Shown here piece by piece: positions 1-64,000 of a stretch of DNA of 64,000 nt. How positions within the stretch are numbered: the stretch's first letter is position 1; each line of letters begins with the position of its first letter. Below the pieces are notes generated by a model that was not told the origin of the DNA, made no database searches, and was given only the letters and a program-made list of their open reading frames with translations. The stretch is from contig DATDFQ010000044.1 in the NCBI GenBank assembly GCA_036522515.1, positions 1-64,000 of the forward strand. The letters run 5' to 3'. The position numbers were made by a program, and so were the translations under genes. The DNA comes from Bacteroidota bacterium (GTDB taxonomy: Bacteria; Bacteroidota; Ignavibacteria; UBA10030; SZUA-254).

Positions 1-103
1 CATCGATCCTCGGGCAGAGCAGATCTTCTAAACGAGGAGAAGTGTAAATCCCCACGTCAAAGTCTGATGAAACCCCTTTGGGGAAGTTCTCACACAGTCT
101 GTC

Positions 104-198
104 TGCGTGGGAACGCATACCGCGGCGCTCTGCGCCGCAACGAGGATGGGACGCAGAGCGTCCCATTTCGACGCTCCCACGCGGAGCATGGGAGCGAG
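104..198. repeat. Family A palindromic repeat island, copy 1
   Basis: Three adjacent hairpin-forming units: GCGGCGCTCTGCGCCGC (122-138), GGGACGCAGAGCGTCCC (148-164) and an arm pair CGCTCCCACGC / ATGGGAGCG (172-196). The same units recur at 24944-25053, 26755-26808 and 37236-37345. Bases 1-103 before it show no gene. Confidence 0.85.
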
Positions 199-226
199 AT
201 TGGGTAGTGGGTCAATCTTAACACGC

Positions 227-305
227 GAGCCGAAAACCCGCAGCCTAAAGGCTGCGGCTACCAAGCCCGAGGCATCGGTAGCCGCGACCTTCAGGTCGCG
301 GGACG
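227..305. repeat. Family B repeat, copy 1 (79 bp)
   Basis: Contains the hairpins CCGCAGCCTAAAGGCTGCGG and CGCGACCTTCAGGTCGCG joined by a short linker. It is identical over 79 bases to 35830-35908. Inverted or partial copies lie at 26615-26748, 32112-32140 and 24822-24877. It sits upstream of the first kinase gene. Confidence 0.9.
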
Positions 306-383
306 ATCAGGCATCGAAAATCAGGCAGTACCTGAGATTGGTCCCGTTAGGAAAACACTCGAATTTTCATTAGAATTGATGCC

Positions 384-3092
384 ATGATCGGACAGACGAT
401 TTCCAATTACCATATTCTCGAGAAGCTCGGTGAAGGCGGGATGGGCGTGGTGTATAAAGCCGAGGACACCAAGCTCAAACGCACGATCGCTCTGAAGTTT
501 CTTCCCCCCGAGCTCGCCGCATCCGCCCAGGATAAGGCCCGCTTCGTCCAGGAAGCGCAGGCCGCCTCGGCGCTGAACCATCCGAACGTCTGCACCATCC
601 ACGACATTCAGGAGCACGACGGGCAGATGTTCATCGTGATGGAGTTTGTCGACGGCCAGACGCTCCGCGAGAAGATGAGCTCGATCAACCCCGCCAAAGC
701 GATCGACGTCGGCGTGCAGATCGCGGAGGGCCTCTCCGCGGCGCACGAGAAAGGGATCGTGCACCGCGACATCAAGCCCGAGAATATCATGGTCCGGAAA
801 GACGGGATCGTTCAGATCATGGATTTCGGTCTCGCGAAGCTCCGGGCTTCAAGGGCAAGCCGCCTGACAAAAGCCGGAAGCACGATCGGAACCGCAGGAT
901 ACATGTCGCCGGAGCAGGTGCAGGGCCAGGAGACCGACCACCGTTCGGATATTTTCTCTCTTGGCGTCCTCCTCTACGAACTGTTCACCGGGGAACTCCC
1001 CTTCAAAGGGGTTCACGAAACCGCGCTCATGTACGAGATCGTCAACGTCGATCCGGCTCCGATGAGCGTTGTCAAACCGGAACTCGATCCTGAACTCGAC
1101 CGGATCGTACTGGAATGCCTGCAGAAAGAACCCGACGAACGTTACAACTCGGTGAAGGATATCGCGAAAGACCTCAAGCGCTTCAAGCGCGAGTCGAGCC
1201 GGCAGCGGATGAGCAGGGTGACGGCAGTGCGCGATGTTTATAAGAGCTCTGCAGGGGCCGTTCAAACCGGTCTCATCTCCTCCGCGGCTCACACCCCATC
1301 CGCCGCACCCGAGCCTGCCCCTGCAAAAAAGAAACGGCCGCTCCTCCTCGCATCGACGACAGCATTCTTTCTCCTTACCACGGCATTATTCGCCTTCCTG
1401 TACTGGCGCGAGCCGGCCAAAGAATCAAACCCGGTCCGATTCATTATTCCACCCCCCGAGAAAGGGGCGTTCCTGGGTCAGGCTCCTGTGATTTCCCCGG
1501 ACGGTCTCAAGCTTGTTTATGCGGCGAGAGACTCGTCAGGGAGATCGATGCTCTGGTTGAGACCTCTTGCCTCTCTTCTCGCAACACCCGTTTCGGGCAC
1601 CGACGATGCAATCTATCCATTCTGGTCCCCCGACAGCCGCTACATCGGCTTCTTCCAAAACGGAAAGCTCCGGAAGGTGGAAGCATCCGGCGGCCCGGTA
1701 CAGTCGTTGGCCGATGCCCCGCAGGCAAGGGGCGGAACGTGGAGCAGCGCCGGGATCATTGTCTTCGCGCCCAACTTTGGGAGCGGGCTTCAGCAGGTAC
1801 CCGAAGCGGGTGGAACACCCACTGAACTGACTACCCTCGACTCTGCAAGAAGGGAAGATTCACACCGGTGGGCGAGTTTCCTCCCTGACGGGCGACACTT
1901 CGTTTATCTCCGGCGCAGCACGGAAGACGAAAAAACCGGAGTCTTCCTCGGGTCGCTCGACTCCAAGGAGAGCTCGTTGCTCCTTCCGATCAAATCGAAT
2001 GCCATCTACGCTTCCCCGGGATACCTGCTCTTCGTCATGGAACGGTCTCTTATGGCTCAGCCGTTTGACGCGTCGAAGGGAACACTGAGCGGCCAGGCGT
2101 TTCCGATCACCGAGGATGTCGGATTCGACCAGACCTACAGCTTCGGTCTCTTCTCGGCGTCCTCCGGAGGGGTCCTTGCCCTCGGACTCGGCGCCGGCTC
2201 GACCGGCAACAGGCAACTCGTCTGGTTCGACAGGTCCGGGAAACGGCTTGAGAAGGCCGGGACCTCCGGCTCCAATTTTGATTTCTGTGTCTCTCCCGAC
2301 GAGAAGCGCGTTGTGTTCCGTCGGGTCGATCCGCTGACCAGAAACAACGACCTCTGGATACTCGATCTCCAGCGCCAGACTGAATCCCGTTTCACATTCA
2401 GCTCCGCGGTCGACGACGATCCGGTTTGGTCGTCGGATGGAAGCCGGGTGTTCTTTGACTCGAATCCCGAGGGAGTTGCCAATCTCTATCAAAAGGTCGG
2501 GAGCGGCGCGGGAACCGAGGAGCTCCTGTTCAAATCCCCGGACGGGAAGTTCCCGATGGATTGTTCACCGGACGGGCGGTATCTACTGTTTCAGCAGCTC
2601 GGCCAGAGAACGAAGGAAGATTTGTGGATATTGCCCACTGGAGGAGATAGAAAACCGTATCCGTACGTGCAATCCGCCGCGAGCGAGTATTCGGGTCATT
2701 TTTCCCCGGATGGGCGATGGATTGCATACTCCTCCGATGAATCGGGGAAGTATGAGGTCTATGTCCAGGCATTTCCCCTCACGCAGGGGAAGTGGCAGGT
2801 CTCCATCTCGGGTGGCGCGGCGCCCTTGTGGAGCAAGGACGGGAAGGAGCTTTTCTACCTCGCCCCGGACAAAAAGGTCATGGCGGTCAGCGTGACCGGG
2901 AGGGGGACTTCATTCGAGCAGGGGATTCCGAAACCGTTATTCGACACAGATGTCGACGTCTATGTGGCGGCGGCAAGGTACGCCGTTTCGAAAGATGGAA
3001 AGAGATTTCTCATCAACTCCTCGGTCGAGGGAAGCAGTTCAAAACCGATCATGATCGCGCTCGACTGGGCCCACGGAATAACGCGAAAGTAA
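384..3092 (+). CDS. Ser/Thr protein kinase, membrane-anchored, with C-terminal TolB-like propeller
   Basis: A Hanks-type kinase at residues about 9-270 carries the glycine loop GEGGMGVVYK, Lys38, the catalytic loop HRDIKPEN (Asp129) and DFG (Asp147), plus an APE-like SPEQ, so it looks active. A single transmembrane helix at about 318-340 follows a Pro/Ala linker. The rest (about 350-902) is a WD40-like PD40/TolB propeller with repeated SPDG or SSDG motifs, presumably outside the cytoplasm as a sensor. The ATG at 384 is chosen because the conserved family N-terminus MIGQTISNYHILEKLGEGG starts there; no strong Shine-Dalgarno is visible. The gene stands alone. Its kinase half is close to that of the TPR kinase at 11381. 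The signal and substrates are unknown. Confidence 0.95.
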   Translation: MIGQTISNYHILEKLGEGGMGVVYKAEDTKLKRTIALKFLPPELAASAQDKARFVQEAQAASALNHPNVCTIHDIQEHDGQMFIVMEFVDGQTLREKMSSINPAKAIDVGVQIAEGLSAAHEKGIVHRDIKPENIMVRKDGIVQIMDFGLAKLRASRASRLTKAGSTIGTAGYMSPEQVQGQETDHRSDIFSLGVLLYELFTGELPFKGVHETALMYEIVNVDPAPMSVVKPELDPELDRIVLECLQKEPDERYNSVKDIAKDLKRFKRESSRQRMSRVTAVRDVYKSSAGAVQTGLISSAAHTPSAAPEPAPAKKKRPLLLASTTAFFLLTTALFAFLYWREPAKESNPVRFIIPPPEKGAFLGQAPVISPDGLKLVYAARDSSGRSMLWLRPLASLLATPVSGTDDAIYPFWSPDSRYIGFFQNGKLRKVEASGGPVQSLADAPQARGGTWSSAGIIVFAPNFGSGLQQVPEAGGTPTELTTLDSARREDSHRWASFLPDGRHFVYLRRSTEDEKTGVFLGSLDSKESSLLLPIKSNAIYASPGYLLFVMERSLMAQPFDASKGTLSGQAFPITEDVGFDQTYSFGLFSASSGGVLALGLGAGSTGNRQLVWFDRSGKRLEKAGTSGSNFDFCVSPDEKRVVFRRVDPLTRNNDLWILDLQRQTESRFTFSSAVDDDPVWSSDGSRVFFDSNPEGVANLYQKVGSGAGTEELLFKSPDGKFPMDCSPDGRYLLFQQLGQRTKEDLWILPTGGDRKPYPYVQSAASEYSGHFSPDGRWIAYSSDESGKYEVYVQAFPLTQGKWQVSISGGAAPLWSKDGKELFYLAPDKKVMAVSVTGRGTSFEQGIPKPLFDTDVDVYVAAARYAVSKDGKRFLINSSVEGSSSKPIMIALDWAHGITRK

Positions 3093-3127
3093 TCAGCTGC
3101 ACCCGTCGAGCCCCGGAATCTCCTATT

Positions 3128-3170
3128 CTCGTCATCCCGACATGCTTTAGGTCGGGATCTTTCTAAAAGC
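3128..3170. repeat. Family C repeat, copy 1
   Basis: A CTCGTCATCCCGACATGC unit followed by its partner arm GTCGGGATCTTT forms a hairpin. It lies between the convergent ends of the kinase and the S9 peptidase genes. Related copies are at 25111, 32068, 35692, 40295, 55016, 56432, 60151 and 61261. Confidence 0.8.
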
Positions 3171-3206
3171 GGCGGAGGCGAGCACGGCTGATGTCACACA
3201 CCGCAA

Positions 3207-5150
3207 TTATTTCAGCAGGTGCTGCTTCATGAACATCACGGTCGCGTAGAACTGGTAATCCTGGTTCTTCTTCTTTGCGAAGCCGTGCCCCTCGTCTTTC
3301 GCCAGCAGGAACCAAACCGGCGTGGCACTCTTCTTCAAGGTCGACACCATCTGCTCCGCTTCCGTGTAGGGCACCCGCGGGTCGTTCTTTCCCTGCACCA
3401 CGAACATCGGCTTCGTCACGTTTTGGGCTTTGTTCAGAGGCGCAATTTTTTCCAGGAAGGCCCGCATCTTGGGCTCCCGCTCGTCTCCATACTCGACCCG
3501 CCGCAGGTCGCGCCGGTATGCCTCCGTGTGTTCCAGGAACGTGACAAAGTTGGTGACCCCGACCACCGGAAGGGAACACCGGATTTTATCGTTGTAGGTG
3601 GTCGCGACTGCAAACGTCATGAAGCCCCCGTAGCTTCCCCCGGTGACCATGATCCGGTCTCCGTCGAGCCCCGGCTGGGTTTTGATCCAGTCGATCAGTG
3701 CCCCGATATCGCGGTAGGAATCCTCGCGCTTAAACCCGTTGTCGAGCTTCAGGAACGTCTTCCCGTAGCCTGTCGATCCGCGGACATTCGGGAAGAGAAT
3801 CGCGGCGCCCAATTCGTTCAGGTAATAATTATTCCTGCCGAGAAATCCCGGGCGGAACTGGGACTCCGGCCCCCCGTGGATATTGATGATCACGGGCGTC
3901 TTGCCTGAAAACTTCGCCGGCGGCCGGTAGAGGAAGCCGGAGATCATTTTCCCATCGAACGATTTCCACCTGACAAGCTCGGGCTCGGGGAACTTCTCTA
4001 TGTTCAGCCCCCCGGTTTCGCTGAATGTCCACCGGTCGACCTTCTGTTGCGCGATGTCCAGCGAATAGACATCCAGAGCGGAACGGGCGGAGGTCATGTT
4101 GAACCCAAGGAGCGTGCCGTCTTTGTGGAACTGCAGCCCCGTGACTCCGCCGACCGGAAGCTTCGGCACGGGCAGAACTTTTCGCGTGGCCAGATCCATC
4201 AGATGCAAGACACTCATGCCGTCTTCGTTGGTCGTGAACGCGATTGTCTTGCCGTCCCCGGTGATGTCGAAATCGTCCACATCCCACGGGATGTCTTTGG
4301 TGATGTAGTCGTGCTTGCCGGTCGCAAAGTCGATATAGGTAAGCCGGAGGAACTCCGACCCCCGGTCCGTCACGGTGTAAAACCCCTTGCCGTCCGAGCT
4401 AAACCTCCCGCCCTGATAGGAGACCTCCTCGCCTTTCTTCTGCGGCGTGATCAGTTTCTTTTCACCCGTCCTGGCGTCGAACATCCAGATATACGACTCG
4501 TTTGCGGAGACCTCCCGTTCTGCGAGAATCTCCGTGCCATCCTGGGACCAGTCAAGCGGATTCCAGGCTTCTCCTTCGCTCAACTGTGCGAGCATCGCGT
4601 CCGATTTCGGGTTCAGGGGGTCGACGGTATAGAAGTCGATATCCTTGCCGTTGCGCCGGGTCGAGCCGTACGCCATGCGGCTTCCGTCCTTCGACCAGAT
4701 GCCGAGCGTGTTCCTCGATTTTCCGTCGGTCAGCAGCGTAATATCGCCCGTCGAAAGATCGAAGCGGTAATTCTGAAACCACTCGCCGCCGCCGATATCC
4801 TTATTGAAGACAAAATAGTCGTCGTGGACGGGACCGAAGGAGGCGTTCCCGACGCGATCGGGGAAGAAGGTCATTTGCGTCCGCGCACCGCCGGGGAACC
4901 TGACATAGTGCACCTGCGCGACGTCGCTGAACCTGGTCGAGATGAGCATTTCGTGCCTGGCCGGGTTCCATCCAAAAAGAGCGGCGCTGCGGAACTCCGT
5001 ATAGCGTCCGACCTCGGAGGCGATCTGCGACGGTATCGGCGGGATTCCCTCGACGACGAGATTGTCGGCGGGAAGGATGTCGGCCGATTGCGCAAAGGAA
5101 TTCGTGAGGCAGAAAAAAGCTGCCAGAACCGGAACGATGAACCTCTTCAT
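3207..5150 (-). CDS. Secreted S9 family prolyl oligopeptidase
   Basis: A 647-residue protein with an N-terminal signal peptide (MKRFIVPVLAAFF then NSFAQS) predicts export to the periplasm or beyond. Residues about 40-390 form a TolB/propeller-like domain and the C-terminal part is an alpha/beta hydrolase. The expected triad is visible: Ser506 in GGSYGGF, Asp590 in GKNDPRV and His622 in DEGHGF. Family members cleave peptides at proline or alanine, or act as acyl aminoacyl peptidases. The frame opens 29 codons earlier, but ATG 5150 has a GAGGAG Shine-Dalgarno 6 bases upstream and begins the signal peptide. The gene appears monocistronic; its partner pathway is not evident. Confidence 0.95.
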   Translation of the reverse strand: MKRFIVPVLAAFFCLTNSFAQSADILPADNLVVEGIPPIPSQIASEVGRYTEFRSAALFGWNPARHEMLISTRFSDVAQVHYVRFPGGARTQMTFFPDRVGNASFGPVHDDYFVFNKDIGGGEWFQNYRFDLSTGDITLLTDGKSRNTLGIWSKDGSRMAYGSTRRNGKDIDFYTVDPLNPKSDAMLAQLSEGEAWNPLDWSQDGTEILAEREVSANESYIWMFDARTGEKKLITPQKKGEEVSYQGGRFSSDGKGFYTVTDRGSEFLRLTYIDFATGKHDYITKDIPWDVDDFDITGDGKTIAFTTNEDGMSVLHLMDLATRKVLPVPKLPVGGVTGLQFHKDGTLLGFNMTSARSALDVYSLDIAQQKVDRWTFSETGGLNIEKFPEPELVRWKSFDGKMISGFLYRPPAKFSGKTPVIINIHGGPESQFRPGFLGRNNYYLNELGAAILFPNVRGSTGYGKTFLKLDNGFKREDSYRDIGALIDWIKTQPGLDGDRIMVTGGSYGGFMTFAVATTYNDKIRCSLPVVGVTNFVTFLEHTEAYRRDLRRVEYGDEREPKMRAFLEKIAPLNKAQNVTKPMFVVQGKNDPRVPYTEAEQMVSTLKKSATPVWFLLAKDEGHGFAKKKNQDYQFYATVMFMKQHLLK

Positions 5151-5282
5151 GGATGACTCCTCGAAGGAACCTGGTTGGATGGCTTTCTGCCTGTGAATGC
5201 TTCCGGTGGACGCATAACCGGGCAGAGTCTGATTCACAGGGGTGTACGGCGGGCGGGGGCAGGAGTTACACGGGGAAAACCG

Positions 5283-5654
5283 TTAATCTCCGGTCGGGAC
5301 GATTCCGCTGGTTTCCATCATCAGCATGACGGTTTTCTTCGGGGCGCGCGGGCGGTGCATCACGCCTTTTGAGATCGTCACCCCCTGCCCCGGGTTCAGC
5401 TCTATCGTCCTCCCCTCGAGGTCGATCAGCAATTTGCCTTCGAGGACATAGAAGAACTCATCGTCGGCGTCGTGCTTGTGCCAGTGGTACTCCCCTTCCA
5501 CGATCCCCAGCCGTACGACGCTGTCGTTGACTTTCGTGAGAGTCTGATTAAACCATTTGTCTTTACACTCGTTGACCATGCTGGGGATGTCGATCAGTTC
5601 CAGGTGCTGGAACTTAATATCGAGCTTTGTGACGTACCTGGTTTCGTTTGTCAT
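5283..5654 (-). CDS. Small single-domain cupin
   Basis: A 123-residue protein with one cupin beta-barrel. Metal ligands of motif 1 are seen as His59, His61 and Glu66 with the expected spacing to Gly73, and His100 fills motif 2. Such small cupins bind a metal and act as oxygenases, isomerases or sensors; the exact role cannot be read. The ATG overlaps the stop of the upstream transporter by four bases (ATGA), so translation is probably coupled. It is the last gene of a decarboxylase-transporter-cupin operon and may act on, or sense, the same metabolite. The frame stays open far upstream inside the transporter gene, but that extension is a shadow. Confidence 0.9.
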   Translation of the reverse strand: MTNETRYVTKLDIKFQHLELIDIPSMVNECKDKWFNQTLTKVNDSVVRLGIVEGEYHWHKHDADDEFFYVLEGKLLIDLEGRTIELNPGQGVTISKGVMHRPRAPKKTVMLMMETSGIVPTGD

Positions 5655-6631
5655 GATTGAATCCCGGTTGTTGTGGGGAGGTGTTCGGCCGCCACGGGTT
5701 TGTCCGCTGCTTTTCGGAAGAGCAACCTGTAACTCCCTTTCTGCTGCGCGGTGATGATGAGGACCACCGCAAGGACGATCACGCCCGCGGCGACAAACAC
5801 GTGAGCGTCCAACTCCTCGCCTGCAAACCCCCACCCGAGCAGAATCGCGATGACCGGGTTCACATAGGCATAAGTCGCGACTCGCGAAGGCGTCGTAGCC
5901 CTGAAGAGCCACGCGTAGGCGGTGAAGCCGACGATGGAGCCGCCAACGGTGAGATACGAAAGAGCAAGCCACGACCGGAGCGAGACAGTGGAAGGATCGA
6001 AATGAGACAATTCCCCTGTCACGCCGCTGAGAATGAGAAGCGCTGCACCCCCCGCGAGCATTTCCATGCCGGCGGCCTGGAGCTGCGAAGAAGGAAGCTT
6101 TGCCGTGCGTGAGAACAGCGACCCCTTCGCCCAAAAAGCTCCGGCAAAAATGAGCGCTGTCGCGGCCGCGAGATCTATCTTCCCGTGACCGAGGATCCGG
6201 TCCGGGCCGATGAGCAGCACGATGCCGGCGAACCCCATGACGAGCCCTGCGATCGTCCCCCGGTTCGGGCGCACGCCCTTCGACCCGGCCCACGCCAGGA
6301 GCGCAATCCACATCGGTATCGTGGCGACAATCAGCGCGGCGATCCCGGAGGGGAGGCGCTGCTCAGACCATGTGACCGTGCCGTTACTGACGCAAAGGAG
6401 CGCCACACCGATGATTGCGGTCGATCTCCATTCGATCGCCGTGGGTCTGGCGGCGCCCCGCGCCCTGGACCAGGGATAAAGAATGAGCCCCGCCGTCAGG
6501 TGCCGGATTCCCGCCATGAGGAACGGCGGTATCGTCTCGATCGCGATACGGATGCCGAGAAACGTCGAGCCCCAGATGACATAGATCGCTGCGAACGCGA
6601 GTATGATCCTGTTGTTCAGGAGTTTCTTCAC
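5651..6631 (-). CDS. EamA/DMT family transporter
   Basis: A 326-residue polytopic membrane protein with about ten hydrophobic helices in two repeated EamA halves; it begins RIILAFAAIYVIWGSTFLGI, typical of the RhaT/YdcZ-like drug/metabolite exporters. The start is GTG, overlapping the stop of the preceding decarboxylase as GTGA, and its own stop overlaps the cupin start. The family exports amino acids, amines and other metabolites. Being sandwiched between a PLP decarboxylase and a cupin suggests that it moves the decarboxylation product or substrate (inference). Confidence 0.93.
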   Translation of the reverse strand: MKKLLNNRIILAFAAIYVIWGSTFLGIRIAIETIPPFLMAGIRHLTAGLILYPWSRARGAARPTAIEWRSTAIIGVALLCVSNGTVTWSEQRLPSGIAALIVATIPMWIALLAWAGSKGVRPNRGTIAGLVMGFAGIVLLIGPDRILGHGKIDLAAATALIFAGAFWAKGSLFSRTAKLPSSQLQAAGMEMLAGGAALLILSGVTGELSHFDPSTVSLRSWLALSYLTVGGSIVGFTAYAWLFRATTPSRVATYAYVNPVIAILLGWGFAGEELDAHVFVAAGVIVLAVVLIITAQQKGSYRLLFRKAADKPVAAEHLPTTTGIQS

Positions 6632-8124
6632 GTGGCGACTTCCTGCTCGACCCGATGGAGCGACGTATGAGACGACTGCCCGACCTCGCGGAGGATTCTC
6701 AACAGATATTCCACATGGGCCGTCTCAGTCCGGTGGTTCACCAGGCAGGTCCGGAGCGCCTGTTTCCCGTGAATGACGGTGCCCGACAGGAACACCCTTC
6801 CGTCCCGCTCCAATTCCCGGAGAATGCTCCTGTTCAACGACGAAAGATACGCCTCGTCATTCCAGAATTGCGGGTCCCCGGTGCGGTATCTGAAGCAGGC
6901 GATCGAGAGGGACGCGGGCGCGAGCATCTCAAAGTCCGGCGCCGCCTCTATGAGTCGCGCGAAATGCCGGATCGTCCGGATGTTCCCCTCAATCGCGGCC
7001 CGGATCTTCTCCGCCCCGTACGCTTTGAAAGCCATCCAGACCTTTAACGCTTTGAAATTGCGGGAGAGCTCGAAGTTGTACTCCGTCGAATCGTGACGGC
7101 CCGTGTTGTCGACGTCCCGCAGATAGTCCGCCATGATGCTGAAGGAATTTCGGAGCGCCTCCTTGTTCTTCACAAGCGCCACGCCCGCTTCATACGGTGC
7201 GTAAAGCCATTTATGCGCGTCTGTGGCGATGGAGTCCGCAAGTTTCAGCCCCGCAAACAGCTCGCGCCCCGAGGGTGTCGCAGCGGCTGGCCCTCCGTAC
7301 GCGGCGTCCACATGGAACCACAGGTCGTGCCGCTTCGCGATCCCCGCAAGCAGGGCCAGCCGGTCGACGGCCCCGGTATTCACCGTACCTGCGTTGCCGA
7401 TCACGCAGATGGGAATAAACCCGGCCGCCTTGTCTTCGACAATCTTCTGTTCAAGCAGTTCAAGGTCGATCGTGAAATCATCCTTCACCGGGATTTTTCT
7501 GAGTGATTCCCTGCCGAGCCCGAGCATGTCCACGCTTTTGGTGAGACAGGAGTGCCCTTCCGTGGAAACATACATCGTCAGCGGGGCGCCCGCTCTTGCG
7601 CCGGAGCCCCGGATGTCAAATCGCGCCTTGAAATCCCTCGCGGCCTTGAGGCAGGTAAGGTTCGCCGCCGATCCTCCGCTCACGAGCACTCCCGCGGCGT
7701 CAGAATCGTACCCGATGAACTCGGCGATCCATCGCACCACGCGAAGCTCCAGTTCCACCGCCGCCGCGCCGAGGTTCCACTTGCCCGGGTTCTGGTTCAG
7801 GGCCGATGCGAGAAGCTCCGCGAGCAGGCCCGCGTGATTCCCGCCGGAAACCACATACGCGTAGAAATTCGGACTGATGTTCAGGGTGGAGTGCCCGAAG
7901 ACATCGCGCTCAACTCTCTGGAGCAGCGAGCCGATATCCGAAGGGGAGGATGGAAGCGGCTCGTCAAAGAGGGCCTTCACTTCCCCGGGAGAATTGCTTG
8001 CGAAAAGTTTCTTGCGCTCGATCCCGTCATAGAGCCCCACGACCATGTCGACCGCGTCGTACAGCCGTTCCCGCAGCTCCTCGATGGGAAGATCGAGGTT
8101 TTCAGAGCGCTTGTTCGTGTTCAT
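6628..8124 (-). CDS. PLP-dependent group II amino acid decarboxylase
   Basis: A 498-residue protein of the aromatic-amino-acid/glutamate/histidine decarboxylase fold. Visible residues: Lys305 in DAHKWLYAP (Schiff base), Asp273 in HVDAAYGG (pyridine nitrogen) and His191 (ring stacking). It should convert an amino acid to the amine plus CO2 in the cytoplasm; the substrate cannot be assigned, and close relatives are annotated as aspartate, tyrosine or L-DOPA decarboxylases. It is the first gene of an operon with an EamA transporter and a cupin, and is divergent from a MocR-type regulator, a usual arrangement for control by an amino acid or PLP-linked signal. ATG 8124 follows a GGCAGGGGG stretch. 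Confidence 0.93.
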   Translation of the reverse strand: MNTNKRSENLDLPIEELRERLYDAVDMVVGLYDGIERKKLFASNSPGEVKALFDEPLPSSPSDIGSLLQRVERDVFGHSTLNISPNFYAYVVSGGNHAGLLAELLASALNQNPGKWNLGAAAVELELRVVRWIAEFIGYDSDAAGVLVSGGSAANLTCLKAARDFKARFDIRGSGARAGAPLTMYVSTEGHSCLTKSVDMLGLGRESLRKIPVKDDFTIDLELLEQKIVEDKAAGFIPICVIGNAGTVNTGAVDRLALLAGIAKRHDLWFHVDAAYGGPAAATPSGRELFAGLKLADSIATDAHKWLYAPYEAGVALVKNKEALRNSFSIMADYLRDVDNTGRHDSTEYNFELSRNFKALKVWMAFKAYGAEKIRAAIEGNIRTIRHFARLIEAAPDFEMLAPASLSIACFRYRTGDPQFWNDEAYLSSLNRSILRELERDGRVFLSGTVIHGKQALRTCLVNHRTETAHVEYLLRILREVGQSSHTSLHRVEQEVAT

Positions 8125-8183
8125 TCAGACCCCCTGCCTTTCATTCTTTTTCTTAATATACCATCCCTTTTTCAACCAAAACA

Positions 8184-8221
8184 GATGCAGTTTTCAGTAA
8201 TTGTAACCGATACAGTTCACT
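8184..8221. promoter_or_regulatory. Candidate MocR operator between the decarboxylase operon and its regulator
   Basis: Two direct repeats, GATGCAGTTTTCA (8184-8196) and GATACAGTTCACT (8209-8221), have starts 25 bases apart, and the dyad TGTAACCGATACA (8202-8214) overlaps the second. MocR/GabR/PdxR proteins are known to bind paired direct repeats in divergent promoters. On the minus strand the site lies just upstream of a TATATT hexamer (8155-8160) that lacks a good -35, fitting an activator position for the decarboxylase operon. The binding role is inference. Confidence 0.5.
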
Positions 8222-8236
8222 TTTTTGAAAATTGTA

Positions 8237-8267
8237 TTTGACGGTACCGGGAATGGAGGTATATTTG
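8237..8267 (+). promoter_or_regulatory. Bacteroidota-type promoter for the MocR gene
   Basis: TTTG (8237-8240), 19 bases, then TATATTTG (8260-8267), matching the -33 TTTG / -7 TAnnTTTG consensus of Bacteroidota sigma factors. It can also be read as TTGACG-16-TATATT for an ordinary housekeeping sigma. It lies 127 bases before the MocR start. Confidence 0.5.
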
Positions 8268-8290
8268 AATTGTCATCCGAACCACATCAT

Positions 8291-8375
8291 TGTCATCCTG
8301 AGCGAAGCGAAGGATCTACTCGTGTATACGTAGCATCGTGGCAGATTCTTCGTCGCTTCGCGCCTCAGAATGACA
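8291..8375. repeat. Family D repeat, copy 1 (paired arms)
   Basis: TGTCATCCTGAGCGAAGCGA is followed by GGATCT, a short spacer and an imperfect inverse arm ending CTCAGAATGACA. It lies in the 5' untranslated region of the MocR gene, 6 bases before its Shine-Dalgarno, so it could fold in the mRNA. Confidence 0.85.
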
Positions 8376-8393
8376 GGAATAAAGGAGCACACT

Positions 8394-9833
8394 ATGAGCA
8401 CAACCACGCAAGCACCCACGACGCATCTCTACGAACAGGTTGCGGACAAAATCGCGAAACAGATCGACCGGGGAGCCATCAAAGCGGGCGAGCGCGTCCC
8501 TTCGGTGCGAAAGTTGAAATCGAAACTCGGCGTGAGCCTCTCGACGGTCCTGCAGGCGTACATCACGCTCGAGAACAAGGGGTTGATCGAAGCCCGCCCT
8601 CAATCGGGCTATTACGTCCGGATGCAGCCGCGCGAACTCCCCATGGAGCCGAGGATCTCCGCGCCCGCTCCGACCGCCACGAAGGTGGACATCGCCGACC
8701 TTGCGCTTGAAGTCCATGAAAGCAACGTCAACCCGCTTGTCGTCCCGCTCGGCGCGGCGACGCCCTCGAACAACCTTCTTCCCACGCGGAAGTTGAACAG
8801 GTTTCTCAGCGCCGCCGCGCGGCGGCATGAGCATGAGAGCAACCAGTACGGATCGCCGGCGGGAAACATGGAACTCCGGCGCCAGATCGCCCGCCGCTCC
8901 CTCGACTGGGGATGCAATCTCACCCCGGAGGAGATCGTCGTCACCGTGGGCTGCTCGGAAGCGTTGAACCTCTGCCTCCGCGTCATCGCCAACCCCGGCG
9001 ACACGATCGCGGTCGAGTCCCCGACCTACTTCGGCATCCTCCAGATCCTGGACACTCTCAATCTGAAAGCCCTCGAAATTCCCACGGATCCGCGCGAGGG
9101 GATCTGCCTCGACGCTCTGGAGTCCGCGATCAACCGGCAGCGGGTTGCAGGTGTGTTCGTCCAGCCTAATTTTCACAACCCCCTCGGCTGCTCGATGCCC
9201 GAAGAGAACAAAAAGTCGCTGGTCAGAATGCTTTCAAGAATGGGCGTGCCGCTCATCGAGGACGATATCTACGGAGACCTGTCGCACGAAGGGGCGCGGC
9301 CGAAGGCGTTGAAGGCGTACGACAAAGAAGGGAACGTGCTGTCGTGCTCGTCGTTTTCCAAAACAATCTCGCCGGGATTCCGGATCGGCTGGACCGTCCC
9401 GGGCAAATATCTGAAACAGGTTCGCCGGCTCAAGCTCGCAAATTCTATCTCGACCGCGAGCCTTCCGCAGCTGGCGATCGCCGAAATGCTGAACTCCGGC
9501 GGATACGATCATTTTCTCCGGAAAGTTCGAAGGTCGTACGAGGCCCAGATGCAGGCGATGGTGCAGGCCGCGCGCCGGTATTTTCCGGAGGGCACGAAAG
9601 TCACGCGCCCGAGAGGAGGGACGGTCTTATGGGTGGAATTCCCGAGGGGGGTCGATTCGATGGAGTTGTATCAAAAGGCGCTCGAGAAGAATATCAGCGT
9701 CGTGCCCGGCCCTCTCTTCTCGCCCAAGGGACAGTTCAATCAATGCATCCGGCTCAACTGCGGCCACGCCTGGTCGGAAAGGATTGAAGCCGCGATGATC
9801 ACCATCGGCCAGATTGCGGGCAGGATGTTGTAG
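8394..9833 (+). CDS. MocR-type GntR transcription regulator with aminotransferase domain
   Basis: A 479-residue protein: an N-terminal GntR winged helix (about 10-80, with GERVPSVRKLKSKLGVSLST) and a fold-type I aminotransferase domain (about 110-475). The PLP lysine is Lys323 in SFSKTISPGFRIGW, inside the usual SxSK motif. Family members use PLP adducts of amino acids as effectors, usually without catalysis; it could also be a true aminotransferase. The start at 8394 is set by AAAGGAG at 8381-8387. It is divergent from the decarboxylase operon, which it probably controls, and the operator-like repeats lie in the shared upstream region. Confidence 0.93.
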   Translation: MSTTTQAPTTHLYEQVADKIAKQIDRGAIKAGERVPSVRKLKSKLGVSLSTVLQAYITLENKGLIEARPQSGYYVRMQPRELPMEPRISAPAPTATKVDIADLALEVHESNVNPLVVPLGAATPSNNLLPTRKLNRFLSAAARRHEHESNQYGSPAGNMELRRQIARRSLDWGCNLTPEEIVVTVGCSEALNLCLRVIANPGDTIAVESPTYFGILQILDTLNLKALEIPTDPREGICLDALESAINRQRVAGVFVQPNFHNPLGCSMPEENKKSLVRMLSRMGVPLIEDDIYGDLSHEGARPKALKAYDKEGNVLSCSSFSKTISPGFRIGWTVPGKYLKQVRRLKLANSISTASLPQLAIAEMLNSGGYDHFLRKVRRSYEAQMQAMVQAARRYFPEGTKVTRPRGGTVLWVEFPRGVDSMELYQKALEKNISVVPGPLFSPKGQFNQCIRLNCGHAWSERIEAAMITIGQIAGRML

Positions 9834-9836
9834 GAG

Positions 9837-10421
9837 ATGAAGCTCGGCAAAACCCTCTACGTAACGAACAGAAAACAGTGGCGGTCGTGGCTGGCGAAAC
9901 ACCACGGCACGTCGCCCGAGATCTGGCTCGTCTACTACAAGAAGGAGAGCGGAAAGGCGCGCATCCCGTATAACCACGCGGTGGAGGAGGCCTTGTGTTA
10001 CGGATGGATCGACAGCACTTTGAAACCGATCGACGCGAAGCGCTATGCTCAACGATTCAGCCCCCGGCGAAAGAACAGCGTCCTTTCCGAGATGAATAAG
10101 GAGCGGGTCAGGCGCCTCATCAGAGCCCGAAAAATGACCGCCTCCGGCTTGAAAAGCATTCAGCATCACATGGAGAAACGGAAAACCGGGTCCTCTCTCT
10201 CGCGCGGTCTCAGGAAATTCAGACTCCCAAAGGACATTCTCGATACATTGCGAAAAGATCCGGTCGTCTGGAGGAACTTTTCCGCCTATCCCCAACATTA
10301 TAAACATATACGGGTCGGATGGATCGACGCCGCAAGACACCGCCCGGAGATTTTCAAAGTCCGGCTCAGGTACTTCATCAAAATGACCGCCCTGAACAAG
10401 AAATTTGGAATGGTTCGATAA
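9837..10421 (+). CDS. YdeI/OmpD-associated family protein
   Basis: A 194-residue soluble protein of the YdeI/OmpD-associated (bacteriocin-protection) family, recognised by the N-terminal pattern YVTNRKQWRSWLAKHHG, the segment EIWLVYYKK and ALCYGWIDST. The biochemical role of the family is not established; some members are linked to stress or antimicrobial tolerance. The C-terminal half (about 110-194) is basic. It begins three bases after the MocR stop, so it is probably cotranscribed with it, though a functional link is unclear. Confidence 0.85.
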   Translation: MKLGKTLYVTNRKQWRSWLAKHHGTSPEIWLVYYKKESGKARIPYNHAVEEALCYGWIDSTLKPIDAKRYAQRFSPRRKNSVLSEMNKERVRRLIRARKMTASGLKSIQHHMEKRKTGSSLSRGLRKFRLPKDILDTLRKDPVVWRNFSAYPQHYKHIRVGWIDAARHRPEIFKVRLRYFIKMTALNKKFGMVR

Positions 10422-10478
10422 ACCCTAAATAGGGAGGCCAGACATAATCCACCGAACTCATCATAAGGAGACCCTGCC

Positions 10479-11255
10479 ATGCCGGAAGTAGCCAATCATA
10501 AACCCGGTTCGTTCTGCTGGATCGAGCTGATGGCGGCCGATCAGCCCGCTGCCAAGCAATTTTACACGCAACTCTTCGGCTGGACCTACGAAGACTCGCC
10601 GATGGGGAACGGCGCGTTCTACACGATGCTGAAGCTGAACGGAAAGAACGTCGGCGCCCTCTACCAGCGTGAGAAGTCGCAGGAGGGAATTCCACCCCAC
10701 TGGAATTGCTACGTCGCAGTCAGCAATGTCGACGACGCCGCGAAGAAAGTCGCCTCGCTCGGCGGGAAAACCGTCATGCCTCCGTTCGATGTGATGGACG
10801 TCGGCCGGATGACGGTGCTGCAGGACCCCGCGGGCGCGATGCTGAGTCTCTGGCAGGCGAAGAAGCACACCGGCTCCCAGATCGTCAACGAAACAGGCTC
10901 CACGTGCTGGTTCGAGCTCGGGACGAGCAACGAGCAACTTGCGGGCAAGTTCTATACATCCCTCTTCGGATGGTCGACCAAGCCTCTTCCGATCACTCCC
11001 CCGTACACAATCTTTTCGAACAGCGGATCCGACATCGGAGGGATGTACGGGCTCACCGAACAGATGAAGGGCGTGCCGCCGCACTGGTTGCCGTACCTGC
11101 AGGTCGCAGACTGTGACGCAATCGAGGCGAAAGCGAAATCGCTCGGTGGCAGCACCGTGTTGCCGCCGACCGATATTCCCGGTACCGGCCGGTTCGCGTA
11201 TCTGAAGGATCCGGGAGGGGCGATGTTCGCGATCTTCAAACCTTTCCCCCGATAA
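10479..11255 (+). CDS. Two-domain VOC (glyoxalase/bleomycin-resistance) family protein
   Basis: A 258-residue protein formed by two vicinal-oxygen-chelate domains, about 8-125 and 138-255. Each half repeats the pattern 'FxELxxxxxxxAxxFYxxLFGW' and ends with a 'DPxGAMxxxW/F' strand, showing internal duplication. Family members are metal-dependent lyases, dioxygenases or resistance proteins; the substrate cannot be assigned. The start has AAGGAG 7 bases upstream. A strong terminator follows, so the gene ends the transcript started at or after the MocR gene. Confidence 0.93.
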   Translation: MPEVANHKPGSFCWIELMAADQPAAKQFYTQLFGWTYEDSPMGNGAFYTMLKLNGKNVGALYQREKSQEGIPPHWNCYVAVSNVDDAAKKVASLGGKTVMPPFDVMDVGRMTVLQDPAGAMLSLWQAKKHTGSQIVNETGSTCWFELGTSNEQLAGKFYTSLFGWSTKPLPITPPYTIFSNSGSDIGGMYGLTEQMKGVPPHWLPYLQVADCDAIEAKAKSLGGSTVLPPTDIPGTGRFAYLKDPGGAMFAIFKPFPR

Positions 11256-11272
11256 GCAAGCCTGAACAACCC

Positions 11273-11308
11273 AAAACCCCGATCGGCCCGCTGCCGGTCG
11301 GGGTTTTG
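11273..11308 (+). terminator. Intrinsic terminator after the VOC gene
   Basis: A stem CCCCGATCGGC / GCCGGTCGGGG is flanked by AAAA and TTTT. It lies 18 bases after the VOC stop and just before the promoter of the TPR kinase. Confidence 0.8.
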
Positions 11309-11313
11309 CCGTC

Positions 11314-11343
11314 TTGACACTCACCTGATTTCTCAATACCTTG
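11314..11343 (+). promoter_or_regulatory. Promoter of the TPR kinase, shared with that at 35951
   Basis: TTGACACTCA, three variable bases, then GATTTCTCAATAC and CTTG. The TTG and the TACCTTG are 20 bases apart, close to the Bacteroidota -33/-7 layout. The two fixed blocks are identical at 35951-35976. Confidence 0.6.
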
Positions 11344-11380
11344 ATTTGTGATTCTCGCTCGATTTCCCTAAGAATTCAAG

Positions 11381-14332
11381 ATGATCGGCCAGACTGTCTC
11401 CCACTATAAGATACTCGAGAAACTCGGCGAAGGCGGCATGGGCATCGTCTACAAGGCCCAGGATACCGAACTCGACCGGGTGGTCGCTCTGAAGTTTCTT
11501 CCCCATTACCTGGCCTCCGATGCGGTCGAGAAGGAGCGGTTTTACCATGAAGCCCGGGCCGCGTCTTCGCTCAACCATCCCAATATCGCGACCATTTATG
11601 AGATAAAGGAGTTTGAGAACCGGCTCTACCTTGCCATGGAATTCATTGAGGGGAAGACGCTGAAAGCCGTCGCTTCCAGGGAAATCCTCTCTCAGCAGAA
11701 AACCCTCGATATCGCGATCCAGGTCTGCGACGGACTCGCGGCTGCGCATGAGAAGGGGGTTGTCCACCGCGACATCAAGTCGGACAACATCATGATCACA
11801 CCGAAGGGCCAGGTGAAAATCATGGACTTCGGGCTCGCAAAGGTTAAGGGGGCGACAAAACTCACAAAGGCGGGGTCGACCCTCGGAACGGCCGCCTACA
11901 TGTCGCCCGAACAGGCGCAGGGCGAAGAGGTCGATCAACGATCCGATATTTTTTCCTTCGGCGTGGTGCTCTACGAACTGGCCACCGGCCACCTGCCGTT
12001 CTATGCGGAACACCAGGCGGCGCTCATCTACTCTCTGATCAACGAAGACCCGCAACCCCTGGCACGCTACAACGACAAAACATCCGCCGAAATGGAGCGG
12101 ATTGTCCTCAAGGCTCTCGCCAAGGACAGGGAGGACCGGTACCAGCATGTGGACGACCTGCTGGCAGATCTGCGGCGTGAGCGGAAGAGCCTGGAGTATG
12201 CCCGGACGGGATACGCCCGCTCAACGACCGCCCCGATGCCCGCCGCGGCTCCTCAAAAAACGGGACGCCTTCTGAAGCTCCTCATACCGGTTGGAACGCT
12301 AGCCATCCTGATCGCTATTGCAATCGTGTTCAACCCGTTCAACTTTCAGATCAGCACGCAGAAAAGCAACGCAGCATCGGAACCGAGCTCGCTGGCGGTG
12401 ATGTACTTCGAGAATATTCCCGACCCGGAGGACAAAGACCACACCGGCGAGATGTTATCCAATTTGTTGATCACCGCGCTCTTTCAGACCAGGAACCTGG
12501 ACGTCATCAGCCGCGAGAGGCTGTACGATATCCGGAAAGAACTGGGGGAGGGCGATTCGAAAACGATCCCTCCTTCGCTCGCGACAAAGATCGCCCAAAG
12601 GGCGGGAGTCTCGATGATGTTGTTGGGGAGTATCCTGCAAAAGGAACCCACGCTGGCGGTCACCTACCGCCTCCTTGAAGTTCAGAGCGGAAAAATCCTG
12701 AGCACCCAGCGGCTTTCGGGATTTTCAAAGGAGAGAATCTTTTCCCTCGCCGACACATTGGCGCTCCTCGTCAAGGGGGATTTGAACCTGACCGGGCAGA
12801 CTGATACAAGACCGATAGCCGAGGCTACCACACGCTCGACCGAAGCCTACCGTTCGTATCTGGAGGGTGTGGACCTCATTGAGAAATTTTCAGTTAATGA
12901 AGCGGAGGCGGCGCTGAAGAGGGCAATTGAACTGGATAGCAATTTCGCGATGGCATACAATTGGCTGACGGTAGTGGAATTCAGGTTGGGTAAAAACACG
13001 GAAGCGGACGCCGCCATGCGCAGAGCGTATGAACTCCGGAACAACGTAGGCGAGAGGGAGCGCCTCTTGATTGAAGGATCGTATGCGCGAAACGTCGGGC
13101 AGGATCCCGCTTCGACGAAACGAATCCTCGAACAATTGATTGAGAAGTATCCCGGAGAACAGGCTGCATACCTGGTCTTGGCGCTCACGTACTACCAACC
13201 CTTCTGTGACCCCGAGGGAGCAATCCGGGTTATTCAAGCCGGTTTGAAACGTGATCCGATGGATAAATCTCTATGGAATATCCTCGCGTACGGTTATGCC
13301 GCGCTCGACAAACGGCAGGATGCCTTTGCGGCGCTCGATCACTACTTAAACCTTGCACCCGGCGAACCAAACCCCTACGACTCCAAAGGCGATTTGTACC
13401 TTCTATTCGGGGAGCGGGATTCTGCGATGAGCTGGTACCGGAAAGCGGTCTCTATGCGATCGGATTTCGGATCGAACATCCCCCTCGGCTTCGATGCGAT
13501 GAACCACGGGGATTACGCTCGCGCCCGAGAGTACATGATGGAATTGCACAGGCCGCGTGATCCTTCTGCGCTTTTTTCCGCCCACCAGGGCAAATTGACA
13601 GAGGCGCGTCGGCGACTGATTGAAAACCTGAATGCACATCACGAAAAACAATCCCTTGATCTGCTCCCGGATGATTGGCTCCAATTGCTCCTGAACGCGT
13701 ATGAATTGGGCGACTATCCCATGATGACAAAGTACGCATGGTTAAGGTCGGAGCAGCTCAGAAAGAACCCCGCCGACCTGGCGTATGGCCGGGACGCATT
13801 GGCCTGGGCGTATTTGAAATCCGGCGATTCGGCCATGTACAGGAAAACGCTTGAGGATCTCAAAGGAGTGGTTTCGAGGCAGATACCCCGTATTCAAGCG
13901 GCCAGGAGTTACACGTGGGCGTTATTCTCCTTCGAGCAGGGAAATTATCGGGCCGCTGCGGAGCAATATCGGGAGGCATTACAAATATTTCACGTGAAGG
14001 CAGCGCCGCAGCTGTTTTTTGGGCGAAGTCTTCTGAGCTCCGGTCAGGTGGAGGAGGCGGTGAAAGAATTCCGCCGGGTCGCAGAGTGGATCCCGAGCGG
14101 GTACATCGATCCCGTGGTCGATCTGTTGCCGACAGGCTGGTATGCGCCGGTCGCCTCGGTCAAGGCGCACTACTGGCTCGGCGTCGCGTACGAAAAAGAA
14201 GGCCGGACCGCAGATGCGGTGAAAGAGTATGCAAAATTTCTGGAGATCTGGAAGGACGCCGATTTCAAATCGAAGGAATTGGACGATGCAAAGGCGCGTT
14301 ATGCAAAGCTCAAGGGAATCAGCTTGAATTAA
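11381..14332 (+). CDS. Ser/Thr protein kinase, membrane-anchored, with TolB-like and TPR domains
   Basis: A 983-residue protein. The kinase domain (about 9-275) carries GEGGMGIVYK, Lys38, HRDIKSDN (Asp131) and DFG (Asp149). A transmembrane helix at about 295-316 is followed by a TolB/FlgO-like alpha-beta domain (about 330-480, beginning SLAVMYFENIPD) of the sort found in TPR-containing kinases and cyclases. Residues about 490-980 are tetratricopeptide repeats, e.g. around AYRSYLEGVDLIEKF and AVKEYAKFLEIWKD. The layout suggests a receptor kinase that senses a protein partner through the TPRs. The first 60 residues are nearly those of the kinase at 384, so the two are paralogues with exchanged C-terminal sensors. 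It has its own promoter. Confidence 0.95.
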   Translation: MIGQTVSHYKILEKLGEGGMGIVYKAQDTELDRVVALKFLPHYLASDAVEKERFYHEARAASSLNHPNIATIYEIKEFENRLYLAMEFIEGKTLKAVASREILSQQKTLDIAIQVCDGLAAAHEKGVVHRDIKSDNIMITPKGQVKIMDFGLAKVKGATKLTKAGSTLGTAAYMSPEQAQGEEVDQRSDIFSFGVVLYELATGHLPFYAEHQAALIYSLINEDPQPLARYNDKTSAEMERIVLKALAKDREDRYQHVDDLLADLRRERKSLEYARTGYARSTTAPMPAAAPQKTGRLLKLLIPVGTLAILIAIAIVFNPFNFQISTQKSNAASEPSSLAVMYFENIPDPEDKDHTGEMLSNLLITALFQTRNLDVISRERLYDIRKELGEGDSKTIPPSLATKIAQRAGVSMMLLGSILQKEPTLAVTYRLLEVQSGKILSTQRLSGFSKERIFSLADTLALLVKGDLNLTGQTDTRPIAEATTRSTEAYRSYLEGVDLIEKFSVNEAEAALKRAIELDSNFAMAYNWLTVVEFRLGKNTEADAAMRRAYELRNNVGERERLLIEGSYARNVGQDPASTKRILEQLIEKYPGEQAAYLVLALTYYQPFCDPEGAIRVIQAGLKRDPMDKSLWNILAYGYAALDKRQDAFAALDHYLNLAPGEPNPYDSKGDLYLLFGERDSAMSWYRKAVSMRSDFGSNIPLGFDAMNHGDYARAREYMMELHRPRDPSALFSAHQGKLTEARRRLIENLNAHHEKQSLDLLPDDWLQLLLNAYELGDYPMMTKYAWLRSEQLRKNPADLAYGRDALAWAYLKSGDSAMYRKTLEDLKGVVSRQIPRIQAARSYTWALFSFEQGNYRAAAEQYREALQIFHVKAAPQLFFGRSLLSSGQVEEAVKEFRRVAEWIPSGYIDPVVDLLPTGWYAPVASVKAHYWLGVAYEKEGRTADAVKEYAKFLEIWKDADFKSKELDDAKARYAKLKGISLN

Positions 14333-14413
14333 TTCCATCGGCGTTCGCTGCAACCGGGACGACCCACCCTCAAGGTAACAACCACGGTCTGGAATAAATT
14401 GATAGCCTGGCAC

Positions 14414-17400
14414 ATGAGGGCTCTTCTTTCCACCCTCGCAATTCCCATAATTATCTCCTGCACCTCCGCCCAGACGACACGATTCGACGAGGTGTGGCGG
14501 TGGGTGGAGTTTACGACCGTCTCGGGCCTTCCCTCGAACCGGATCATGGATGTGGTGGAGACGGGCGACAGCACGATCTGGGCCCTCACGAGCGCCGGAT
14601 TGGCCTGGTATGACGGTTTCCGCTGGAATCATGTCGACAGCTCGATGGGCCTCCCCGTCGACCGTTTCGAGGCGGCGAAGCGCTTCGGCGCGAACCAACT
14701 CCTGCTGGTCTCGGGCGTTACATATTATCTGGGAGACAGGCGCGGCTTTTCCCCGATCTCTCTCAATTACGCCACGGACCTGGCGACCTTCCCGCCCGAC
14801 GCCCTTCTGATGAAGGATCACTCCTCGATCCTGATTTACCGGAACGGGAAATCGTCTCCCTTCACTCCTTCATCGAACCTGACGGCGGGCAAGACAATTT
14901 CCCTCTGGGATACGAGGGGCGGCAGCGTATGGGCCAACCTCTTCAGCGGAATGTACCGCTTCGAGTCCGGTGAATGGAAAATGAAGATCGCCTGCGATTT
15001 CACGCCGGGGGCCGGGAGCCTCCTTGCGGAAAACGAACACGGAACCGGGATCACCTGCCTGACCTACCCTTTCGGGATGAGGGGATTGTGGGAATGGCAC
15101 AACGGATCGTCGCCGGTGCGGAACCCGTCCGAGAGGCCCGACGACGTCAAATCGCTCGATGTCGGCGTCGACGACGAGGCGATCGTCGCCTACCGCTCCG
15201 GCGACGTCAAGATCCGGCAGCAGGGCGCATGGTCTCTGTTGCAGCTCATGAATCCGGATATCCGGGATATCGAATTCGTAAAGTTCAGAACGAACCGGGA
15301 TCTCTGGATCGGCACCGATCACGGCCTGTTCCTCTATAAGAGATCGTCCTCCCGCTGGAGGTTTCTCAAACACGATTCGCCCGATCTGCGGAACTATACG
15401 AACGAGCTTTTGAAAACCCGGGATGGCAGGCTCTGGGTGGCGACGAGCGACGGCGTGGAGGTCCACAACCCGGACGGGTCGGTCCGCTACGTTTCCGGGA
15501 TCAACTCCGAACCGCTCTACGTCGTCACGGGTCTCGGCGAGGACGAGCAGGGAGGCGTATGGATCTCGAGCGGATCGTCGTTCGACGGGGTCTACCGGTG
15601 GGACGGCTCGCGATGGAAACATTTCGAAGTGAGTCCGGGCCGCGGGGGAATCCACATCCACAAGATACGAAAAGACCGGGAGGGGCGTCTCTGGTTCCTG
15701 GGAATGGGAAAGAACGCGCCGGGACGCGAGCGGCTCGAACCGGGGGCGTTCCTCCGGTCGGGGAATGAGTTCATCCCGTGGGGAGTGAATGAGGGATTGA
15801 CCAGCGGCCGGGTCTACGCGTTCGCCGAGGCGAGGGACGGATCGTTATGGTTCGGAACGGGTGCCGGACTCAGCCGGTGGAAACCGGGAGCTCCGGGGCG
15901 CGATGTCCCCGACCCCCGGAACGGCACCTGGACGCACTGGAAGTTCGGAACCGGGTTGCGCACCAAGAGGGTATTCACCCTTGCGATCGACAGCGCCCAG
16001 CGGCCCTGGTTTGGCGACGCATCCACCCTCGGTGTCGGAGTGGGGTATGTCGACCGGAACGACAGCGTCCATTACCTGACGGTGGCGGACGGTTTGATCG
16101 ACGATTATATCTGGGATATGAATGTCGACCCGACGGGGAGACTCTGGATTGCGACGGCGGACGGATTGTGCAGTTACGCGAACAACCGGTGGTCGACATT
16201 CGACAGGCTCTCGGGGTTGCAACATCCGGTGCTCTGGCCCGTGTTGCCGCTCGCGGGCGAAGTGGCGGTCGGCACACAGGGAGGGGGCGTCGCGATTCTC
16301 AATCTCGACGCCAGCAACACGCCCGCCCCCCGCGTCGTGCTCGACGTTCCAAGAACGGAAGGAGGGAATATCCTGCTTCGGTGGCGGGCCCACGCCTATT
16401 GGGGAGAACTCGACCCGACGGAAATCATGACCCGGTTCGAACTTCAGGGAGGAAGCTGGTCCGCCTGGAGCAGAACGAATGAACACACGTTCGTCGATCT
16501 TGATCCGGGATCGTACACCTACCGCGTGCAGGCGAGGGGTCTGTTCGGCAATTATACCCCGGAGGGGGCCGGAGGATCATTCCTGGTGCCGCTGCCGATG
16601 TATCTCCGGCCGGGGTTTTTGATACCGACCGGACTTCTCTCTCTCGCCGTCGTCGCTCTCGGCTCCGTGCTCCTCATCAGGAAGCGCAACCATGATCTCG
16701 CCCTCCGAAAAAGCGAGGAAAAATTCCGTACGGTCACGGAGATGACTTCCTCGGCGATTTTCATTTACGGGGAGAACCGGCTGCTCTTCGTCAACTCGGG
16801 GGCCGAAAACCTCACGGGGTTCTCCCGGGCCGAGCTTCTTGCGAAAAGCTACTTTGACCTGATTCACCCCGAGGAGCGGGAGCTGCTTCGGTCGAAGGAG
16901 CAGGAGAAGGCGGAAAGCGCCGGCCCGGCCCAGCGTTACGAAGCCCGAATCATCACGAAGGACGGACGGGAGCGCTGGGTCGATTGCACCTCCGGGTGGA
17001 TTCAATTCCAGGGGCATCCCGTTCGCCTGGCGACCTCGTTCGAGATTACCGAACGGAAGCACGCGGAAGGGAAGCTTCGCTCCCTCACCTCCGAGCTCTC
17101 CATGACCGAGGAGCGGGAGCGCCGCCGCATGGCGACGTATCTGCACGATGTCATCGGGCAGACCCTTGCGCTCGGCAAGATGAAGATCCGCAGCCTCGAG
17201 AAATCCGGACTCCCCGATGCCCACCAGAAGCTCCTCGGCGACCTCCGCGACCTCATCGATCAATCGATCACCAACACGCAAACGCTGACCTTTGAACTCT
17301 GCCCGCCGATCCTCTACGAGCTCAGCTTCGAGGCCGCCATCGGATGGCTGACCGAACGGATGGAGAACCAGCACGGGCTCAGGATTGAATTTCACGACGA

Positions 17401-17734
17401 CCGGAACCCCAAGCAGCTTTCTGAAAACGTGAAAGTATTGCTGTTTCATGCGGTAAGGGAGGTGCTCGTCAACATCATCAAGCACGCCGAAGCGGAACAT
17501 GCCGCCGTTTCACTCTCCCGCGCGCGCGACGCGATCCAGATCGACATCACCGACGACGGGATCGGAATCGACGCCGCGCGCACGTCGAAATCCTCGTTCA
17601 ACGGAGGAGGATTTGGATTGTTCAATATCCGTGAACGGCTGGCCTACCTCGGCGGCCGGCTGGAGATAGGTCCGCACAACGGCGGGGGAACCCGCGTCAC
17701 GATCCTCGCGCCGCTGGAGGGCGCCGGCGCATGA
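14414..17734 (+). CDS. Propeller-type sensor histidine kinase with PAS domain
   Basis: About 1106 residues: signal peptide (MRALLSTLAIPIIIS; the Cys after it could also be a lipobox), a ligand-sensing double propeller of the two-component-regulator-propeller type (about 25-640, repeats such as LWIGTDHGLFLY, LWVATSDGVEV and LWIATADGLCSY), a Y_Y_Y domain (about 650-725), one transmembrane helix (about 735-757), a PAS domain (about 770-890), HisKA_3 with His911 in TYLHDVIGQ, and a HATPase domain ending the protein (NIIKHAEAE, DDGIGID, GGGFGLFNIRERL). The start could instead be TTG 14399; ATG 14414 gives the better signal peptide. It overlaps the response regulator by four bases, so they form a pair. 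Confidence 0.93.
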   Translation: MRALLSTLAIPIIISCTSAQTTRFDEVWRWVEFTTVSGLPSNRIMDVVETGDSTIWALTSAGLAWYDGFRWNHVDSSMGLPVDRFEAAKRFGANQLLLVSGVTYYLGDRRGFSPISLNYATDLATFPPDALLMKDHSSILIYRNGKSSPFTPSSNLTAGKTISLWDTRGGSVWANLFSGMYRFESGEWKMKIACDFTPGAGSLLAENEHGTGITCLTYPFGMRGLWEWHNGSSPVRNPSERPDDVKSLDVGVDDEAIVAYRSGDVKIRQQGAWSLLQLMNPDIRDIEFVKFRTNRDLWIGTDHGLFLYKRSSSRWRFLKHDSPDLRNYTNELLKTRDGRLWVATSDGVEVHNPDGSVRYVSGINSEPLYVVTGLGEDEQGGVWISSGSSFDGVYRWDGSRWKHFEVSPGRGGIHIHKIRKDREGRLWFLGMGKNAPGRERLEPGAFLRSGNEFIPWGVNEGLTSGRVYAFAEARDGSLWFGTGAGLSRWKPGAPGRDVPDPRNGTWTHWKFGTGLRTKRVFTLAIDSAQRPWFGDASTLGVGVGYVDRNDSVHYLTVADGLIDDYIWDMNVDPTGRLWIATADGLCSYANNRWSTFDRLSGLQHPVLWPVLPLAGEVAVGTQGGGVAILNLDASNTPAPRVVLDVPRTEGGNILLRWRAHAYWGELDPTEIMTRFELQGGSWSAWSRTNEHTFVDLDPGSYTYRVQARGLFGNYTPEGAGGSFLVPLPMYLRPGFLIPTGLLSLAVVALGSVLLIRKRNHDLALRKSEEKFRTVTEMTSSAIFIYGENRLLFVNSGAENLTGFSRAELLAKSYFDLIHPEERELLRSKEQEKAESAGPAQRYEARIITKDGRERWVDCTSGWIQFQGHPVRLATSFEITERKHAEGKLRSLTSELSMTEERERRRMATYLHDVIGQTLALGKMKIRSLEKSGLPDAHQKLLGDLRDLIDQSITNTQTLTFELCPPILYELSFEAAIGWLTERMENQHGLRIEFHDDRNPKQLSENVKVLLFHAVREVLVNIIKHAEAEHAAVSLSRARDAIQIDITDDGIGIDAARTSKSSFNGGGFGLFNIRERLAYLGGRLEIGPHNGGGTRVTILAPLEGAGA

Positions 17735-18396
17735 ACCAGGAGAAACCCTCCGTGCGGATCCTCCTCGCAGACGACCACCAGCTCGTCCGCGAGGGCTTGC
17801 GAAGCATCCTGGAAAACGAGCTCCAGATGACGATCATCGGCCAGGCGGAGACCGGCCGTGAAACCATACGGCTCGCCCACTCCCTCAAGCCCGACGTCGT
17901 GATCATGGATATCTCGATGCCCGACCTGAACGGGATCGAGGCGACGCGCCAGATCATCGCCCAGGTCGAGGGGGTCCGCGTTATCGCCCTCTCGATGCAC
18001 GCCGACAAGCGGTACGTGGGCGAGATGCTCTCCGCCGGAGCGACCGGGTATCTTCTGAAACATAGCGCGCTCGACGAACTGGAGCGCGCGATCCAAACCG
18101 TCCTCGCGGGCAAGATCTACGTCAGTCCGGATATTGCCGGGATCGTCGTCCAGGATTACCTCCAGCATCTTTCGTCATCGCCCGCCGCCCAGCCTTCACA
18201 ACTCACTGCACGGGAGCGGGAGATCCTCCAGCTCATCGCCGAAGGCACCTCCACCAAGGATATCGCCGCACGGCTCCATGTGAGCGTTCCCACGATCGAC
18301 ACGCACAAACAGCATATTATGGAGAAGCTGAATCTCTATAGTATCGCCGAACTCACCAAGTATGCCATCCGGGCGGGTTTAACCTCGCTCGAGTAG
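17731..18396 (+). CDS. NarL/LuxR family response regulator
   Basis: A 221-residue protein with an N-terminal receiver (about 7-125): acidic pair Asp14-Asp15 in LLADDHQLVREGL, phospho-acceptor Asp60 in VIMDISMPD, and Lys in GYLLKHS. A LuxR-type helix-turn-helix (about 155-218) contains LTAREREILQLIAEG and DIAARLHVSVPTIDTH. Its ATG lies inside the stop of the propeller histidine kinase (ATGA), so the kinase is its partner. The next genes encode surface proteins, and a 29-base palindrome in the following promoter region is a candidate target. Confidence 0.96.
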   Translation: MNQEKPSVRILLADDHQLVREGLRSILENELQMTIIGQAETGRETIRLAHSLKPDVVIMDISMPDLNGIEATRQIIAQVEGVRVIALSMHADKRYVGEMLSAGATGYLLKHSALDELERAIQTVLAGKIYVSPDIAGIVVQDYLQHLSSSPAAQPSQLTAREREILQLIAEGTSTKDIAARLHVSVPTIDTHKQHIMEKLNLYSIAELTKYAIRAGLTSLE

Positions 18397-18517
18397 CAGC
18401 CCCAAGAGGCAAACCCTGCTCTAAAGCGCCCGTTTCGCCGTTTCCGCCGTTCCCGGGCTCGTTCCGCCCCGCCCTTCCCCTCATGTATTTCCAACCCCGG
18501 AATCATGGAATCCACTA

Positions 18518-18547
18518 TTGTGGGACCCCCTCCTCTTCTGTACTTTG
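18518..18547 (+). promoter_or_regulatory. Bacteroidota-type promoter before the stand-alone sorting-domain gene
   Basis: TTG (18518-18520), exactly 20 bases, then TACTTTG (18541-18547), one T short of the TAnnTTTG consensus. It lies 106 bases before the start of the small gene. Bases 18397-18517 show nothing else. Confidence 0.45.
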
Positions 18548-18552
18548 CACTC

Positions 18553-18581
18553 CGATTACACGCGTCAGACGCGCGTAATCG
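18553..18581. promoter_or_regulatory. 29-base palindrome, candidate operator
   Basis: The left arm CGATTAC-A-CGCGTC and the right arm GACGCG-C-GTAATCG surround a single central base; only the A/C pair is mismatched. It starts five bases after the putative -7 element, thus over the expected transcription start. It may be an operator (for example for the adjacent LuxR-type regulator) or a hairpin at the 5' end of the mRNA. Confidence 0.55.
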
Positions 18582-18653
18582 CCGCCCGGTCTCCGGGTTT
18601 CAACTCAAAAAGAGCCAAAAGGTCTGGTGCACGCTTACAGAGGAGAAATAGTC

Positions 18654-18956
18654 ATGGGAGGGGAACTCGCATCAAGGTTAACCTATCCGGATCCTTTCAA
18701 TCCGTCCGGGATCGATTTTGATCTGCCGGACAAAGCCCTGGTAACACTGACGATTCTCGACACCGCCGGACAGGAGGTAACGACGCTCATCGACAACGTC
18801 GTTTACGACGCCGGCACGCACCACGTGGAAGTCGGGTCGTCTCAATGGGCGCAAAATCCGGGCAACGCGCAGGGAATTTATTTTTACAGGCTCTCCGCCG
18901 AGTACGGCGGAAAAAGCTATATCGATACGAAGAAAATCATCCTCGCAAGGCCGTGA
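18654..18956 (+). CDS. Stand-alone type IX-like / FlgD-like C-terminal sorting domain
   Basis: About 100 residues consisting almost wholly of the domain that normally ends large secreted proteins of this lineage: a degenerate start LASRLTYPDPFNPSGIDFDL, then LTILDTAGQEVTTLID, GTHHVEVGSSQW, GIYFYRL and the basic end KIILARP. There is no signal peptide and no cargo. The start is set by AGGAG at 18641-18645. It is followed 65 bases later by the giant PKD protein, which has its own copy. It may be a remnant of a once longer gene or a free-standing domain; the good Shine-Dalgarno and promoter-like sequence argue that it is expressed. Confidence 0.75.
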   Translation: MGGELASRLTYPDPFNPSGIDFDLPDKALVTLTILDTAGQEVTTLIDNVVYDAGTHHVEVGSSQWAQNPGNAQGIYFYRLSAEYGGKSYIDTKKIILARP

Positions 18957-19021
18957 CCGAGGCAGCATGGCCGGGCGAAGCAACAAACCGTTCATCAATT
19001 AGTTCATCGAAAGGAAGTATC

Positions 19022-22000
19022 ATGAAACTTCTTCGACTCATTGTTCTGCTCGTCTGTTGCCGGCTGACACTTCTCATCGCCTACAGCCAGAATTGCCCTC
19101 CCGGCAGCCCATACCCGAACCCCCAGATCGTCCCTTCCTTCGCGCCGGATTCGAGCTGCCTCGACAGCGCCCGGAACGGGACCCAACCCGACGATAAACA
19201 TTCATGTCTCGGGGCGTGCGAGCTCTCCTACACCAGCTACTGTACGATGCTCGTGCCCGGGGATACGTATCTCTGGACAGTGGTGGGCGGAACCATCGTC
19301 GGAAGCGCGACTTCCAACTGTGTCACGGTCTTATGGGGGCCCGCGGGACCGGGTACGATCTCCATCACCGAGACGACCGCGATGGGGTGCGTCGCCACCA
19401 AGGAACAATGCGTCAAGATTATCGATTCGCCCGTGGCCGCATTCAGCGTCCCTTCCAATGTCTGCAAGAATGTTCCTCTTAACTTCATCAACCAGTCTCT
19501 GAACGCCCTCACCTATTTCTGGAACTTCGGCGACGGAAACACCTCCACCGCGGTAAACCCGACGCACGCCTATACGACCTCGGGGCCGAAGACCATCACC
19601 CTCGTGGCCTACAACAAGTGCGGATGCAAGGATTCGGTCACCCACGTGGTTACGGTGAGCACCCTCGACGGGCCGGTCATCACGTGCCCGGCGACGGTCT
19701 GCGCGGGAGCGAAGGCGTGTTACTCGACGACCGGATGCCCGACAGCGGTCTATAACTGGACGGTGAACGGGGGAATTATCGTCGGACCCACAAACCAGAG
19801 CACCATCTGCGTGCAATGGGGCCCCGGACCGCAAGGGACGGTCTCGGTCTATGTCACCGGATGCGGAAACGTCTGTCAGGACACGACCACCGTAATCGTT
19901 CCGATTATCTCGACGAACGGACCGATCACGGGAAACCTGGTTGTCTGCCCGAGCACGAACGAAGTTTACACGCTCCCCCTCTGGCCCGGCACCTACTACA
20001 ACTGGGTGCTTTCAGGCGGCGGGAACATCATTTCGGGGACGAATACCAACGCGATCCAGATTCACTGGGGGACGACTCCCGGAACATACACCCTGACGGC
20101 GACATGGAACAATATTCTGCTCGGTTGCGGCGGGACGTCGACGATCATGATCAACGTGCGCGACGTGTTCCAGATGTTCGGGTTGCCCGGACCCTTCTGC
20201 ATCGGCTCGACGTCGAGCTATTTCGCGAGCGCCAACGCGAATTGGACTGTCACCGGGGGTACGTTCACGGGGAACGGGACCAACTCGATCGTCGTCACGT
20301 GGACGACGGGCGGAGCGCACACCGTGACCGCGGTGCCTCTGAATCCCACCCTCTTCTGTAATCCGAGCGTCACCATGAATGTCACGGTCACGCAGGTTCC
20401 CCCCGCTGTTGCGATCACCGGACCGCCGGTCATTTGCCCCGGAGGGACCTACCAGTACACGGCGACGCCCTCGGGCCCCGGGTTCACATTCCTATGGACC
20501 GTCACCGGAGGAACGATCATCGGTTCTCCCTCGGCGAATCCGGTATCGGTGATGTGGTCCGGACCGGGCACCATCTCCGTCAAACAGGTCATGACCGTTC
20601 CGCCATACTGCGCTTCGGCTCCGATCTCCATCCCCGTGACGGTTCTTTCGATTCCCAACATCACGGGCAGCAATGTCGCGTGCATGGATCAGACGTCGAT
20701 CTTCACCGCGGGCGGCCCGAATCCCGGCATCGTCTATACGTGGTCAATTGTCGACGGGTCGGGGAACCCCTCTCCCTCGGGAAGCATCGTCTCCGGCCAG
20801 GGAACGAACCAGATCACCGTTCTGTGGCACGGCCCAGGTGGACCGGCCGTCGTCAAGCTGAAAGTGTGCGCCTCCACGCTCACATTCCCTGTGACGGTGA
20901 ATCCGAAACCGACTCCCACGATTTCCATGACCGGCAAGGTCTGTAACCCCGGAGGCCAGGTTATTCTCACCTCGAGTGTCGGGAATTCGTATCAGTGGAA
21001 CACTGGGGCAAACACACAGCAGATCATTGTTACCGCGCCCGGATCATACTGGGTGAAAGTGACGAACGCTTTCGGATGCTCGGATACCGCGCGGATCACG
21101 GTGCCTGTGAGCCCCGGTCCGGTTGCGAGCATCTCCACTCCCAATCCGACGAGCTATTGCTCTCCGCCGCCGCCCTTTGTCGACACGCTCTACGCGCTGC
21201 AAGGGCCCGGGTACACGTATCTCTGGTCGCCGGGGAATCAGACAACTCCGACCATTACAGTATCCGCGACCGGAACCTATTTTGTGGTCGTCACGGACGC
21301 AAACGGCTGCTCTTCCGTTTCGAACCCGATTACGATTACATCCGCCCCATGCACCGGCGGCGGTCCGTGTACACCGACCGGGACGATCAGCTTTACCATC
21401 ACCCAGCCAGTCTGCAACCCCGTGCAGTTTAACGGATCGACCACCGGCGGAATCACCAGCACAAGCTGGAATTTCGGAGATCCCGCAAGTCTGGGGAACA
21501 ACACCTCGGCGCTCACCAACCCGACACACCTGTTCACCCAGGCGGGATGGTACACCGTAACCTACAGCGGCCTCGATCCGAGCAATTGCCCGATCAGCGT
21601 CTCGCACCCCGTCGCCGTCCCGCTTGCTGCCGACTTCAGCTTCGCGGGGGTGTGCGGCGTGATGCAATTCACCGATCTCTCGACGTTCCTCCCGCCCAAC
21701 TCCATTACCTCGTGGAACTGGACCTTCACGGGAGGGACGCCCGGGTCTTCGACTGCGCAAAATCCGTCCTCGACCTTTACCACTCCAGGGCCGCACAATG
21801 TGACCCTGACGGTTTCGAACGGCACCTGCATCGTATCGATCACGAAAACCGTCAACGTTTCCGCTCCCCCGAGCGCGGCGTTTATTCTCCCCGCCACCGC
21901 GTGCGCGGGAACGGACGTGCCGCTCTCCGGCTCGGGCGCGCCTGTGGTGAACTGGCTCTGGAATTTCGGCGACAGCGCCACCTCGGGCCTGCAGAACACC

Positions 22001-24820
22001 TCGCATGCCTGGGCGGTCCCCGGGACGTATGTTGTCTCTCTGACGGTCAAGGATTCGAACGGCTGCACGAGCACGGTAATGCACTCGATTACGATTACCG
22101 CTCCCTCCACCAACTGTCCGATCAACCCGACGAACCCGCCGCCGATCTGCGCGGGCGGATCGGTGCTGCTCACCTCGTCTCCGGCGAGCGGCTATCAGTG
22201 GCAATTGAACGGGGTCAATATCGGCGGCGCGACCCTCCAGACGTACTCCGCGACCGTGACGGGAACCTACACCGTCATCGACACGGACGCGGGAGGATGC
22301 ATCTGTATATCGCCTCCGGTCTCGGTCGTTGTGAATCCTCTCCCGCCCGCCATCATTACACCGAGCAGCACTCCGGTGATCTGCGGATCGGGCCTGATCA
22401 CGCTCAACGCTCCGGCCGGGCCGTACTCGTATCTCTGGTCGGACGCCTCTACGACCCAGAGCATCACCGTCCTCCTGAACACGCCGGGAGCCTATACCTA
22501 CACGGTGACGGTGACCGATTCCAATTCGCCTCCATGCTCCGCGGTCTCGGCGCCATTCACGGTAAACGTCTACCCGGTGCCGCCTCCGCCGGTTATTACG
22601 GCGAGCGGTCCGACGGCGCTCTGCAAAGGCGACTCCGTGACGCTGACCAGTTCGTACCCGACGAACAATGTCTGGAACACGGGGGCCACAACCCAGAGCA
22701 TCACGGTGACCCTGCCGGGTGTCTACACCGTGACGGTCACGACCCCGCATGGATGCAGCGCCACCGGGGCCATTACTGTGACTTCGAACGTTCCGAACCT
22801 CAGTCTCTATCCGTTCGGATGCGATCTGCTCTGCGATAGCGTCAAGATCCCGGGCCCGATCGGTCCGTTCATCGGCTACTACACCTACCAGTGGTTCTTC
22901 AACAACGTTCCCATCCCGCCGCCGAACGGGACGAACGACACGCTCACTCCGATCGGCAGCGGGACCTATACGCTGATCCTTACCGGTCCCGGCCCGACAT
23001 TCTGCAAAGACACGTCGGGTCCGTATAACCTGACCCTGAAGGATTGCGACAGCCTGCATTGCCACGGAAAGCTCTGCGGAAGAAAATGGAACGACGCGAA
23101 CGGGAATCACAAGTTCAATTACGGAACGGAGGTGGGAATCGCGAACTGGAGGATCTGCCTGGTGAAGTGCAACATCGATCACTATCCCACGAAGGATACG
23201 ATTGCGTGCACCATGACGGATTCTCTCGGGTTCTATTGCTTCTATAACCTCTGCGCCGGGGAGTATTGCGTGGTCGAAGAGGGCAGGCCGGGATGGCAGC
23301 AGACCTGGCCCGTCTCGCCGCCGTTCTATCACGTCACGATCACCGACAGCGGGACGATCAGCGGGCTCGACTTCGGCAACAAGAAGAAGTGGATCAACAT
23401 CATCATCACGCACGATACGGTCGGCATCGGCCACGATACGTATCTGACGGCGGGATCGGTGATACCGACGCCCTACCCGTGGCCGGTCAAGATCTCCTAT
23501 CTGAACAGCGACGGTGCGACGTGGCGGGTGCTGTTCGACGGATTCCTGACCGACAACATCAGCCCGTTCCCGAACACCCCGATCCCCTCGTGCGTGCCGG
23601 GCACCTACTCCATCGTGCGGAAAGAGGTGGGGAATTACAAGTTCGACAGGATCTATCTGAACGACTCGTTGCGTTCCGATCATGGAGATTCGATCGTGGT
23701 CAGCCTTCCCGATTCGACGGACGGGGCGACGATCATCTTCCTCAACGTGTTCGATCCGGATACCACGCTGCGATACCGGACGTTCACGTTGGAACAGCTC
23801 GCAGATCCGAGTCAGGTAAAGCCCGTGAAGAGGGCGAAGCCCGGGAAACCGGTCCTGATGCCGAACACCGCCAATGTCATCGATGAAGTCCTCAAGCAGG
23901 GCGGCTCCTTGCTCGTCGGTTCACCCGATCAGCTCAACTCCGCCGGGAAGGTGAAGGGGTATCTGATGCCCCACAGTCAGAGCGATGTCTTTAAGACATT
24001 CAACACGAAAGGATTCTTGCAGACGGGCAAACCGAGAGGGTTCGACTTCATCAAGGGCAAGCCGATCCTCAAGCGTCAGAAATCGCTTCCCGCGACGAAG
24101 TTCAATAACCGGCTCATGGCGAATCTCCTCGCCTTGCAGGTGAACATCGCCGCAAGCGAGACGGATCCGCCGAAGACGCCTGCCGGCTTCGGGGACCTCG
24201 TCTATGACAACGGCGGAGGGGATCCGCTGGAAGGGATGACGCTCAACGATATCGCCGATTACGCCAGCGACCTGATGACCAATTGGGAGTACAACGATAC
24301 CACGTTGTACATCAATCTCAATACGGCTGTCGAGCTGATCAACGGCGCCTTCTCGAAGCCTCTCCCCTTCGACGGGTCCGATACGGCTGTCTGGATTCCC
24401 GGCAAGCTCCAGCTCAGAGGGGCGAAGGCTCTCATGGACGTGCCGTTCCTGAAGGCCGTGATGGGCAATGCTCCGACGACGAGGAAGATCAAGCCCACAC
24501 CTGCGTCCCTGGTGCCGTCTCAGTTTGTCCTGTACCAGAATTACCCGAATCCGTTCAACCCGACGACGACGATTTCCTTCTCGTTGCCTTCGGAGGCGAC
24601 CGTAACGCTCAGGATCTATAACGTCCTCGGCCAGGTCGTCGCCACGTTGATCAACCGCGAGGTGTTGGATGAGGGGGATTCACAGGTGGAATTCGACGCC
24701 CATCGGCTCTCCTCGGGCGTCTACTTCTACCAGCTCTCCGCCGAGACAACGCCGGATGCGGAGAACGGTATTACAGGTCAGACCTACTTCAGCGTGAAGA
24801 AGATGTTGTTGGTGAGGTAG
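19022..24820 (+). CDS. Giant secreted PKD/Ig-like repeat protein with sorting domain
   Basis: 1932 residues. Signal peptide MKLLRLIVLLVCC...AYSQ. Residues about 30-1340 are a chain of PKD and related Ig-like beta-sandwich repeats, several with the PKD hallmark WNFGD (for example LTYFWNFGDGNTST and VNWLWNFGDSATS), very rich in Thr, Gly, Pro and Cys. About 1347-1450 is an SdrD-B/Cna-B-like domain (GKLCGRKWNDANGNHKFNYG then GLDFGNKKK). About 1450-1825 is a linker region. About 1833-1932 is the C-terminal sorting domain, starting LYQNYPNPFNPTTTISFSL and ending SVKKMLLVR. It is likely exported by a type IX-like route and cell-surface attached, for adhesion or gliding. ATG 19022 has AAGGAAG 5 bases upstream; the frame opens 59 codons earlier but that part is not credible. 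Confidence 0.93.
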   Translation: MKLLRLIVLLVCCRLTLLIAYSQNCPPGSPYPNPQIVPSFAPDSSCLDSARNGTQPDDKHSCLGACELSYTSYCTMLVPGDTYLWTVVGGTIVGSATSNCVTVLWGPAGPGTISITETTAMGCVATKEQCVKIIDSPVAAFSVPSNVCKNVPLNFINQSLNALTYFWNFGDGNTSTAVNPTHAYTTSGPKTITLVAYNKCGCKDSVTHVVTVSTLDGPVITCPATVCAGAKACYSTTGCPTAVYNWTVNGGIIVGPTNQSTICVQWGPGPQGTVSVYVTGCGNVCQDTTTVIVPIISTNGPITGNLVVCPSTNEVYTLPLWPGTYYNWVLSGGGNIISGTNTNAIQIHWGTTPGTYTLTATWNNILLGCGGTSTIMINVRDVFQMFGLPGPFCIGSTSSYFASANANWTVTGGTFTGNGTNSIVVTWTTGGAHTVTAVPLNPTLFCNPSVTMNVTVTQVPPAVAITGPPVICPGGTYQYTATPSGPGFTFLWTVTGGTIIGSPSANPVSVMWSGPGTISVKQVMTVPPYCASAPISIPVTVLSIPNITGSNVACMDQTSIFTAGGPNPGIVYTWSIVDGSGNPSPSGSIVSGQGTNQITVLWHGPGGPAVVKLKVCASTLTFPVTVNPKPTPTISMTGKVCNPGGQVILTSSVGNSYQWNTGANTQQIIVTAPGSYWVKVTNAFGCSDTARITVPVSPGPVASISTPNPTSYCSPPPPFVDTLYALQGPGYTYLWSPGNQTTPTITVSATGTYFVVVTDANGCSSVSNPITITSAPCTGGGPCTPTGTISFTITQPVCNPVQFNGSTTGGITSTSWNFGDPASLGNNTSALTNPTHLFTQAGWYTVTYSGLDPSNCPISVSHPVAVPLAADFSFAGVCGVMQFTDLSTFLPPNSITSWNWTFTGGTPGSSTAQNPSSTFTTPGPHNVTLTVSNGTCIVSITKTVNVSAPPSAAFILPATACAGTDVPLSGSGAPVVNWLWNFGDSATSGLQNTSHAWAVPGTYVVSLTVKDSNGCTSTVMHSITITAPSTNCPINPTNPPPICAGGSVLLTSSPASGYQWQLNGVNIGGATLQTYSATVTGTYTVIDTDAGGCICISPPVSVVVNPLPPAIITPSSTPVICGSGLITLNAPAGPYSYLWSDASTTQSITVLLNTPGAYTYTVTVTDSNSPPCSAVSAPFTVNVYPVPPPPVITASGPTALCKGDSVTLTSSYPTNNVWNTGATTQSITVTLPGVYTVTVTTPHGCSATGAITVTSNVPNLSLYPFGCDLLCDSVKIPGPIGPFIGYYTYQWFFNNVPIPPPNGTNDTLTPIGSGTYTLILTGPGPTFCKDTSGPYNLTLKDCDSLHCHGKLCGRKWNDANGNHKFNYGTEVGIANWRICLVKCNIDHYPTKDTIACTMTDSLGFYCFYNLCAGEYCVVEEGRPGWQQTWPVSPPFYHVTITDSGTISGLDFGNKKKWINIIITHDTVGIGHDTYLTAGSVIPTPYPWPVKISYLNSDGATWRVLFDGFLTDNISPFPNTPIPSCVPGTYSIVRKEVGNYKFDRIYLNDSLRSDHGDSIVVSLPDSTDGATIIFLNVFDPDTTLRYRTFTLEQLADPSQVKPVKRAKPGKPVLMPNTANVIDEVLKQGGSLLVGSPDQLNSAGKVKGYLMPHSQSDVFKTFNTKGFLQTGKPRGFDFIKGKPILKRQKSLPATKFNNRLMANLLALQVNIAASETDPPKTPAGFGDLVYDNGGGDPLEGMTLNDIADYASDLMTNWEYNDTTLYINLNTAVELINGAFSKPLPFDGSDTAVWIPGKLQLRGAKALMDVPFLKAVMGNAPTTRKIKPTPASLVPSQFVLYQNYPNPFNPTTTISFSLPSEATVTLRIYNVLGQVVATLINREVLDEGDSQVEFDAHRLSSGVYFYQLSAETTPDAENGITGQTYFSVKKMLLVR

Positions 24821-24821
24821 G

Positions 24822-24877
24822 GTAGCCGCAATCTGCCGATGAATCGGTAGCCGCAAGCTTTAGCTTGCGGGCTTTTT
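24822..24877 (+). terminator. Family B repeat, copy 2, forming a terminator
   Basis: Two GGTAGCCGCAA units start two bases after the adhesin stop. The second makes the perfect stem CCGCAAGCT / AGCTTGCGG (24851-24870) followed by GCTTTTTG, which is the layout of an intrinsic terminator. So this dispersed repeat probably ends the adhesin transcript. Confidence 0.65.
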
Positions 24878-24943
24878 GACAACGAACAGCCGGTCCCGGA
24901 TCCCCGGGGCCGGCTTCGTTGTTTCTGGTCTGGGTATTGACCT

Positions 24944-25053
24944 CTCGTTCCGCCGCTCTGCGGCGGAATGCATACCGGGACGCTCCGCGTCCCAACCTCG
25001 TTGCGGCGCAGAGCGCCGCGGACTGCGTTCCCACGCAGAGCGTGGGAACGAGG
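24944..25053. repeat. Family A palindromic repeat island, copy 2
   Basis: A row of hairpin units: TTCCGCCGCTCTGCGGCGGAA, GGGACGCTCCGCGTCCC, GCGGCGCAGAGCGCCGC and CGTTCCCACGCAGAGCG with its inverse. It shares the last two units almost exactly with the copy at 37236. Together with its neighbours it fills the gap before the aminotransferase gene. Confidence 0.85.
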
Positions 25054-25110
25054 GGGGCGGAAAGCTTGGCGGGATGATGGACAGAGATGAAGGCCGCGGA
25101 TACTCACTAT

Positions 25111-25191
25111 CTCGTCATGCTGACATGCTTCAGGTCAGCATCTTTCAACGCTTTAGAATGATCCCGACCTAAAACATGTCGGGATGACGAG
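25111..25191. repeat. Family C repeat, copy 2 (complete unit)
   Basis: Hairpin one TGCTGACATGCTTCAGGTCAGCA, linker TCTTTCAACGCTTTAGAATG, hairpin two ATCCCGACCT / ATGTCGGGAT. This is the fullest version of family C; other copies keep one or both hairpins. Confidence 0.85.
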
Positions 25192-25215
25192 CAGGGATGA
25201 AGGTGTGATGCCCTC

Positions 25216-26547
25216 CTATTTCGGAAGCCCTTGTGAGCAAACCGTTTTCATGGCCTCCACGAACCGGTCCAACTCCGGGATCGTCGTATAGAGGTTCGGC
25301 GTAATCCGCAAGCCCCGGAAGTCGTCGAGCGCGAATGTCGTCGTGTAGATCTTATGCTTCTCCATCAGATGCCCCGCGAGCGCCCCCGGCTCGATTCCGA
25401 TGATTTCCACATTCCCGATCGCGCACGATTGGTCGTCGTCGAATGAGGTATTGATCCGGATTTTCGGTACATCTTTCAGCCGGCTCATCCAGTAGCGCGA
25501 CAGATACCTCAATCGCGCCTCCTTCCGTTTCGCGCCGACTCCCTGGTGAAAGAGCATCGCCTCGCCGATCGCGAGCTTCGGGGCGGCGCTGTGCGTTCCG
25601 ATCTCCTCGAATTTTCTGATATCGGGGTTTTCCTTCTCTTCGGCCGCCATCAGGGGCCAGAGTTTTTCGATCTTGTCCCGTTTCACGTATAAGAACCCCG
25701 TCCCCTTCGGCGCATAAAGCCATTTGTGCAGGCTCGTCCCGAAATAATCGCACCCCAGATCCGGCTGCCGGAACTCCAGATGCGCGAAGGAATGAGCTCC
25801 GTCGACGACGACCTCGATCCCCTTCGACCGGGCGAGTTCGCAGATGGATTTTACCGGCATGATCTGGCCGGTGCTGTTGATGACATGGGAGATGAGGATG
25901 AGCCGGGTCTTTGGCGTAATTCCCTTCTCGAACACGTCGACGATATCGCCGAAGCCTTTTGCCGGGACCGGAACCTTGACGAGCTTAAGCGTCACTCCCT
26001 CTCTCCGCTCCCGCTGGCGGAGCGACGTCAACATGCGGGGGTAGTCCTGCGTCGTCGTGAGGATCTCGTCCCCTTGCTGGAGCCTCAATCCCATGAGCAA
26101 TATTTCCAGGGATTCCGACGCGTTTCTCGTGATGGCGATCTCTTCCCGGTCGCACCCGAACATCTCGGCGAGCCCCGTCCGTATGGTTTCCGATTGGGGC
26201 TCCAGAATCCTCCACATCGTATAGGCGGTGGCGTCCTCCTGTTCCCAGATGTAACGGACGAGCGCGTCGGTGACGATCCGCGGCGAGGGGGAAACGCCTC
26301 CGTTGTTCAAATTGATAATTCCCCGCGTCACGCTGAAGGACTGCTGGATCTCCGACCAGAAATCCTCCTCCGACGCGGCTTGCAGCGGCGAGAGATGCTC
26401 GACGCTTTTCGCGGAAATATCAATATCCCTGAGAAGCGCCCCGACCGACGCGTACGAAATCGCGGCTAAACCCAATCCTTTGCCGGCCGAGGAGAGAAAA
26501 TCCCTCCGCGATTTCCACCCGGGCCTGGCTATGGTCCTGTACCTCAT
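25216..26547 (-). CDS. Tat-exported aminotransferase class V (isopenicillin N epimerase-like)
   Basis: A 443-residue PLP enzyme with a twin-arginine signal (SRRDFLSSAGKGLGLAAISY, residues 13-32), implying export folded with its cofactor. The fold-type I domain spans about 65-440; Lys275 in SLHKWLYAPKG is the Schiff-base residue, with Asp249 and His252 in VVDGAHSF. Relatives include isopenicillin N epimerase-like proteins and cysteine desulfurases; the substrate is unknown. The start at 26547 follows a GAGGAAAGGA Shine-Dalgarno. It is flanked on both sides by repeat islands, so it is probably a single-gene transcript. Confidence 0.93.
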   Translation of the reverse strand: MRYRTIARPGWKSRRDFLSSAGKGLGLAAISYASVGALLRDIDISAKSVEHLSPLQAASEEDFWSEIQQSFSVTRGIINLNNGGVSPSPRIVTDALVRYIWEQEDATAYTMWRILEPQSETIRTGLAEMFGCDREEIAITRNASESLEILLMGLRLQQGDEILTTTQDYPRMLTSLRQRERREGVTLKLVKVPVPAKGFGDIVDVFEKGITPKTRLILISHVINSTGQIMPVKSICELARSKGIEVVVDGAHSFAHLEFRQPDLGCDYFGTSLHKWLYAPKGTGFLYVKRDKIEKLWPLMAAEEKENPDIRKFEEIGTHSAAPKLAIGEAMLFHQGVGAKRKEARLRYLSRYWMSRLKDVPKIRINTSFDDDQSCAIGNVEIIGIEPGALAGHLMEKHKIYTTTFALDDFRGLRITPNLYTTIPELDRFVEAMKTVCSQGLPK

Positions 26548-26614
26548 TCAACGATCCTTTCCTCTGAAAATACTCATGAACTTAGCGATGAATGGGGCCA
26601 ATGTCAACCTCATC

Positions 26615-26748
26615 TCGTCATCCCGCGACCTGAAGGTCGCGCCTACCGATGCCTCGGTCTCGGTAGCCGCAGCCTTTAGGCTGCGGTCTTTTTCCCGCCA
26701 TGGCACAGCTCTCCGATCAAAAACCCGCAAGCTAAAGCTTGCGGCTAC
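26615..26748. repeat. Family B repeat, copy 3 (inverted)
   Basis: Reading on the minus strand it has the same order as the 79-base copy: CCGCAGCCTAAAGGCTGCGG, linker with CCGAGGCATCGGTAG, then GCGACCTTCAGGTCGCG. A further CCGCAAGCTAAAGCTTGCGG unit follows at 26725-26744. Confidence 0.85.
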
Positions 26749-26754
26749 CTATAC

Positions 26755-26808
26755 CCCGGCCGCAGAGCGGCCGAAAAATGCGGTCCCACGCGGAGCGTGG
26801 GAACGAGC
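26755..26808. repeat. Family A palindromic repeat, copy 3
   Basis: CGGCCGCAGAGCGGCCG followed by the pair TCCCACGCGGAGCGTGGGA and the usual end ACGAGC. It is shorter than the other family A islands. Confidence 0.8.
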
Positions 26809-26859
26809 AAGAATCTGGAGTAGTCGCTTGGTTTGTTCGGATCGCAGCCACCCGCCGAT

Positions 26860-26949
26860 TGTCATCCTGAGCGCAGCGAAGGATCTCCGAACGCATTGGA
26901 TCCGAACCGGCCAGATCCTTCGGTCGCTCCGCTTCCTCAGGATGACAGG
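26860..26949. repeat. Family D repeat, copy 2 (paired arms)
   Basis: TGTCATCCTGAGCGCAGCGA then AGGATCT on the left, and GATCCTTCGGTCGCTCCGC then CTCAGGATGACA on the right, make a long imperfect hairpin. It ends eight bases before the sigma-factor stop, so it may act as that operon's transcript end. Confidence 0.85.
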
Positions 26950-26956
26950 GGGTTGC

Positions 26957-27583
26957 TTACGAAAAGGAGGGTGATGAGGTGAGGGAAGGATCCTCGGAGA
27001 GGACCCTGCTATACCGGGTCAGTTCGCGCCGGAGCCACCGCTGACCTTCATTCACGCGGCGCCTCGCTTCTTCCACGGCGCAGTCCATGATGTTGGCGAT
27101 TTCAAAATAAGTAAATTGCTCGATCTCGCAGAGAAGAACCGCCGAACCGTACTCCTCGGGCATCGATCTGATCGATCGCCGGATGAGCCCTTCGAGAAAG
27201 GAGACGACAGGTTCCGTCAAAGGATCCGCGGAACTTTCGGGATGCTCGCGATCCGCACTATATCTTGCGCCCCCCGCATCGCCGGCGAAACCCCGGCGCA
27301 CGCCGGCGCCCATTTCACGGAAGCGAAGAAGCTTTGACCTCAGAGTTTGAAAAAGATAGACGAGGATTTTCTTATCGTCGGGATCATCCGCCCGGGCGCG
27401 CGAGGCTTCCCCATACGCTTCGCGGAGGATTAGGCTCGACGCCTCCGAGTTCCCCGTCAGCCAGTTCGCATACGCGTAGAGCGAATCCATATGGGTGATC
27501 GCCACCGAATCAAATCGCGGCAATCGGACCGCCCCGTTCACCGAAGCGCTTGCCGAGGTCTTATCGGGAAGTAGTTTACGCAT
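26957..27583 (-). CDS. Atypical sigma-70 family (ECF-like) RNA polymerase sigma factor
   Basis: About 208 residues. A degenerate region 2 is seen around MDSLYAYANWLTGNSEASS and a recognisable region 4 near the end (SMPEEYGSAVLLCEIEQFTY, then FEIANIMDCAVEEARRRV), with a non-conserved Arg-rich segment between. The ATG at 27583 overlaps the stop of the upstream receiver gene by eight bases (ATGCGTAA), and translation is probably coupled. A TTG start 23 codons earlier is possible but less likely. The pairing suggests an ECF-type sigma controlled through a response regulator; no anti-sigma gene is adjacent. Confidence 0.85.
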   Translation of the reverse strand: MRKLLPDKTSASASVNGAVRLPRFDSVAITHMDSLYAYANWLTGNSEASSLILREAYGEASRARADDPDDKKILVYLFQTLRSKLLRFREMGAGVRRGFAGDAGGARYSADREHPESSADPLTEPVVSFLEGLIRRSIRSMPEEYGSAVLLCEIEQFTYFEIANIMDCAVEEARRRVNEGQRWLRRELTRYSRVLSEDPSLTSSPSFS

Positions 27584-28022
27584 GGTGGTGATGGGTGGAA
27601 GATCGACGATCCCGTGATGAAGCGCGATCCTTGACTCGCCTGAGGCGTCCAAGCACCTCGGGGAGGCGGTTCTTCAGGAGCCGCTTCGAGACGAACCGGC
27701 TCAGGCCCATTTGGCGGGCCAGATCTCTGTATCCTGCCTCGTCGTGCACATTCACCATGACTAATTTGGATTTCGGGGAGACCCTCTTCAGCGACCGGAA
27801 TACCTCGGGCCCGGAGACTCCCGGCATGGAAATATCCATGAGAATGAGATCCGGCTTTAGTAATTTAGCCACTTCGATCGTGAGGGTTCCATTGTCCGCT
27901 TCCCCCACAACTTCGATGTTCTCCTGACTGTCGAGAAAGGAGCGAAGGCCGGATCGAAACGACGCGTTGTCGTGCGTTATTAAAACTCTTACCGGCCCGG
28001 ATGAATTCCGCGCAGCTTTCAT
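27576..28022 (-). CDS. Stand-alone receiver-domain response regulator
   Basis: About 148 residues, nearly all a CheY-like receiver: LITHDNASFRSGLRSFL at the start, the phospho-acceptor Asp in LILMDISMPGVSG, and Lys in RFVSKRLLK. The first acid of the usual Asp-Asp pair is His, which could alter magnesium binding. There is no output domain; the basic tail ends in a His run (HHHHA). ATG 28022 is preferred to a TTG 23 codons upstream. It overlaps the sigma-factor gene, so the output may be sigma-factor control. No kinase is next to it. Confidence 0.85.
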   Translation of the reverse strand: MKAARNSSGPVRVLITHDNASFRSGLRSFLDSQENIEVVGEADNGTLTIEVAKLLKPDLILMDISMPGVSGPEVFRSLKRVSPKSKLVMVNVHDEAGYRDLARQMGLSRFVSKRLLKNRLPEVLGRLRRVKDRASSRDRRSSTHHHHA

Positions 28023-28305
28023 ATCGGTAACCGTAAGTAGTTTGCAATCGAAGGTTGGCCGGAAAACCTCTTCCGGCAGAATGCACCCCAATGATACTAT
28101 TTTCCCGGGGTCGCGTCAATCGGATATTTTCCGTAATTATTACCCCAAAAAAGTACAGCCAATCACTTAGGCAAATCTCCCCATTGTCCGCTGATCGCGT
28201 TTGATTCGCAGATTTGTGAAAATATTTGCACCATTTCGCGGGATTTCGCGGGAAGCGAATGGGTCATTAGGGCGTACTATTCAAACCCTCCCGGACAGAA
28301 ACGGC

Positions 28306-28337
28306 AAAAGCCCCCGGGATCGATGCGGGGGCTTTTT
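28306..28337. terminator. Intrinsic terminator between tricorn and receiver genes
   Basis: AAAAGCCCCC, an 11-base loop region and GGGGGCTTTTT. It lies 35 bases past the end of the minus-strand tricorn gene and is bidirectional in form. Bases 28023-28305 otherwise hold only the AT-rich upstream region of the receiver gene. Confidence 0.75.
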
Positions 28338-28372
28338 GTGAGTGCTGCCGTTGCAAACGGAGCGGTTTCTCG

Positions 28373-31300
28373 CTACCGGTGAGGATAGGGCGGCACCGGC
28401 GGGAAGCTGTAGGGATGCTCCTTGATGTTTTTGAGCGCGACCTCAATCGCCTTGTCAAGCTGGACGTCCTTCCCCGCCATCACGCTCTGGGGATCGTCAT
28501 CGATTACGATGTCGGGATCGGCGCCATGGTTTTCAATCCACCATTTGCTGTCCGCATTATAGAACGCGTTGTTCGGCTGCTCGACGTGGCCGTTATCGAT
28601 GGTCGTTTGCGTGTTGAGAATCCCCACCAATCCGCCCCAGGAGGGAACGCCCACGACCGTTCCGAGTTTTCTCGCCTTGAAATTCTCTATGAACGCTTCG
28701 CCGTCGGAACCGTTGTTCTCGTTCGAGACCACGACGTAATTTCCGCTCGAGGTGCTCCCCGGATACCGGAAGGGCACCATGTTGGTCAGCACGTTCTGCG
28801 CGACCATCTGCCGTTCAAGTTTGTCGATCATGAAGTACTCGGTCCATCCGCCGCTGTTGCGCCTGACATCGATGATGAGCCCCTGCTTGTATCGGAACGC
28901 CCGCCAGAACTTGTCGAACTCTCCGATGCCTCCTTCGCCCATCGCGGTGATATGCATGTACCCCAGTTTCCCGTCGCTTGCCTTCAAGACGTGGTCGATA
29001 TTCGATTTGAGCCACCTGGCGTACCGGAGCGAATTGTCGTTGCGGATCGGCTCGACCTCGTACGTCCTGGACCCCGTCTTCGACGGTCTGTCGTTCACCG
29101 TGATTTTGACTTTTTGCCCGCCCGTCACCTGAAGGTATTTGAAGTAATCGTCCGGCGCCTTGATCTCCCTGCCGTCGATCTCGAGCAGATAATCCCCTTC
29201 GTTCACCTCGACGTCCGGCCTTGCAAGCGGCGCCGAGAGATTCGCGTTGTATTCGGTCGGACCGTAGACCGTCCCAAAGCGGTAATAGCCGCTCGTCTTG
29301 TCTGCCACCAGGTCCGCGCCGAGCCAGCCGGTGTAGAGAGGGGTGGAGATTGATAAATTCGGACCGACATCTCCCCCGCTGATGTACGTGTGTGAAGTGG
29401 CGAGCTCTCCGGCGAGCTGTAACATGACCCAGTTCAAATCGTCCCGTGACCCGATCGAGGGAATATAGGAGCGGTACCTGTCTCCGAGCGCCTTCCAATC
29501 CTTTCCCTCCATCTTCTCATTGTAGAAGAAATCCCGGTACCAGCGCCACATGTCGTTGAAGATCTGAAGCCATTCCTGCCGGGGATCCGCGTTGTATACC
29601 ATTGAGGCCAGCGAAAGTTTCGTCCCGGGCGATTTCGATTGGTACGCCTTCTCGACCGAGGTGAGATAATAATCGGAGCCGCTCTGGATGATCATATTTG
29701 AACCGTCGGCGGAGAGCTGGCATGCCGCGATCTTGTCGGTTAACTGATTGTCCTTCCGCTCCGAGATATCATAGATGTGAAGCTGCCATTTCGTGGCCCC
29801 GGTCGGCTGGAAGATATCTCCGTACTCGGCCGTTGTGAAGCGGTCCACGGACGACCACAACACTTTTCCCTTGCCGGCCCTCAAGTGGAAGAAATTGCCC
29901 GAGAGGTTCGGGATGGGGTAGGTCCTCTTGCTCAGCCCTTCGAGATCGATACGGAACTTGCCCCCCTTCGGTTCCTTTCCGCCCGATGTGTCTGCGAACG
30001 GCGGCCGCTCGTTTGCCCGAAGCTGCACGACCATCACGTTCTGCGGGGCTGAAACGATATGATTGTCCTCGTAAAAATCCAACTGGATGTCGAAGTTTCG
30101 GCTCGAGAGGTAGTACAGGTAATCCCCTTTGGCGTCGAAGCAGGGACTGATGTTGTCGTAGAAATCGTCCGTCACGGCCTGCTTCTTTCCCGTCTCGGTA
30201 TCGAAGAGGAAGATCCGGCTGTTCTTATTGTATTCGACGAAGCTGTAGCAGATCCACCTGCTGTCGGGCGACCAGTTGTAGTCGCTGATCTCCCAGTAGA
30301 ACTCGTCGTTCTTCAGCTGATTTGATTGATCCACGGTAACGAGCTTCTTGGTGGCGACATCGACATAATAGATGGTGAAGTTCTTGTTGCCGAAGAGAAG
30401 CTTCTTCCCGTCGGGCGACCAGAGGGGATGGTAGTTCGTCCGGTTCAACGTCGTCGTGAGCTGCGTCCAGGAACCTCCGCCCACCGGTTGCGTGTAGAGC
30501 TCATACTCCCCGGACTTGTCCGAAAAGAACGCAACCGATTTGCCGTCGGGAGAAATCGCGGGATACATCTCGCGTGTTCCGGGTGTTTCCGAGATGTTCG
30601 GGATCTGCGGCTTGTCGGATTTCACGATAAACACGTCGCCCCGGGCTTCGATCGCGGCGGTTTTCCCGTCGTTTGCGGCGTTCATCGAGTGGATGTAGTC
30701 CTTCGGGTTCAGCGCTCTCGGTCTGAGAGTCCATTCGTCGGAGGGAACGGTGATCGAAAGCTTCTTCACGGCACCGCTCGCCACATTCAGGAGGTGCGCA
30801 TACCCGTCATGCATAAAGACGATGTTTTCCCCGTCGGTGGACGGCATCATCACGTCGACGTCGTCGTAGGCGGTCAGGGGCGCGATCGTTTTCGACCGCA
30901 AGTCCATCTTGCACAGGTTCGAAACCTTGTTTGATTGGTCGGAAACATAATACATCGCATCACCGATCCACATCGGATAGACGTTCTTTCCGACATATGA
31001 GGTGACCGGGGTAAAGATGTTCGCCCGGAAATCATACATCCAGATGTCCGGATAGTCGCCGCCTGTATATCGCTTCCTGTTATATTCCTCGTCCTCTCTC
31101 CGCTGATAAAGGATTTTCGTGCCGTCTTTTGAGAAGCTGCATAACCGGGCACGATCGATCGGAAAGCGGTCGGGAGCGGACCCGTCGCGATCCACGAAGT
31201 AAAGATTCGGGTCGCGGCCTATGTAGTTCTCGATATAGGAGCGATATACGACACGCTTGCCGTCGGGCGTCCAGCAAACCGTCTGAACTCCTCCCGGCGC

Positions 31301-31618
31301 ATAGGTAATCCGCTTCGGGTTTCCCCCGCCTGCGGGCATGACATAAATGTTCGTCGATCCGTCGTACGTGCCGGTGAACGCGATCGACTGTCCGTCAGGC
31401 GAGAACTTCGCCGAATACTCGTTTCCCGGGAAGCTCGTAATCCGCGCCGCGAGTCCTCCGCTGGCGCTCGCCCGCCAGAGATCACCCTCATACGAGAAGA
31501 CGATCGCGTCCCCGTGAATGTCGGGGAAGCGCATGAACCGCGCCTCCTTTTGCGCGAACAGAAGCTGGGTCGTTCCGAGAATGAGTGCGATTGACAGAAA
31601 TTGGAATCTATTGGACAT
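28373..31618 (-). CDS. Secreted tricorn-type protease (S41 family)
   Basis: 1081 residues with a signal peptide (FLSIALILGTTQLLFAQ). Two beta-propeller regions (about 30-330 and 340-660) with TolB-like motifs (SPDGQSIAFTG, SPDGKSVAFFSDKSG) precede a core, a PDZ domain (about 760-850) and the S41 catalytic domain. The tricorn catalytic set is present: Ser742-His743 in ELATSHTY, Ser971-Asp972 in NNGSDGEAF and Glu1029 in WIENHGADPD. It should degrade oligopeptides; the signal peptide places it outside the cytoplasm, unlike archaeal tricorn. TAGGAG lies 7 bases before the start. Confidence 0.95.
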   Translation of the reverse strand: MSNRFQFLSIALILGTTQLLFAQKEARFMRFPDIHGDAIVFSYEGDLWRASASGGLAARITSFPGNEYSAKFSPDGQSIAFTGTYDGSTNIYVMPAGGGNPKRITYAPGGVQTVCWTPDGKRVVYRSYIENYIGRDPNLYFVDRDGSAPDRFPIDRARLCSFSKDGTKILYQRREDEEYNRKRYTGGDYPDIWMYDFRANIFTPVTSYVGKNVYPMWIGDAMYYVSDQSNKVSNLCKMDLRSKTIAPLTAYDDVDVMMPSTDGENIVFMHDGYAHLLNVASGAVKKLSITVPSDEWTLRPRALNPKDYIHSMNAANDGKTAAIEARGDVFIVKSDKPQIPNISETPGTREMYPAISPDGKSVAFFSDKSGEYELYTQPVGGGSWTQLTTTLNRTNYHPLWSPDGKKLLFGNKNFTIYYVDVATKKLVTVDQSNQLKNDEFYWEISDYNWSPDSRWICYSFVEYNKNSRIFLFDTETGKKQAVTDDFYDNISPCFDAKGDYLYYLSSRNFDIQLDFYEDNHIVSAPQNVMVVQLRANERPPFADTSGGKEPKGGKFRIDLEGLSKRTYPIPNLSGNFFHLRAGKGKVLWSSVDRFTTAEYGDIFQPTGATKWQLHIYDISERKDNQLTDKIAACQLSADGSNMIIQSGSDYYLTSVEKAYQSKSPGTKLSLASMVYNADPRQEWLQIFNDMWRWYRDFFYNEKMEGKDWKALGDRYRSYIPSIGSRDDLNWVMLQLAGELATSHTYISGGDVGPNLSISTPLYTGWLGADLVADKTSGYYRFGTVYGPTEYNANLSAPLARPDVEVNEGDYLLEIDGREIKAPDDYFKYLQVTGGQKVKITVNDRPSKTGSRTYEVEPIRNDNSLRYARWLKSNIDHVLKASDGKLGYMHITAMGEGGIGEFDKFWRAFRYKQGLIIDVRRNSGGWTEYFMIDKLERQMVAQNVLTNMVPFRYPGSTSSGNYVVVSNENNGSDGEAFIENFKARKLGTVVGVPSWGGLVGILNTQTTIDNGHVEQPNNAFYNADSKWWIENHGADPDIVIDDDPQSVMAGKDVQLDKAIEVALKNIKEHPYSFPPVPPYPHR

Positions 31619-31721
31619 GCGTTACTCCTATTGACAGAATTGAGGTGACTGACCACTGAACAGGTTGACAGCGACGCGAGCAGAAAGAAGGAAGGAGGTT
31701 TTCAGGAGGTTCAATTCCGCG

Positions 31722-31943
31722 CTAATTCATACCGCAACTTCCACCGCCGCAGCAATCACCCTGGCCGCACGACTCCGGGGCCGATGAGTTTGCTTTCGTT
31801 GAAACCCCGGCCGCGGACATCAGTTTCTTATAGCTCGAAGATTTACACGATGGGCAAACGATATCCTCAACAATTTCGCGGCCCTTATGATAGATATCGT
31901 ACATCGTTTCACACGATGCGCATTTATATTCGTAGACGGGCAT
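31722..31943 (-). CDS. FmdB-family zinc ribbon protein
   Basis: 73 residues. The N-terminal zinc ribbon has CASC and CPSC pairs (MPVYEYKCASCETMYDIYH, then VCPSCKSSSYKKLMS). The tail is rich in Cys and Gly (CGQGDCCGGGSCGMN) and could bind a second metal. The family is called a putative regulator after FmdB, but its role is unproven. The start at 31943 is fixed by AGAGGA upstream and by the family N-terminus MPxYEYxC; a 16-residue upstream extension is not credible. It lies 103 bases upstream of the tricorn gene on the same strand. Confidence 0.9.
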   Translation of the reverse strand: MPVYEYKCASCETMYDIYHKGREIVEDIVCPSCKSSSYKKLMSAAGVSTKANSSAPESCGQGDCCGGGSCGMN

Positions 31944-32067
31944 AGGTTCAAATCCTCTTTTCTCATCAATTACAGGCAAACCTCTTATCAATATTCAAAA
32001 TCATGGCGAAAAACACAAACCGGCCGGTGGATAGGTAGTTCCTCAGCCTGGCCGTCTTCCTCCCCAG

Positions 32068-32140
32068 CTCGTCATGCTGATATGCTCCTGGTCAGCATCT
32101 TTCAACGCTTTTAGCCGCGACCTTCAGGTCGCGGGACGAG
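32068..32140. repeat. Families C and B fused (copies C3 and B4)
   Basis: The first half of family C (CTCGTCATGCTGATATGCTC, then CTGGTCAGCATCTTTCAACG) runs straight into a family B hairpin, TAGCCGCGACCTTCAGGTCG, at 32112. The junction replaces the second hairpin of family C. Confidence 0.85.
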
Positions 32141-32171
32141 TAGGAAGCGAAATTCAGCCAGCACCATATTT

Positions 32172-32227
32172 CTTGACTTAAAATAAGGATTTTCTTATTT
32201 TAATTTATCGTATATTTTTAAAATAAG
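32172..32227 (+). promoter_or_regulatory. Palindromic AT-rich promoter/operator of the Fic gene
   Basis: A perfect 10-base inverted repeat TTAAAATAAG (32177-32186) / CTTATTTTAA (32193-32202) with a 6-base centre, plus a third AAAATAAG at 32220-32227. A candidate -35 TTGACT (32172-32177) and -10 TATTTT (32195-32200), 17 bases apart, are covered by the repeat, so a bound protein would block transcription. Confidence 0.6.
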
Positions 32228-32259
32228 ACAATGCATGTTTTCATTCGACTGTTGAACAC

Positions 32260-33390
32260 GTGATCCTGGAAAAATTCACCGCGGGCACCTATACACGGCA
32301 ATTCGGATATAGGAGCTTCTCGCCGAGTCGCCTCAACGTCGAGTGGACCTGGTCAGACCCGAAGGTCAACGCACTACTCGCAGAGGCGAACCGCATGTTG
32401 GGCGAGCTCAACGCGTTCTCTTCCCACGTCCCCGATATCGAGCTTTTCATCAGGATACACGTGATCAAGGAAGCTACCACCTCCAGCCGGATAGAGGGGA
32501 CCCGGACCGAAATGGAAGATGCGGTTATGAAAAAGTCGGACGTGGATGCCGAGAAGAAGGACGAATGGCAGGAGGTACACAACTACAGCCGGGCGATGAA
32601 TTACGCCATTAGGAGGCTCAAAGATGTTCCGATTTCAACAAGGCTGCTGAAAGAAACGCACAAGACTTTGATGGCGGGAGTTCGGGGGAAAAGGAAACTC
32701 CCGGGTCAATACCGGAGGAGTCAGAATTGGATCGGAGGGGCTAACCCTCAGGATGCCGTTTTTGTTCCACCGCACCACACCGAGGTGCATTCTCTGATGA
32801 GCGATTTGGAGAACTTCCTCCATAATGATCAGCTCCAAATGCCCCACCTCATGAGAATCGCCATGGCACATTATCAGTTCGAAACGATCCACCCGTTTCT
32901 CGACGGAAACGGCAGGCTTGGCCGGCTCCTCATCACACTCTACCTTGTCAGCAACGACATCTTGTCGAAACCGGCTCTGTACCTCTCCGCTTACTTTGAA
33001 AAGCACAAAGCCACCTACTTTGACAATCTCATGCGCGTGCGGACTGCAAATGATCTCCTTCAATGGATAAGGTTCTTTCTTGTCGCCGTAACCGAGACGG
33101 CAAGGCAGGGGACCACAACCTTAAAGAAGATCCTGGCTCTCCGTGAGAATATTGAATCAAACCGACTTCCGACGCTTGGAACGAAACTCCCCCGGGCACG
33201 AAGGCTCCTCACCCATCTCTATAAGTCGCCACGACTCACCACGGCAGATGTCGCCGGCACATTGGACGTCACGCCCGCGACGGCAAATGCGTTGATCCGC
33301 GATTTTGTGAAGCTTGGAATATTGAGTGAAACTACTGGTGGTAGGAGGAACAGGATTTTCACATTCCACGAGTATCTGGACTTGTTCTGA
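32260..33390 (+). CDS. Fic family protein (AMPylase-like) with C-terminal winged helix
   Basis: 376 residues. The Fic motif HPFLDGNGRLGR (211-222) is complete with its catalytic His. The N-terminal inhibitory motif SSRIEG (about 75-80) fits the (S/T)xxxE(G/N) pattern of self-inhibited class II Fic proteins. About 310-376 is a winged helix (TTADVAGTLDVTPATANALI). It probably transfers AMP to protein hydroxyls. The start is GTG at 32260 after the palindromic promoter; the winged helix may bind that palindrome. No separate antitoxin gene is adjacent, in keeping with an inhibitor in cis. Confidence 0.94.
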   Translation: MILEKFTAGTYTRQFGYRSFSPSRLNVEWTWSDPKVNALLAEANRMLGELNAFSSHVPDIELFIRIHVIKEATTSSRIEGTRTEMEDAVMKKSDVDAEKKDEWQEVHNYSRAMNYAIRRLKDVPISTRLLKETHKTLMAGVRGKRKLPGQYRRSQNWIGGANPQDAVFVPPHHTEVHSLMSDLENFLHNDQLQMPHLMRIAMAHYQFETIHPFLDGNGRLGRLLITLYLVSNDILSKPALYLSAYFEKHKATYFDNLMRVRTANDLLQWIRFFLVAVTETARQGTTTLKKILALRENIESNRLPTLGTKLPRARRLLTHLYKSPRLTTADVAGTLDVTPATANALIRDFVKLGILSETTGGRRNRIFTFHEYLDLF

Positions 33391-33410
33391 GATTTCGGAA
33401 GAGATCGCAA

Positions 33411-34049
33411 ATGAGCGCGCACATGAAAGGCCCTCAGCGGAGAAGGGAGATCGCCACTGGCGGTAAAGTCCGGGGGGCAGATATCTATCAGCTCAAGATT
33501 GCTATCGAAGACTGTTCGCCGCCCATCTGGCGCCGTTTGCAAGTTCCCGGATATGTCACTTTCGCCCAACTCCACCGCATCATACAATCCGCCTTCATGT
33601 GGTCGGACGCCCATCTTCATGAATTTCGTATCCACGATCGAATTTTCAGTGCGCCGAGTGCGGACTATATCCACTCTGTTATCGACGAAAGAACTGTGAT
33701 ACTCGCGAAAGAAATCCAAAAGGAGAAGCTGCGTTTCACATATACATACGATTTTGGGGATTCATGGGACCACGGGATCACCGTGGAGAAGATCTTCGCG
33801 CCCAGGCCTGGATGCCATTACCCCACCTGCGTTGCGGGAAAAAGGCGCACCCCACCGGAAGACTGCGGGGGACCGGGAGGGTATCACAATTTGCTCGGGG
33901 TGCTCGCAAACCCGCATCATCCCGATTTTCACGAATTGAATGAGTGGGTCGGACCATATTTTAGGCCCGATGAAGTCGATCTGGAGTATGTGAACAGCGA
34001 ATTGAAGCGAATGAAATTCCGGAAGCGGATCAAGCCAAGCGCAACGTAG
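33411..34049 (+). CDS. Plasmid pRiA4b ORF-3 family protein
   Basis: A 212-residue protein of the pRiA4b ORF-3-like family, recognised by IYQLKIAIEDCSPPIWRRLQ, the segment FAQLHRIIQSAFMWSDAHLH and DFGDSWDHGITVEKI. The family is widespread, sometimes fused to SEC-C or IS1096-passenger proteins, and has no firm function. The start 20 bases after the Fic stop, with GGAAGAG upstream, points to cotranscription. Whether it works with Fic is unknown. It ends 49 bases before the convergent ketopantoate reductase gene. Confidence 0.9.
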   Translation: MSAHMKGPQRRREIATGGKVRGADIYQLKIAIEDCSPPIWRRLQVPGYVTFAQLHRIIQSAFMWSDAHLHEFRIHDRIFSAPSADYIHSVIDERTVILAKEIQKEKLRFTYTYDFGDSWDHGITVEKIFAPRPGCHYPTCVAGKRRTPPEDCGGPGGYHNLLGVLANPHHPDFHELNEWVGPYFRPDEVDLEYVNSELKRMKFRKRIKPSAT

Positions 34050-34098
34050 GGTGGTTGCACGCGCAGACCTCGTTCAACGCAGGATCCAATTCAACTCT

Positions 34099-35043
34099 CT
34101 AACCAACATTTTGTCCGCGCGATTTCAAACCTGCCAGCATCCTGTCATACGTCGGCGTTGGAACGTGGAGCTCTCTTCCTTCCGCCGCCACATAACCGGT
34201 CAATGACTCCACCTCCGTCCTGTTCCCCTTCTGAAAATCGTCACGCATCGAGGAGCTGGACTCATACGGGAGCGACGTCGATTTCGCCAGTGTCGACTGA
34301 ACGATGTCCTCCGGAAGCGGGATCCCCTTCGCATCTGCCACGGCCTTCAGTTCCTTTATCAGGTTCAGAAGCACTTCTTTCTGTTCTTTGTCTTCGAGAA
34401 TGTCCCCGATCGGAAGATCGAGGTAGGAGGTGAGGGTGCCAAACGGTGAAATGAACAGGAATTTCTCCCAGATCGTCTGTGTGATGTTCCCGGACACTTT
34501 TGCATTGATGCCCGCCGATGTCAGGAGCGTTTCAATCTCCTGAAGCTTGCCGGGAGCTTCATTCTCCGAACCAATATAGAGCCTCCTGAGTGTGCCGGAC
34601 TGCCTGACGACCCCGGGCGCGATCAACCTCGAAATAATATAGATGCAGCCCTCCCACACCCGGGCGTCCGGAAATACTCTGCTGATTCTCTCCCTGGCAT
34701 CGACGCCGTTGAGGAACGGGAGTATTACGGTATGATCGGTGATGCAGGGTCTGAGAAGTTCAAGGCTCGATTCCAGGTCATAGCTTTTCACACAGCAGAT
34801 CACGAGGTCGACAACTCCCAGTTCCTCAGGCCGGCTTGTGATTCTCGAAGGATGCGATATTTGCTCGCCTTCGGGTGTGATCAGTTTCAGACCGCCCGAC
34901 CGGATGGCCCGCTCATGATCCCCCCTCGCGATAAACATGATCTCCGCTGCATCGGAGCCGGCGTACCGGGCCGCCAGCTTCCCTCCGAGGTACCCGCCCA
35001 CGCCTCCCAATCCGAGGATTGCCACTTTGAGCTTTTGACCCAT
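34099..35043 (-). CDS. panE: 2-dehydropantoate 2-reductase (ketopantoate reductase)
   Basis: 314 residues. N-terminal NADPH-binding loop GLGGVGGYLGG (about 11-21) and a C-terminal ApbA helical domain with the expected catalytic-lysine region TIWEKFLFISPFGTLTSYL. It reduces ketopantoate to pantoate with NADPH for coenzyme A synthesis. Some related proteins in this family act on other 2-keto acids, and no other pantothenate gene is close, so the substrate is likely rather than certain. ATG 35043 has AAGGA 5 bases upstream and starts the Rossmann fold; a start five codons earlier is less likely. Confidence 0.85.
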   Translation of the reverse strand: MGQKLKVAILGLGGVGGYLGGKLAARYAGSDAAEIMFIARGDHERAIRSGGLKLITPEGEQISHPSRITSRPEELGVVDLVICCVKSYDLESSLELLRPCITDHTVILPFLNGVDARERISRVFPDARVWEGCIYIISRLIAPGVVRQSGTLRRLYIGSENEAPGKLQEIETLLTSAGINAKVSGNITQTIWEKFLFISPFGTLTSYLDLPIGDILEDKEQKEVLLNLIKELKAVADAKGIPLPEDIVQSTLAKSTSLPYESSSSMRDDFQKGNRTEVESLTGYVAAEGRELHVPTPTYDRMLAGLKSRGQNVG

Positions 35044-35079
35044 CAGGTCCTTTCGCAATCCCCGGGTCGATTCGTGGAA

Positions 35080-35526
35080 CTATTGAGTAAAATCCCAGAG
35101 GACATTGATGACTTTCCATTCCCCGTCCATCTTGCCCATCTGTACATAGTCGATGAATTTGAACTTGTTGGTGACCACCTTTGCGGTCGCGATCTTCCCC
35201 TGAATATCGTAAATAATTACCTGTCCTCTAAACGGTTGATCGGGATTGAGGACATTCGTATTCCGGTTGTGTTTCGTGGCGAACAAGAGCTCCGACGCGC
35301 CCATGTTCTTCACCATGAAATTCCCCAGCGTGTCTTTTATGACGATTCTCTTGGCAAGCTCGGGAGAGACTCCCTTTGACACTCTCTGCCAATCTGCATT
35401 GTAATAACCCTCGACGTAGTTGAGGGCGGCTTCTCTGATGGCAGCCGAATCATTCACCTGCGCCTTCGCCGGCAGGAAGGCGAGAAGTCCAAACAAGAGA
35501 GCTGCAAACATTGTTGTGCTACGCAT
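35080..35526 (-). CDS. Secreted NTF2-like (putative lumazine-binding) protein
   Basis: 148 residues with a signal peptide (MFAALLFGLLAFLPAKAQ) and one NTF2-like cone domain (about 28-148), matching the putative lumazine-binding subgroup by IREAALNYVEGYYNADWQRV and the end KMDGEWKVINVLW. The domain forms a pocket, but the ligand and function are unknown in this subgroup. AAGGAG lies 9 bases upstream of the start. It is 36 bases upstream of the ketopantoate reductase gene on the same strand. Confidence 0.85.
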   Translation of the reverse strand: MRSTTMFAALLFGLLAFLPAKAQVNDSAAIREAALNYVEGYYNADWQRVSKGVSPELAKRIVIKDTLGNFMVKNMGASELLFATKHNRNTNVLNPDQPFRGQVIIYDIQGKIATAKVVTNKFKFIDYVQMGKMDGEWKVINVLWDFTQ

Positions 35527-35691
35527 GCGTCACGTCTCCTTCACATGATTGGATGATAAACAAGAGGAGCGGTTCCTCCTGCCTCTTCTTAACATACCAA
35601 AGGGTTTAGACCCGAAACAGACTCAGTTGCTGAAACTTGCGACCGCATCAGTTGGCCGGTGGTGTCGCAGATTGGCGGTGATCCTCTCAAA

Positions 35692-35771
35692 CTCGTCATG
35701 CTGACATGCTCCTGGTCAGCATCTTTCAACTCTTTTAGAAAGATCCCGACCTGAAACATGTCGGGATGACG
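35692..35771. repeat. Family C repeat, copy 4 (complete unit)
   Basis: Both hairpins are present: TGCTGACATGCTCCTGGTCAGCA and ATCCCGACCT / ATGTCGGGAT, as at 25111. A family B copy follows 58 bases later. Confidence 0.85.
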
Positions 35772-35829
35772 GCAAAACATGAAAATGCGCCTCTACCCGT
35801 CACTTGGTAGTGGGGGAATTTCAACAGCC

Positions 35830-35908
35830 GAGCCGAAAACCCGCAGCCTAAAGGCTGCGGCTACCAAGCCCGAGGCATCGGTAGCCGCGACCTTCAGGTC
35901 GCGGGACG
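35830..35908. repeat. Family B repeat, copy 5 (79 bp)
   Basis: Identical over 79 bases to 227-305 and in the same orientation. Similarity continues weakly upstream (GGTAGTGGG) and downstream (CGAAAATCAG). It sits 43 bases upstream of the promoter-like sequence at 35951. Confidence 0.9.
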
Positions 35909-35950
35909 CAAAGACAACGAAAATCAGCAAGTACCCGTCACTTGGGTTTA

Positions 35951-35980
35951 TTGACACTCAGGCGATTTCTCAATACATTT
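35951..35980 (+). promoter_or_regulatory. Promoter of the SnoaL-like lipoprotein, shared with that at 11314
   Basis: TTGACACTCA, three variable bases, GATTTCTCAATAC, then ATTT, giving TACATTT as the -7-like element 20 bases after TTG. The two fixed blocks are identical to those before the TPR kinase at 11314. Confidence 0.6.
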
Positions 35981-36037
35981 ACCGGTTATCCCGAACAACT
36001 AACCCCCCTCATCAAAACTATCTCAGGGAGACCTATC

Positions 36038-36640
36038 ATGAAAACTGGACCATCTAACCCATTGCTGCTGGCGACATTTCTGACCTTCGCTGTGTTGATA
36101 ACCGGACTCTGCTCCTGTGCCGACAACAGCGGATACACGAAAGAAATGCAGGCGAAGATTGATTCCATGCAAACGGTTCTGAAAACAATCGCCGACGGCA
36201 ATGCGACGCTCGAGAAAAACCTCGCAACATTTGACACGCTCGATTATACTGTGTTCAGCAATCAGGAATGGGTCCGGTTGCATGAAAGCCATTCGGCTGA
36301 CATCGTGGTAAACTGGCCCGACGGTCATCACACGAATGGAATCGAAAAACACATCGAAGATCTCAAAGCGATGTTCGTCTACGCCCCTGACACGAGACTA
36401 AAGGAACATCCGATCCGGATCGGCTCGGCCAACGGAGAATGGACCTGTGTCGAGGGCATCATGGAGGGAACGTTCACCAAACCGATGCCTGTCGGCAAGG
36501 GGAAATCCATCAAGCCGACCGGGAAGGCGTTCAAGCTCCCCATGTGCACGATCGGCCACTGGAAAAACGGTGTGATGATAGAAGAATCGTTGTTCTGGGA
36601 TAACCAGACGTATATGGCTCAAATAGGTTTAGCGAAGTAA
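36038..36640 (+). CDS. SnoaL/NTF2-like lipoprotein
   Basis: 200 residues. A lipoprotein signal with lipobox ITGLCSC precedes a short coiled region (KEMQAKIDSMQTVLKTIADG) and a SnoaL-like polyketide-cyclase/ester-cyclase domain (about 75-200; WVRLHESHSADIVVNWPDGH, WKNGVMIEESLFWDNQTYM). Such domains often bind small hydrophobic molecules; enzyme activity is not shown here. The start at 36038 has AGGGAG 7 bases upstream and begins the lipoprotein signal; the frame opens 32 codons earlier. It has its own promoter-like sequence and terminator. Confidence 0.85.
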   Translation: MKTGPSNPLLLATFLTFAVLITGLCSCADNSGYTKEMQAKIDSMQTVLKTIADGNATLEKNLATFDTLDYTVFSNQEWVRLHESHSADIVVNWPDGHHTNGIEKHIEDLKAMFVYAPDTRLKEHPIRIGSANGEWTCVEGIMEGTFTKPMPVGKGKSIKPTGKAFKLPMCTIGHWKNGVMIEESLFWDNQTYMAQIGLAK

Positions 36641-36670
36641 ACGCGCCTCACTCCTTCCGGGCCCTTACTC

Positions 36671-36705
36671 AAAAAAAGCCCCGCCTTTCGAGCGGGGCTT
36701 TTTTT
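36671..36705. terminator. Bidirectional intrinsic terminator
   Basis: AAAAAAAGCCCCGC, loop CTTTCGA, GCGGGGCTTTTTTT. It lies between the convergent ends of the lipoprotein gene and the minus-strand gene at 36723 and has T-runs for both strands. Confidence 0.93.
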
Positions 36706-36722
36706 ATAGGCACAGGCTCAGC

Positions 36723-37202
36723 TCACTCCTTGGACGATTCAAACCAAGGGCCGAAGTCGTCATGGATGAACTCCTTCGTCCCTTTCCGGCCTGTCAGAAT
36801 CAATGAAAGAGGGCCGCCTTCCCGTCCGAGGCGAACCGTTATGTCAAAGAAGGGGCAGCAGAGCTTTTCCTGTATCGCCCATTCGGAGACAAGATCGAAT
36901 GTCTTCCGGTCCGGCGGAAAATCGATCGCATATCCGTCCTTCAGTTCCCGGATGCCGGTGCTGAGCTTGCGGAGCATCGGACCCAGCTCATCGAAGTGGC
37001 GCTTCCTCTCCGCAGGCGAGAGTGCTTCCGGAACACAGGCAAACGGGGTCTCGGTTTTCGCCTTCTGCTTTCCCTCCGACGGCCACAGAGCGAACGCGTC
37101 TCCCGGGACGGTTGCATGATCCCGGGAATTAGTCGATTTTGCCCCGGCGATGAGTGCAAGGGTGAGGGCTAAGAGTGATGGGATTACTGATAGGTTCTTC
37201 AT
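36723..37202 (-). CDS. Exported conserved hypothetical protein with a CCPFF motif
   Basis: 159 residues with a signal peptide (MKNLSVIPSLLALTLALIAG). The mature part has a motif FACVPEALSPAERKRHFDEL, then WAIQEKLCCPFFDITVRL and a final ILTGRKGTKEFI. I do not recognise a named family. The vicinal Cys pair and the distant single Cys could bind a metal or form disulfides after export (inference). AAAGGA lies upstream of the ATG. A bidirectional terminator follows the gene. Confidence 0.7.
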   Translation of the reverse strand: MKNLSVIPSLLALTLALIAGAKSTNSRDHATVPGDAFALWPSEGKQKAKTETPFACVPEALSPAERKRHFDELGPMLRKLSTGIRELKDGYAIDFPPDRKTFDLVSEWAIQEKLCCPFFDITVRLGREGGPLSLILTGRKGTKEFIHDDFGPWFESSKE

Positions 37203-37235
37203 GGCTTTAATTCCTTTATGAAAGGTGATAATATT

Positions 37236-37345
37236 CTCGTTCCACCGCTCCGCGGTGGAACGCCTGTTTGGGCGCTCTGCGTCCCGACTATCCTGCGGCG
37301 CAGAGCGCCGCGGACTGCGTTCCCACGCAGAGCGTGGGAACGAGG
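37236..37345. repeat. Family A palindromic repeat island, copy 4
   Basis: CGTTCCACCGCTCCGCGGTG, GCGGCGCAGAGCGCCGC and the pair CGTTCCCACGCAGAGCG / inverse. The second half matches 25010-25053 base for base over the section GCGCAGAGCGCCGCGGACTG and onward. Confidence 0.85.
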
Positions 37346-37377
37346 AGCAGACAAATTTGGGGAAACCGCTCGAGGGT

Positions 37378-37791
37378 CTAGATCCGAAGGTTCAGAGTGA
37401 GGATCTCCACTCCCACATCGGGCGACGGAGGAACATTTTTCCATTCGACGAGTTGGGGTTGGAGGAGAGCTGATTGGCACCCGGGAAGAAGGGTTACGGG
37501 CTGCAACGGCTGGGGAACGCCGATCCGCAGTTGCTCGGATACGGACGTGAACGGAACGACCGAATGGCAGCAGGGCAGCGGCCTTTGCGCCGGACTTGAT
37601 TTCGTGCTGCAAAGAGTGTTCCGGGCATTGCATCCCCTCGCTTCCTTGCAGCAGTCAACCATCCGGCCCACCGTCCGCGCGAACCGGTGGATCGTCACCG
37701 TGCAAGCCAGAAAATTTGCGCTAGGTTGCGCGCTCCCGAACAGAAGGCAGAGCAGTATGGGGATGCGCAAGTACTTGTTCCGGTACGCCAT
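37378..37791 (-). CDS. Small exported cysteine-rich hypothetical protein
   Basis: About 137 residues with a signal-like start (MAYRNKYLRIPILLCLLFG). The mature part has six to eight Cys, including CCKEARGCNARNTLC and PLPCCHSVVP, and ends in a Pro-rich segment. No family is recognised. The clustered Cys suggest metal binding or disulfides. It begins 46 bases after the stop of the DUF5916 gene on the same strand and is probably cotranscribed. ATG 37791 is preferred over a TTG 12 codons upstream; no strong Shine-Dalgarno supports either. Confidence 0.6.
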   Translation of the reverse strand: MAYRNKYLRIPILLCLLFGSAQPSANFLACTVTIHRFARTVGRMVDCCKEARGCNARNTLCSTKSSPAQRPLPCCHSVVPFTSVSEQLRIGVPQPLQPVTLLPGCQSALLQPQLVEWKNVPPSPDVGVEILTLNLRI

Positions 37792-37837
37792 GCTGAAAGA
37801 ACCCGCTTTCGCGAAGAAAAGTTTCAATCCGGAGAGC

Positions 37838-40051
37838 TCACGACCTCCAGAGATATGACATCTTCAGGAAGAGTCCCTGCCGCATCACGAGAAGCCTGTC
37901 GCTCGGGACATAGTCTGTCCCGTCCCAGCTCACCTTGTCAAAGATCGATCCATATCCTATGAACACGGCTGTCCCGGGGATATAGGTGAAGGAGGCGAGA
38001 AAGTCGTTCGTAAACTCGCTCCGGTAGTCATTGTACTGGCCGATCGCGCGAAAGAAGAGATATTGATTTACCTGATAAGTCAGTTTGACGCGGGTGATTC
38101 CATAGGAGTAGAGCTTGGTGTCGACGGCGTCCGGGTAGAAATCCGTATAGATGTAGCTTCCCTCGGCAAGGAAGTTCTCCGATGGCTGGAGCGTGAGGAC
38201 CGCATTCACGACGTTGCTTTTTCCCTGCTCCGGCGTCGGGTAATAGATCGCCCTGATGCGCCGGTACAGGAGCGTCATCGCAACCTGTTTGGTGATCTGT
38301 CCCTTCAATTGCGTGTGTACGCCGCTCGTCTGAAAGAGTTCGCCGTTGAAGACCTCGGTGGAGTAGTTGAAGCGGGTTCTGTAAAGCCAATTCCCTGAAA
38401 AGAAAATGTTAAAGGCGAAATCGTCCGAAGTTTCCCAGAGCCCGCTCGGCCGGTCTTTCGTGCCGCCCGGTGAGAGTTCGAGTTCGATCCGCTGGAAGAA
38501 TTTCGAGTCCGGATAGAACTTCGGCCGGACGAATCCTATAAAGTTGACCACGCCGGTTCTTGTGATATATCCCATATCGGCTCGAAAATTCTCCGACACC
38601 TCCCGGAAATTAAGATTGTAATCGAGATTGCGCGTCCCGCTTGAGAAGCGCGCCCCGAGCGTGTTCCCTTCGACCGGTGAGCCCGCCGGATCGTCCTTCG
38701 CCCACGAAAGAAACCCGTTGCTCTCCAGAACGCCCGCGTCCGACACCCTGTACTGTTCGTCAAACCCGCCCACTCTATTATAGCCATGCTCCAGTTCTCT
38801 CCCCGCGTAGAGAAAACCGGCGTAGCTGTCGCTTGAAAGGGTCCGTTTGTATCTCAGAACCGGCACATGGATGTATCTTCCCATCGTGGGACGGTCGGGT
38901 TCAAGAACCTCGTCCATCGCATAGAGAGCCGCGAGGGTATTTCCGTTTCCGACCTTCCCGGTCAGCTTCGTGCCCAGAAACGGATCGGCGATTGTCCGGG
39001 AATAGTAGATCGTCGGATCGAGTAGATTCGCGTTCGCCCCGATATTGAAATTGTCCTGCCCCTCGAGAAAGAAGGGGCGCTTCTCGGGATAGAAGAGGCT
39101 ATAGCGCAAATTGATATCCACCTGCCCCGCGTCCGATTCCACCTGGCTGAAGTCGGGGTTGAGGGTTCCGTCGAGGATCAGGTCCGTCGTGATTCCGTAC
39201 TTCGTCGTCAGGCTCGCATTCCCTTCCTGTTTATCGCGAACGAGATCCGTGCCCTGGCGTACATTCTGACGGGTCGCGGTGACTGCCGGAAGGATCTCCA
39301 CAAGCTTGTAGTGTTCGATGCCGGGATATTCAAGCGGGTACATCTCGGTGAGAAGCGCGAAACCCTTCGCAGGATCGAGCCGCGGAAACGAGCTGTGCTC
39401 AGAGCGGCGGCTGATGAATCGCTCCAGAATGACTTCCATCACCGTCGGGTCGTCGTTCGCATACCGGAGGCTTTTCAGCGGGAGCTGCACTTCCACGGTG
39501 TACCCGATGGAATCGAGCTTCCCCGCGCTGTACCAGACGTAGTCGGGACTGAAATCTTCTATGCCTGCCGCGAAGCGGCTGTCTGCCTGAATCCCCAGGG
39601 GGTTGACATAGAAGGCGTTCAAGCCCTGCTGGTCGTTGGCGGCGTCGAGGTTGATGCAAATGAAGTCGTCTCCCGTGATTTTATCGCGTGGCGAGACCGA
39701 GGCTTTGATTTTTCCCGGATCGTCGTAACAGCGGAACGCAAAGTAGATATTCTGCCGGTCGTACGCGAGCGCCACGTCCGTCTGCTCCTTCGGAACGATG
39801 TCGTAGTCGGGGGCAAACGTCTTGAAGCCGCCAACGTGCGGGGCAAGGTTCCAGACAGGTTCGTCCAGGATGCCGTCGATGACCGGCGGAGTTGCCACAA
39901 GCACCGGATGGAGCGCGTCGAAGCGGGGGGGAGCTGGAATCACGCTATCGCCGGGCGGGAACCAGCGCGCTTCGAGAGTCGTGATGAAAAGAAAACAGGC
40001 TGCAGCCGATATGACCACAGAGCCGGCGCGGGTTCGTAACCTGGGGGTCAT
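37838..40051 (-). CDS. DUF5916 protein with CBM9-like domain, predicted outer-membrane barrel
   Basis: 737 residues. Signal segment (GSVVISAAACFLFITTLEA), then a carbohydrate-binding family 9-like domain (about 45-220; PPVIDGILDEPVWNLAPHV, VALAYDRQNIYFAFRCYDD), then the DUF5916 region (about 240-737) with many alternating beta strands, the recognisable SLFYPEKRPFFLEGQDNFN, and an end SYLWRS typical of a barrel. Function in the family is unknown; polysaccharide-related surface roles are assumed. ATG 40051 is preferred to GTG 40069 because GGAG stands 6 bases before it. A small Cys-rich exported protein follows downstream. Confidence 0.88.
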   Translation of the reverse strand: MTPRLRTRAGSVVISAAACFLFITTLEARWFPPGDSVIPAPPRFDALHPVLVATPPVIDGILDEPVWNLAPHVGGFKTFAPDYDIVPKEQTDVALAYDRQNIYFAFRCYDDPGKIKASVSPRDKITGDDFICINLDAANDQQGLNAFYVNPLGIQADSRFAAGIEDFSPDYVWYSAGKLDSIGYTVEVQLPLKSLRYANDDPTVMEVILERFISRRSEHSSFPRLDPAKGFALLTEMYPLEYPGIEHYKLVEILPAVTATRQNVRQGTDLVRDKQEGNASLTTKYGITTDLILDGTLNPDFSQVESDAGQVDINLRYSLFYPEKRPFFLEGQDNFNIGANANLLDPTIYYSRTIADPFLGTKLTGKVGNGNTLAALYAMDEVLEPDRPTMGRYIHVPVLRYKRTLSSDSYAGFLYAGRELEHGYNRVGGFDEQYRVSDAGVLESNGFLSWAKDDPAGSPVEGNTLGARFSSGTRNLDYNLNFREVSENFRADMGYITRTGVVNFIGFVRPKFYPDSKFFQRIELELSPGGTKDRPSGLWETSDDFAFNIFFSGNWLYRTRFNYSTEVFNGELFQTSGVHTQLKGQITKQVAMTLLYRRIRAIYYPTPEQGKSNVVNAVLTLQPSENFLAEGSYIYTDFYPDAVDTKLYSYGITRVKLTYQVNQYLFFRAIGQYNDYRSEFTNDFLASFTYIPGTAVFIGYGSIFDKVSWDGTDYVPSDRLLVMRQGLFLKMSYLWRS

Positions 40052-40883
40052 GAGTCTCTCCGTCTTCACAATGTTTCGGAACAGCCTTCGGGTGAACCCG
40101 CGACAGCCTGGTGATCGCGCATCGAAGGATAGATTTGATGGTCAGCCCGCAAACGGCATATTTCTCCGGGCAGGATCTTCTCCCGCCGGTGCAGGCATAT
40201 GCTTACTTGATACGAGAGAAATTTGCATTAGTTCCGCCCATCCCGGGTAGGGAGGGCCAAAATCGAGTTCATCCAATGCCGTGGATCCTCTTTTCTCCCC
40301 ATCCCGGCATGTTCCAAGGCCGGGATGGTGTTTGGTTCCCGGAACTGCATGAAAATAAGATTAAAACTTTTTCAAAAATCCCCGCCTCCGGGGATTCCCG
40401 GTTCTCATTTTTCTCATCTGAACCCCTTAGAAAATCGTGAATGTTTACGAGTGGGGCCTTTAAAAGAAATTGGAAATCTAAAAAAGATAGCCGGATTTCA
40501 AAACGCCCTCTTTTCTGCCAATATTCTAATCGCACTTTTTCTAAAATCAATTCCGCGCGGGAGCCTTCACCTTCCCATTCACCCGCATTAATCTGATGAA
40601 CTTTTGAAATTCGATGCCTGTTAGGGACGAATAGAGGGCGGCAATTCAGTTCTCTTGCGGCCCGAGGAGGGAGAGGGCGACATCTCCCGTACGCAATGTT
40701 GATGCAAATGTCGCGATGGCTTTTACCCTAGTGCTCGAGTAAATTTTGCTGTATCGTATTGAGCTTCTCTCCACCGCGATACTCCCGGCTCGCGGATGGA
40801 GTGGGGCTATTGGCTCTTTGTTCTTAAGTGTAAAGCGGAAACGCGCACAGTCTCCCGATCACAACTGCGGTTTCGCGGAACTT
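40052..40883. other. Gene-free stretch with a C-type repeat and a hairpin
   Basis: About 830 bases between divergent genes. It holds a divergent family C hairpin (CATCCCGGCATG ... GCCGGGATGG, 40295-40328) and a perfect 8-base stem AATCCCCG / CGGGGATT with a 4-base loop at 40377-40396, T-rich on the minus strand. Bases 40330-40600 are AT-richer than the surroundings. No convincing gene was seen; the open frame upstream of 40884 lacks family similarity. Confidence 0.5.
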
Positions 40884-43544
40884 ATGGAAGAAAGCAATCC
40901 TTTACACAGGGTAAGACAATTACGCGGCAACGGATCCAGGATGGGGGAAGCCGTACAGGAGCGTCCCCGTCTGACCGTGGTGTCAAAACACCGCGGTGAT
41001 GGCGACCCGTTCGATCCCTCCTCCTACACACTTGCCGGCTCAGGGATCCATCCTTCGAACGGCAGCACCGCCGATCGCCCCAGGGTACAGGGGAAGTTCA
41101 TCTTTGCCGGCCGTGAGAAACTGTATGTCAGGGGCGTGACATACGGGACATTTCGCCCCAACAGCGATGACGAGGAGTTTCCGGTCCGGCGGGTGGTAGA
41201 CCGCGATTTTGCCCTGATGGCGGATAACGGCGTCAACGCCGTCCGCACCTACACACCTCCTCCAATCTGGTTGCTCGACATCGCGCAACGGCGCGGCCTT
41301 CGGGTGATCGCCGGGCTCCCGGTCGAGCGGTCGGTGGCCTTTGTCGACTACCGGAAGTGCGCGCGTTCCATCGAGCAGATGGTCCGGACCGAAGTTCGCT
41401 TGCGCGCCGGCCACCCGGCGATCCTCTGCTATACCATCGGCAACGAAATCCCGGCTTCGATCGTCCGCTGGCATGGTGCCGGTAAAGTGGAACACTTCCT
41501 CGAACGGCTCTATTATAGCGCGAAGGGGGAAGATCCTGAGGGGCTCGTCACCTACGTCAATTACCCTTCTACCGAGTATCTCCAGCTTCCGTTCCTCGAT
41601 TTCGTCTGTTTCAATATCTATCTCGAATCCCAGAAGGCCCTGGAACCCTACATTGCCCGATTGCATAATATCGCCGGCGACCGGCCGGTCGTCATGGCCG
41701 AGATGGGGCTTGATAGTCTGAGAAACGGCGAAGAGGCTCAGGCGGAGAGCGTGGATTGGCAGGTCCGGTGTTCATTTGCCGCGGGCTGCGCCGGAGTATT
41801 CGTGTACGCCTGGACCGACGAGTGGTTCCGGGGAGGGGCTGAAGTGACGGACTGGAGTTTCGGATTGACCGACCGGGATCGGAACTCGAAACCCGCTCTT
41901 GCCGCGGTGCGGCGGGCATTCGCCGAAGTGCCGTTTGCGAAGGACATTCGATGGCCGCGTGTTTCGGTGGTCGTGTGCAGTTACAACGGCGCCCGTACCA
42001 TCCGTGATTGCCTGGACGGCCTGCAAAACCTCGACTACCCTGATTTCGAGGTGATTGTCGTAAACGACGGATCCACCGACGACACTGCGCGCATCGCCCG
42101 TGAATACGACTGCCGCGTCATCAGCACTCAAAACCGCGGGCTCAGCAGCGCCCGGAACACGGGATGGAGAGCGGCCACCGGAGAAATAGTCGCTTATATC
42201 GACGACGACGCCTACCCGGATCCCGACTGGCTGCATTACCTGGCGGTGACGTTTCTGAACCCGAGTTATGCAAATGACGCCGCGGTCGGCGGTCCCAACA
42301 TTTCTCCCTCGACCGACGGTTCGATCGCCGAGTGTGTCTCCCATGCCCCCGGGGGGCCGACGCACGTATTGCTCTCCGACCGCGTGGCGGAGCATATTCC
42401 GGGGTGCAATATGTCGTTCCGCAAGAGTTGTCTGAGGGCGATCGGCGGATTCGATTCGATGTTTCGCGTGGCGGGCGACGACGTGGACGTCTGCTGGCGC
42501 CTGCAGCGATATGGCTGGACTCTGGGCTTCAGCCCCGCCGCAGTCGTCTGGCACCACCGGCGTAATTCTGTACGCGCCTATCTCCGGCAGCAGAAGGGGT
42601 ACGGAAAGGCCGAAGCGCTCCTTGAGAAGAAGTGGCCGGAGAAATACAGCATTGCCGGCTACGCCAAATGGACCGGACGGGTCTACGGGGTCCCGTACAT
42701 TCATTGGCGCAACGGGCGCATCTACCACGGCACGTGGGGGCTGGCTCCGTTCCAGTCCCTCTATGAACCCGCCCCGACTCTCATCGACGCGCTGCCGATG
42801 ATGCCCGAGTGGTACCTTCTCATCACGGTCCTGGGAGTTCTATCGTTGCTCAGCCTTCACTGGCCCCCCCTCAGGCTTAGTTTTCCCCTGCTGGGAGTGG
42901 CTGTTGCGGCTCCGATGGTGCAGGCCACGCGAAGCGCAATTCGCGTTTCGTTCACGCATTCACCCCTTTCGCGCTTCGGCAGGGCAAAACTACGGGCCCT
43001 GACGGCAATTCTCCATGTCCTGCAGCCCGCGGCTCGTTTATGGGGGCGCCTGCGTCAGGGACTTACAATCTGGCGCAGCCGGGTCGTTTGTGGATACGCA
43101 ATCCCGCGGCCCTGGCTTGCAAATATCTGGAGCAAACACTCTCTGGCGGTGGAAGAACGGCTGCGTTCCCTGGAATCGGGAATACGCCGTTTCGGCGCCC
43201 TCCCCAGGCGGGGAGGGGAATTCGACCCCTGGGATCTGGAAGTGCGGGGAGGATTGCTGGGCTCCGCCCGGATGTTTGTCGCAGTCGAGCATCACGGCGA
43301 CGGCCAGCAGCTCCTGCGAATCCGGTCGTGGCCGCGGTGTTCCATTGTGGGTTTGGTTTTGACCGCGGTGTTCACGGTGATCACTCTCGATGCCATCGAA
43401 GATAAGAGCTGGATCGCCGTGGCGGTCCTCGGATCGATCAGCCTCGCGCTCATATCGTTCACCCTCCGGGAGTGTGCCGCGGCTACCGCCGCGTTCCTGA
43501 GCGCCGTCAGAAAAATAGAACAGGAAGAGCGCGATGACGCCTGA
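40884..43544 (+). CDS. Glycoside hydrolase (clan A-like) - glycosyltransferase family 2 fusion, membrane protein
   Basis: About 886 residues. N-terminal TIM-barrel glycosidase-like domain (about 65-350): YVRGVTYGTFRPN, acid/base Glu188 in TIGNEIPAS and nucleophile Glu273 in VMAEMGLDS, so both catalytic acids are present, in the manner of GH2/GH5. About 359-600 is a GT2 domain (VSVVVCSYNGARTI, NDGSTDDTA, YIDDDAYPDPDW, GDDVDVCWRLQRYGW). The C-terminus holds hydrophobic segments (LLITVLGVLSLLSLHWPPL; IAVAVLGSISLALISFTL), giving membrane attachment. It should build a glycan with GT2 and may trim or transglycosylate with the barrel. It overlaps the ABC exporter by 11 bases. Start uncertain: ATG 40884, ATG 40941, or an upstream TTG. 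Confidence 0.88.
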   Translation: MEESNPLHRVRQLRGNGSRMGEAVQERPRLTVVSKHRGDGDPFDPSSYTLAGSGIHPSNGSTADRPRVQGKFIFAGREKLYVRGVTYGTFRPNSDDEEFPVRRVVDRDFALMADNGVNAVRTYTPPPIWLLDIAQRRGLRVIAGLPVERSVAFVDYRKCARSIEQMVRTEVRLRAGHPAILCYTIGNEIPASIVRWHGAGKVEHFLERLYYSAKGEDPEGLVTYVNYPSTEYLQLPFLDFVCFNIYLESQKALEPYIARLHNIAGDRPVVMAEMGLDSLRNGEEAQAESVDWQVRCSFAAGCAGVFVYAWTDEWFRGGAEVTDWSFGLTDRDRNSKPALAAVRRAFAEVPFAKDIRWPRVSVVVCSYNGARTIRDCLDGLQNLDYPDFEVIVVNDGSTDDTARIAREYDCRVISTQNRGLSSARNTGWRAATGEIVAYIDDDAYPDPDWLHYLAVTFLNPSYANDAAVGGPNISPSTDGSIAECVSHAPGGPTHVLLSDRVAEHIPGCNMSFRKSCLRAIGGFDSMFRVAGDDVDVCWRLQRYGWTLGFSPAAVVWHHRRNSVRAYLRQQKGYGKAEALLEKKWPEKYSIAGYAKWTGRVYGVPYIHWRNGRIYHGTWGLAPFQSLYEPAPTLIDALPMMPEWYLLITVLGVLSLLSLHWPPLRLSFPLLGVAVAAPMVQATRSAIRVSFTHSPLSRFGRAKLRALTAILHVLQPAARLWGRLRQGLTIWRSRVVCGYAIPRPWLANIWSKHSLAVEERLRSLESGIRRFGALPRRGGEFDPWDLEVRGGLLGSARMFVAVEHHGDGQQLLRIRSWPRCSIVGLVLTAVFTVITLDAIEDKSWIAVAVLGSISLALISFTLRECAAATAAFLSAVRKIEQEERDDA

Positions 43545-45339
43545 CCGCAGCAACCTGCAGCTTTACCGGCGGTTGTGGAAGCAGGCGTTTCCCTACTGGC
43601 GGTACCTGCTTGCCATCCTCTGCCTGAGCTTGTTGTCGCCGCCGCTGGCGCTGCTCACCCCGCTCCCCCTGAAGATCGCCGTGGACAACGTCATCGGGAA
43701 ACGCCCGCTCTCCGGTTTCCTCGATACGGTTTTGCCGGAGTATTTGAAACAACCCGGTACCGGGTTGCTCCTGTTCGTCGTAGGGCTTCTCATCGGAGTC
43801 GCCGCGTTGAGCCAGGCGAGGGACTACGCGAATTCCCTCCTCACGACATATGCCGGTGAAAAGATGTTGCGCGGGTTCCGCGCGCAGTTGTTCCGGCACG
43901 TGCAGCGCCTGTCGCTTTCCTATCATGACACGAAAGGGACGGCGGATTCGACCTATCGCATCCAGTATGACGCTTCCGCCATCCAGAACATCACGGTCGA
44001 AGGGCTGGTCCCCTTCATGACTTCGTCACTCACGCTCCTCTCGATGGTCTATGTGACGACGAGGATCAATTGGCAGCTCGCCTGCGTGGCGCTTGGCGTC
44101 TCACCGGTGATTTACTTCGTCTCCCGGGCCTACCGCAGGCGGCTTCGGAGCCAGTCGAGGGAGGTCAAACGAATCGAAAGCTCGGCCCTCTCGGTGGTGC
44201 ACGAAGTACTCGGCGCCGCGCGCGTCGTGAAAGCGTTCGGCCAGGAAGATCGAGAGGAGGAGCGATTCGTCTCAAAATCGAATGAGGGCATGCGGGCACG
44301 CATTTACCTCGCCTTCGTGGAAGGAGGCTACGGGATGCTCGTGGCTCTGATTATGGCCTTCGGAATGTCTGGCGTTCTTTTTATCGGAGTAAGTGAGATC
44401 GATTCGGGCACGATGACGTTGGGCGAGCTCCTGCTGGTGATGGGATACCTGTCGCAATTATCCGTGCCGCTGAAAAACATCAGCAAGAAGGCGGCCAGCA
44501 TGCAGAATTACCTGGCCAGCGCCGAGCGCGCGTTCGCGCTTCTGGATGAATTGCCCGACGTTGTCGAACGCCCGAACGCTCTTCCTCTTTCGCGCGCCGC
44601 GGGTGCGATCTCGTTCCGCGACGTCTCCTTTTCCTATCAGAATGATCGCCCAATCCTCCGGGAACTCTCCTTCGACATCCAGCCGGGAACCTGCGTGGGG
44701 ATCTCGGGAGTGACCGGCGCCGGAAAAACGACCCTTGTGAATCTGCTCAATCGTTTCTACGATCCGCGGGCAGGCAAAATTCTTCTCGATGGCGTCGATC
44801 TGCGGGACTACAACCTGGGAGACCTGCGAAACCAGTTCGGGATGGTCCTTCAGGAGCCGGTCCTTTTCTCGACGAGCATCGCCGAGAATATTGCGTACGC
44901 AAGGCCTGACGCGGGGGAGGAGGAAATTATCCGGGCTGCGAAAGCCGCCAACGCGCACGAGTTCGTGACCCGGCTCCCCGGGGGATACGACACGCTCGTC
45001 GGCGAGCGAGGCATGCTTCTCTCCGGCGGCGAGCGCCAGCGGATTTCGATCGCCCGCGCGTTTCTCAAGGACGCTCCGATTCTGATCCTCGATGAACCGA
45101 CGGGCTCTGTCGACATCAACACCGAGGCCGCAATCGTGGACGCGATGCGGCGGCTCACCCGCGGACGAACGACGTTCATCATCGCGCACCGGCCGGGCAC
45201 TCTGAGCAACTGCCAGCTGATCCTGAGAATCGAAGGCGGATACGTCAGGACCATTGATGCCGCTTCTTACCCGGATCTCGAAGAGCTGCTCATCTCAAAA
45301 CCAAAAGAGAGAAGAGAGGTGAAGGAAGCCCATGTCTAA
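43534..45339 (+). CDS. ABC exporter, fused permease and ATPase (MsbA-like)
   Basis: 601 residues. Six-helix ABC membrane domain (about 20-320) and nucleotide-binding domain (about 350-590) with Walker A GVTGAGKTT (about 390), signature LSGGERQRISIARAF, Walker B ILILDEPTGSVD and H-loop IIAHRPG. It acts as a homodimer, exporting lipids, glycolipids, peptides or drugs. Here it lies between a GT2 fusion and sugar-type kinases, so a lipid-linked or glycosylated product is likely (inference). AGGAAG precedes the ATG, which lies within the previous gene. Confidence 0.95.
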   Translation: MTPDRSNLQLYRRLWKQAFPYWRYLLAILCLSLLSPPLALLTPLPLKIAVDNVIGKRPLSGFLDTVLPEYLKQPGTGLLLFVVGLLIGVAALSQARDYANSLLTTYAGEKMLRGFRAQLFRHVQRLSLSYHDTKGTADSTYRIQYDASAIQNITVEGLVPFMTSSLTLLSMVYVTTRINWQLACVALGVSPVIYFVSRAYRRRLRSQSREVKRIESSALSVVHEVLGAARVVKAFGQEDREEERFVSKSNEGMRARIYLAFVEGGYGMLVALIMAFGMSGVLFIGVSEIDSGTMTLGELLLVMGYLSQLSVPLKNISKKAASMQNYLASAERAFALLDELPDVVERPNALPLSRAAGAISFRDVSFSYQNDRPILRELSFDIQPGTCVGISGVTGAGKTTLVNLLNRFYDPRAGKILLDGVDLRDYNLGDLRNQFGMVLQEPVLFSTSIAENIAYARPDAGEEEIIRAAKAANAHEFVTRLPGGYDTLVGERGMLLSGGERQRISIARAFLKDAPILILDEPTGSVDINTEAAIVDAMRRLTRGRTTFIIAHRPGTLSNCQLILRIEGGYVRTIDAASYPDLEELLISKPKERREVKEAHV

Positions 45340-46366
45340 GCCCGTAACCAACGAAGCTCTCCCTCCGGATTTGAGGGAGCACCGGGCGGTCGTCGCCTGG
45401 AATCGAATCAACCCCGGCGGGGACGAGCCGGCCGCGATCGAGGTTCTGAAACTGAGAAACAAGTCGGCTGTTTACAGGATGGCGGGGATCGGACCGAGCG
45501 GATCGGCGGTCATCGCAAAGCGGTGTCTGGCCGCCACGGCGCGGATCGAGCATATGATCCACAGCGAATTCCTCGCGCGCCTGCCGATCGGCGCACTGCA
45601 GTGTTACGGGTTCCTCGAAGAAGACAGCGGGGAGTTCTGCTGGCTCTTCATGGAGGAAGCCACGGGCGAGGCGTACTCTCCGCTCGACTCGGGGCACCGT
45701 GCGCTGGCGGGAAACTGGCTCGCGACGGTACACGCCGCGGCAGCCGGCGCAGGTCTTGAGCGTTTCCTTCCGGCGCGCAATCCGATCCATTACCTGGGCC
45801 TCCTGAAAGCCTCGCGCGATGTGTTTCTGCGCCATCTCTCCAACCCGGCGCTTCCCGCCGACAATATTCGGACTCTTGACGCGATGATCTCGCATTGCGA
45901 TGCGATGGAATCAAACTGGCCCGAGGTGGAAGATCGTTGTTCCGAGATGCCGCAAACCCTGGTCCATGGAGATTTTGTGATCAAGAATGTCTGTATCCGC
46001 ACGACTCCGGAGCTGGCGCTCGTCACCTTCGACTGGGAGGCGGCGGGGTGGGGCGTTCCCGCCGCGGATTTTGCCCAGTTTACGGGCCGGACCGTCAGTC
46101 CGGATCTCACGGTCTATTATTCGGCGATGAAGGCGTCGCAATGCGAGCTGGCTCCCCTGGCCATCCAACGCCTCGCGGAGTATGGAAAACTCTTTCGATT
46201 GATCGACGACATGTACTGGGTTTCGCAGAGCATGGAGTTTGATAAGCATGAGTTCCTGGTGAAGCCAATTTCCTATCTGATGAGTTACGACAGGCGGATG
46301 GTCGAAGCGTTGAAAACAATGAACTGGACCAGGGGCGAACCGCTCTTAAGTCAGGCGGCCTCATGA
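45332..46366 (+). CDS. APH-family phosphotransferase 1
   Basis: 344 residues of the aminoglycoside phosphotransferase / choline-kinase-like fold. Catalytic loop LVHGDFVIKN (Asp214, Asn219) and the metal-binding Asp in VTFDWEAAGWG are intact, so it is probably active on a small molecule or glycan hydroxyl. It overlaps the ABC gene by 8 bases with AAGGAAG upstream, and overlaps the next gene by 4. Two more members of the same fold follow, but their sequences are clearly different; these are not recent duplicates. Resistance is possible but the context favours biosynthesis. Confidence 0.9.
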   Translation: MSKPVTNEALPPDLREHRAVVAWNRINPGGDEPAAIEVLKLRNKSAVYRMAGIGPSGSAVIAKRCLAATARIEHMIHSEFLARLPIGALQCYGFLEEDSGEFCWLFMEEATGEAYSPLDSGHRALAGNWLATVHAAAAGAGLERFLPARNPIHYLGLLKASRDVFLRHLSNPALPADNIRTLDAMISHCDAMESNWPEVEDRCSEMPQTLVHGDFVIKNVCIRTTPELALVTFDWEAAGWGVPAADFAQFTGRTVSPDLTVYYSAMKASQCELAPLAIQRLAEYGKLFRLIDDMYWVSQSMEFDKHEFLVKPISYLMSYDRRMVEALKTMNWTRGEPLLSQAAS

Positions 46367-47454
46367 TTCAAAACCTCAAAGGATTGCTCGAGAATGTGCG
46401 CCAGCCGGGCGTCAGCGAGCTTTGCAGGTTGCTTGGCGAGCTGCTGGAAGCGCCGGACCTGTCTTACCGCCTGATTGGATGGGAGAGCCTGCAATTGCCG
46501 AACCCCGCGGTGTTTCGCCTCCGGTTCGAATGCGGGGCGGAGGTCCGGTCTCTGATCGTCAAGCGGCTGGAACCGCGGATCGGCCAACGGAACGAGCTTG
46601 CGATGAAGCGATGGTTGCCGGCGGTGGGGCTGGCTGAGAACGTCCCCGCCCTTCTCGGGATCGCAGCGGAACGGAACGGCCTGTGCGTGTGGCATGTCTA
46701 TGAAGACCTGGGAGCTTCGCCTCTGGCGCCGGAGGTGACCGATTGGCCCCGGGTGGAGGCAGTGATCGATCTGATCGCGAAGATTCACCGCCGGTTTGCG
46801 GATCACCCTCTCCTGCCCGAGGTCCGTCTCCATGGCGGAGATTTGGGGATCCAATTCTATACGTCGAACGTGAAGGACGCGATTCACTGTCTCGAGGCGA
46901 TCGGATCGCCGGAGGCGCAGGGGGTGACCCCGCAGCTCCGGTCCCTGTGCGACCGGCTGCTAGACAGGCTGCATCTCCTGATGAAGGAGGGGCCGGAACG
47001 CGCGAATCTTCTGGCACAGCTCGGGGGTCCGGAAACCCTCCTCCACGGAGACCTCTGGACGTCCAACACGTTCGTCGTTCCGGGTGAAACCGGTTTGCAG
47101 GCGCGGCTCATCGATTGGGACCATGCCGCCGCCGGGCCCGGGAGTTACGATCTCTCGACCTTTCTGCTGAGGTTTCCCCGCGAGCACCGGCAGCGGATCT
47201 TCGAGCTCTATCTCGGAGCGGTCAGGCGCATCGACTGGGCGATCGCGCGGCCGGAAGATCTTAACCGGCTCTTCGAGACGCACGAGCTCGCAAGAATCGC
47301 AAACCGGATCATCTGGCCGGCGATTGCCGTAATCCGGGATCGCGCGGAGTGGGGATTTGAGATGCTCGCAGAAATCGAACGATGGTTCGAGACGATGGAC
47401 CAGGCGTTCGTCGAGTACAACGAAACCAGCACTGAGGAGGTCATGTCGCTATGA
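46363..47454 (+). CDS. APH-family phosphotransferase 2
   Basis: 363 residues of the same kinase fold. The catalytic loop LLHGDLWTSN (Asp230, Asn235) and LIDWDHAAAGPGSYDL are intact. It starts inside the stop of phosphotransferase 1 and ends inside the start of the YdjC gene (4-base overlaps both), so its translation is coupled to theirs. The substrate is unknown; a sugar, amino alcohol or lipid head group would suit the neighbours. Confidence 0.92.
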   Translation: MIQNLKGLLENVRQPGVSELCRLLGELLEAPDLSYRLIGWESLQLPNPAVFRLRFECGAEVRSLIVKRLEPRIGQRNELAMKRWLPAVGLAENVPALLGIAAERNGLCVWHVYEDLGASPLAPEVTDWPRVEAVIDLIAKIHRRFADHPLLPEVRLHGGDLGIQFYTSNVKDAIHCLEAIGSPEAQGVTPQLRSLCDRLLDRLHLLMKEGPERANLLAQLGGPETLLHGDLWTSNTFVVPGETGLQARLIDWDHAAAGPGSYDLSTFLLRFPREHRQRIFELYLGAVRRIDWAIARPEDLNRLFETHELARIANRIIWPAIAVIRDRAEWGFEMLAEIERWFETMDQAFVEYNETSTEEVMSL

Positions 47455-48140
47455 AATATCTCATCGTCAACGCGGATGATTTCGGGGCGAGTTACGGCAT
47501 CAACCGGGGAATTCTCGAGGCGCACCAGCGCGGCATCCTGACCAGCGCCAGCCTGATGGTGCGTTCGCGGTGGAGCAGCGATGCCGCCGCACTAAGCCGC
47601 ACGGTCCCCGAAATGAGCCTCGGATTGCACATCCAGCTCGCCGAAAACTTCGGAGACTGCCTGTTCGACATGGGGGAGGGCCTCGCAAAGGAATTGCGCG
47701 CTCAGTATTACCAGTTCATGGAACTGACCGACAAGTCGCCGACGCACATCGACTCCCACAACAACGTCCACCGGCATCCGGAGGCGCTGGCGCAGTTTCT
47801 CCGCTTTGCGGGGGAGTACGAACTGCCCCTGCGCGAGTACTCGTCGGTCCGCTGCCTCTCGAAATTTTGCGGGCAATGGGGCGGACTCCCGCACCCGGAG
47901 CAAATCAGCGTGGAGAATCTGACTCGAATCCTGGAAACGGATGTCCCGGAGGGGATCACCGAGTTAAGGTGTCATCCAGGCTATGTCGACAAGGATTTCG
48001 CATCCGACTATTCACTCCATCGTGAAATTGAATTGCGGACCCTGTGCGACCCGCTCATTCGCAGCGCCCTGGCCGAACAGTCGATCGTGCTTGTCAATTA
48101 CAAGGATTACGCCCTGCTCGCCCCGATGGCCGCGGCGTGA
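47451..48140 (+). CDS. ChbG/YdjC-like carbohydrate deacetylase
   Basis: 229 residues of the ChbG/YdjC (hopanoid-associated HpnK-type) deacetylase family. Metal-site motifs are visible: NADDFG near the N-terminus (Asp9/Asp10), GLHIQL, THIDSHNNVHRHPE and ELRCHPGY. The family removes N-acetyl groups from sugars, e.g. chitobiose. It thus probably deacetylates a HexNAc in the product or intermediate made by the neighbouring genes. It starts inside the stop of phosphotransferase 2. Confidence 0.93.
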   Translation: MKYLIVNADDFGASYGINRGILEAHQRGILTSASLMVRSRWSSDAAALSRTVPEMSLGLHIQLAENFGDCLFDMGEGLAKELRAQYYQFMELTDKSPTHIDSHNNVHRHPEALAQFLRFAGEYELPLREYSSVRCLSKFCGQWGGLPHPEQISVENLTRILETDVPEGITELRCHPGYVDKDFASDYSLHREIELRTLCDPLIRSALAEQSIVLVNYKDYALLAPMAAA

Positions 48141-48152
48141 TCAAGGAGCAGC

Positions 48153-49307
48153 ATGTCTCTCGTAGTCCTATCAGCCTATAATGTCGTGAACTTCCCCGAC
48201 GGGGGCGGGCATTTCTGGGTCTACATGCAATACGTGCAGGGGCTGCGCCGGCTGGGATACGATGTCTATTGGATGGAAGAGTTCCGCCCGACGGGCGATC
48301 CGGAGCAGGACGCGCTCCTCCTTTCCACCTTCTCCGCACGGATGGAGCGATTTGGCATCGGCGGAAATCTGCTCCTCTACGTCGACACAAGCACGGCGGC
48401 CTCCCGGGGCGGCGCCATCGAATTCCTCGGACGGAACCGCTCCGAGGCCGAGGCCATCATCGCCCAGGCCTCGCTTCTATTCAATTTCCACTACGCCATC
48501 AACCCGGCCCTTCTCGCGCTCTTCAAGCGCTCCGCCCTCATCGACATAGACCCGGGGTTGCTCCAGTTCTGGATCAGCAGGGGCCAGTTGAGAGTCCCGC
48601 GTCATACTCTTTACTTTACCATCGGGGAAACCGTCGGGAGATCGGGGGCCATGGTTCCGGACTGCGGTCTCCGGTGGAACCATATACACCCCCCCGTATC
48701 CCTCGAGCAATGGCCGTACGTGTTCGACCCGGCGGCGGACGTCTTCAGCACGGTTTCCAATTGGGATGCGGACGACTGGGTGGTGGACAACGGCGATTCG
48801 TTCGAAAACACGAAACGCGTCGCCTTCCTGAAGTTTGCGAGGATGCCCCGCCTGACGAGTCAACCGTTGGAGCTTGCGCTTTTTATGGGGACTTTGAAAG
48901 ACGAGGAAGAACGCCGGGAGCTCGAAGAACGGGGATGGCGGATACGCCAGTCCCGCGAAGTCGCGGACACTCCCGAAAAGTACCAAACATACATTCAGCG
49001 CTCGCGGGGAGAATTCAGCTGCACGAAACCGTCCTACGTGAAGTTCCGCACGGCCTGGGTCAGCGACCGTACGCTCTGTTATCTCGCCAGCGGCAAGCCC
49101 GTGGTGGTCCAGGACACGGGACCGAGTTCCTTCCTGCCGAACGGTGAAGGGATGTTCCGCTTCTCGACGGCTGAAGAGGCGGCGCAGGCGCTCGAGATCA
49201 TTAATTCCGACTACGAGCGGCACTGCCGCGCCGCCCGGAGACTCGCGGAGACCTATTTCGACGCAAATCACGTGGCCGGAAAAATATTGGAGTATTCTCT
49301 CCAGTGA
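48153..49307 (+). CDS. GT-B-like glycosyltransferase, uncharacterised family
   Basis: 384 residues. The N-terminus has a Rossmann-like start VVLSAYNVVNFPDGGGHFWV and ends with the second half of a GT-B fold (about 270-384: RGEFSCTKPSYVKFRTAWVS, then LASGKPVVVQDTGPSSFL and EGMFRFSTAEEA) as in CgeB-like transferases. The donor and acceptor are unknown. It starts 12 bases after the YdjC stop with AAGGAG upstream. It may glycosylate the product before export. Confidence 0.75.
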   Translation: MSLVVLSAYNVVNFPDGGGHFWVYMQYVQGLRRLGYDVYWMEEFRPTGDPEQDALLLSTFSARMERFGIGGNLLLYVDTSTAASRGGAIEFLGRNRSEAEAIIAQASLLFNFHYAINPALLALFKRSALIDIDPGLLQFWISRGQLRVPRHTLYFTIGETVGRSGAMVPDCGLRWNHIHPPVSLEQWPYVFDPAADVFSTVSNWDADDWVVDNGDSFENTKRVAFLKFARMPRLTSQPLELALFMGTLKDEEERRELEERGWRIRQSREVADTPEKYQTYIQRSRGEFSCTKPSYVKFRTAWVSDRTLCYLASGKPVVVQDTGPSSFLPNGEGMFRFSTAEEAAQALEIINSDYERHCRAARRLAETYFDANHVAGKILEYSLQ

Positions 49308-49362
49308 GCCGGGTTCACATCTTCAGTTGTTCGTCCGGTCTCAACCGGCGGGAGCCGAACCG

Positions 49363-50361
49363 GTGAGAACGCCCGCCTCGCTCCTCCCGGACTCGCAGAC
49401 GTTGCTCGACCGGCTGTCGGGCACCCTGAGCACCGGTGGCGGCAAGCGCGGGGATGTGGCTCTCCTCGACCGGACGCCGCCCCGGATGATGAGCACGTTT
49501 CCGAACGAGGTCGTAACCTGCCGTTCCGCCGACGGCAAGACACGCAAGTTGTTCATCAAGTATGCGGGGGGGCGGGAGCACGATGCGTTCGGACACCGCG
49601 GCGGAATCGCCTACGAAGCGGAAGTGTATGCGCGCATTCTCAATTCGTATCCGGACTTCAGGCCAAAGTGCATCGGAACTCAAGCCGGCAGCGGGACGAG
49701 AGATGCGTGGCTACTCCTGGAATTTATCGACCGGTCCGTACGGCTGAGCGATGTCAGCGTGAGACAGCGTGTGAGGCAGCCGGCAGCGATGTCGAAGGCG
49801 GTGAACTGGATCGGGACATTCCACTCGACGCATGAAACGGACGCCCGGAAGCCGGACCTGTCGTTTCTGGCGTCGTACGACGCCCGTTATTACGGGGGGT
49901 GGGCTCTCCGTACGGCTGAGTACGCCGAATCGCTCCTCTCCCGTTTTCCGTGGTTAAGCCGCCTCTGGGAGAGCGGAGACGAATGGTTCAAACCCTTGCT
50001 GGCGGCTCCCCGGACGGTCATTCACGGGGAGTTCTACGCGAAGACCGTATTGCTCCGCAGGGATCAGATCTACATTATCGATTGGGAGTCGGCCGCATAC
50101 GCCCCCGGCGAAATTGACCTCGCCGCATTGACTGAAGGAATTCGTTGGCCTGCCTCGATTGTGCGGCTCTGCGAACGGGAATACCTTCGGGCCCGGTGGC
50201 CGGAAGGGCCGCCTTCTCAATTTGAACGGATCCTCGACGCGGCAAGAATGTATCTTCACTTCCGATGGTTGGGGGAACGGCCCGATTGGACGCTGCGCGA
50301 AAAATCTTTTTGGCGGTTTGATCAACTCTTCCAAACCGCGCGACGGATGGGGCTCCTGTAA
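49363..50361 (+). CDS. APH-family phosphotransferase 3 with altered catalytic loop
   Basis: About 332 residues, same fold as the two kinases upstream but with HGEFYAKT (221-228) in place of HGDxxxxN: catalytic Asp is Glu223 and the metal Asn is Thr228; IIDWESAAYAPGEIDLA keeps the later Asp. It may be inactive, use another mechanism, or bind ligand only. GTG 49363 is the best start (GGGAG 9 bases upstream); an in-frame TTG lies shortly before, and the frame opens within the GT gene. It ends directly against the receptor start. Confidence 0.8.
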   Translation: MRTPASLLPDSQTLLDRLSGTLSTGGGKRGDVALLDRTPPRMMSTFPNEVVTCRSADGKTRKLFIKYAGGREHDAFGHRGGIAYEAEVYARILNSYPDFRPKCIGTQAGSGTRDAWLLLEFIDRSVRLSDVSVRQRVRQPAAMSKAVNWIGTFHSTHETDARKPDLSFLASYDARYYGGWALRTAEYAESLLSRFPWLSRLWESGDEWFKPLLAAPRTVIHGEFYAKTVLLRRDQIYIIDWESAAYAPGEIDLAALTEGIRWPASIVRLCEREYLRARWPEGPPSQFERILDAARMYLHFRWLGERPDWTLREKSFWRFDQLFQTARRMGLL

Positions 50362-52794
50362 ATGGCAGGTCTAAAGCAGATCGTGGGGCGGTGTCGGAGA
50401 TCTCTCCCGGTCCTATTCTTCTTCCTGCTGATCCTTTCCGGCAGCCTCCGCTCACAGACGATCAGAGGAAAAGTGGTGGTCTCTGCGACAAATCAGCCGG
50501 TCGAGGCCGCGAACGCGGTTCTTCAAAAGACCGCCGATAGCTCGCTCGTCACGGGGATGGTGACCGATAAAAATGGAATGTTCGAGTTCAGTCATATCCC
50601 TGCGGGAGAGTACGGAATTCAGATCACCCTCCTCGGATACGCGGGAGCCAGAATCGCGCCGGTGAGGGTTACCCCGGCAGACACCCTCATAGACGTCGGG
50701 ACGATCTCTCTCGCCGAAACGACGCTGGCCCTCGAGGAGGTGACCGTCACTTCCCAAAAGGAGTTGCTCAACCTCGGGATCGACAAGAGAGTCTATAATG
50801 TGGGCGAAGACATCCAGAGCAAGTCTATTTCGGCAAGCGACGTGCTTCGCAACGTTCCCTCGGTCGAAGTCGATCTCGACGGGAAGGTCGCACTCCGCGG
50901 ATCGGGCGACGTTTTAATCATGATCGACGGTAAAACTACGCCAAGCATGGGATCGGGCAAGACGGAAATCTTGCAGCAAATCCCCGCCAGTGCCGTCAGG
51001 AAGATCGAGGTGATGACGAACCCTTCCGCGAAATTCAAACCTGACGCGGAGGCGGGAATTATCAACATCGTCCTCAAAAAGGGGAGCGGAGACGGTTTCA
51101 ACGGCGGCTTGACCGTGAACGCGGGAAATGCCGATCGCTACAATGGGGATCTGAGGGTGGATTACAGCCAGGACGGGCTCAGCATGTACGGGAGCTACAG
51201 CCCGCGGCAGGATAACCGCACTCACATCCAGAGCCAGTCGGTCGCGGAAATGAGCGGTTCGACGATCCGCAACTATTACGAACAGGATGACACCTCTACG
51301 ACCCACAATCTTTCGCACCTGGTCCTGATGGGAGGAGATCTGAGGATTGACGAGTCGAACACGGCGGGAGTCTCCGGAAGTTATGTCCGGCGGGATGCGA
51401 CCACATTCGGAATGAAAACCACGACGCGCGAAGGGGCGGGGGGAGGAGTCACCCAGCACTCCAGCCGCATTCATAACGGGACTGTCGGAGAGCCCGACTA
51501 CACTGTGAAGGGCTACCTCAGGCACGAGTTCGACCGCAGCCAGCGGCTCCAGATCGATATTAAGGCGTCGAAGGATCGCAGCCAGGATGTGAGCCGCTTT
51601 ACGACGGCGACGATGTTTCCCCAACCGTTGCTCACCTATGATAACTCGACAACGACCGAAGTGGGGAAGGAGCTTGAGCTCTCCATCGACTACAATCTGG
51701 CGATCGACAGCGTGTCGAAGCTTGAGACGGGTTATTCAGGCGAGCGAAACGTCGACGATTTGGATCTGAACATCACCTATCTGGACACGCTCCGGCAATC
51801 GTTCGTCACGGACCCCGCCAGGACGAATCATTTCATTCACAACGAAGCGATCCACGCGGCGTATGCGACGTACGAACGCCGCTTCGGACTATTTGGTTTT
51901 AAGGCGGGCCTGCGCGCGGAGCAGGTGTACGGGACTTCCGACCTCACCACCCGGAACACCACGTTCGACAATGATTACTTCAATCTCTATCCAACGTTGC
52001 ATCTTGCCTACAAATTGAACGAAAGCATGGAGCTCCAATCCAATTACAGCAGGAGAGTCTACCGGCCGCAGGCGGAGGATTTGAATCCGTTCCCGGACTA
52101 CTCCGATCCGGCTGATCTCTTTGCCGGCAACCCCCGTCTTCTCCCGATTTACACTCATTCGGTGGAGTTTGGCTGCCTGTTTCAGACCGACAGGGTTTCG
52201 TTCCTCCCGATGATCTTCTACCGTCACAAGTACAACCGGTTCACAAACGTGACGACGGCGCTCAACGATTCCACGCTCTACACGACGATCGAAAACCTTG
52301 GCTCCGATGATGCTGCTGGTCTTGAGTTCGTCCTATCGGGCTCGGTGACCAGCTTCATCTCGACCAACGCAAATGCCGATATTTTTTACAATCAGATCGA
52401 CGCATCGGCGCTCGGCTTCGCCCCCGTGAAATCGATCGTCACCTGGAGGGGAGCCATGACGTGCGATGTCCGTCTCTCGCCGACGACGCGGGTTCAGCTG
52501 AACCCGATATACCGCGCCGCACGGTTGACGCCCGCGGGAGAAGATTCTCCCTACTTCATACTGAATATAGGATTCCGGCAGGATTTCATGGACCGGCGGC
52601 TCTCGCTGCTGCTGAGCGCCTCGGACGTGTTCAAGAGCTGGACGAAGGAAACCGACTGGACCTCGGGCGCGCTCTCCGAAAACCAGGTACGCGTCCGGGA
52701 TTCGAGGATCATTTATTTCGGGCTCACCTATCACCTGGGTGTGCCTTCGAAGAAAACCGAGAAGGAATCCCTCAAGTACGACGATGAAGACTAG
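50362..52794 (+). CDS. TonB-dependent receptor-like outer-membrane barrel protein
   Basis: 810 residues: signal peptide (LPVLFFFLLILSGSLRSQ), a carboxypeptidase-regulatory-like domain (about 33-120; IRGKVVVSATNQPVEAANAV), a plug domain (about 145-240; SASDVLRNVPSVEVDLDG, AGIINIVLKKG) and an OMP_b-brl_3-type barrel to the end. Such proteins import siderophores or glycans or help surface export. The ATG follows the stop of phosphotransferase 3 with no gap, so it seems to belong to the same transcript and could be the outer-membrane partner for the product of the locus. Confidence 0.93.
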   Translation: MAGLKQIVGRCRRSLPVLFFFLLILSGSLRSQTIRGKVVVSATNQPVEAANAVLQKTADSSLVTGMVTDKNGMFEFSHIPAGEYGIQITLLGYAGARIAPVRVTPADTLIDVGTISLAETTLALEEVTVTSQKELLNLGIDKRVYNVGEDIQSKSISASDVLRNVPSVEVDLDGKVALRGSGDVLIMIDGKTTPSMGSGKTEILQQIPASAVRKIEVMTNPSAKFKPDAEAGIINIVLKKGSGDGFNGGLTVNAGNADRYNGDLRVDYSQDGLSMYGSYSPRQDNRTHIQSQSVAEMSGSTIRNYYEQDDTSTTHNLSHLVLMGGDLRIDESNTAGVSGSYVRRDATTFGMKTTTREGAGGGVTQHSSRIHNGTVGEPDYTVKGYLRHEFDRSQRLQIDIKASKDRSQDVSRFTTATMFPQPLLTYDNSTTTEVGKELELSIDYNLAIDSVSKLETGYSGERNVDDLDLNITYLDTLRQSFVTDPARTNHFIHNEAIHAAYATYERRFGLFGFKAGLRAEQVYGTSDLTTRNTTFDNDYFNLYPTLHLAYKLNESMELQSNYSRRVYRPQAEDLNPFPDYSDPADLFAGNPRLLPIYTHSVEFGCLFQTDRVSFLPMIFYRHKYNRFTNVTTALNDSTLYTTIENLGSDDAAGLEFVLSGSVTSFISTNANADIFYNQIDASALGFAPVKSIVTWRGAMTCDVRLSPTTRVQLNPIYRAARLTPAGEDSPYFILNIGFRQDFMDRRLSLLLSASDVFKSWTKETDWTSGALSENQVRVRDSRIIYFGLTYHLGVPSKKTEKESLKYDDED

Positions 52795-52798
52795 CCCC

Positions 52799-53287
52799 CT
52801 AGGTCCAGGGCTCGTCGCCCGAGGGGCCGTAGATCGAGGGTACTTTCGCTCCGACCATTCTCAAATAGATGGAAAACTGTCCACGGTGGTGGATGCTGTC
52901 GTTCAGCATCAACCAGAACATGTCGGCGCGGCGAACTTCCCCCATCTGTTTGGGGCCGACCGGGGCGGCGATCTTTGAATTCCAGTCCGACTCGGACATC
53001 GCTTCGATTTTGGGGATCACCGAGTTGAAGGTTTTCTCAAACGTATTCAGGAGCTCCGGATACGAAGAGAACTTGGGCATCCCTCCTCCGAATATCACTT
53101 TCCCGTTCACAACTCCGTCCGCAATACCGAGTTCGCCGATAAACATCGTCGCCAGGTCCTTCGCAGATTTGGTTTTCTCGGCGTCGGGCTTGAAGTCCGC
53201 CTTGTCGGCAGGAAGCTGCTTCAAGATCTTGAGGGTCGTGGCGAATTCCCTCTTCCAGGCATTGACGAATATCTCTTTTTCAGTCAT
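52799..53287 (-). CDS. DinB-like four-helix protein
   Basis: 162 residues of the DinB/YfiT-like four-helix bundle family: WKREFATTLKILKQLPADKA, DLATMFIGELG and the conserved C-terminal HHRGQFSIYLRMVGAKVPSI, whose His residues usually bind a metal. Members are thiol transferases or unknown hydrolases. AAAGG stands 8 bases before the ATG. It converges with the receptor gene, four bases apart, with no visible terminator between. Confidence 0.88.
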   Translation of the reverse strand: MTEKEIFVNAWKREFATTLKILKQLPADKADFKPDAEKTKSAKDLATMFIGELGIADGVVNGKVIFGGGMPKFSSYPELLNTFEKTFNSVIPKIEAMSESDWNSKIAAPVGPKQMGEVRRADMFWLMLNDSIHHRGQFSIYLRMVGAKVPSIYGPSGDEPWT

Positions 53288-53324
53288 GACGATAACCTTT
53301 CATATGATGGGTGGTGTCTCAAGT

Positions 53325-53352
53325 TGTCATCCTGAGCGAAGCGAAGGATCTC
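53325..53352. repeat. Family D repeat, copy 3 (single arm)
   Basis: TGTCATCCTGAGCGAAGCGA then AGGATCTC; the usual inverse arm is missing. It lies upstream of the DinB gene, in the 101-base gap to the MoaD-like gene. Confidence 0.8.
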
Positions 53353-53388
53353 ATCGACGACATGTCCAGAGAATCTTGCAAGGGTATC

Positions 53389-53685
53389 CTATCCGCCTGC
53401 TATCGCTCCGATGATCATGAACGGCTCGGTTCCGGAGATCACCGCGTCCGGCAACGGCGCGTCGAGCGGATCGTGTGTGATATCCTCCTGGCAGACGAAA
53501 TACCTTAGAAACGGCCGCCTTTTTTGTGTCCCGTGATCGCGGATCGTTCCTTTCAGCATCGGGTAGCGCAGTTCCAGCGCGTCGAGAATCGAGCTCACCG
53601 TGACGGGGCCCTCCACGTTGAGTTCGACCTCTCCCCCGACATGAGCGAGGGTTCTCAAATGATATGGAAGGGTAACTCTGATCAT
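53389..53685 (-). CDS. MoaD/ThiS-family ubiquitin-like protein
   Basis: 98 residues with a beta-grasp fold pattern ([20 protein letters not shown], then [19 protein letters not shown]) and the diglycine end GAIAGG, needed for adenylation and thiocarboxylate formation in MoaD and ThiS. No molybdopterin, thiamine or E1-like gene is nearby. The ATG overlaps the stop of the propeller gene by four bases, so it is made with that protein. It may serve as a sulfur carrier or as a protein tag (inference). Confidence 0.9.
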
Positions 53686-54869
53686 GCGAGTGTCTGAACC
53701 TCGACCGACAAAACCGCCGGAAGATCGCGAACAATCGGAGACCAGTTATTACCGGCATCCGGGGACACGTACACCTGTCCGCCGGTGGTGCCAAAATAGA
53801 TTCCGCAGGGATCGAGCGTGTCGACGGACATCGAGTCGCGCAGTACGTTCACGTAACAGTCCTTCTGCGGCAGGCCGTTGGTGAGGGCTTCCCACTCGTT
53901 CCCGCCCGTCTTGCTCCGGTAAACCCGCAGCTTCCCCTCGAGGGGAAAATGTTCCCCGTCGCTCTTGATCGGGACGACATAGATCGTTTCCGGTTCGTGG
54001 GCGTGAACGTCGATGACGAACCCGAAATCCGTCGGAAGGTTTCCGCTCACCTCTTTCCAGGTATCCCCCGCGTCGTCCGATCGCATCACATCCCAGTGTT
54101 TCTGCATGAACAGCGTGTTCGGGCGCGACGAGTGCTTCGCGATTCTGTGGACGCAGTGGCCCACCTCGGCGTTGGGGTCGGGGATATACTGGGATACCAA
54201 TCCCCGGTTGATCGGCTTCCACGATTTCCCTCCGTCGTCTGAACGGAACGCCCCCGCGGCGGAAATTGCAACGTAGATGCGTCCGGGATTTGTCGAGTCG
54301 AGAAGGATCGTGTGGAGGCACATTCCACCCGCTCCCGGCTGCCAGTTCGGTCCCGTCCCGTGGCCGCGCAGGCCCGGGAGCTCGTTCCAGTTCTTCCCGC
54401 CGTCGGTGGTGCGGAAGATCGCCGCGTCCTCGACGCCCGCATAACAGGTATCCGGGTCTGTGAGAGAGGGCTCGAGATGCCAGACGCGTTTGAATTCCCA
54501 CGGATGTTGTGTGCCGTCATAAAACTGATGCGTGGTCAGCGGTTTGCCCGTGGCGGCGGATGTGTCGTACACGAATTTGTTGCTCTCGCCCATCGGCATT
54601 CCCTGGGGGTTCGTGGTCGGCTCGCCCGGCTTCGTTCCCGGTTGCTCCCACGTCTTGCCTCCGTCGTTCGAGCGCTGGATGATCTGCCCGAACCAGCCGC
54701 TCGTCTGCGATGCATAAATTCGGTTCGGATCGGCCGGAGACCCCTTGAGATGGTACATCTCCCAACCGGTAAAATGGGGCCCGTTGACGCTCCAGTTTTG
54801 CCGCTTGCCGTCCGACGTTAGAATGAACGCGCCTTTGCGCGTTCCTACCAGGACTCGAACTCCGCTCAT
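53682..54869 (-). CDS. BNR/Asp-box beta-propeller protein (sialidase- or VPS10-like)
   Basis: 395 residues. At least five Asp-box motifs ([40 protein letters not shown]) mark a six- or seven-bladed propeller. It has no signal peptide, which is unusual for exo-sialidases, so it is probably cytoplasmic and not a secreted glycosidase. The start has GGGAGA upstream. It shares a four-base overlap with the MoaD-like gene; I infer that they work together. Confidence 0.88.
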
Positions 54870-55347
54870 ATCATATCTCCCATAGATGGTTAACCTGTTG
54901 GGTTTGGGGCTGATTCGGTGGCGCCAGAATTGGGTGTTGTTGCCGGTATGACTCGCTCATAATATTAAATAGATTCGGAAAAGTCAAAATCGGGTGCTCC
55001 TCTAAACTCCCCCGGGTCGTCATCCCGGCATGCTTCTGGCCGGGATCTTTATTCGCCTTTTGGCAATGACTGCTTTCCATGAATATTCTACGAATTTTTG
55101 TGATGATTGGTTCCCTCGTTTTCGGCGGTCATACGAGGGCTCGAATACGCCCCGATTACGGGGAACCAATGCCGGGCTCCGCTGGTTAAGCAAGATACAG
55201 CGCGCGGCATTGTAAGCACGTTAACCCCTGATCGCATCGATCAAGTGCGGTGCCTCCCCCCGCAGGATGTACGTAGCGGCTTCCGCCGTCCAGCCGACCA
55301 GACCAACCCCGCGCTGAAAATCCCAATCACCTGGCGCGAACACCGAC
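54870..55347. other. Gene-poor stretch with a C-type repeat
   Basis: About 480 bases between divergent genes. It contains one family C hairpin (GTCATCCCGGCATGCTTCTG ... GGGATCTTTA, 55016-55052). The minus-strand segment 55221-55347 encodes a protein-like string (GLVGWTAEAATYILRGEAPH) but has no start of its own. Nothing else was recognised. Confidence 0.45.
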
Positions 55348-55812
55348 ATGACAAACTCCGAAGAGCGAAAATCCCGTGTCCTCCAATACGTCCATGAACA
55401 CTGGCGAAGCGGAAATCCGCTGAAGCGCATGGCTTCCGACGTCGGCATGGATGCCGGGGACATGGAGCGCGTGTTCAGGGGAGCGACAGGGGTGACGATC
55501 AAGCGTTACATCGATGGGCGAAAGAAGGATGAAGTTGTCGATTTGCTCAGGAGCGGGACGAGCCTCGGGTACGAGCTCGGGGGCCGGCTCAAGTTCAGGA
55601 ACGACGAAGCATTCTACCGCTGGGTGAAACGCGTGTTCGGAATCCCTTTCAAGCTGCTCCGCTGGCGCTGCCGGGAGACTCAATCGGCTGTCCCACTCCA
55701 CGAAGAAAACCCGGCGACGGCAAACACTCCCCCGAAAACTCCCCCCAAGAAACTGCACCAAAGAATTGCACCAAGAAAGGGCATGTTTATTCGCTTGCAT
55801 AAGCGGCCGTGA
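55348..55812 (+). CDS. AraC-type helix-turn-helix protein, stand-alone
   Basis: 154 residues. The region 12-105 resembles a complete AraC DNA-binding domain (LKRMASDVGMDAGDMERVFR, then IKRYIDGRKKDEVVDLL and FYRWVKRVFGIPF), with two helix-turn-helices. No ligand-binding domain is present. The C-terminal 40 residues are Pro- and Lys/Arg-rich. The small size suggests a chromosome-encoded activator similar to the stand-alone MarA type. No strong Shine-Dalgarno is seen. A small gene flanked by an inverted repeat follows. Confidence 0.8.
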   Translation: MTNSEERKSRVLQYVHEHWRSGNPLKRMASDVGMDAGDMERVFRGATGVTIKRYIDGRKKDEVVDLLRSGTSLGYELGGRLKFRNDEAFYRWVKRVFGIPFKLLRWRCRETQSAVPLHEENPATANTPPKTPPKKLHQRIAPRKGMFIRLHKRP

Positions 55813-55844
55813 CGTGCTACACTTGTTTAGAGGTATGCGGCTCA

Positions 55845-56201
55845 GGGGAACCTGCCGAATATCATTAACACCGAAAGGGGGTGTTCACGATGCCGGATCA
55901 ACAGTCGTATAAGATCGGTGACAAGCTGATCTTTCATGATCTCGCTGATGTACCGGAAGGCTCGTGGGTAGTGAGAGAGACGATGTTATTTGTTCGGGCT
56001 CAAGCAGGACATTCCATCGTTTCGTGCACACCAATCTCGGGCGCTTCGCTCCCGGGCAACAAGATCCCGGACAGATTCACGTTGGTGTATTCCGGGAATT
56101 ACAACGTTGAGAAATCGGCGGCGATCGCCGACGCGCTCAACTCGCTGTAGAAATAACGCAACTCACAGCTAACTCAGGCCACACAAACCGGCAGGTTCCC
56201 C
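55845..56201. repeat. 13-bp inverted repeat flanking a small gene
   Basis: GGGGAACCTGCCG (55845-55857) and its perfect inverse CGGCAGGTTCCCC (56189-56201) enclose the 86-residue gene. They could pair across the mRNA ends, linking the 5' leader to the 3' region, or be the ends of a miniature mobile unit; no target duplication is visible outside them. Confidence 0.7.
55890..56150 (+). CDS. Small hypothetical protein
   Basis: 86 residues (MPDQQSYKIGDKLIFHDLAD at the start). Short beta-strand-like segments (SWVVRETMLFVRAQAGHSIV, DRFTLVYSGNYNVEKS) suggest a compact beta fold. No family is recognised. ATG 55890 has an AAAGGGGGTG Shine-Dalgarno about 8 bases before it; a GTG three codons earlier is less likely. 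The gene stands between 13-base inverted repeats, 77 bases after the AraC-type gene. Confidence 0.7.
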   Translation: MPDQQSYKIGDKLIFHDLADVPEGSWVVRETMLFVRAQAGHSIVSCTPISGASLPGNKIPDRFTLVYSGNYNVEKSAAIADALNSL

Positions 56202-56226
56202 GCCCCGTGTACGCCTTCAGCCCGCG

Positions 56227-56360
56227 TGTCATCCTGAGCGCTTGGTTGTCATCCTGAGCACATTCGCTTCGCTCAGTGTAAACTCCGCGAAGGATCTTCT
56301 ATCCTGTTCGTAGTCCGATAATCAAGATCCTTCGGTCGTTTCACTCCCTCAGGATGACAA
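56227..56360. repeat. Family D repeat, copy 4 (nested)
   Basis: Starts TGTCATCCTGAGCGC, restarts at 56246 (TTGTCATCCTGAGCACATTC), then GATCTTC, and ends with the inverse arm CTCAGGATGACA. Bases 56246-56297 are identical to 61150-61201. The nested start suggests insertion of one copy into another. Confidence 0.85.
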
Positions 56361-56431
56361 ACAAGATGAAATCAAAAGGCCGACCCGTCGACCATCCACC
56401 AAGACGAGCCGGCCTTTCTCTATCATACCAC

Positions 56432-56516
56432 CTCGTCATGCTGACATGCTCCTGGTCAGCATCTTTCCGAAGCGTAGCTTCGTTAAGATCCCGATACGTA
56501 CGATGTCGGGATGACG
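56432..56516. repeat. Family C repeat, copy 7
   Basis: Both hairpins are present, but the linker is replaced by its own small palindrome, CCGAAGCGTAGCTTCG. It ends ten bases before the stop of the minus-strand secreted protein gene at 56527 and may end its transcript. Confidence 0.85.
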
Positions 56517-56526
56517 CTCTTAGCGC

Positions 56527-59500
56527 TCACCTCATCAACAGCATCCTTCTGATCTGCACGAACGCCGCAGGGGGAGGCGATCCCTCTTCCCGTTGGGGCT
56601 CAAACTCCAGGCGGTAGAAGTAAACCCCGCTCGGGAGCGCGCCGGGATCGAACTCGACGCTCTGAACCCCCTCATCCAGGGGCTCCGCATCCAGCAATCT
56701 CGATACTTCCTGCCCCAGCACATTGAAGACCTTCAGCGACACCGAGCCTGGAACACTGAGCGCGAACGCTATATCGGTCGACGGGTTGAAGGGGTTCGGA
56801 TAGTTCTGCGCGAGGTACGCCTCTCCCGGGCGCAGGTTCACCTCAGATGCCAGCGATCCGATTGAGGTCGCGCCCTTTCTGCTGAGCGGCACCCTGACTG
56901 TGGCGGTGCACGTGGAGCTGTGGTTCGCCCCGTCTGTCACGGTGTAGGTGAGCGTGTAGACCCGGTCGGCGGTGCTCGAGAACCTCTCAGCCCGCAATTG
57001 CACCAGGGTGTCGCAGGTCCCGAAGCTCGCACCCTGAATGTCGTGCGGCACGTCGCCTTTGGCAATGCCGCTATCGGGCTCGCTGCTTGTGATCGAGGTG
57101 AGAGCACACGTGAGTCCCGGGCAATTGTCGACCGATACCATCTTCACGGAGACATTCTGCAGCTTATGGTTAATCGGCAACAAAACCGACGGACTCACCG
57201 TGATCGAGCAGGTCGGCCGCGTCGTATCCGCCACCGTCACGGTGAACGAACAACTTTGCCCGCTCGTCGAGACACAATGCACCTGTGTGGTCCCGATGGG
57301 AAAGAACGAGCCCGAGGCCGGAGTCGAAGTCACCGTGCCGCAACTCCCGCTCGTCGTCGGTGGTGGATAATTTACCACCGCGCCGCAACGGCCCGGATCG
57401 TTGCTGACGTTGACGTTCGAGGGACATGTCAACACACAATTCCCGCATGGCCCGCCGCCATCCACGCAGGGCGGAAGCGTGTACGTCAACATACGCCCGA
57501 TCGTGACGCTTCCCGACACATTACACGCATACTGGGAGAAGTTCGGGCCCGTGCCCTGCTGCACCCCGATCGTCGCGTTGCTCCCCCCGCCTGTCACGGT
57601 ATCATAGACCATCTCGAATTGGGGAGAGTTCTCATGGAACCGCAGTTCAAAGTGGGCCCTTCCATTCCCGGGGAAATACGTTGCGCGCCATTCGATATTG
57701 AAAATACGGTCCGGGGTCGCGCCGCTCACCGACGTGAATATGCCGTCGCCCGCATTGATACTCGTCATCAGATCATCCCAATGCGCGAAGACGGCGTTGT
57801 TGAATGTCCCGACCGGCAGGCAGATGTTGGAATACTCCGTGCTCGAGCTTGAAAATTGCGCGTTTCCGTTCGAGCTCAGATTGACGGTGCTGAAGGTCGA
57901 ACCGTAGAGCCGCACCGGAAACGGCAACGAAACCGGCGTGACACAGTCGTCGCAGTGGTTGCCGATGTCTGTCGTGCCCGGAACGATCGACCCCGTCGAC
58001 GACGTGATGACGTAATTAGCTCCGCCGGAGGAAATCGAAAAATTGATCACATCGGATCCGCCCGCATACGACGTCGTGAGCGTGAGGTTGATGACCGTTC
58101 CGCATGCGACGGAGGGCGAAGTGATAACCTGATACGGGACCGCATTCGTCCCCCTCGACCCGGGATTCAGGTCCGGATAGGACTGCGTCCCGTTTGAGAT
58201 CAAAACGCCCGATGTGGAGGTTGTCAGAGTCCCCGATATCGCGGTTGCGGGGGTCCCGCCGTTATTCTTGATCGTCACATTGAGAAGATTGCATTCGTTG
58301 GAATCGATCTGGCCGTTTCCGTTTCCTCCGCTGATCACCGCGGCGTTAAAATCGAGGATGGCCGCGGGCCCGGCCTGGGTGTAGCTTGCGAAGCGGACGT
58401 TTGCGTTTTTTCGCGAGGGAACCGCGATGCTATTGTCGCGGTTGTCGCCCCAGGTCGTATAGTAGGAGCTGTTATCTGCTGCCATCTGGTCGTAGTCTCC
58501 CATGTAGACGGAGTTCACGACAGGATCGACCCCAAAGACCGGCGGGAAGACCGCGCTGATCCTGAAATTAGGACCGAACGTGATGGAACTTCCCGAGATC
58601 GTAGCCGTCGCGCCCCACCTCGCGAGATTCCGGTCGGCGGGATCGTCCCGGTTGTCGTACCAGCTCACCGACAGGCCCGAGCCGTCGGGCTTGACTGAGA
58701 TCGCCGGCATATACTGGGCGCGCGTGGTGGAATCGTTATTGACCTGTATGGCGGGACTCCACGTTCCTCCGCCGTCGGTCGATTGACGGACGAAGATGTT
58801 GCCGTGGTCGACCCCGGCAAGATCGTTATATACTATATAGAGGTTGCCGCTCACCGGGTTGACCACCACCTGCGGGAAGGAATTCGAGCGGAATCCCGCG
58901 ACGAGCGACAGATCGCCGTTCACTCCGGTTCCGTTCAGCGTGGCGATGGTCGTCGTGCTGCCGAAAGAAACACCCAGGTCGATCGACTTCCGCATCCTGA
59001 GGATGTTGGGGGTCCCTCCCCCCGCGCTCTGGTCGAGCCAGAAGACGTAAACCGAATGATCTGTTCCCACGGTCACAAATGCGCCCTGCACGTTGAAAGC
59101 CCCCTGGCCTGCGATCAGGATGCCGGTGGATGGAGTGAATGTGTTGCCGTTGTCCGTCGACCGGATGAAACGGATTCCGTCTGTCGCGCCGGAGGAAAAC
59201 GCCCTCCACACGACATACAGGTTTCCATTGCCGGTGCCGGCGAAGTTGTCGACGGTATTCCAGTCTTTGTCCTGTTCCCCGGTCATGCCCGGGGCGCAAT
59301 TGACCGGAGGCAGCCATGTTGCGCCGTCGTTATCGGAGCGGAACATCTGCATCCCCGTGCCGGTGAACGCGAGGGTTGAGAGATAGATTCTCCCGGTCGT
59401 CGTGTTCCGCGAAAGAACCGGATCGCCCGCATCTCCGCTGTCGGAGGTGGGGAGAGTTCCTCCGTCTGTCCATGAAGAGCCGGCGTTCGCGGAGGTGGAA

Positions 59501-59985
59501 AAGCCGGTGAACTTCCTCGCTCCGCCGAGGAACGAACCCGAATCATTATATCCCGAGATGACGTCTGATGCGGATCCAAGAACCAGCGCCGTTTCGCTCT
59601 GCGTATCCTGCGCCGTCGCGTCAGCTGCCGCACTGTTGACGAGATTGTTTGGAAGAGCCGTCATGGCGCTCCGAAAGCCGCCTCCCTTCACAATTTGACC
59701 TGCCGGGCCCGTACCAAAACTTTCTTCAAAACCGACCCCGGTGTTTGCCGCGGGGGAGACCAGGTTTCCCTTCCTGTCGCGCTGCAGTTTCGGCCCGAAT
59801 TTCGCGATCAAGAGATTCTGGGCGGCGCCTGACAGTTTACTGAATTGAGCGTCATCCGCCCAGAGACGGTAGCGCACCGAGTCGAGCTGGGCAAAAACCG
59901 AGCCCTGCGACGCCATTAGAGAACAAAAGAGGACCGCCGGGAGCGTATGCCCCCGCAGGAACAATCGAACAAAACTGTGGTGCAT
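56527..59985 (-). CDS. Secreted Asp-box/HYR protein with type IX-like sorting domain
   Basis: 1152 residues. Signal peptide (TLPAVLFCSLMASQGSVFAQ). About 140-530 forms a sialidase-like propeller with Asp boxes (RSDNDGATW, STDNGNTF, STDGGGTW). Then come beta-sandwich domains, with a recognisable HYR domain at about 880-955 (CPSNVNVSNDPGRCGAVVNY). About 1065-1152 is the C-terminal sorting domain (AQNYPNPFNPSTDIAFAL ... IRRMLLMR). It may bind glycans at the cell surface; whether it cleaves sialic acid is unknown. AGGAGG lies 6 bases before the ATG. Confidence 0.92.
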   Translation of the reverse strand: MHHSFVRLFLRGHTLPAVLFCSLMASQGSVFAQLDSVRYRLWADDAQFSKLSGAAQNLLIAKFGPKLQRDRKGNLVSPAANTGVGFEESFGTGPAGQIVKGGGFRSAMTALPNNLVNSAAADATAQDTQSETALVLGSASDVISGYNDSGSFLGGARKFTGFSTSANAGSSWTDGGTLPTSDSGDAGDPVLSRNTTTGRIYLSTLAFTGTGMQMFRSDNDGATWLPPVNCAPGMTGEQDKDWNTVDNFAGTGNGNLYVVWRAFSSGATDGIRFIRSTDNGNTFTPSTGILIAGQGAFNVQGAFVTVGTDHSVYVFWLDQSAGGGTPNILRMRKSIDLGVSFGSTTTIATLNGTGVNGDLSLVAGFRSNSFPQVVVNPVSGNLYIVYNDLAGVDHGNIFVRQSTDGGGTWSPAIQVNNDSTTRAQYMPAISVKPDGSGLSVSWYDNRDDPADRNLARWGATATISGSSITFGPNFRISAVFPPVFGVDPVVNSVYMGDYDQMAADNSSYYTTWGDNRDNSIAVPSRKNANVRFASYTQAGPAAILDFNAAVISGGNGNGQIDSNECNLLNVTIKNNGGTPATAISGTLTTSTSGVLISNGTQSYPDLNPGSRGTNAVPYQVITSPSVACGTVINLTLTTSYAGGSDVINFSISSGGANYVITSSTGSIVPGTTDIGNHCDDCVTPVSLPFPVRLYGSTFSTVNLSSNGNAQFSSSSTEYSNICLPVGTFNNAVFAHWDDLMTSINAGDGIFTSVSGATPDRIFNIEWRATYFPGNGRAHFELRFHENSPQFEMVYDTVTGGGSNATIGVQQGTGPNFSQYACNVSGSVTIGRMLTYTLPPCVDGGGPCGNCVLTCPSNVNVSNDPGRCGAVVNYPPPTTSGSCGTVTSTPASGSFFPIGTTQVHCVSTSGQSCSFTVTVADTTRPTCSITVSPSVLLPINHKLQNVSVKMVSVDNCPGLTCALTSITSSEPDSGIAKGDVPHDIQGASFGTCDTLVQLRAERFSSTADRVYTLTYTVTDGANHSSTCTATVRVPLSRKGATSIGSLASEVNLRPGEAYLAQNYPNPFNPSTDIAFALSVPGSVSLKVFNVLGQEVSRLLDAEPLDEGVQSVEFDPGALPSGVYFYRLEFEPQREEGSPPPAAFVQIRRMLLMR

Positions 59986-60150
59986 TGGGGACCTCCTTCC
60001 TCAGAAGAAATGATGTGGTGAGTGAGTGCATGGGGTAGGGGTTGCATGAGGACGCGCCCCGTTGCGCCCCGTGCTCCGGGAGGATAACAATTTACCCGGA
60101 AGTAGTCAAGCGATCTGTATTAATTTTTGTTAATAGGAATTTCTCTTCTG

Positions 60151-60197
60151 CTCGTCATGCTGACATGCTCCAGGTCAGCATCTTAAAACGCTTTTTT
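60151..60197. repeat. Family C repeat, copy 8 (first half)
   Basis: The hairpin TGCTGACATGCTCCAGGTCAGCA, then TCTTAAAACGCTTTTTT; the second hairpin is missing. It lies in the 284-base gap between the secreted Asp-box protein and the STAS gene. Confidence 0.8.
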
Positions 60198-60269
60198 GCC
60201 AGTCCTTAGGACGATGCAACATTAGCCGGACTCCCCCGTAAATTAACATATTCACAGACAGGGGGATGT

Positions 60270-60698
60270 ATGCACATAGATGAAAAGATTGTCGGCGAGG
60301 TCGCCGTTCTCGGGCTCCGGGGAGCCCTGCTCTTCGACGAGGATGATCGTGTCTTGCAGCAGAAAATCACGAATCTGCATGTCGACGGCATCAACAAGGT
60401 GATCCTCAACCTCGGAAAGGTACACCGGATCAACAGCCTGGGTCTGAGCGCGATCGTCGCAGCCGCGAAGGTGTTGCAGAAATATGGCGGGGATATCCGG
60501 TTGGCCGAAATCGACCGGGAAATGCATGATATTTTCTGGCAGACTCGGCTGGTGCAGGTGTTTCACACGTACGAGACGGTGGGGAGGGCGATCGCGAGTT
60601 TCCAGGCGACCAGTGAAGATCATGCCCCGGTCAAGCGGCTCGTCGACGATGATACCGCGCGTCCCCGCACATACCCGGTTCGGCATTCCGCGGAGTAA
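60270..60698 (+). CDS. STAS-domain anti-sigma-factor antagonist
   Basis: 142 residues. A STAS domain covers about 5-108 (EKIVGEVAVLGLRGALLF, NLGKVHRINSLGLSAIVAA). The usual regulatory site D-S-(S/T)-G is read here as INSLGLSA, with Ser present, so phosphorylation by an anti-sigma kinase is possible. The tail of 34 residues is unconserved. AGGGGG lies just before the ATG. No kinase or phosphatase partner is near. A convergent gene starts 16 bases after its stop. Confidence 0.9.
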   Translation: MHIDEKIVGEVAVLGLRGALLFDEDDRVLQQKITNLHVDGINKVILNLGKVHRINSLGLSAIVAAAKVLQKYGGDIRLAEIDREMHDIFWQTRLVQVFHTYETVGRAIASFQATSEDHAPVKRLVDDDTARPRTYPVRHSAE

Positions 60699-60713
60699 GA
60701 TCCAACCGGCGGT

Positions 60714-61064
60714 TCAGTTGCAGTTGATCACGGTCAGTGCGTCGGGCGGTTCTCCCTTATGGGAGACCGATTTCGACTCTCCGTCCCGCTCAACGAGGTT
60801 CACGAGTATCCAGTAAGAGAAGTAGCACTGGTATTTGGCGAGGCACTCGTGAACTTCCTGCGAGAGCTGCAGACCGGCGGTGTCCCTTGTTAAAACCTTC
60901 CTCAGGCTCCCGTACACGTTATCCGATTGACTTGTAAAGAACGTCTGGTGAACTCCGTTCGCCAGACGAATTGCGAGCATGTAGATCCCCGGGCGTGAGG
61001 GGACATACATGTCGAGGTGTTCCCTCGTGAGCGGGTAGTAGCCGTTGTGTTCGAGTTCCATCAT
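60714..61064 (-). CDS. Orphan GIY-YIG-like small protein
   Basis: 116 residues. PSRPGIYMLAIRLANG, then FFTSQSDNVYGSLRKVL resembles the GIY and YIG strands and following Arg helix of the GIY-YIG nuclease fold, but the YIG motif is degenerate and no clear catalytic Glu is seen. Nuclease activity is thus unproven. Two ATGs are adjacent (61064, 61061); AAGGAGG stands 5 bases before the first. It converges with the STAS gene. Confidence 0.6.
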   Translation of the reverse strand: MMELEHNGYYPLTREHLDMYVPSRPGIYMLAIRLANGVHQTFFTSQSDNVYGSLRKVLTRDTAGLQLSQEVHECLAKYQCYFSYWILVNLVERDGESKSVSHKGEPPDALTVINCN

Positions 61065-61149
61065 CTGACCCTCCTTATCGTTCAGGATCAAGATACACAT
61101 GGAATGCGAAGGAACTGTAACGGCTGGAATATGAAATTGTTAAATGCTA

Positions 61150-61201
61150 TTGTCATCCTGAGCACATTCGCTTCGCTCAGTGTAAACTCCGCGAAGGATC
61201 T
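61150..61201. repeat. Family D repeat, copy 5 (52 bp)
   Basis: Identical over 52 bases to 56246-56297 (TTGTCATCCTGAGCACATTC at the start, GCGAAGGATCT at the end). The inverse arm is missing. It contains the small palindrome GAGCacattcGCTTCGCTC. Confidence 0.85.
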
Positions 61202-61260
61202 CCGCACTCTAAACCACCTCCTCGGTAGCGCCTCACTTTGGCCATCGATCTCCCCCCTAG

Positions 61261-61337
61261 CACGTCATGCTGACATGCTCCTGGTCAGCATCTTTCGACG
61301 CTCTTAGAAGGATCCCGGCCTAAAGCATGTTGGAATT
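61261..61337. repeat. Family C repeat, copy 9
   Basis: Hairpin TGCTGACATGCTCCTGGTCAGCA, linker TCTTTCGACGCTCTTAGAAG, then ATCCCGGCCTAAAGCATG with a decayed second arm (TTGGAATT). It lies 84 bases before the symporter gene. Confidence 0.8.
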
Positions 61338-61421
61338 ATTGCTTTTTATCTCTCTACGCAATAACTTGCCTGCCAAGCCACTTGTAACCGAAAAACCCCG
61401 ACCTGATAAGCAGAATAGCCG

Positions 61422-62894
61422 ATGGGCAATTTCTCACTTCTCGACGGAAGTATTGTTGGCGTCTATCTCCTCGCGACCATGATCGCGGGGATCATGGTTC
61501 GGAAGTACGTCGGAAGCGTCGAGCAGTTCCTGATTGCCGGCCGGGAAATGGATCTCTATTTGGGGATTGCTTCCCTAGCCGCGACCGAGTTCGGCATTGT
61601 TACGTGCATGTACACGGCGCAAAACGGATATGAATTCGGATTCGCGGGCGCGACCCCCGGCATCATCACCGCGGTGGCAATGTTCGTCGTTGGCTGGACG
61701 GGGTTCTGCGTCAAACCACTACGTGACGCGGGGGTGATGACGATCCCCGAGCTCTTCGAGAAACGATTCGGACCGCGCGTACGCTGGGCTGCCGGAGTCG
61801 TGATTGTTCTCGGAGGATTACTCAATATGGGAGTCTTTCTTCGCACGGGGGGAGAATTCCTCATCCTGGTGACAGGCTTCGACGTCAGATATCTCGAAAT
61901 CACGATGACCGTGTTGCTTCTCGCAGTTGCCGTGTACACCATTCTTGGAGGAATGCTCTCCGTCCTCATAACTGATTTTCTCCAATTCATCGTCATGAGC
62001 GCCGGACTCATCCTCGTAACGGTCCTGATTCTCGTAAAGGTCGGATGGGGTCACCTGGTTGGTGCGGTGACCGCACAATATGGCGAAGGGGGGTTCAACC
62101 CGTTCATCCATCCCAAAATGGGTTGGGAGTACGTGCTCTTCAATGTGTTTCTGAACCTCGCCGCAGTGCTGACGTGGCAGACAACGATCGCCCGCCTCCT
62201 GGCTGCGAAGGATACGAAGACCGGATTGGGCGTGTACAAGGGTACCAGTTTCTTCTTTGTGTGCCGATTCCTCATCCCGGGCATCTGGGGGATCGGCGCG
62301 CTCGCGACCCTCTCTCCGGAAACAATCGGCGGAAACACCCTCCACGCGATGCCGATGTTTCTCAGCACAATCGTGCCGGTTGGGTTGATGGGAGTTCTCG
62401 TTGCGGCGATGCTTGCCGCGGATATGTCGACCGATTCCTCCTACATGATCACCTGGAGCAGTGTGATCTATAACGACATCCTGGCCCCGTTTCGAAAAGA
62501 GAAATGGTCTGAGAAACGGGGAATCTTTTGGAATCGTACGATCGTCGCTCTCATCGGCATCTTTCTTCTCTTGTACGGACTCTGGTATCCCCTGCGGGGT
62601 GATCTCTGGACATATCTCGGAGTGACGGGAACGATTTATCTTGCGAGCATGTCAGTCTTGCTCATCTCGTGCTGTTATTGGAAACGCGCGAACAGCTGGG
62701 GCGCGACAGCTGCAATTGCGATGGGAGCGATCATCCCGGTTTCATTCCTGGTCATGCAGCAGTTGGGCTCGACAAGAGAGCTTGCAGAGTCGATTGGACC
62801 CTATTATTCAGGCATCGCCGCGTACGTTCTTACCGCCGGTGCGATGATCGTGGGCTCCCTGGCAAAACCCCGAACCACTCTCGTGAGGACATAA
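61422..62894 (+). CDS. Sodium:solute symporter family transporter
   Basis: 490 residues, about 13 hydrophobic helices, with the SSS-family pattern from the start (VGVYLLATMIAGIMVRKYVG, FLIAGREMDLYLGIASLAAT, FGFAGATPGI). It imports a solute with Na+; sugars and inositol are common in this branch. It is followed closely by a one-helix protein and a galactokinase-like GHMP kinase, which fits sugar uptake followed by phosphorylation. No good Shine-Dalgarno is seen before the ATG. Confidence 0.94.
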   Translation: MGNFSLLDGSIVGVYLLATMIAGIMVRKYVGSVEQFLIAGREMDLYLGIASLAATEFGIVTCMYTAQNGYEFGFAGATPGIITAVAMFVVGWTGFCVKPLRDAGVMTIPELFEKRFGPRVRWAAGVVIVLGGLLNMGVFLRTGGEFLILVTGFDVRYLEITMTVLLLAVAVYTILGGMLSVLITDFLQFIVMSAGLILVTVLILVKVGWGHLVGAVTAQYGEGGFNPFIHPKMGWEYVLFNVFLNLAAVLTWQTTIARLLAAKDTKTGLGVYKGTSFFFVCRFLIPGIWGIGALATLSPETIGGNTLHAMPMFLSTIVPVGLMGVLVAAMLAADMSTDSSYMITWSSVIYNDILAPFRKEKWSEKRGIFWNRTIVALIGIFLLLYGLWYPLRGDLWTYLGVTGTIYLASMSVLLISCCYWKRANSWGATAAIAMGAIIPVSFLVMQQLGSTRELAESIGPYYSGIAAYVLTAGAMIVGSLAKPRTTLVRT

Positions 62895-62898
62895 CGGA

Positions 62899-63081
62899 AT
62901 GATCGCTGAACACTGGTTCTGGTGGCTTCTGACAATGGCGTGCGTCGCCTGGTACTCGACCATCACGATCTATGTTGCGGTGAAGGGTCTGAAGGACATA
63001 AGGGGCATGCTGCGCCGGTTGTCAGTCAAAAACGAGGAGCGAACTCCGAACGGAGCCAGCGAAGGAAATTTTCAACCGTGA
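62899..63081 (+). CDS. Small one-helix membrane protein
   Basis: 60 residues with one hydrophobic segment (WFWWLLTMACVAWYSTITIY) and a basic, polar tail. It starts four bases after the symporter stop and ends seven bases before the GHMP kinase start, so it is probably cotranscribed. Similar short proteins accompany some SSS transporters, possibly as a subunit, but no family is recognised with certainty. Confidence 0.75.
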   Translation: MIAEHWFWWLLTMACVAWYSTITIYVAVKGLKDIRGMLRRLSVKNEERTPNGASEGNFQP

Positions 63082-63088
63082 TGCCGGT

Positions 63089-64000
63089 ATGAGCGCTCTC
63101 AATCACCTCACGATTTCGACCCCCGGAAGGATCTGTCTGTTCGGAGAGCATCAGGATTACCTCCATTTGCCCGTTATCCCCGCCGCCATTTCCCTGCGCA
63201 TCATGATTGAAGGGACCCGGAGGCAGGATCAATCCGTGCGGATCCGGTTGCCCGATATCGGCTCAGAAGAGGAGTTCTCCCTCGTCGGACCGCTGGTGTA
63301 CACGCGTGAACGGGATTATTTTCGCAGTGCCGTGAATGTTCTGCGCCGGGCGGGGCTCACGTTTGCGGCCGGTTTCGACTGCATCGTTCGGGGTAACATC
63401 CCGATCAATGCCGGAACATCAAGTTCCTCGGCCCTCGTCGTGAGCTGGGTGAATTTTCTCGCACGGATGAGCGATCAGAGGCAAACACTCCCCGCGGAGC
63501 AGTGCGCGCGATACGCCGTGGAGGCGGAGGTGCTCGAATTTCACGAACCCGGGGGGATGATGGACCAGTATTCGACCGCGTCCGGCGGGCTTCTCTTCAT
63601 CGGCTTTCATCCCGGGGTGTCAGTCGAACGGATCGACGCGAAACTCAGGACGTTTGTCCTCGGCGATTCCGGTGAAGCAAAAAACACCAAACAGATTTTG
63701 GCGCGGGTGAAGAACCGGGTGCTCGATATTGTGAGTCGACTTTCAAAAGACTCTCCGGGCTTCTCGTTGCACACGCTCACTGCGGATCGGCTGGATGAGT
63801 GGAAAGATGCGCTCGGTTGTGAGCAATTCGACCTGCTCACCGGGACTGTTCGTAACCATATGATTACACTTGAGGCGAGACAACTTCTCGCGAAGCAGCC
63901 TCTCGATCATCGGCGGCTCGGCGGTTTGCTCAGCAACCATCAGGTCGTGCTGCGGGACGTGCTGAAGATATCCACACCCAAAATTGACGCAATGCTCGAT
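63089..64000 (+). CDS. Galactokinase-like GHMP kinase (cut by window end)
   Basis: The first 304 residues of a gene that runs off the window. The galactokinase-type signature is at 13-24 (GRICLFGEHQDY), the ATP loop at 104-116 (IPINAGTSSSSAL), a GGMMDQY segment that should carry the catalytic Asp, and the galactokinase-like GDSGEAKNTK. It would phosphorylate galactose or another sugar at C1 using ATP. The exact sugar is uncertain because the sugar-contact residues differ from classic GalK (EHQDY in place of EHTDY). It follows the symporter and small membrane protein and is likely their partner. Confidence 0.88.
   Translation, partial: MSALNHLTISTPGRICLFGEHQDYLHLPVIPAAISLRIMIEGTRRQDQSVRIRLPDIGSEEEFSLVGPLVYTRERDYFRSAVNVLRRAGLTFAAGFDCIVRGNIPINAGTSSSSALVVSWVNFLARMSDQRQTLPAEQCARYAVEAEVLEFHEPGGMMDQYSTASGGLLFIGFHPGVSVERIDAKLRTFVLGDSGEAKNTKQILARVKNRVLDIVSRLSKDSPGFSLHTLTADRLDEWKDALGCEQFDLLTGTVRNHMITLEARQLLAKQPLDHRRLGGLLSNHQVVLRDVLKISTPKIDAMLD

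Follow-up and report, generated by a model that had tools for sequence, protein, structure and literature searches.

The gene that follows the propeller kinase and NarL-type regulator described here encodes a lone T9SS-like sorting domain (CTD) with neither cargo nor signal peptide. Its best explanation, to which we assign a probability of roughly 0.45, is that a CTD has been domesticated and retained in the cytosol, where it would be the dedicated product of its own two-component system and, as we infer for the feedback, would tune that pathway. Slightly more tentatively, the propeller kinase, the NarL regulator and the signal-less CTD may be read as a three-gene module whose dedicated output, in some species the sole one predicted, is the CTD mimic, so that envelope sensing could be coupled to the production or traffic of type IX cargo from inside the cell. 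Sorting domains are known as export tags, and a conserved tag that lacks cargo and signal peptide and stands under its own sensor suggests reuse as an internal regulator.

The features of the locus are collected in Table 1, with positions in the window, i.e., the whole stretch of 64,000 nucleotides that was analysed. A preliminary description had reported the regulator, a free sorting domain of 100 residues and a PKD protein of 1932 residues, and reading frames together with Pfam/NCBIfam models placed all three where it had put them. The start of the regulator gene overlaps the stop of the kinase gene by 4 nt. Regulator identity is 83% within the same genus and 69–72% across other genera, and homologues of the kinase form the first gene of the triad in relatives. 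The PKD protein matches PKD_4 (E 8e-43) and, at its C-terminal end, Por_Secre_tail (E 9e-13); large CTD-bearing secreted proteins are also encoded in the clusters of genomes G009 and G003 (1963 and 1984 aa), and the G001 cluster has a frame of 1086 aa. In the window the lone gene is preceded by GAGGAGA, which resembles a ribosome-binding site. A gene that looks by eye like a Ser/Thr protein kinase with a repeat-like C-terminal part lies at 11381-14332 on the same strand and ends about 80 nt 5' of the sensor kinase.

Table 1. Genes and predicted regulatory elements of the locus, with positions in the window.
Feature	Position	Strand	Description
Sensor histidine kinase, membrane	14414..17734	+	1106 aa; Reg_prop two-component-propeller repeats, PAS, HisKA_3, HATPase_c (Pfam/NCBIfam)
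NarL/LuxR-type response regulator	17731..18396	+	221 aa; Response_reg receiver and GerE DNA-binding domain
Predicted regulator operator, near-palindrome AATCATGGAATCCACTATT	18501..18519	+	1 mismatch to AATCRTGGAWTCCAYGATT, which also occurs in the regulator-lone gaps of other genera
Predicted -10-like box TACTTT	18541..18546	+	21 nt 3' of the dyad
Lone CTD-like gene	18654..18956	+	100 aa; without signal peptide; seven-stranded beta sandwich predicted
Giant secreted PKD/SdrD_B protein	19022..24820	+	1932 aa; signal peptide; own type A CTD at ~24533-24817

Annotation of the lone domain by single models is marginal, since NCBIfam TIGR04183 was barely passed (23.7 bits against a cut-off of 23) and Pfam FlgD_ig was matched weakly, at E 0.011. 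When 16 lone domains were set against 8 cargo CTDs in a profile-profile comparison, the probability was 99.9 and the E-value 9e-33, and by sequence the lone domain is clearly a relative of the T9SS type A sorting domains. The predicted structure has seven strands (pLDDT 82.5); a fold search returned common beta sandwiches and no CTD entry among the 50 matches listed. The CTD starts within about the first 10 residues in all 16 aligned rows, leaving no passenger, and the 100-aa protein of the window is the CTD alone, without the FimH-like N-terminal domain of the PorA type. The genome itself contains 143 matches to the lone domain, with the window copy in a 125-aa frame, whereas nearly all of the others terminate frames that measure some 200 aa or more. 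The few remaining short frames are C41 (211 aa), C52 (130), C13 (133), C10 (133), C1 (135, with a stop) and C12 (62), and of these C52, C13, C10 and C12 proved on inspection to be ordinary CTDs. Strong matches in long frames, such as G011:C56 (97.5 bits), come near the weakest lone copies, so that score alone is no separator. Comparison of two models does separate the groups: under leave-one-out scoring the lone model was preferred by all 20 lone domains and by none of 43 cargo CTDs, and in this scoring the lone domains are a subfamily of their own.

A hydropathy scan, made without SignalP, found no N-terminal signal-peptide-like hydrophobic stretch in any of the 20 lone copies; the gene that follows them usually has a signal-peptide-like N-terminus. 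The C-terminal motif [KR]hxxx[KR] is kept in 4 of 20 lone domains versus 43 of 43 cargo CTDs, a set that was chosen for a match near the C-terminus and thereby favours this pattern. In Porphyromonas gingivalis the region holding the motif matters for secretion, according to the accessible text of PMC11285876. Because signal peptides are absent throughout and the terminal motif is lost in 16 of the 20, a cytoplasmic role and location of the lone protein is likely, and the same two absences make it unlikely that the decoy or scaffold suggested in the preliminary description would act at the surface. Among the four copies with the motif is that of the window (KKIILAR followed by a final P, one extra residue), and a secretion-competent C-terminus is thus possible for this copy.

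By reading the regulator and kinase loci of the family (f1) and of the rest of the order, we collected 20 stand-alone homologues in 15 genomes that belong to three families (f1, f3 and f5) of one Ignavibacteria order. Twelve of these genomes are from f1 (G000, G001, G003, G004, G005, G006, G008 with two copies, G009, G011, G012 with five, G013 and G014), and the others are G021 (f3) and G023 and G028 (f5). In 18 of the 20 cases the regulator is followed, as far as these elements go, directly by the lone gene; they include G013, where a small ORF is inserted between the two, and one locus of G012 (L095, on C228), which combines an intact lone gene with a regulator frame interrupted by two stops and where no kinase was seen. 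In the two remaining cases, G014 and G003, regulator and lone gene are separated by a cargo gene. The linkage of the free domain to the two-component pair, proposed before any search, is therefore borne out, the stand-alone homologues standing nearly all beside the same type of kinase and regulator, and their recurrence shows that the observation is more than chance.

Two single loci may be recorded here. The inserted ORF of G013 (L067), in a regulator-lone gap of 963 nt, has 137-150 aa and looks GIY-YIG-like by eye. In G009 the lone frame (L065:11417-11695, the same as L113:7992-8270) contains no ATG, GTG or TTG from the preceding stop to where the conserved N-terminus begins; ATC stands at the position of the start codon, and AGGGG lies about 9 nt 5' of it, which points to either a sequence error or a rare start codon.

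The YPNPF stretch is lost in the f5 copies, which came to light only when the sequence downstream of the kinase homologues was read. At E <= 1e-20 the lone profile detected stand-alone members in 12 of the 15 genomes of f1, and the 83 remaining genomes of the order gave none, but it missed the f3 and f5 copies, which came via the kinase loci, and the distribution elsewhere is thus a lower bound. Across 391 genomes of the class, the sole match of this profile outside f1 at E <= 1e-24 was in G246, within a 1003-aa frame, and kinase homologues at E <= 1e-190 were confined to this order, whose members were included among the 391. A search with a six-row alignment gave 7 loci, all in metagenome-assembled genomes of Ignavibacteria or their kin; at one of them, L118, the match is an ordinary CTD within a frame of 325 aa. 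In f1, the lone gene is missing from ten propeller-kinase systems that have a separate regulator (L090 among them, at a contig edge), which indicates that this kinase type can work without it. On a regulator tree of 18 loci with and 15 without the lone gene, where L090 and L151 run into a contig end and may be miscounted as "without", the lone label required 3 changes as against a shuffled mean of 11.2, and none of 500 shuffles was as low; the lone gene is thus inherited with a regulator clade and sometimes lost.

The gap between regulator and lone gene contains a near-palindrome, AATCATGGAWTCCAYGATT, about 21 nt 5' of the -10-like box. This box, read as TACTTTG, resembles TAnnTTTG, the -7 box of the Bacteroidota; a strict sigma-70 consensus and terminator scan of 18380-19060 found no promoter and no terminator. 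With up to 3 mismatches allowed, the window has no second match to the dyad, where shuffles lead one to expect 0.04, and the 17-mer core of the dyad is the sole genome match at <=1 mismatch. The dyad was spotted by eye and the layout defined after seeing it, and both were then tested. At <=2 mismatches the dyad occurs in eight regulator-lone gaps (the window, G001, G009, G011, G005, G012:C585, G004:C24 and G008) and in one regulator gap without a lone gene (G006:C61). A dyad followed by a TA-box 20-22 nt further on is present in 14 of 17 gaps, the dyad lying 69-153 nt before the lone start. Tested gap by gap, 8 of 17 reached p<=0.025 and the other 9 ranged from 0.06 to 0.8; the pooled p of 3e-9 over the 17 gaps ignores their relatedness. 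Two further elements flank the dyad: a stretch like CATGWATTTCCAACCCC on its 5' side is conserved in several genera (e.g., window 18482-18500) and may be a second, weaker regulator site, and a strong inverted repeat, ATTACACGCGTCAGACGCGCGTAAT, lies at 18556-18580, within the putative 5' untranslated leader of the lone gene.

Genome-wide, at <=2 mismatches, there is a single site each in G000, G001, G009, G011, G005 and G004, that of the regulator-lone gap, and a single site in G003, just before the giant gene; by chance 0.13 sites per 3.5 Mb would be expected at two mismatches and even base composition. G012 has four matches, of which one lies in the C585 gap, one beside the C228 lone gene (between it and the next secreted gene) and at least two before secreted-protein genes, so that the lone gene is not always the sole target. 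Extra matches in G006:C2, G007, G008 and G013 fall inside reading frames, as chance matches would, and none was found at two mismatches in the genomes G002, G010 and G014. Among regulators with an assigned dyad, compared by eye, P, Q or T in the recognition helix goes with dyads of the type CAT(G/T)GA (TGG or TTG type) in 9 of 9 cases, and K goes with (C)AGG in 8 of 8. In each of the f5 genomes G023 and G028, the dyad type that belongs to the regulator there was found at <=2 mismatches in one place only, before the lone gene, and no cargo gene follows, which argues for the lone protein, not the cargo, as the constant output. The common dyad and promoter layout support an action of the regulator on these genes, and it is likely that the adjacent regulator switches on the lone gene.

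We propose that the fold of a sorting domain has been taken over for intracellular work, and that, in one Ignavibacteria order, the lone protein would be the third, dedicated component of a family of propeller-kinase/NarL-regulator systems. An envelope signal would be read by the sensor, whose outer propeller may, as the preliminary description supposed, monitor the surface built by these proteins, and the phosphorylated regulator would bind the dyad, which is predicted to overlap the -35 region before the lone gene. This would turn on a transcript with the lone domain as its first product; in most f1 loci a secreted surface protein would come next. Lacking a Sec signal and, in most copies, an intact terminal motif of the T9SS type, the lone domain would stay in the cytoplasm, where it would most likely tune the kinase or the regulator as an MgrB-like feedback protein or connector and so match cargo production to signalling. 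The gene itself, its conservation and linkage, the missing signal peptide, the loss of the motif and the shared dyad are seen in the sequence; regulator binding, cytoplasmic location, feedback action and direct target are all things that we infer here. The constant partner of the lone gene is the kinase-regulator pair, which favours a feedback or connector role in the cytoplasm.

Less probable, though the most serious of the alternatives, is that the lone protein is made together with CTD cargo as a cytoplasmic helper, that is, as a decoy or escort that acts before export and keeps the cargo, or a CTD-binding factor, competent. Most f1 loci do have a signal-peptide gene within about 260 nt after the lone gene, several of these genes end in a CTD, and the predicted lone fold is that of the cargo CTDs. 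Yet the cargo genes vary from locus to locus while the lone gene is constant, in f5 the lone gene is the sole predicted target, with no cargo downstream, and in the accessible text of PMC11285876 recognition of the CTD is described in the periplasm.

The lone protein might instead regulate the T9SS machine, e.g., its inner-membrane motor, from the cytoplasm rather than the two-component system, an idea that we consider rather unlikely. The translocon protein SprA is present in all 15 genomes of f1, and PorX of P. gingivalis binds the cytoplasmic domain of PorL, as far as PMC5005315 is accessible, so that regulatory input could reach the motor from the cytoplasmic side. However, the triad was not found in most relatives with many CTD proteins.

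A shade less likely still is a small CTD protein that is secreted or displayed at the surface and signals back to the kinase, in the manner of PorA acting on PorXY, after export that makes no use of a classical signal peptide. A large propeller forms part of the sensor, and the accessible text of PMC7712824 places PorA (246 aa) at the surface without the T9SS translocon and reports secretion of Fjoh_0547 in sprA and porV mutants. Such a protein would nevertheless need an unknown export route, and the missing signal peptides and terminal motifs of the lone copies weigh against it.

That the lone gene is a neutral remnant or spurious ORF from a decayed cargo gene, for which the marginal single-model annotation and the related domain in the gene downstream might speak, is very improbable, as the same position recurs in three families, the lone domains form their own subfamily, and dN/dS is 0.18 for G000-G001 (at a high synonymous distance of 1.4), 0.15 for G006-G013 and 0.14 for G023-G028. 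This recurrence and purifying selection tell against the remnant that the preliminary description had considered. It had also named homologues in which the same sequence ends a longer gene as an outcome that would count against a free domain; all 20 homologues of the subfamily stand alone, and the reading as the end of a longer gene is out. A frameshift fusion with the regulator or the PKD protein was rejected as unlikely because the gaps to the regulator are 117-979 nt. As judged by these comparisons, the lone gene is neither a remnant nor ordinary cargo and encodes a conserved, signal-less CTD protein.

In the open-licence PMC literature we came across no description of a lone CTD that lacks a signal peptide and neighbours a two-component system, and nothing in print on the control of type IX cargo expression in Ignavibacteria. 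With a candidate operator, a small soluble protein and a constant gene position, the locus offers handles on how this expression may be controlled.

Among known systems, the T9SS type A CTDs (TIGR04183/Por_Secre_tail) share the sequence family and, by prediction, the seven-strand sandwich with the lone domain, which keeps the YP[ND]PF...GIxFxLP and GxYxYR regions; unlike them, it is free-standing, signal-less, set apart as a subfamily, mostly without the basic-hydrophobic terminal motif, and tied to a regulator. The FlgD Ig-like domain and other small beta sandwiches show a weak sequence match and a similar fold, but this fold is common, and the lone gene has no flagellar or extracellular context. 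MgrB is the feedback small protein of the PhoQ/PhoP two-component system, and the lone protein would resemble proteins of this type as a small protein induced by a regulator, with feedback on its own system here proposed. The likeness is one of circuit position and not of kind, since MgrB is a membrane protein (47 aa, according to the accessible text of PMC8404706) whereas the lone protein is a predicted soluble beta sandwich of export origin. Fjoh_0547 of Flavobacterium johnsoniae, a CTD protein of 112 aa, has about the size of a bare CTD, but it is secreted, and the accessible text of PMC7712824 mentions no link to a two-component system. As a precedent for action of a CTD protein on a two-component system, PorA (PGN_0123) with PorXY-SigP in P. 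gingivalis comes nearest (PMC7712824, accessible text), PorA being likewise a small CTD protein bearing on a system that controls T9SS-related genes; it carries a FimH-like domain in addition to its signal peptide and is found at the surface, whereas the lone protein is predicted to be cytoplasmic and is encoded beside its pair.
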